15,896 bases of DNA, taken from the NCBI GenBank assembly GCA_031263335.1, contig JAISGB010000146.1, positions 1 to 15,896 on the forward strand, read 5' to 3'. The notes beneath the pieces are model-generated. The model did no database searches. It was not told the origin of the DNA and saw nothing but the letters and a program-made list of their open reading frames with translations. The DNA comes from Eubacteriales Family XIII. Incertae Sedis bacterium (GTDB taxonomy: Bacteria; Bacillota; Clostridia; Peptostreptococcales; Anaerovoracaceae). Made by a program: the position numbers and the translations under genes. Of this stretch, positions 1-15,896 are shown one piece after another. Position 1 is the first letter of the stretch, and each line of letters opens with the position of its first letter.

Positions 1-10
1 GAGGTCGATT

Positions 11-496
11 GTGAAACATACCATCGCCGTATTAGTCGAAAACAAAGCGGGCGTACTCTCCCGCATATCCGGCCTGTTTGCGCGGAGGGGCTTCAACATC
101 GACAGTCTCGCCGTGGGGCCGACGGAGGATCCGCGCGTTTCGCGCGTCACCATCATCGTCGACGGCGATGATTATATGGCGGAGCAGGTTACGAAGCAAC
201 TGAACAAGCTGATCGATGTCCTGAAGGTGCGAAATCTGGCGGACAGCGAGATCACGAGACGGGAATTGGCGCTCGTGAAGGTGAAAGTGGACGAATCCAA
301 GCGCGGGGAGATCGTGGATATCGCGAAGATCATGAACTGTGAGATCGTCGATATCTCGCATACGACGCTCATGATCGAGTTTGACGACAGACCGGAGCGC
401 GTGGATCTGCTCATCGATCTGTTGTCAAAATATTCCATCGTGGAGATGGCGCGAACGGGGACCATCGCCCTGCAAAAAGGCAAGGAAAGCGTATAA
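11..496 (+). CDS. ilvN: Acetolactate synthase small (regulatory) subunit
   Basis: This is the regulatory subunit of acetohydroxyacid synthase, the first common enzyme of branched-chain amino acid synthesis. It binds valine and activates the catalytic subunit in the cytoplasm. The 161-residue product has the usual length for the family. An N-terminal ACT domain (about residues 4-77) contains the hallmark ENKAGVLSRISGLFARRGFN and the following DSLAVG segment, and a C-terminal ALS_ss_C domain covers about 82-156. The start is GTG, with GAGGT at bases 1-5 as ribosome binding site. The TGA at 12-14 overlaps this start in another frame and could be the stop of an upstream ilvB, but too little is visible to say. 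The gene ends one base before the stop codon of the convergent aldolase gene, leaving no room for an intergenic terminator. Confidence 0.96.
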   Translation: MKHTIAVLVENKAGVLSRISGLFARRGFNIDSLAVGPTEDPRVSRVTIIVDGDDYMAEQVTKQLNKLIDVLKVRNLADSEITRRELALVKVKVDESKRGEIVDIAKIMNCEIVDISHTTLMIEFDDRPERVDLLIDLLSKYSIVEMARTGTIALQKGKESV

Positions 497-497
497 T

Positions 498-1427
498 TTA
501 GGCTTTGTTGCTACACCCCAACACATTCACGATCTTCCGTTTGACCATATCCTTGATCGCGGATCGCGCGGGCTTCAGGTATTGGCGCGGGTCGAAGTCC
601 GCCGGATTCAGGGCGAAGTGTTCGCGGATGGTGGCGGTCATCGCGAGCCGCAGATCGGAGTCGATGTTGATCTTGCATACGGCGCTCTTCGCGGCCTGCC
701 GCAACATGTCCTCGGGGATGCCGATGGCGCCCGGCATCGCGCCGCCGTATTTGTTGATCTTTTCGACCATCTCCGGGATGACGGACGAAGCGCCGTGCAA
801 TACGATGGGGAAGCCCGGAAGCCTTGCGGACACCTCATCCAAGATGTCAAAGCGCAACTGCGGCTTTTGTCCGGGTTTGAACTAGAACGCGCCGTGGGAG
901 GTGCCGATGGCGATGGCCAAGGAATCGACGCCGGTCTTTTCCACGAATTCCTGCACCTGATCGGGATCCGTATAGGAATGACTTTCGACATTGACCTCGT
1001 CCTCCACCCCTGCGAGTTGCCCCAATTCCCCTTCGACGACCACCCCATGGGCGTGGGCGTATTCGACGACCTGCTTCGTGACCGCGATGTTCTCCTCAAA
1101 GGGGCGGGAACTGCCGTCGATCATCACCGAGGTGAAGCCCCCGTCGATGCAGGACTTGCAGACCTCGAAGTCGGCGCCGTGATCCAAATGGAGGGCGATG
1201 GGCAGATCGGTGTCCGCCAAAGCCGCTTCCACCAATTTGACCAAGTAGACATGTTTGGCGTATTTCCTCGCCCCGGAGGATACTTGAAGGATGAGGGGCG
1301 CTTTTTCCTCAAAGGCGGCCTCCGTGATCCCCTGTACGATCTCCATATTGTTGACATTGAACGCGCCGATGGCGTAGCCTCCGTCGTAAGCGTTCTTGAA
1401 CATCTCGGTGGTGGTTACCAAAGCCAT
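498..1427 (-). pseudogene. fba: Class II fructose-1,6-bisphosphate aldolase, interrupted by an in-frame TAG
   Basis: Class II aldolase is a zinc enzyme that cleaves fructose-1,6-bisphosphate to dihydroxyacetone phosphate and glyceraldehyde 3-phosphate in glycolysis. The start at 1427 (MALVTTTEMF) is favoured because GGGAGGA lies just upstream and the protein start matches the family. Visible family motifs are LHLDHG (Asp82, His83), VEGELG (132-137), IGTSHG with zinc ligand His178, LHGASS (His211) and the later NIDSD. Codon 182 is TAG (complement of bases 882-884), where relatives usually have lysine in SHGAxKF. The same frame continues without damage for another 127 codons to a TAA at 498-500, giving about the normal 309 residues. 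There is no frameshift and no second lesion. This could be a real nonsense mutation, a sequencing error or a suppressed stop. TAG ends several other genes here, so general recoding is unlikely. Confidence 0.9.
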
Positions 1428-1450
1428 AATCGATCCTCCCGGTAGGTTAC

Positions 1451-1609
1451 TACTCATCAACGGTCACGCTATTAGTTGCGAGCATAGCGAGTCACATCCT
1501 ATGCGTTGCGTATTCCGAAACCCAATGCAAATTTGCCTTGGAACCCGGACTCCATCAAAACTATCGCGACCGTTGAGTAGTTTTGATTTGAGTTTTGAAC
1601 AGTTATCCG
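1451..1609. repeat. Intergenic repeat element, copy 1, with inverted arms
   Basis: The 187-base gap between fba and the MltG-like gene holds a short repeat that recurs near dnaX and cdd. The full unit reads on the plus strand from the CGCGACCGTTG core at 1565-1575, through a TAGTTTTGATTTGAG stretch, to about 1609. A partial inverted arm, TACTCATCAACGGTCACG, sits at 1451-1468, close to the fba ribosome binding site. The unit carries a perfect 10-base inverted repeat, ATCAAAACTA (1554-1563) against TAGTTTTGAT (1578-1587), with the core in its 14-base loop. A second small inverted pair, GCATAG/CTATGC, lies at 1482-1504. The function is unknown. A structured RNA, a processing signal or a small mobile repeat are all possible. 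Confidence 0.7.
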
Positions 1610-1614
1610 CTTTG

Positions 1615-2076
1615 TCATTTGGTCAAAATATTGATGATATCCGGAACGGACATGCCCGTTGGGATATTGAACGTGCCTGCTTTGAGTCTTGATTCCACGC
1701 CCATCGACCGGACGGCGGACAGGAATTCCTCTTTGGTCGGGATCAGATTCGCGGCCAACAGATTGTCCGCTATCGTGGATGTCGCCTGTCCCGGTTCGAC
1801 GACGAACTGCACGGCGGCCGGCTGTTGCGCGGGGGGATCGTTCGAGGCGTTCCCCGCGTCCGCCGGCGATTCGGTTGTCGCGTTCGGATCTGTCGCCGCG
1901 TCCGGATCGACCGCGTCCTCACCTGCGACGGCGGCATTGTTCGTTTCTGCATCCGGGTTTTCGTTGCTCGGAAAATCCATGATGGCGTTGATCCTCGTCC
2001 AGATGATGAACGCCGCGATCACGATGATCGCCAATGCGACGAAGAGGTCGCTCTTGTTGTACAAGAAGTTTTTCAT
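1615..2076 (-). CDS. Small membrane-anchored protein with an MltG-like N-terminal domain
   Basis: The 153-residue product has a short cytoplasmic start, one transmembrane segment (about residues 11-27, DLFVALAIIVIAAFIIW) and a low-complexity Ala/Asp/Asn/Pro linker (about 38-87). It ends in a compact domain (about 88-153) that resembles the LysM-like subdomain of the endolytic transglycosylase MltG (YceG): FVVEPGQATSTIADNL, an LKAGTFNIP segment and a final IINILTK helix. The catalytic YceG domain is absent, so it is unlikely to cleave glycan itself. A role in binding or positioning at the cell wall is inferred. No Shine-Dalgarno sequence precedes the ATG. A plausible -10 lies only six bases upstream, so the mRNA may be leaderless. 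It is divergent from the deacetylase gene. The family link is moderately sure; the function is not known. Confidence 0.72.
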   Translation of the reverse strand: MKNFLYNKSDLFVALAIIVIAAFIIWTRINAIMDFPSNENPDAETNNAAVAGEDAVDPDAATDPNATTESPADAGNASNDPPAQQPAAVQFVVEPGQATSTIADNLLAANLIPTKEEFLSAVRSMGVESRLKAGTFNIPTGMSVPDIINILTK

Positions 2077-2082
2077 GAGATA

Positions 2083-2111
2083 AATATATCACATTCGAGT
2101 TGGCAAAACAA
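2083..2111 (-). promoter_or_regulatory. Candidate promoter for the MltG-like gene, possibly leaderless
   Basis: On the minus strand a TTGTTT -35 (2106-2111) and a TATATT -10 (2083-2088) are separated by exactly 17 bases. Transcription would start about seven bases after the -10, at or beside the ATG at 2076. This fits the lack of any ribosome binding site there. The call is from motif and spacing only. Confidence 0.45.
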
Positions 2112-2224
2112 GGAATACGAGAAAAAGGCGTCGACCGGTCGCATAACCCGGCACAGGTCTCTTGGTTCACCTTCCTGATTAATTGTATGAACTTTTTACG
2201 GCAAAATCAACTCCGCCGGCTCAA

Positions 2225-2253
2225 TTTACAAGCGCGCGCTTATTTGGTATCAT
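2225..2253 (+). promoter_or_regulatory. Candidate sigma-A promoter for the polysaccharide deacetylase gene
   Basis: TTTACA (2225-2230) and TATCAT (2248-2253) have a 17-base spacer. The predicted start near 2260 would give a short leader that includes the AGGGGG ribosome binding site (2262-2267), seven bases before the ATG at 2275. The spacer contains the palindrome GCGCGC. Confidence 0.6.
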
Positions 2254-2274
2254 GGAGGTACAGGGGGTAAATTT

Positions 2275-3348
2275 ATGAGAATTTCAGACAGGACATATGG
2301 ACGAAGAGCGATCGCGCTTGCGGCGGTTGTATTGATATTGGCGGGATGCGGTTTTGTGTTTGCCGAGGACGGGACGGACGGTTCCGGATCGGCGACGACG
2401 GGATCGGCGCTCGATGACGCGCGGACGGGTATGGTCTCGCGCGCGCCCGACGAGCCTTCCATCACCTTTGACGCGATGGGCGGCGTCTGCGACTCGACAT
2501 CCAAGACCGTCGTGTTTGGGCGCAAATACGATGAGATGCCGGTGCCGACCATGGACGGCTTCGTGTTTGGCGGCTGGCATACGAAGCGGGATCGCGGGGC
2601 GCGCGTCTTGGAGAACAGCCGCGTAAAAACCCGATCGGATACCGTGTATTACGCGCGTTGGATCCCCAAGGGCGATTACAGGAAGGTGCGCGGCCTGCCC
2701 ATCCTGATGTATCATTGGTTCTATGACAAGAATGCCGGCGGAACGGGCGCCAACGGCAATTGGTTGGATATCGACATGTTTCGGGCGCATATGGCGTATC
2801 TGCGCGACAATCAATATAAATTCCCGACATGGCGCGAGGTGGAGGCTTTTGTGACCGGCAAGATGGCGTTGCCGCCCAAGAGCGTGGTGATCACGGACGA
2901 TGACGGCGACGACAGTTTCTTCGCGTTGGCGCTCCCCGTGATCAAGCAATACAACGTCGATGTCACATCCTTCCTGATCACCTCCGCAAAGGGACGGTCA
3001 ACGGTGGAAGGATTTGCCGACGAACGCGTCCGTTACCGTTCCCATTCCCATAACATGCATCGGGGAGGGCAGGGCGGCAAGGGTCTCTTTCTGTCCCTCG
3101 GCCGCGAGGAAGCCCTGAAGGATCTGCGGACATCCGTGGACGAGCTTGGGGGCAAGGCGGAGGTGTTCTGCTATCCCTTCGGGCACCACAATGAGAAGAC
3201 GGCGAAGATCTTGGATGAGGCCGGGTTCCGGTTGGCCGTCACCACCGAATTCAAGCGCGCGTATCCCGGCACAGACCGATACGCCCTGCCGAGGGTGCGC
3301 GTCAGCGCGGGGGAAAGCTTGGAATCCTTCATCTCCTCGGTCAAATAA
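2275..3348 (+). CDS. Lipoprotein polysaccharide deacetylase with an InlB-type repeat
   Basis: This is a predicted exported NodB-fold deacetylase that would remove acetyl groups from a surface polysaccharide or peptidoglycan. The 357-residue protein starts with a basic region and hydrophobic segment ending in the lipobox LAGC (Cys25), so it is probably a lipoprotein. Residues about 63-131 form one InlB B-repeat (Listeria-Bacteroides type), with SITFDAMGG, GFVFGGWHT and VYYARW. The catalytic domain runs from about 140 to 355. It shows ILMYHWFYD, a TDDDGDD version of the usual TFDDG motif (207-213), the metal-binding HSHNMH (257-262) and CYPFG (299-303). It has its own promoter and ribosome binding site. 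Its neighbours on both sides are also envelope proteins. The deacetylase fold is secure; the substrate is not. Confidence 0.88.
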   Translation: MRISDRTYGRRAIALAAVVLILAGCGFVFAEDGTDGSGSATTGSALDDARTGMVSRAPDEPSITFDAMGGVCDSTSKTVVFGRKYDEMPVPTMDGFVFGGWHTKRDRGARVLENSRVKTRSDTVYYARWIPKGDYRKVRGLPILMYHWFYDKNAGGTGANGNWLDIDMFRAHMAYLRDNQYKFPTWREVEAFVTGKMALPPKSVVITDDDGDDSFFALALPVIKQYNVDVTSFLITSAKGRSTVEGFADERVRYRSHSHNMHRGGQGGKGLFLSLGREEALKDLRTSVDELGGKAEVFCYPFGHHNEKTAKILDEAGFRLAVTTEFKRAYPGTDRYALPRVRVSAGESLESFISSVK

Positions 3349-3378
3349 ATCTCGGCCGCATGAATGGCGCGGAACGGG

Positions 3379-4416
3379 TTATTTGGGAATGAAGGCCAGA
3401 TCCAAATCCACATCCCCGTTTATCCCGTCCACCGCGCCCGTATTCGTGAACTGCCACATCGAGAACGCGTAGGGGAAGGCCGGCTTCTTGTAATACTGCG
3501 CCAACCATTTGTCATAGGGTTCCAACCGGTCGAGTTCCATGCGGGAGACGAACCATTTCGGGTTGGCGTAGATCATCGGCTTATAGCCGTCCTTTGCGAC
3601 GCGCTCGCAGAAGGCGATCGCGATGTCCGTGATCTCTGCGGGCGTCAAGGCGTCCGTGCGGGCGTTCTGTCCCGATATTTCCTCGATGTCAAAGACGATC
3701 GGGAAGGTTACTTTGTAGGGGGCGACGCTCGTCAGGACCAATTCCGCTTCTTCGATCGCCTCGGCCTTGTTTGTCGCTTGGGAGAAAACATAGGCGCCGA
3801 CCTTTACGCCGGCGTCCGCCGCGCCGCGCATATTGGCCTCGAAGAACTCATCCGTGACCAATCTGCCCGTATCGTAGCCTCGGTAACCCATGCGTATCAT
3901 CGCGAAGGAGACGCCGTCGGCCGCCACCTTCTTCCAATCGATATCCCCTTGGTATCGCGATACGTCGATGCCCAAAACCGCCTCGAACGCCCCGCCTTCC
4001 GTTTTGGACTCATATTCATAATGCGGACGGCGTTCGTCCCACCGCAGACGATCCCAGTCGTAGGGGTGTTTTTTCAGATTCGGATCGATGTCCTCGTACA
4101 GGATCGATCCGCCGCGCTTATATACGATCTTGTCCCGAAAGATGCGGCTCAGGAATTCCGTGTTCACGTTGTATTCCTCGGCGTAAGCCTTGAGCGCGCC
4201 CGGCGATATCCAGCCCTGCGCTTCGAGTTCCTCCTCCGTCGGCGTACTCGCGCCGCCGAAAAACAACGATCCGCTTCCCGCGCGCCCGCCGTTGTCGGCG
4301 AGGAGTCGTTGGGAAACGATATAGACCGCCGCCGCGAGGACGAGGATGACCGCGATCAGTACGAGGACGCGGAGGCCGCCTCCTCTTTTTTTTGTCCGAT
4401 TGTCTTTTGTTGTCAT
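3379..4416 (-). CDS. Membrane-anchored GH25 muramidase (lysozyme-like)
   Basis: This is a predicted peptidoglycan hydrolase that cleaves the N-acetylmuramic acid to N-acetylglucosamine bond outside the membrane. From the ATG at 4416 the product has 345 residues. A basic start (TKKRGGG) is followed by one hydrophobic segment (about residues 16-36) and no clear cleavage site, so it probably acts as a signal anchor. A spacer region leads to the GH25 domain (about 147-345). Its hallmarks are LGIDVSRYQG near 148, the catalytic FDIEE near 242-246, the WLAQYY strand and DVDLDLAF at the C terminus. A TTG at 4455 would add 13 residues. The ATG is preferred because the TTG would sit at the predicted transcription start, although the ribosome binding site before the ATG is weak. 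The gene converges with the deacetylase gene and diverges from tadA. Confidence 0.9.
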   Translation of the reverse strand: MTTKDNRTKKRGGGLRVLVLIAVILVLAAAVYIVSQRLLADNGGRAGSGSLFFGGASTPTEEELEAQGWISPGALKAYAEEYNVNTEFLSRIFRDKIVYKRGGSILYEDIDPNLKKHPYDWDRLRWDERRPHYEYESKTEGGAFEAVLGIDVSRYQGDIDWKKVAADGVSFAMIRMGYRGYDTGRLVTDEFFEANMRGAADAGVKVGAYVFSQATNKAEAIEEAELVLTSVAPYKVTFPIVFDIEEISGQNARTDALTPAEITDIAIAFCERVAKDGYKPMIYANPKWFVSRMELDRLEPYDKWLAQYYKKPAFPYAFSMWQFTNTGAVDGINGDVDLDLAFIPK

Positions 4417-4441
4417 GATTTTTTCTGTCCGTTTCGTTTGA

Positions 4442-4470
4442 TTGAAATGCTCCAATGTTTATGATATCAT
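4442..4470 (+). promoter_or_regulatory. Candidate tadA promoter with a palindromic -10 region
   Basis: TTGAAA (4442-4447) and TATCAT (4465-4470) are 17 bases apart. The -10 lies inside the perfect 12-base palindrome TATGATATCATA (4460-4471), which also offers -10-like hexamers to the divergent GH25 gene. Transcription would start near 4477, two bases before the GTG of tadA. No ribosome binding site is visible, so a leaderless message is possible. Confidence 0.5.
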
Positions 4471-4478
4471 AAAAAGCT

Positions 4479-4946
4479 GTGGCAGACCATGAGAAAAACT
4501 TGCACGAGCTTTTCATGCGCGAAGCCCTTGAGGAGGCGAAAAAGGCGGGAATGGCGGGCGATGTGCCCATCGGCGCCGTCATCGCGCGGGACGGGCTTAT
4601 CGTGGCGCGCGGGCATAACCGCACGGAGGCCGACCGCGATCCCACGGGACATGCGGAGATGATCGCCATTCGGGCGGCGGCCGACGCGTTGGGCGCCCGA
4701 CGTCTCTCGGGTTGCTCGATGTACGTCACGGCCGAGCCGTGCGTCATGTGCGCGGGCGCGTGTATTTTGGCCAGACTCGACGCGGTTTACGCGGGGACGG
4801 ACAGCCCCAAGAGCGGGGCGGGAGGCAGCGTAAAGGACATCCTGACATCCGGGGAACTCAATCATACGCTGATATACGAAGTTGGGATATTGCGGTCGGA
4901 ATGCGCTGCGTTGCTCAAGGGCTTCTTTGCCGATCTGCGAAGATAA
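4479..4946 (+). CDS. tadA: tRNA(adenosine34) deaminase
   Basis: TadA converts adenosine to inosine at the wobble position 34 of tRNA-Arg(ACG), which lets one tRNA read several arginine codons. The 155-residue product has the standard length. The zinc cytidine/deoxycytidylate deaminase signature is complete: HAE with catalytic Glu60 (His58 binds zinc) and PCVMC (Cys88, Cys91), followed by the ILARL segment. The start is GTG. It is chosen because the family begins about a dozen residues before FMREAL, as here, and because no in-frame ATG lies further upstream. In many Firmicutes tadA sits directly before the SRP RNA and dnaX; here about 3.5 kb separates them. The next gene follows after 11 bases. 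Confidence 0.96.
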   Translation: MADHEKNLHELFMREALEEAKKAGMAGDVPIGAVIARDGLIVARGHNRTEADRDPTGHAEMIAIRAAADALGARRLSGCSMYVTAEPCVMCAGACILARLDAVYAGTDSPKSGAGGSVKDILTSGELNHTLIYEVGILRSECAALLKGFFADLRR

Positions 4947-4957
4947 GGGTGTGTTGC

Positions 4958-5947
4958 ATGAAAGAGTTGTTTACATTGAAGACGAATGGCTGTGTGATTG
5001 CGATGAAGGGCTTTGCGCGCGGGAGCGCGGGGGCGCGTCCCGTATCGCGCCGGATGCGGGGACGGATCGGCGTTGCGTCCGCCGTCGTCATAGCCGTATT
5101 GCTCGCGTCTGTCTCGATCCTCGCGGCGGTTGCGCCCTCCGCGTTTGCCGCAGCCGGGGATTCGGGCGCATTGAAGCTCGAAGAGAGCTATCCGCAGAAC
5201 AAAGGCGAACACATGCCGGTGCAGAACGTGGGGATCAAGCTCTTCTTCAACGGGGACGTGACGTCCGAGCGTGTGCAGAAGAACAATTCCGCCTGCTTCA
5301 AGCTCACGGACAGCAAGGGCAAGACCGTCAAGACGGAAGCGTATTACGGCACGAAGCAAAACAACTACATCTTGGTCACCGCCGTCCCGAAGGAGGGGAC
5401 CCTGCAACCCGCCAGCGAATATACGCTGACCATATCCGAAACGCTCATGTCCTCGGATGATCGCACGCTCGACAAGGATGAGATCATCAAATTCAGTACG
5501 GTGGACACATCGGGGAGCACGAAGGTCTATATGTTGCTGATGGTGGTGATGGTGGCGGGCATGATCGCCATGACCGTCATTTCCAACAGACGCAAGGCGA
5601 GAGCGGAAGCGGAAGCGGTGATGAAGGAAGGGAAGGTCAATCCTTACAAGATGGCGAAGGATAAGGGCATCACCCTCCAACAGGCGCTCATGATCATCGA
5701 AAAGGACAAGGAGAAACGCGCGAAGCGGTTGAGCGCCGTTACCGAGGCGGCGAAGGAAAAAGATGCGCCCGAACAGAAGGCCGACGCCAAGCGCGTCAAA
5801 GGATCGAGGCCGATCTCCGCAGGCGGCAGCGCGTACCGGACGGGGCGGAAGGCCGTCGCCGAACGAAAGGCGCGGGAGGAAGCCGCGAAGCGGGCGAAGA
5901 ACGCCGCGGCCAAGAGCAAAAAGGGCAAGGGGAAGCATAAGAAATAG
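4958..5947 (+). CDS. Exported Ig-like (SbsA/Big_5-type) protein with a transmembrane helix and basic tail
   Basis: I do not recognise a named gene. From the ATG at 4958, which has AAGGG eight bases upstream, the product has 329 residues. A long basic N-terminal region leads to a signal sequence (about residues 37-66) ending in SAFAAAG. A beta-rich domain (about 71-184) follows with SYPQNKG, VGIKLFFNGDV, a late EYTLTISETLM and IIKFSTVD, the pattern of SbsA/Big_5 Ig-like domains. A transmembrane helix lies at about 190-208 (YMLLMVVMVAGMIAMTVI). The last 120 residues are highly charged and rich in Lys, Arg and Ala, ending KSKKGKGKHKK, so they should be cytoplasmic and may bind nucleic acid or acidic partners. 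ATG at 5003 is an alternative start. The gene is probably co-transcribed with tadA. The function is unknown. Confidence 0.75.
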   Translation: MKELFTLKTNGCVIAMKGFARGSAGARPVSRRMRGRIGVASAVVIAVLLASVSILAAVAPSAFAAAGDSGALKLEESYPQNKGEHMPVQNVGIKLFFNGDVTSERVQKNNSACFKLTDSKGKTVKTEAYYGTKQNNYILVTAVPKEGTLQPASEYTLTISETLMSSDDRTLDKDEIIKFSTVDTSGSTKVYMLLMVVMVAGMIAMTVISNRRKARAEAEAVMKEGKVNPYKMAKDKGITLQQALMIIEKDKEKRAKRLSAVTEAAKEKDAPEQKADAKRVKGSRPISAGGSAYRTGRKAVAERKAREEAAKRAKNAAAKSKKGKGKHKK

Positions 5948-6006
5948 TCCGTCGTGACCGGCTCGCCGGATACAATTCAACGGTTAAACGAAAGCCTACA
6001 CCAATT

Positions 6007-7032
6007 ATGGGCAATATTTCCTTGAGGGCGTTCGCAAAGATCAATCTCAGCCTCGATGTGACGGGTGAGCCGCAAAACGGCTATCACCCGATCCGTTCCG
6101 TCATGCAGGCCATCGGCGTCCATGACGACATTGCGGTGGAAACGAAGGGGCGAGCGGGACTCTACGGCGGGGTATCCGTCAAGATCGACGCGAGTACGGA
6201 TATGGCCGCGCCCGGTTTTTCCGTACCCTCGGGCAAGGGAAACATCATGTATCGGGCCGCCGTTGCGATGGCGGATCATTTCTGCCCGCTTTCGGGGACC
6301 GGGATATCCCTGCGTGTCGTAAAGCGCATCCCCGTGTCGGCGGGCCTCGCGGGCGGCTCAACGGACGCGGCGGCGGTCATGCTCGCCTTGGCGCGTCTCT
6401 GGGCGTTGGACGCGGATCTCCCCGCCCTCATGCGCGTCGGCGCGTCCGTCGGCGCCGACGTACCGTTCTGTCTCATCGCCAATGCGAAGCTCAATCCCGC
6501 GCTCGGGTTCGCGGACGCCGGATCGGCGTCCGCCTGCGCCCTCGCGGAGGGGATCGGGGAGGCGCTCACGCCGCTCGCTTCCGCGCGCGGGGGAGCGATA
6601 CTCGTCAAGCCGAACCTCGCCGTATCCACGGCCCGCGTCTACGGGTTGTGGGATGAATACGTCGCGGATGCGGCGGGGCTTCCGCCGGAACGGCCGGATA
6701 CGGACGCCCTCGCGCGCGCCCTCGCCCGGACCGAGGCGTCGCGGGGCCCGCGGGAGGCGGCGTCGGACGCGCCGGCGAACGATATCTCAAAATACATGGT
6801 GAATGTACTCGAACCCGTGGCCGCGCGCGCCTACGCGGCGGTCGGCGAGACGATAGAGCGGATCCGCGGGCTTATCGCGCCGGATCGCGTGTTCATGAGC
6901 GGCAGCGGCCCGACGGTCGTCGCGTACTTTGCGGATCGCGCCGAGGCGGAAGAAGCCGCCGCCCGTTGCGCGCGCGCGTTCGCCGCGCAACCGGCGGAGG
7001 GATACTATGTCCGCTTCGCCGAGTTGATGTGA
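6007..7032 (+). CDS. ispE: 4-diphosphocytidyl-2-C-methyl-D-erythritol kinase
   Basis: IspE phosphorylates 4-diphosphocytidyl-2-C-methyl-D-erythritol with ATP in the MEP pathway to isoprenoid precursors. It is a GHMP kinase. The start ISLRAFAKINLSLDV carries the expected Lys11. The ATP-binding motif PVSAGLAGGSTDAAA spans 109-123, GADVPFC with Asp151 spans 149-155, and the C-terminal MSGSGPT spans 297-303. At 341 residues it is longer than the usual 280-310. Extra sequence appears at about 158-178, before the AEGIGE motif, and at about 243-260, an Ala/Arg/Pro-rich stretch before the MVNVLEP segment. All catalytic motifs are intact, so it should be active. The ribosome binding site before the ATG is weak. 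It follows the Ig-like gene after 59 bases and converges with the ATPase gene. Confidence 0.95.
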   Translation: MGNISLRAFAKINLSLDVTGEPQNGYHPIRSVMQAIGVHDDIAVETKGRAGLYGGVSVKIDASTDMAAPGFSVPSGKGNIMYRAAVAMADHFCPLSGTGISLRVVKRIPVSAGLAGGSTDAAAVMLALARLWALDADLPALMRVGASVGADVPFCLIANAKLNPALGFADAGSASACALAEGIGEALTPLASARGGAILVKPNLAVSTARVYGLWDEYVADAAGLPPERPDTDALARALARTEASRGPREAASDAPANDISKYMVNVLEPVAARAYAAVGETIERIRGLIAPDRVFMSGSGPTVVAYFADRAEAEEAAARCARAFAAQPAEGYYVRFAELM

Positions 7033-7091
7033 TTCGGCGGCGTACGGATTGAGAATTGGGTATGAAAAGTCCGTCCCGACTGTCGTATTTC

Positions 7092-8354
7092 TTATATCAA
7101 CCAAGCCGGAACGTACCAATTCTTCTTGTCGATCGGGATGACGTCGGAGGGCATACAGATGACCGCCCCTGTGCCTATCTCCGTCTTTAAATGCGCCGTA
7201 CCCGAAAGCACATCGTCTTCATTCGGATCTTCCTCGATCGGCTTGAGGGCGGAGAAATTCCGGATCGCGTCTTTCGGCGCGGAACCCTTTTTTATTTCCA
7301 TGGGATGGACCTTCCCGTCTAAGGCGATGATGAGATCGATCTCTTTTTTGTTGCTGTCGCGATAAAAATACAGAGGCGGCCTTTTGCCGTTGTGCAGATA
7401 GCTCTTGTAGATTTCCGAAACGACCCATGTTTCGAAAAATGGACCGCTCATCGCGCCGTGTTCCAATACTTCCGCGCTGCTCCAACGGGTGATATGGGCG
7501 CAAAGCCCGGTGTCGAGAAAATACATGCGCGGCGCCCGAACCACTCGTTTCAGCGCGTTGTTTGCATAGGCCGGGATGAGGCAGACGAGTCCGCTCGATA
7601 CCAATACGGACAGCCATTGTTTCGCCGTAGGCGCGGAAATGCCCGCTTCATTCGCCAAGGTTTCATAGTTTACGTTCGTGGCCGTCCTCGCCGCCACAAT
7701 ACCGATAAAATTCAAGAATGACAATTCGTTTGCCACTTGGGACAAGTTCTTGATGTCGCGGCTGATATAGGTTTCCAGATAGGATTCGAAGTATTCGTCG
7801 CGCTTCGTCTGTTCCGTTTCGTACATGCGCGGCATCGAGCCTTTGAAGATGCGCTCAAACACTTGTCCGATGTTCGGCGGCGAAGCCAATCCGGCGCGCC
7901 GTATCCATTCCTGCGGCTCCGCCGTGAACTCCGCAAAGCGGGTCCCCGTGATTTCACTGTTTGACAGTCCAAGCATACGGACCACGCCGGCGCGCCCGGC
8001 CAACGATTCCGTAACCTGTGCCATCAGGTGAAAGGTCTGCGAGCCTGTCAGCCAAAAATCTCCGCATTGCTTGTGTTCATCGACGTATACCTTGATATGG
8101 TCGAACAATTCCGGCGCGTATTGCACTTCGTCGATCAGGACGGGCGGCGCGTATCGTTGCAGGAACATTGCGGGTTCCTGTTTTGCGAACGCCCGAACGG
8201 TCGGATTGTCGAGCGATACGATCTTCCGGTCCGCGCTCGCCATTTTTTTCAGCAAGGTGGACTTACCGACTTGACGCGGCCCGGTCAACATCAGCACGGG
8301 GAATGCCGCGTCTATGTTGCGCAATGCGCCCTCAACGATCCTTTCATAAAACAT
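7092..8354 (-). CDS. AAA-type ATPase with a C-terminal DUF4143 nuclease-like domain
   Basis: This belongs to the widespread AAA/DUF4143 ATPases, whose biological role is poorly defined and which often move between genomes. The start at 8354 is chosen because GGAGGG lies eight bases upstream; the product has 420 residues. The N-terminal ATPase shows Walker A GPRQVGKS (25-32), Walker B VLIDEVQ (72-78) and a sensor strand WLTGSQ (101-106). A winged-helix-like middle region contains YETLANEAGISAPTAKQWL. The C-terminal domain has YFLDTGLCAHI, ETWVVSEIYK and FYRDSNKKEIDLII followed by MEIKKG, which resembles a PD-(D/E)XK nuclease core. It sits alone on the minus strand between ispE and the SRP RNA, where related Firmicutes usually have tadA beside the RNA. 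That suggests an acquired gene. Confidence 0.93.
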   Translation of the reverse strand: MFYERIVEGALRNIDAAFPVLMLTGPRQVGKSTLLKKMASADRKIVSLDNPTVRAFAKQEPAMFLQRYAPPVLIDEVQYAPELFDHIKVYVDEHKQCGDFWLTGSQTFHLMAQVTESLAGRAGVVRMLGLSNSEITGTRFAEFTAEPQEWIRRAGLASPPNIGQVFERIFKGSMPRMYETEQTKRDEYFESYLETYISRDIKNLSQVANELSFLNFIGIVAARTATNVNYETLANEAGISAPTAKQWLSVLVSSGLVCLIPAYANNALKRVVRAPRMYFLDTGLCAHITRWSSAEVLEHGAMSGPFFETWVVSEIYKSYLHNGKRPPLYFYRDSNKKEIDLIIALDGKVHPMEIKKGSAPKDAIRNFSALKPIEEDPNEDDVLSGTAHLKTEIGTGAVICMPSDVIPIDKKNWYVPAWLI

Positions 8355-8477
8355 TGCAAACCCTCCTTCGGCGGGAATCACGGCCGAACAATTTACGGAG
8401 ATCCAAACTGTAATTTCAGATTAACATAAACCCGGGGTTTTATCAAGCGGTAACCCCCGTGTACTTTCAAATTGTGC

Positions 8478-8506
8478 TTGACGGTAATGCGAAGGTGGCT
8501 TACAAT
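8478..8506 (+). promoter_or_regulatory. Strong candidate promoter for the SRP RNA–dnaX–ybaB–recR unit
   Basis: TTGACG (8478-8483) and TACAAT (8501-8506) have a 17-base spacer, a near-consensus sigma-A promoter. The start would be near 8513, about 25 bases before the first paired base of the SRP RNA, which implies 5' trimming. No terminator is visible between the RNA and dnaX, so this promoter probably also serves dnaX, ybaB and recR. Confidence 0.75.
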
Positions 8507-8537
8507 GCAAGTAATGTAACGAGCGCGATCCGTGACC

Positions 8538-8668
8538 CGAGGTTTTGCAGGCGGGGTTTGGTTCCGCGCAATGGGAACCCGTGAACCTCGTCAGGTCCGG
8601 AAGGAAGCAGCGATAAGCGGATTATCCCATGTGCCGCGGATCGGCCTGACCCTGCCTGCAAAGCCTCG
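8538..8668 (+). ncRNA. ffs: Signal recognition particle RNA, small (4.5S-like) type
   Basis: This is the RNA scaffold of the signal recognition particle. It binds Ffh and guides nascent membrane and secreted proteins to FtsY. The diagnostic apical sequence GTCAGGTCCGGAAGGAAGCA, with its GGAA tetraloop and conserved asymmetric loop, lies at 8590-8609. The ends pair as a continuous 15-base helix, 8538-8552 with 8654-8668, including one G-U pair. Further out from the tip, ATGGGA pairs with TCCCAT. The molecule of about 131 nucleotides contains the domain IV hairpin only and lacks the Alu domain of the larger Bacillus-type RNA. The exact ends are inferred from the pairing. It lies directly upstream of dnaX, as in many Firmicutes. 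Confidence 0.96.
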
Positions 8669-8711
8669 TGTTGTTGTATCGCGGTTATTCAGTCGGGTCG
8701 AGAGGGGATCA

Positions 8712-9815
8712 TTGGACGGGAAATACATCGCCATTTACAGAAGATTTCGGCCGGAGACCTTCGACAAGGTTCTCGGGCAGGAACATGTCGTCAGGATCCT
8801 GCGCAGTCAGATCGCCTCGAACAACACAGGCCACGCCTATCTGTTCAGCGGCACGAGGGGTACGGGCAAGACCACCATGGCGCGGTTGCTCGCAAAGGGG
8901 CTGAATTGCCTGAGCGACGGGGAACGGCCCTGCGGCGTCTGTGAAAACTGCGTCTCCATCAAAAATGGAGCCTTCATCGACGTGATAGAGATAGACGCCG
9001 CGTCCAACAACGGCGTGGACAATGTCCGTGAACTCAGGGAGAGTGTCGTCTATCCGCCGGGCGTCGGCAGGAAAAAGGTGTTCATCATCGACGAGGTGCA
9101 TATGTTCTCGAAGGGCGCGTTCAACGCCCTGTTAAAGACCTTGGAGGAACCCCCGGAGCATGTGGTCTTTGTGCTCGCCACCACGGAGCCGAACAAATTG
9201 CCCGCCACCATCCGGTCCAGATGTCTGCGATTTGATTTCAAGCGCGTTTCCGTCGCCGAGATCGTGAAAGGCATGCGAGAGATCTGCGCCGAGATGGACG
9301 TCCGCGCCGATGACGACGCCCTGGTCCTCTTGGCCGGCAACGCGGACGGATCGGTGCGGGACGGACTCAGCCTTTTGGAACAATGCGTCTCCGCGGGTAC
9401 GGGTTCGATCATGCGTGAGTCGGTTCTTGAGATACTGGGCAGCCCCGGCGATGATTTGTTGTCCTCCCTGACGGACGATGTCGCGGCCGGGCGGATCGCG
9501 GAAGCGTTGATACTCCTCGATGAGATATTGGCCGCGGGCAAGGACGAGCGGCGCGTGATCGAGGAATGGATACAGTATTTCCACAGCGCGCTCCTGATCA
9601 AGTTCGTCAAGAACCCGGAGCGCATCGTGAACAGATCCGTCGAGAGCATCGATCGGATACGCAAACAGAGCAAGCGCCTTGAGCCGGCGTTCATCAACGA
9701 TTGTATCTACAGGCTCTCGAAATTGTTGAACGATGTCCGATGGTCGGCGCATACGAGAATATTGTTGGAGATGACGATCATCGAGATGGGCGAAAACGCG
9801 ACCGTTGAACGATAG
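8712..9815 (+). CDS. dnaX: DNA polymerase III gamma/tau subunit, short form
   Basis: DnaX is the clamp-loader ATPase that loads the beta sliding clamp and organises the replicative polymerase. The start is the TTG at 8712, with AGAGGGG at 8701-8707; sequence further upstream belongs to the SRP RNA. The motifs are FRPETFDKVLGQEHV at the N terminus, Walker A GTRGTGKTT (47-55), zinc-binding Cys66, Cys74, Cys77 and Cys80, the DEVH box (127-130), TLEEPP and the SRC sensor (169-171). The product has only 367 residues, whereas many Firmicutes homologues exceed 500. It ends soon after the collar domain (domain III), so the tau-specific region that contacts polymerase and helicase is absent. No slippery frameshift heptamer was noticed. 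The last residues, ATVER, are encoded by the left arm of an intergenic repeat. Confidence 0.95.
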   Translation: MDGKYIAIYRRFRPETFDKVLGQEHVVRILRSQIASNNTGHAYLFSGTRGTGKTTMARLLAKGLNCLSDGERPCGVCENCVSIKNGAFIDVIEIDAASNNGVDNVRELRESVVYPPGVGRKKVFIIDEVHMFSKGAFNALLKTLEEPPEHVVFVLATTEPNKLPATIRSRCLRFDFKRVSVAEIVKGMREICAEMDVRADDDALVLLAGNADGSVRDGLSLLEQCVSAGTGSIMRESVLEILGSPGDDLLSSLTDDVAAGRIAEALILLDEILAAGKDERRVIEEWIQYFHSALLIKFVKNPERIVNRSVESIDRIRKQSKRLEPAFINDCIYRLSKLLNDVRWSAHTRILLEMTIIEMGENATVER

Positions 9816-9854
9816 CATGTTCAACACTTAAATCAAAACTATTCAACGGTCGCG
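9797..9854. repeat. Intergenic repeat element, copy 2: perfect 13-base inverted repeat over the dnaX stop
   Basis: CGCGACCGTTGAA (9797-9809) is perfectly complementary to TTCAACGGTCGCG (9842-9854), with a 32-base loop. Read on the minus strand, 9854 to about 9811 aligns with copy 1 at 1565-1609: the CGCGACCGTTG core, TAGTTTTGATTT, then TTGAACA. The left arm lies inside the last codons of dnaX, and the TAG stop is in the loop. In RNA this would be a stable stem between dnaX and ybaB. It lacks the T-run of an intrinsic terminator, so it may act as an mRNA processing or stability element. Confidence 0.8.
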
Positions 9855-9885
9855 ATGGTTACATTATGAAAGGAGACGCGGGGTT

Positions 9886-10251
9886 ATGGGCAAAGGCATG
9901 AAGGCCGGCAAGAAAAAGTCGTCCGGCGGCGGCGCGAAGGGTATGCAGATGCAACAGGCGAAACAGTTGCAACAGCTTCAAGCCATGCAACAGGAGATGG
10001 ACGACATTCAAGCCGAGATAGAAAAGAAGGAAGTCGAAACCACGGCGGGCGGCGGCGCCGTCGCGGTCAAGGTCAACGGGAAGAAGGAATTGGTTTCCGT
10101 CAAGATAGACCCGGATGTCATGGACAAGGACGATCCGGAGATGTTGCAGGACCTCATCGTCGTCGCCGTGAACGAGGGGATCAGGCAGATAGAGGAGATA
10201 TCCAAGAGCGAGATGGAGAAGGTGACCGGCGGCCTGAACCTGCCGATCTGA
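9886..10251 (+). CDS. ybaB: YbaB/EbfC family nucleoid-associated protein
   Basis: Proteins of this small family form dimers that bind DNA, and they are regularly encoded between dnaX and recR. The 121-residue product has a Lys/Gly-rich start, a Gln/Met-rich helical region (about 18-50, with repeated QQLQ), and the family core [19 protein letters not shown], then [10 protein letters not shown] and a C-terminal helix [25 protein letters not shown] lies ten bases before the ATG. The Lys-rich N-terminal extension is longer than in the E. coli protein and could add DNA contacts. It is in an operon with dnaX and with recR, which starts eight bases after its stop. Confidence 0.95.
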
Positions 10252-10259
10252 CGGAGTCC

Positions 10260-10862
10260 ATGTATAACTACCCCAAACCTCTGGCGAAACTGATCAATGA
10301 ACTGTCCAAGTTGCCCGGCATCGGCGGCAAGACGGCGCAACGGTTGGCCTTTCACATTCTCGCCATGAGCGACGATGAGGCGTTCGAGATCGCGGACGCG
10401 ATAACCGTCGCCAAGAAGGAGATGAAATACTGCTCCGTCTGCGGCAATCTGACGGACGCCGATCCCTGCGCCATCTGCGGCGATCCCGGTCGGGATCGGA
10501 CGGTGATCTGCGTGGTGGAAACGCCCCGCGATGTGGCGGCCGTCGAGCGTATGAAGGAATACAAAGGACTGTATCATGTCCTTCACGGAGCGATATCCCC
10601 CATGGACGGCATCGGACCCGAGGACATCAACATGAAACATCTCATCGTGCGACTCCGCGGGGACGATCAAGTGAATGAGGTCATCATCGCCACGAACCCG
10701 AATATCGAAGGGGAGGCTACGGCGATGTACGCCGCGAAGCTCATCAAGCCGTCCGGCATCCGCGTATCGAGGATCGCCCACGGCGTCCCCGTCGGCGGCG
10801 ATCTGGACTATACCGATGATCTAACGCTGTCAAAAGCAATGGAGGGTCGCCGCGAACTGTAG
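10260..10862 (+). CDS. recR: Recombination mediator protein RecR
   Basis: RecR works with RecO and RecF to load RecA on gapped single-stranded DNA during recombinational repair. The product has 200 residues, the normal length. An N-terminal helix-hairpin-helix region contains [17 protein letters not shown] (18-34). A four-cysteine zinc finger follows (Cys58, Cys61, Cys70, Cys73), then a Toprim domain with [13 protein letters not shown] and [12 protein letters not shown], and a C-terminal segment with [14 protein letters not shown] sequence ([15 protein letters not shown]) ending in MEGRREL. It is the third gene of the dnaX–ybaB–recR unit and stops ten bases before the core of the third repeat copy. 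Confidence 0.97.
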
Positions 10863-10871
10863 GGTAACTCC

Positions 10872-10948
10872 CGCGACCGTTGCGTAGTCTTGATTTATGT
10901 TTTTATCACGAGCCTTGATTTAAGTTTTGAGTTGATAATCACTCAAGG
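10872..10948 (+). repeat. Intergenic repeat element, copy 3, with a hairpin beside the cdd ribosome binding site
   Basis: The recR–cdd gap holds CGCGACCGTTG (10872-10882), then TAGTCTTGATTTATG and a second, better-matching block TTGATTTAAGTTTTGAG (10915-10931). The copy therefore looks partly duplicated relative to copies 1 and 2. At its end TTGAGT (10927-10932) and ACTCAA (10941-10946) form a perfect six-base stem with an eight-base loop, one base from the GGGAGGAGG of cdd. An alternative pairing, CCTTGA (10913-10918) with TCAAGG (10943-10948), would cover the edge of that site. Two competing stems suggest a possible effect on cdd translation, but this is inference. Confidence 0.65.
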
Positions 10949-10961
10949 GAGGAGGTCGGCG

Positions 10962-11360
10962 ATGGACAATAAGGCGCTGTATCTTAGGGCAAAATCCGCT
11001 TGCGCGCGAGCCTATGCTCCTTATTCCGGTTTTCGCGTCGGGGCTGCGGCGCTTACGGCGTCCGGCGAGGTCTTTGAGGGCGTGAACATCGAAAACGCGT
11101 CCTACGGCGCCACGATCTGCGCGGAGCGCGTCGCCGTTGCTTCCGCCGTCCTGAACGGGCACAGGGACGATATCGAGGCCGTCGCCATCGCCGCCGTCTC
11201 GGCGTCCGGCGCCGTCGTCGCGCTCCCCTGCGGCATCTGCCGCCAATTCCTCTTCGAGTTCGGCGCGGACATTCGCGTCATCGTCGGCAAGGACGAAGAT
11301 CACTTGCGGGAGTACCGATTGTCGGAACTCCTGCCCGAAGGTTTCCGTCTTGGTTATTGA
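10962..11360 (+). CDS. cdd: Cytidine deaminase
   Basis: Cdd hydrolyses cytidine and deoxycytidine to the uridine forms in pyrimidine salvage. The 132-residue product has the size of the tetrameric bacterial enzyme. It shows YSGFRVGAA (21-29), the nucleoside-binding NIEN (43-46), the catalytic CAERVA with zinc ligand Cys53 and Glu55, and PCGICRQ with Cys90 and Cys93. The start at 10962 is set by the strong GGGAGGAGG at 10948-10956; in-frame sequence further upstream lies inside the repeat. The radical SAM genes begin 11 bases after its stop, so they may share its transcript. Confidence 0.96.
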   Translation: MDNKALYLRAKSACARAYAPYSGFRVGAAALTASGEVFEGVNIENASYGATICAERVAVASAVLNGHRDDIEAVAIAAVSASGAVVALPCGICRQFLFEFGADIRVIVGKDEDHLREYRLSELLPEGFRLGY

Positions 11361-11371
11361 GAGCGTGACAA

Positions 11372-12352
11372 ATGAAGCGGTTATACTTTGCGGTCACAAG
11401 ACGTTGCAATCTTCGTTGCGCTCACTGTTTTAACGACTCCGGAAAAACGCTCCGGGATGAGCCGGATGCCGCCCGGATCTGTTCCGTTATTGAAAAGGCG
11501 TCCGCAGAGGGTTTTTCGGAAATACAGATTACGGGCGGTGAGGCCTTGGTTCGGGAGGATATATGGGACATCCTCGATTTTGCCGGCGCCAAGGGGCTGA
11601 CCGTGCTGTTGCAGACAAACGGCGTTATCGATGATCGCGTTATGGATAAACTGCGCCGCTCGGATCCGGAACGCACAGGCTTTATCATATCGGTGGACGG
11701 GTTTGAAACCAACGACGCTTTACGCGGCGCGGGCGTTACCGATCGCGCCCTCCGTTCCGTTCGGGTTTTGTCCGGGCGCTTCCGCGTTCGCATCAACACG
11801 TTGCTCACCGCACAGATAAGCGACTCGGAAATCAGGCGAATGATCGATTTTGCGGGGCAAACCGGAGCGGCGCTCGCGTTCAATCCCATTATCCCCATCG
11901 GCAGAAGCGGTATATCCGACATGGGGGATCCGAGGGAATTGTTTAAACGCATGGTATGGATTGAGAAAGCGGGCGTCAACATACGGAAAGGCTTTACATA
12001 TGACGCTCAGGCCAAGTCGTTTTGCGAGAATGAGAATTGCCCCGTCCGGACACGCGACGGCGTTTTTGTCTCCGCAGACGGGGATTGCTATCCCTGCGGT
12101 TTTTTTGACGGGCTTGAAGAAATGAGATTGGGTAATATCATGGAGGACGGTGACGGATTCGCGTCCGTCATGCGGAACTACCCTGCGGGATATGATGAAA
12201 TAAACCGTGAATGCGCGGTCTGCTTTTATTACAAAACCGGGAAATGCTTTGCCGGTTGCCCGGCTCGTATACACGCCTTGCACGACCGGTTCGGGGGACG
12301 TGAGTATTACTGTATGAAACAATACGGAGAGGAGTGGATGCGCGATGTGTAG
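11372..12352 (+). CDS. Radical SAM/SPASM protein 1
   Basis: This is a predicted radical S-adenosylmethionine enzyme, which would use an iron-sulfur cluster to generate a 5'-deoxyadenosyl radical. The 326-residue protein carries the cluster motif CNLRCAHC (Cys12, Cys16, Cys19), GGEAL (55-59) for SAM binding and ISVDGFE (106-112). A C-terminal SPASM-type region contains Cys218, Cys223, Cys239, Cys242, Cys281, Cys284, Cys292, Cys296 and Cys314, enough for auxiliary clusters. SPASM enzymes commonly modify ribosomal peptides or small cofactors. The exact subfamily and the substrate are not recognisable from sequence alone. The ribosome binding site is weak (GAGAG), which suggests coupling to cdd. 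Its 3' end overlaps the next gene by eight bases. Confidence 0.9.
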   Translation: MKRLYFAVTRRCNLRCAHCFNDSGKTLRDEPDAARICSVIEKASAEGFSEIQITGGEALVREDIWDILDFAGAKGLTVLLQTNGVIDDRVMDKLRRSDPERTGFIISVDGFETNDALRGAGVTDRALRSVRVLSGRFRVRINTLLTAQISDSEIRRMIDFAGQTGAALAFNPIIPIGRSGISDMGDPRELFKRMVWIEKAGVNIRKGFTYDAQAKSFCENENCPVRTRDGVFVSADGDCYPCGFFDGLEEMRLGNIMEDGDGFASVMRNYPAGYDEINRECAVCFYYKTGKCFAGCPARIHALHDRFGGREYYCMKQYGEEWMRDV

Positions 12353-13547
12353 GCCCGCGTACCGCGCGAGGACGGAGTGGAACGGGATCGAACTGTTTGA
12401 GCGCAATGAAGGCCGTTCGTTTCTCATTGAACCGGATGGGGCGTTGGACGCATATGACTGCGAAAAGCCCATAGACACCCCATATCACAAGAACGCGAAT
12501 TATTGTTCCGCGCCGAAGCGCGTGTATTGGGAACTGACGCGGAAATGCAATCTTGCCTGCGCAAACTGTTATAACCGGTTTGCCGCTCCGCATTTTGCGG
12601 GAGAGATGGATTTGGAGCAATGTATGCGTCTGGGAAAGACCCTGTATGAAAACGGCGTTTGGATTGTCCAACTGACGGGCGGGGAACCCACCGCCTCGCC
12701 CCATGTGTGGGAACTGGCGGCCTATTTGAAGGCGTTGGGATTCTATCTCGCCATGGGTACGAACGGCGTCTGGAAACGAGAGGTTATGGATAACGCCTTG
12801 GCCTCCGGCATCGATTGGCTCATCGTCTCTGTGGACGACGAGCATTTGGCGCAAAGCAAGCCTTTGCTCAAAGACGGTGTGCTTGCGGCGATCGAGACCG
12901 CCGGCGAATACGCCCGCGCCGGGCGTAGGGTGCGCGTCAACACATTGATCCAAGAGGGCAACCATACATATGAGCAGTTAAAACCGTTGGCTGAAAACTG
13001 TTGCCGGATCGGCGTCGAATCATTGAATTGCATCCCTTTGCGCCCGTTCACATCGGAACCGTCGGCTTTGAAAAAGCAACTGACCAAGGATGGGTTTCGA
13101 GCGTTCATCGCCGCGTTGGAGATTCTTCGGGCGGAATATCCGGACTTGAATTTCGTCACAACCCTTGACTTGAAGCCGACGGACTCCCATGACCGCGTAT
13201 ACAAAAAAGAAAAATCCTGCGCCGCCGGACGGGAAGGGTGCGTCATCTCCCCGTACGGCGACGTTTACGGCTGTTCTTACAGCCTTGCGTCCTCGCTCGA
13301 CGGGAACGATCCCGAACGCGCGCGCTTTGTGGCGGGCAATCTCGATGAATGCGGGTTTATGGACATATGGAACGACTCGAAGCGGTGGGCCGTGTACCGT
13401 GACCTGCAAATGTACAAGCACGAAAGATGCCGCCGTTGCGATTATTACAATGCAAACCGATGTATCGGGAATTGTCCGATTATGGTAAAGAATTCCCCCG
13501 GCGCGTTTGACCCGTATTGTTATGTGGATGTTGGTTACCAATTTTGA
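12345..13547 (+). CDS. Radical SAM/SPASM protein 2, with an N-terminal extension
   Basis: This 400-residue predicted radical SAM enzyme starts inside the end of the previous gene (eight-base overlap), a sign of translational coupling. Residues 1-57 precede the barrel and include ELFERNEGRSFLIEPDGAL (16-34). That short strand pattern is reminiscent of peptide-recognition (PqqD/RRE-like) or ligand-binding extensions, but it is too short to assign. The radical SAM core follows with CNLACANC (Cys68, Cys72, Cys75), GGEPT (112-116) and IVSVDDE (160-166). The C-terminal SPASM region contains Cys292, Cys299, Cys310, Cys362, Cys365, Cys373, Cys377 and Cys392, which fits two auxiliary clusters. The substrate is unknown. 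The next gene begins six bases after its stop. Confidence 0.9.
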   Translation: MCRPAYRARTEWNGIELFERNEGRSFLIEPDGALDAYDCEKPIDTPYHKNANYCSAPKRVYWELTRKCNLACANCYNRFAAPHFAGEMDLEQCMRLGKTLYENGVWIVQLTGGEPTASPHVWELAAYLKALGFYLAMGTNGVWKREVMDNALASGIDWLIVSVDDEHLAQSKPLLKDGVLAAIETAGEYARAGRRVRVNTLIQEGNHTYEQLKPLAENCCRIGVESLNCIPLRPFTSEPSALKKQLTKDGFRAFIAALEILRAEYPDLNFVTTLDLKPTDSHDRVYKKEKSCAAGREGCVISPYGDVYGCSYSLASSLDGNDPERARFVAGNLDECGFMDIWNDSKRWAVYRDLQMYKHERCRRCDYYNANRCIGNCPIMVKNSPGAFDPYCYVDVGYQF

Positions 13548-13553
13548 CAAAAA

Positions 13554-14540
13554 ATGGGCGATCGCATAATGAAAGAGGAATATACCGTGGATTTTGAAAA
13601 GGCGAAACTGTTTCCCCGTATTGTGAATGTAAATGTGATGGCGGGACGCTGTCCGTGCCGTTGCGTACATTGCCCGGTGGGAACGGTCGCGCCGGAGGAT
13701 CGTTTGAAGCGGTTCGGTTCTAAGGAGATGAGCTTGGGACTGTTTGCCCGCATCGCCGAGGAAATCAGTTTGCATGAGGGAAGCATGATGCGCCTCCACT
13801 CGGTCGGGGAACCGCTCTTATGGAACAATCTGCCGGAAGCGTTGTCGATCCTGCGTGAATACGGCACGGATTCATGGCTGTTTACATGCGCTGTGACCCG
13901 CGCCGGAACGTTGCTTTCGGCGCTGTGTGAAAGCGTATCCATCATCGAGGTCTCCGTTAACGCCTCGGACGCGGACGGATACCGCGCAACCAAGGGCATT
14001 GACGCGTTTGACGTTGTTTCGGAAAATATCGCGTTCCTGTCCGGATATATCCGCAGGAACGGTTTGAAAACACGTCTCCTGCTGAGCCGCGTACAAACGG
14101 ACGATGAAAAGGCGGACGAAAGATTCATTGCATACTGGCGTGATAAGGATGTCGCTGCCGACGTGTTTGTCCGCTCCTATCACAATTACAATAATATTTT
14201 GGATATCCGCGGCGAAGCGGGGGTTAAAGAGCCGTGCCTCGTCCACTGGGCGCGGGCGTCCGTTGACTGCGACGGCGCAATGGTATGTTGCTTCAACGAA
14301 TTGTTTAAGGCATATACGGAAGATGTCGTTCTCGGGCGGATTGACGGCGACACAAATATCGCGCGGATTTGGAACGGAGAGAAGCTCGCCGCAATCCGCT
14401 CCTGCGATAGGTCGGGGGATTTTTCCCCGCTTGCGTTCGACATTCCGTGCAAAAACTGCCGGACCTGCCAACCGATAGACACGAAGAAGGAAACCTCGGA
14501 AAAACAATTGGAAACGATCTCACGTTGCCGGGAGGCTTAA
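13554..14540 (+). CDS. Radical SAM protein 3, with a SPASM-like C terminus
   Basis: This 328-residue predicted radical SAM enzyme is more divergent than the two before it. The cluster motif CPCRCVHC (Cys33, Cys37, Cys40) carries an extra cysteine at 35. The usual GGEP is replaced by SVGEP (83-87), and no clear ISVDG strand follows (IEVSVNASD at 131-139 takes its place). The C-terminal region has Cys228, Cys239, Cys245, Cys246, Cys299, Cys302 and Cys305, which suggests one SPASM-like or twitch auxiliary cluster. The start at 13554 has no clear ribosome binding site; ATG at 13569 (MKEEYTVDF) is an alternative and lacks one too. It is probably translated by coupling to the gene upstream. The substrate is unknown. 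Confidence 0.87.
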   Translation: MGDRIMKEEYTVDFEKAKLFPRIVNVNVMAGRCPCRCVHCPVGTVAPEDRLKRFGSKEMSLGLFARIAEEISLHEGSMMRLHSVGEPLLWNNLPEALSILREYGTDSWLFTCAVTRAGTLLSALCESVSIIEVSVNASDADGYRATKGIDAFDVVSENIAFLSGYIRRNGLKTRLLLSRVQTDDEKADERFIAYWRDKDVAADVFVRSYHNYNNILDIRGEAGVKEPCLVHWARASVDCDGAMVCCFNELFKAYTEDVVLGRIDGDTNIARIWNGEKLAAIRSCDRSGDFSPLAFDIPCKNCRTCQPIDTKKETSEKQLETISRCREA

Positions 14541-14544
14541 ACCG

Positions 14545-15843
14545 ATGAACACGGATCGCAAGCGCAACGCGGTTTTGATAAACCCGCCCTATGGCGGCGT
14601 CGATGATGACGCGCTCGAGGAGAATCTGGGGCTTTCTTATATCGCGGGCTATTTGCGGGAACGCGGAATCGACACGGCGATCTGTGAAATGACCGGCAAG
14701 GAACCGCTCGATACAAAATTGGCCGCGTTGCATATTGCCGATGTGTACGGAATCAGTATGTACTCCACCGCCGTTGAAAGCACGAAGTCGATCATACGGC
14801 ATATCAGGCGGATTGCCCCGGCGGCGCCGATCTATTTGGGCGGTCCCCACCCGTCGGCTTTGCCGGAAGAATCACTGGCGGAATTGGGCGCGGACGGGGT
14901 TATCGTCGGTGAAGGCGAAGCAGCTTTTTATGCGGTTGTCTTGGCGGCCAACGAGGGGAATCCGATCGGCGGCGTGATACGGGGTGAACAGGAAACCGAC
15001 TTGGACAGAATCCCGTTCCCCGCCAGAGACATGGTGGAACGCGGGCGCTTCACCAGACGGTTGAATGGGGAACCTTGTATCTCAATGCTGACAAGCCGCG
15101 GTTGTCCGTACAGCTGTCTGCATTGCAACAGCATTGTCATGGGCGGCGCCGGCGTCGGGTTTCGATTCCGTTCCGTTGAAAACGTCATTGAAGAAATCCG
15201 CCTGATAAAGGAGTTGGGATACCGCAATATCCGTTTCAATGACGACAATTTTCTCGCCAATCCTCGGCTTCATGAATTGTTGGCCGCCATAGCGAAGGAG
15301 GATATTCTCTTTCGCGTTTTCGGGCGGGTGGAGGACTATAAACCGGACACTTGCGCATTGCTTAAAAATGCGGGCTGTCAAATGCTGTCGGCCGGCATAG
15401 AATCCTGTAACCCCGACAATCTGCGTTTTCTGCGAAAACACGGCATGTTAAAGTACATGAATCATCTGACGGCGGCGAAGGAGCGCGGCCTTGCCGTACG
15501 CGCGTCTTTTATGGTGGGACTGCCTTACGATACGGACGCGAGCATCGAGCGGTACTTCACCGAAGCGTCCGGGCTTGCCATTGACGAATACGCTGTATAC
15601 GGCCTCATCCCATATCCCGGAACCGCCCTGTATGCCAACCCCGAACAATACAACTATTACATAACCTCGTTCGATTTTTCACGGTATATGCAAATAGGCA
15701 AGGGCGGCGAATCGTGTTTTGTCTTGGGTTACGACGACGGTGTGAACGCGTTTACGCCGGAGGATGTGCGGCGATGGCACAGGCGGGCAAATGAATTGCT
15801 TGGAAATCGCCTGAAACATATGAGGGACAGCGCGGTGCAATAG
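14545..15843 (+). CDS. B12-binding radical SAM protein
   Basis: This 432-residue protein combines a cobalamin-binding domain with a radical SAM domain. Residues about 8-140 form the B12-binding Rossmann fold (VLINPPYGG, LGLSYIAGYL, YGISMYSTAV, YLGGPHPSALPEE, GVIVGEGE). The DxHxxG histidine motif is absent, as is usual in this class. The radical SAM core begins near 178 with MLTSRGCPYSCLHC (Cys187, Cys191, Cys194). It continues with RFNDDNF, a GIES strand and FMVGLPYDT, a BchE-like arrangement. Such enzymes methylate unactivated carbons or carry out ring and rearrangement chemistry; which applies here cannot be told. It starts four bases after the previous stop and ends the visible operon. Confidence 0.93.
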   Translation: MNTDRKRNAVLINPPYGGVDDDALEENLGLSYIAGYLRERGIDTAICEMTGKEPLDTKLAALHIADVYGISMYSTAVESTKSIIRHIRRIAPAAPIYLGGPHPSALPEESLAELGADGVIVGEGEAAFYAVVLAANEGNPIGGVIRGEQETDLDRIPFPARDMVERGRFTRRLNGEPCISMLTSRGCPYSCLHCNSIVMGGAGVGFRFRSVENVIEEIRLIKELGYRNIRFNDDNFLANPRLHELLAAIAKEDILFRVFGRVEDYKPDTCALLKNAGCQMLSAGIESCNPDNLRFLRKHGMLKYMNHLTAAKERGLAVRASFMVGLPYDTDASIERYFTEASGLAIDEYAVYGLIPYPGTALYANPEQYNYYITSFDFSRYMQIGKGGESCFVLGYDDGVNAFTPEDVRRWHRRANELLGNRLKHMRDSAVQ

Positions 15844-15850
15844 CAATTTT

Positions 15851-15856
15851 CGGAGG
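15851..15856 (+). other. Ribosome-binding-like site at the window edge
   Basis: CGGAGG follows the B12 radical SAM gene by seven bases and would suit a fifth gene in the operon. No ATG, GTG or TTG lies at a normal distance after it, so a downstream gene cannot be supported from the 53 bases left. Confidence 0.3.
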
Positions 15857-15896
15857 CAATAACAGGTTCTTAGAGCTGTGCTGTCAAGGGTATTTC

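Follow-up and report, generated by a model that had tools for sequence, protein, structure and literature searches.

Four radical SAM genes, here called C1 to C4, lie side by side at positions 11,372 to 15,843 of the window (the whole 15,896-nucleotide stretch of DNA that was analyzed), and the set that they form is a real conserved system. We favor, with modest confidence, the view that C1 to C4 are a horizontally acquired cassette whose products tailor a carbohydrate (an oligosaccharide, a sugar phosphate, or an NDP-sugar) toward an unusual sugar or glycan product. Sequence comparisons favor a carbohydrate or nucleotide-activated sugar as the probable substrate over a modified peptide because of the genes that adjoin or are fused to cassette relatives, the co-occurrence of some relatives with a CdpB-type GH94 enzyme, and the relationships of two of the proteins to AprD4 and BtrN.

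The window is a single contig (C54) of a genome that is 58.8% complete and divided among 279 contigs; judging by its relatives, the source sample may have been an insect gut or a comparable community. All four genes are read from the forward strand. On the basis of the ORF list and Pfam, C1 (11,372 to 12,352) encodes a radical SAM/SPASM-type protein of 326 amino acids. C2 (12,345 to 13,547) encodes a radical SAM protein of 400 amino acids whose SPASM cysteine set is complete and whose N-terminal extension is shortened, and C3 (13,554 to 14,540) one with BtrN-like Twitch cysteines. The product of C4 (14,545 to 15,843) is a B12-binding-domain radical SAM protein of 432 amino acids with an AprD4-like fold. 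The first-pass annotation of this DNA had described four radical SAM genes back to back, and indeed all four exceed the Pfam Radical_SAM (PF04055) cut-off of 29.5 bits, with scores of 60.9, 62.2, 33.5, and 78.6 for C1 through C4. The CX3CX2C motif is present in the radical SAM domains of C1, C2, and C3. Pfam likewise agrees with the earlier description of three SPASM-like cysteine sets and one B12 domain: C2 (37.6 bits) and C3 (31.2) exceed the SPASM cut-off of 21.5, C1 (21.2) falls slightly short of it, and C4 matches the B12-binding model PF02310 at 75.8 bits (cut-off 32.1).

As listed ORFs, C1 and C2 overlap by 8 bases and are followed by gaps of 6 bases (C2 to C3) and 4 bases (C3 to C4), as had been annotated. 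However, the start of C3 is most likely the GTG at 13,587 rather than the ORF start at 13,554, because a Shine-Dalgarno-like AGAGG (forward strand, 13,574 to 13,578, read by eye) lies 8 bases ahead of it and close homologs begin there; the aligned homologs P0122, P0126, and P0127 start with MDF or MDY. The gap between C2 and C3 would therefore be about 39 bases, and the first of the two annotated gaps would not hold. Upstream, the cytidine deaminase gene cdd (forward strand, 10,890 to 11,360) ends 11 bases before C1. This host gene bounds the cassette on the left, and the gene downstream from cdd differs in a genome of the same genus (G001) and in other relatives. At the other side, C4 ends 53 bases short of the end of the window.

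Relatives of C3 were sought by scanning genomes with two exact peptide patterns, and the 16 loci named here are therefore a lower bound. A C2-type gene accompanies the C3 relative in 15 of these 16 loci and a B12-radical SAM gene in 14, where C2-type and C1-type genes were told apart by best BLAST match and the ORFs are mechanically defined longest ORFs whose starts are uncertain. The loci span Bacillota, Bacteroidota, Chloroflexota, Patescibacteria, archaea, and other groups. That unrelated radical SAM genes with no common pathway became adjacent by chance is very improbable, and is already contradicted by these co-occurrence data. The composition of the cassette does vary, in that locus L050 has no C2-type gene and three loci carry a different B12 family, and the deeper branches (L059) disagree between gene trees. 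Against chance adjacency also stand the fusion of a B12-radical SAM gene with a C3-type gene in L058 and the topology of the close relatives, ((window, Defluviitaleaceae), Proteiniphilum), which is identical in all four gene trees. These nearest relatives possess the same set of genes. The C1/C2 family tree is weak at depth.

The genes thus recur together elsewhere, as the proposal of a multi-radical-SAM system required. Its further suggestion that the system is undescribed agrees with the finding that, among the matches listed, C1 to C4 reach no NCBIfam family cut-off. No description of the cassette was found in the literature covered, which excludes most subscription journals; the single paper found to contain both “radical SAM” and “cellodextrin phosphorylase” (PMC7996765) deals with Aneurinibacillus. 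A search of IMG/VR for C3 relatives gave 80 pattern matches and no confirmed one, and none was found in phages or in the plasmids searched, so viral or plasmid carriage was set aside. A role in defense was also discarded, as PADLOC matches occur only at the superfamily level. In the window's own genome (58.8% complete), a fifth radical SAM gene, C5, is represented by a weak match only (E = 3.6e-4).

C1 represents a discrete protein family, with 37 homologs of 36% to 62% identity among the matches listed before identity falls to 28%. Among named proteins, C1 and C2 are closest to the SPASM enzymes PqqE, SkfB, MftC, and AhbD, with which they have in common a radical SAM domain and a two-cluster SPASM layout. 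Their scores nevertheless fall far under the equivalog cut-offs of these families, as with C1 and the mycofactocin MftC model (100.3 bits; NCBIfam cut-off 265), and the cut-offs of AhbD/NirJ-type models are likewise not reached. C1 and C2 most resemble peptide and cofactor enzymes, which counts against the sugar reading. One such alternative is a cofactor or tetrapyrrole pathway in which C1 and C2 would be a pair like AhbC/AhbD or NirJ acting with a BchE-type B12 enzyme. We regard this as improbable. The best NCBIfam matches of C1 and C2 do include AhbD, NirJ, NirJ2, and PqqE, but at scores of 87.5 bits against a cut-off of 500 (AhbD), 77.8 against 515 (NirJ), and 65.3 against 381 (PqqE). Furthermore, C3 and C4 do not fit such a pathway, and the subset of neighbors scanned in 16 loci included no tetrapyrrole or pterin gene.

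SPASM and B12 radical SAM enzymes are a combination typical of RiPP clusters, and the first-pass annotation had linked it to modified peptides, cofactors, and other natural products while leaving the product class open. The three SPASM proteins and C4 could accordingly modify a ribosomal peptide encoded elsewhere, an alternative that we judge unlikely. In its favor, the profiles of C1 and C2 match SkfB, PqqE, CteB, and SuiB in the PDB, and an N-terminal domain of roughly 100 residues, present in longer relatives of C2, has a PqqD/RRE-like layout when judged by eye. However, this domain has no Pfam match in 10 of 10 cases and no PDB match, and its hhalign probabilities against 13 PqqD proteins (0.3% to 0.4%) fall inside the span of values given by 20 column-shuffled controls; these three comparisons thus lend no support to the RRE/PqqD assignment that the visual layout suggests. 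The C2 of the window retains only part of the domain. Fifteen of 17 cassettes contain no ORF of 20 to 110 amino acids led by a ribosome binding site, and the 38 small ORFs in and around the 17 cassettes show no match between loci, in a scan that demanded a ribosome binding site motif, excluded ORFs overlapping larger ones by more than 30%, and was run without a positive control. The search for short reading frames that had been recommended thus gave no conserved precursor peptide, which argues against a peptide product, whereas the exporters that it was also meant to find do lie beside some relatives. The neighbors of relatives are nucleotidyltransferases, NUDIX proteins, and GH94 enzymes rather than peptidases, with a Peptidase S51 gene (L051) and a caspase-domain gene (L052) as exceptions. 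A sactipeptide-like cluster of C. cellulolyticum, considered as a possible counterpart, spans loci Ccel_0327 to Ccel_0333, a different place (PMC3132745).

C3 and C4, by comparison, point to sugars. C3 is the most conserved member of the set, with the motifs C-P-C-x-C-x-x-C, RIHSVGEP, HNYNN, CFNELF, and TSEKQ. Alignments A1 and A2 each comprise 30 of the listed homologs plus the window protein; in the C3 alignment, C228, C246, C299, and C302 are invariant, and the spacing of the Twitch ligands (C-x17-C ... CxxC) matches that of BtrN. This enzyme, the 2-deoxy-scyllo-inosamine dehydrogenase of the butirosin pathway (PDB 4M7T), is the only PDB sequence match of C3, at 23% identity. C3 differs from it in the additional conserved residues Cys35 and Cys305 and in its C-terminal TSEKQ, and no 2-deoxystreptamine pathway gene was seen among the scanned neighbors of the cassette. 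We infer that C3 may catalyze a two-electron carbinol oxidation as BtrN does. The top Foldseek match of the predicted C3 model (5.9e-12) is DesII, a TDP-sugar deaminase of desosamine biosynthesis (PDB 8HZV) that is 15% to 17% identical to C3 and was missed by the sequence profile search. DesII is a radical SAM enzyme that acts on an NDP-sugar (PMC11434129).

For C4, the best match by sequence, profile, Foldseek, and VIA-align is AprD4, the paromamine 1,2-diol dehydratase of the apramycin pathway (PDB 6FD2). Identity is 25%, and the AprD4 family model NF033070 scores 75.4 bits against a cut-off of 500. C4 differs from AprD4 in its strong B12-binding domain match, and its predicted model has full-length matches to B12-radical SAM structures. 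The B12-radical SAM enzymes closest to C4 among known systems also include HpnJ, MgmA, and the PhpK-type P-methyltransferases (TIGR04479; 112.3 bits, cut-off 600). If C4 binds cobalamin, methyl transfer would be a putative option.

The genetic context of relatives adds to these clues. RfaE-II-like and sugar-1-phosphate-type nucleotidyltransferases and NUDIX domains are encoded next to relatives or fused with them, and PIG-L, glycosyltransferase, or exporter genes are also near some of them. It had been remarked that no glycosyltransferase or transporter is visible; this holds for the window, on whose contig no sugar gene adjoins C1 to C4, a point against the sugar reading, but not for all relatives. 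A search of the window's own genome for an RfaE-II-type gene gave two PF01467 matches on one contig, which are putative candidates; at 58.8% completeness, the absence of such a gene or of C5 would be tentative. Some of the neighbors of relatives could also suit a nucleoside or nucleotide pathway resembling those of viperin or blasticidin, in which the radical enzymes would target a nucleotide's base or ribose, and to this we assign the same low likelihood as to the peptide alternative. Thymidylate-kinase-like neighbors (L063, and L054 by clustering) occur in addition to the nucleotidyltransferase and NUDIX genes, viperin gives partial matches to C1, C2, C3, and C5, and BlsE is among the PDB matches of C1 and C2. 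The viperin models, however, align with only some portions of the proteins, and the SPASM regions lie outside the matches. No viperin or BlsE cut-off in NCBIfam is reached (viperin: C1 42.5 and C2 50.2 bits, cut-off 180, with C3 and C4 absent among the matches listed), and GH94, PIG-L, and Anp1-type glycosyltransferase neighbors fit sugars better.

Within one family of Clostridia, a GH94 phosphorylase bearing the CdpB signature precedes the cassette; of 11 genomes, the same 3 have both. CdpB (Ccel_2354) is a GH94 cellodextrin phosphorylase of Ruminiclostridium cellulolyticum, and one of the genomes concerned, G191, is presumably that of strain H10. All 11 active-site residues tabulated for CdpB in PMC6720390 are present in the GH94 enzymes next to the cassette in G191, L061, and L062, the residue at the phosphate site being Met. 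Expression and knockout of cdpB in R. cellulolyticum are already published, and the main text of the same paper, whose Figure 1 shows the genes around cdpB, does not contain the term “radical SAM” (PMC6720390). This branch of the cassette is more distant from that of the window (C2 35%, C3 42% to 43%, and C4 36% to 37% identical), and no GH94 was seen among the ORFs of the window.

For the favored carbohydrate reading, a scheme can be drawn from the relatives. The AprD4-like C4 would generate a radical at a carbon of its sugar substrate, leading to removal of a hydroxyl or, if cobalamin is bound, to addition of a methyl group. The BtrN-like C3 would abstract hydrogen from a carbinol carbon and use its Twitch cluster as acceptor of the second electron, forming a keto sugar, and the SPASM enzymes C2 and C1 may perform further oxidations, epimerizations, or bond formations. 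In relatives, RfaE-II-like or sugar-1-phosphate-type nucleotidyltransferases, NUDIX hydrolases, glycosyltransferases, or the CdpB-type GH94 could provide the sugar, activate it, or link it, and the product would be moved by ABC or MATE transporters. Partner genes for the window would lie past the end of the contig or elsewhere in the genome.

A broader and more speculative proposal, which we offer only tentatively, is that sets of three to six, or even more, radical SAM enzymes in both bacteria and archaea, DPANN and Patescibacteria among them, constitute an undescribed assembly line for a deoxygenated, oxidized, or methylated glycan or NDP-sugar, and that in cellulolytic Clostridia a duplicated cellodextrin phosphorylase, CdpB, was drawn into it to build or trim an exported metabolite derived from beta-1,4-glucan. 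Such recruitment would account for the poor performance of CdpB in catabolism and its lack of a growth phenotype.

Characterized clusters with multiple radical SAM enzymes mostly make peptides or cofactors. To our knowledge, the sugar-acting enzymes BtrN, DesII, and AprD4 are single enzymes of actinobacterial or bacillar antibiotic pathways. If confirmed, a conserved multienzyme cassette for sugars in anaerobes, archaea, and lineages with reduced genomes would point to a class of modified sugars not yet recognized. The Ruminiclostridium-like branch makes this reading testable, and gives CdpB, an enzyme with no clear catabolic role, a candidate pathway.

The four radical SAM genes C1 to C4 (positions 11372 to 15843, forward strand) follow a housekeeping stretch of dnaX, ybaB, recR, and the cytidine deaminase gene cdd on contig C54, part of a fragmented, 58.8% complete genome whose 279 contigs total 1.57 Mb, and the contig ends 53 bases past the end of C4. 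Pfam matches bear out the first-pass annotation of four radical SAM genes, three with SPASM-type cysteine sets and one with a B12-binding domain: SPASM-type domains are found in C1 to C3, with C1 just under the cut-off, and the B12-binding domain is in C4. C3 probably starts at GTG 13587. In none of the models shown do C1 to C4 reach a curated NCBIfam cut-off.

Several other features of this genome were recorded. In the stretch past the C4 stop codon (15850 to 15896) there is a GGAGG, but the contig ends with no start codon at the usual spacing behind it. Because the longest dnaX ORF (8532 to 9815) shares its 5' part with an Rfam small SRP RNA (8555 to 8654, forward strand, 79.5 bits), the true DnaX start is further downstream than 8532. 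Between ispE and this RNA is an ATPase ORF, by eye of the AAA/DUF4143 type (7092 to 8381, reverse strand), and at 2275 to 3348 (forward strand) Pfam finds a Listeria-Bacteroides repeat joined to a polysaccharide deacetylase domain. On contig C271 (positions 3 to 497), a PqqD match beside a radical SAM fragment probably represents a separate RiPP-type pair.

The set of C1 to C4 is a real cassette that crosses phyla and domains, and it is apparently undescribed. Scanning 84,980 genomes once with the C3 alignment yielded 16 loci, a lower bound given its two exact peptide patterns, from Bacillota, Bacteroidota, Pseudomonadota, Planctomycetota, Chloroflexota, Patescibacteria, Nanoarchaeota, Woesearchaeota, Methanosarcinales, and unclassified genomes. 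The first-pass annotation would have been refuted by a lack of co-occurrence in other genomes, but the genes do recur together: C3 is accompanied by a C2-type gene in 15 of the 16 loci (all but L050) and by a B12-radical SAM gene in 14, belonging to C4's family F02 in 11 and to the distinct family F06 in three. The two loci without such a gene, L051 and L053, are both cut by a contig end near the cassette. C1-type genes are present in eight loci, and seven carry C5, a fifth radical SAM gene that is absent between C2 and C3 in the window. L048, L049, L052, L055, L059, and L063 combine C1, C2, and C3 types with an F02 enzyme. Homologue searches agree with the locus scan on a conserved system. 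With longest-contig size as a proxy for a shared contig, 19 of the 37 closest C1 relatives match a C2 relative and 13 sizes are common to 92 C2 and 119 C3 entries, versus 0 and 1 shared sizes in a control of 82 distant entries. Flanking genes include a caspase-domain protein directly upstream of the Achromatium cassette (L052:6687-7298) and, directly after another, a gene for DNA gyrase B that contains an intein splicing domain (L054:12583-14985).

In its present host, the cassette appears to be foreign. Third-position GC is 0.62 to 0.66 in C1 to C4 versus 0.68 to 0.81 in 11 other genes measured, the lowest of which is the ATPase ORF (0.68). Among 60 genomes searched (its own and 59 relatives), a close C2 occurs only in its own (E = 1.6e-289); the best match elsewhere has 30% identity (E = 1.3e-18). 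C3 has matches at E <= 1e-20 in four of 391 genomes of the class, its own included. In G001, a genome of the same genus, cdd is followed by a gene that by eye resembles a sigma-54-type regulator, and in most other relatives cdd precedes a different ORF of ~300 aa. The cassette also appears to have moved as a unit. In each of the separate trees of C1, C2, C3, and C4, the window pairs with L048 (Defluviitaleaceae), and L049 (Proteiniphilum, Bacteroidota) joins next; support is 97 to 100 by ultrafast bootstrap and 92 to 100 by SH-aLRT. L059 belongs to this clade in the C1 and C2 trees, whereas in the C3 tree it joins L058 and L060 to L062 (96/94). Deeper placements differ between trees, indicating a mosaic cassette at greater depth.

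Enzyme chemistry, substrate, and product are inferred, and the most likely reading, at moderate confidence, is that C1 to C4 tailor a carbohydrate or nucleotide-activated sugar. The neighborhood comparison proposed in the first-pass annotation recovered the co-occurring set, with sugar-type neighbors or fusions in a minority of the 16 loci for each type. RfaE-II-type nucleotidyltransferases occur in L051, L054, L059, and L063, and L056 encodes one as a fusion with a radical SAM/SPASM protein; these and the protein-database entry P0162, a fusion with C3, form one recognizable subfamily. Against the heptose-1-phosphate adenylyltransferase model, whose cut-off is 181.5 bits, the L059 protein reaches 108 bits. 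NUDIX domains are present in L054 and, fused to a glycosyltransferase-like domain, in L050; in L062 and L061 the domain lies between C2 and C4, joined to the C2 end in the former and to the C4 start in the latter. In L058, the B12-radical SAM protein is fused to C3. Other neighbors are sugar-1-phosphate-type nucleotidyltransferases (L054, L063), a thymidylate-kinase-like protein (L063), a sucrose-phosphatase-like HAD protein (L051), a PIG-L deacetylase and a GalE-like epimerase (L050), PHP-domain proteins (L049, L063), and an Anp1-type glycosyltransferase (L051) that clusters with an L049 protein itself lacking a Pfam match. These neighbors point to sugar activation and transfer over peptides.

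RiPP-type maturation of a peptide, which we judge improbable, would fit the N-terminal domain of longer C2 relatives, whose appearance by eye recalls PqqD/RRE; yet this domain gave nothing above shuffled controls in Pfam, the PDB, or profile comparison with 13 PqqD proteins. Likewise, the search for short reading frames urged in the first-pass annotation, a scan run without a positive control, found no RBS-led ORF of 20 to 110 aa inside 15 of 17 cassettes (counting that of the window), and its 38 candidate small ORFs showed no resemblance from one locus to another.

The carbohydrate reading gains a more specific context in loci with the order GH94, C3, C2, C4 (L061, L062, and two further genomes), where C4 is followed by a MATE exporter in L061 and by an ABC ATPase with two ABC-2 permeases in L062 and the two further genomes. 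In the Clostridia genome G191, the adjacent GH94 matches CdpB (Ccel_2354), a cellodextrin phosphorylase of Ruminiclostridium cellulolyticum, at all 11 active-site residues published for it, including Met at the phosphate site; residues were compared at the published CdpB numbering shifted by two, and CdpC numbering fails at one of the 11 (PMC6720390). The same paper describes CdpB as weakly active and not induced on cellulose, with growth on cellulose possible in its absence (PMC6720390). Three of 11 genomes in the family of G191 carry the C3 cassette, and these hold this GH94 at 92% to 100% identity, versus best matches of 51% to 55% in the other eight. Although this represents few independent events in one genus, the pattern links a beta-1,4-glucan enzyme with this branch of the cassette.
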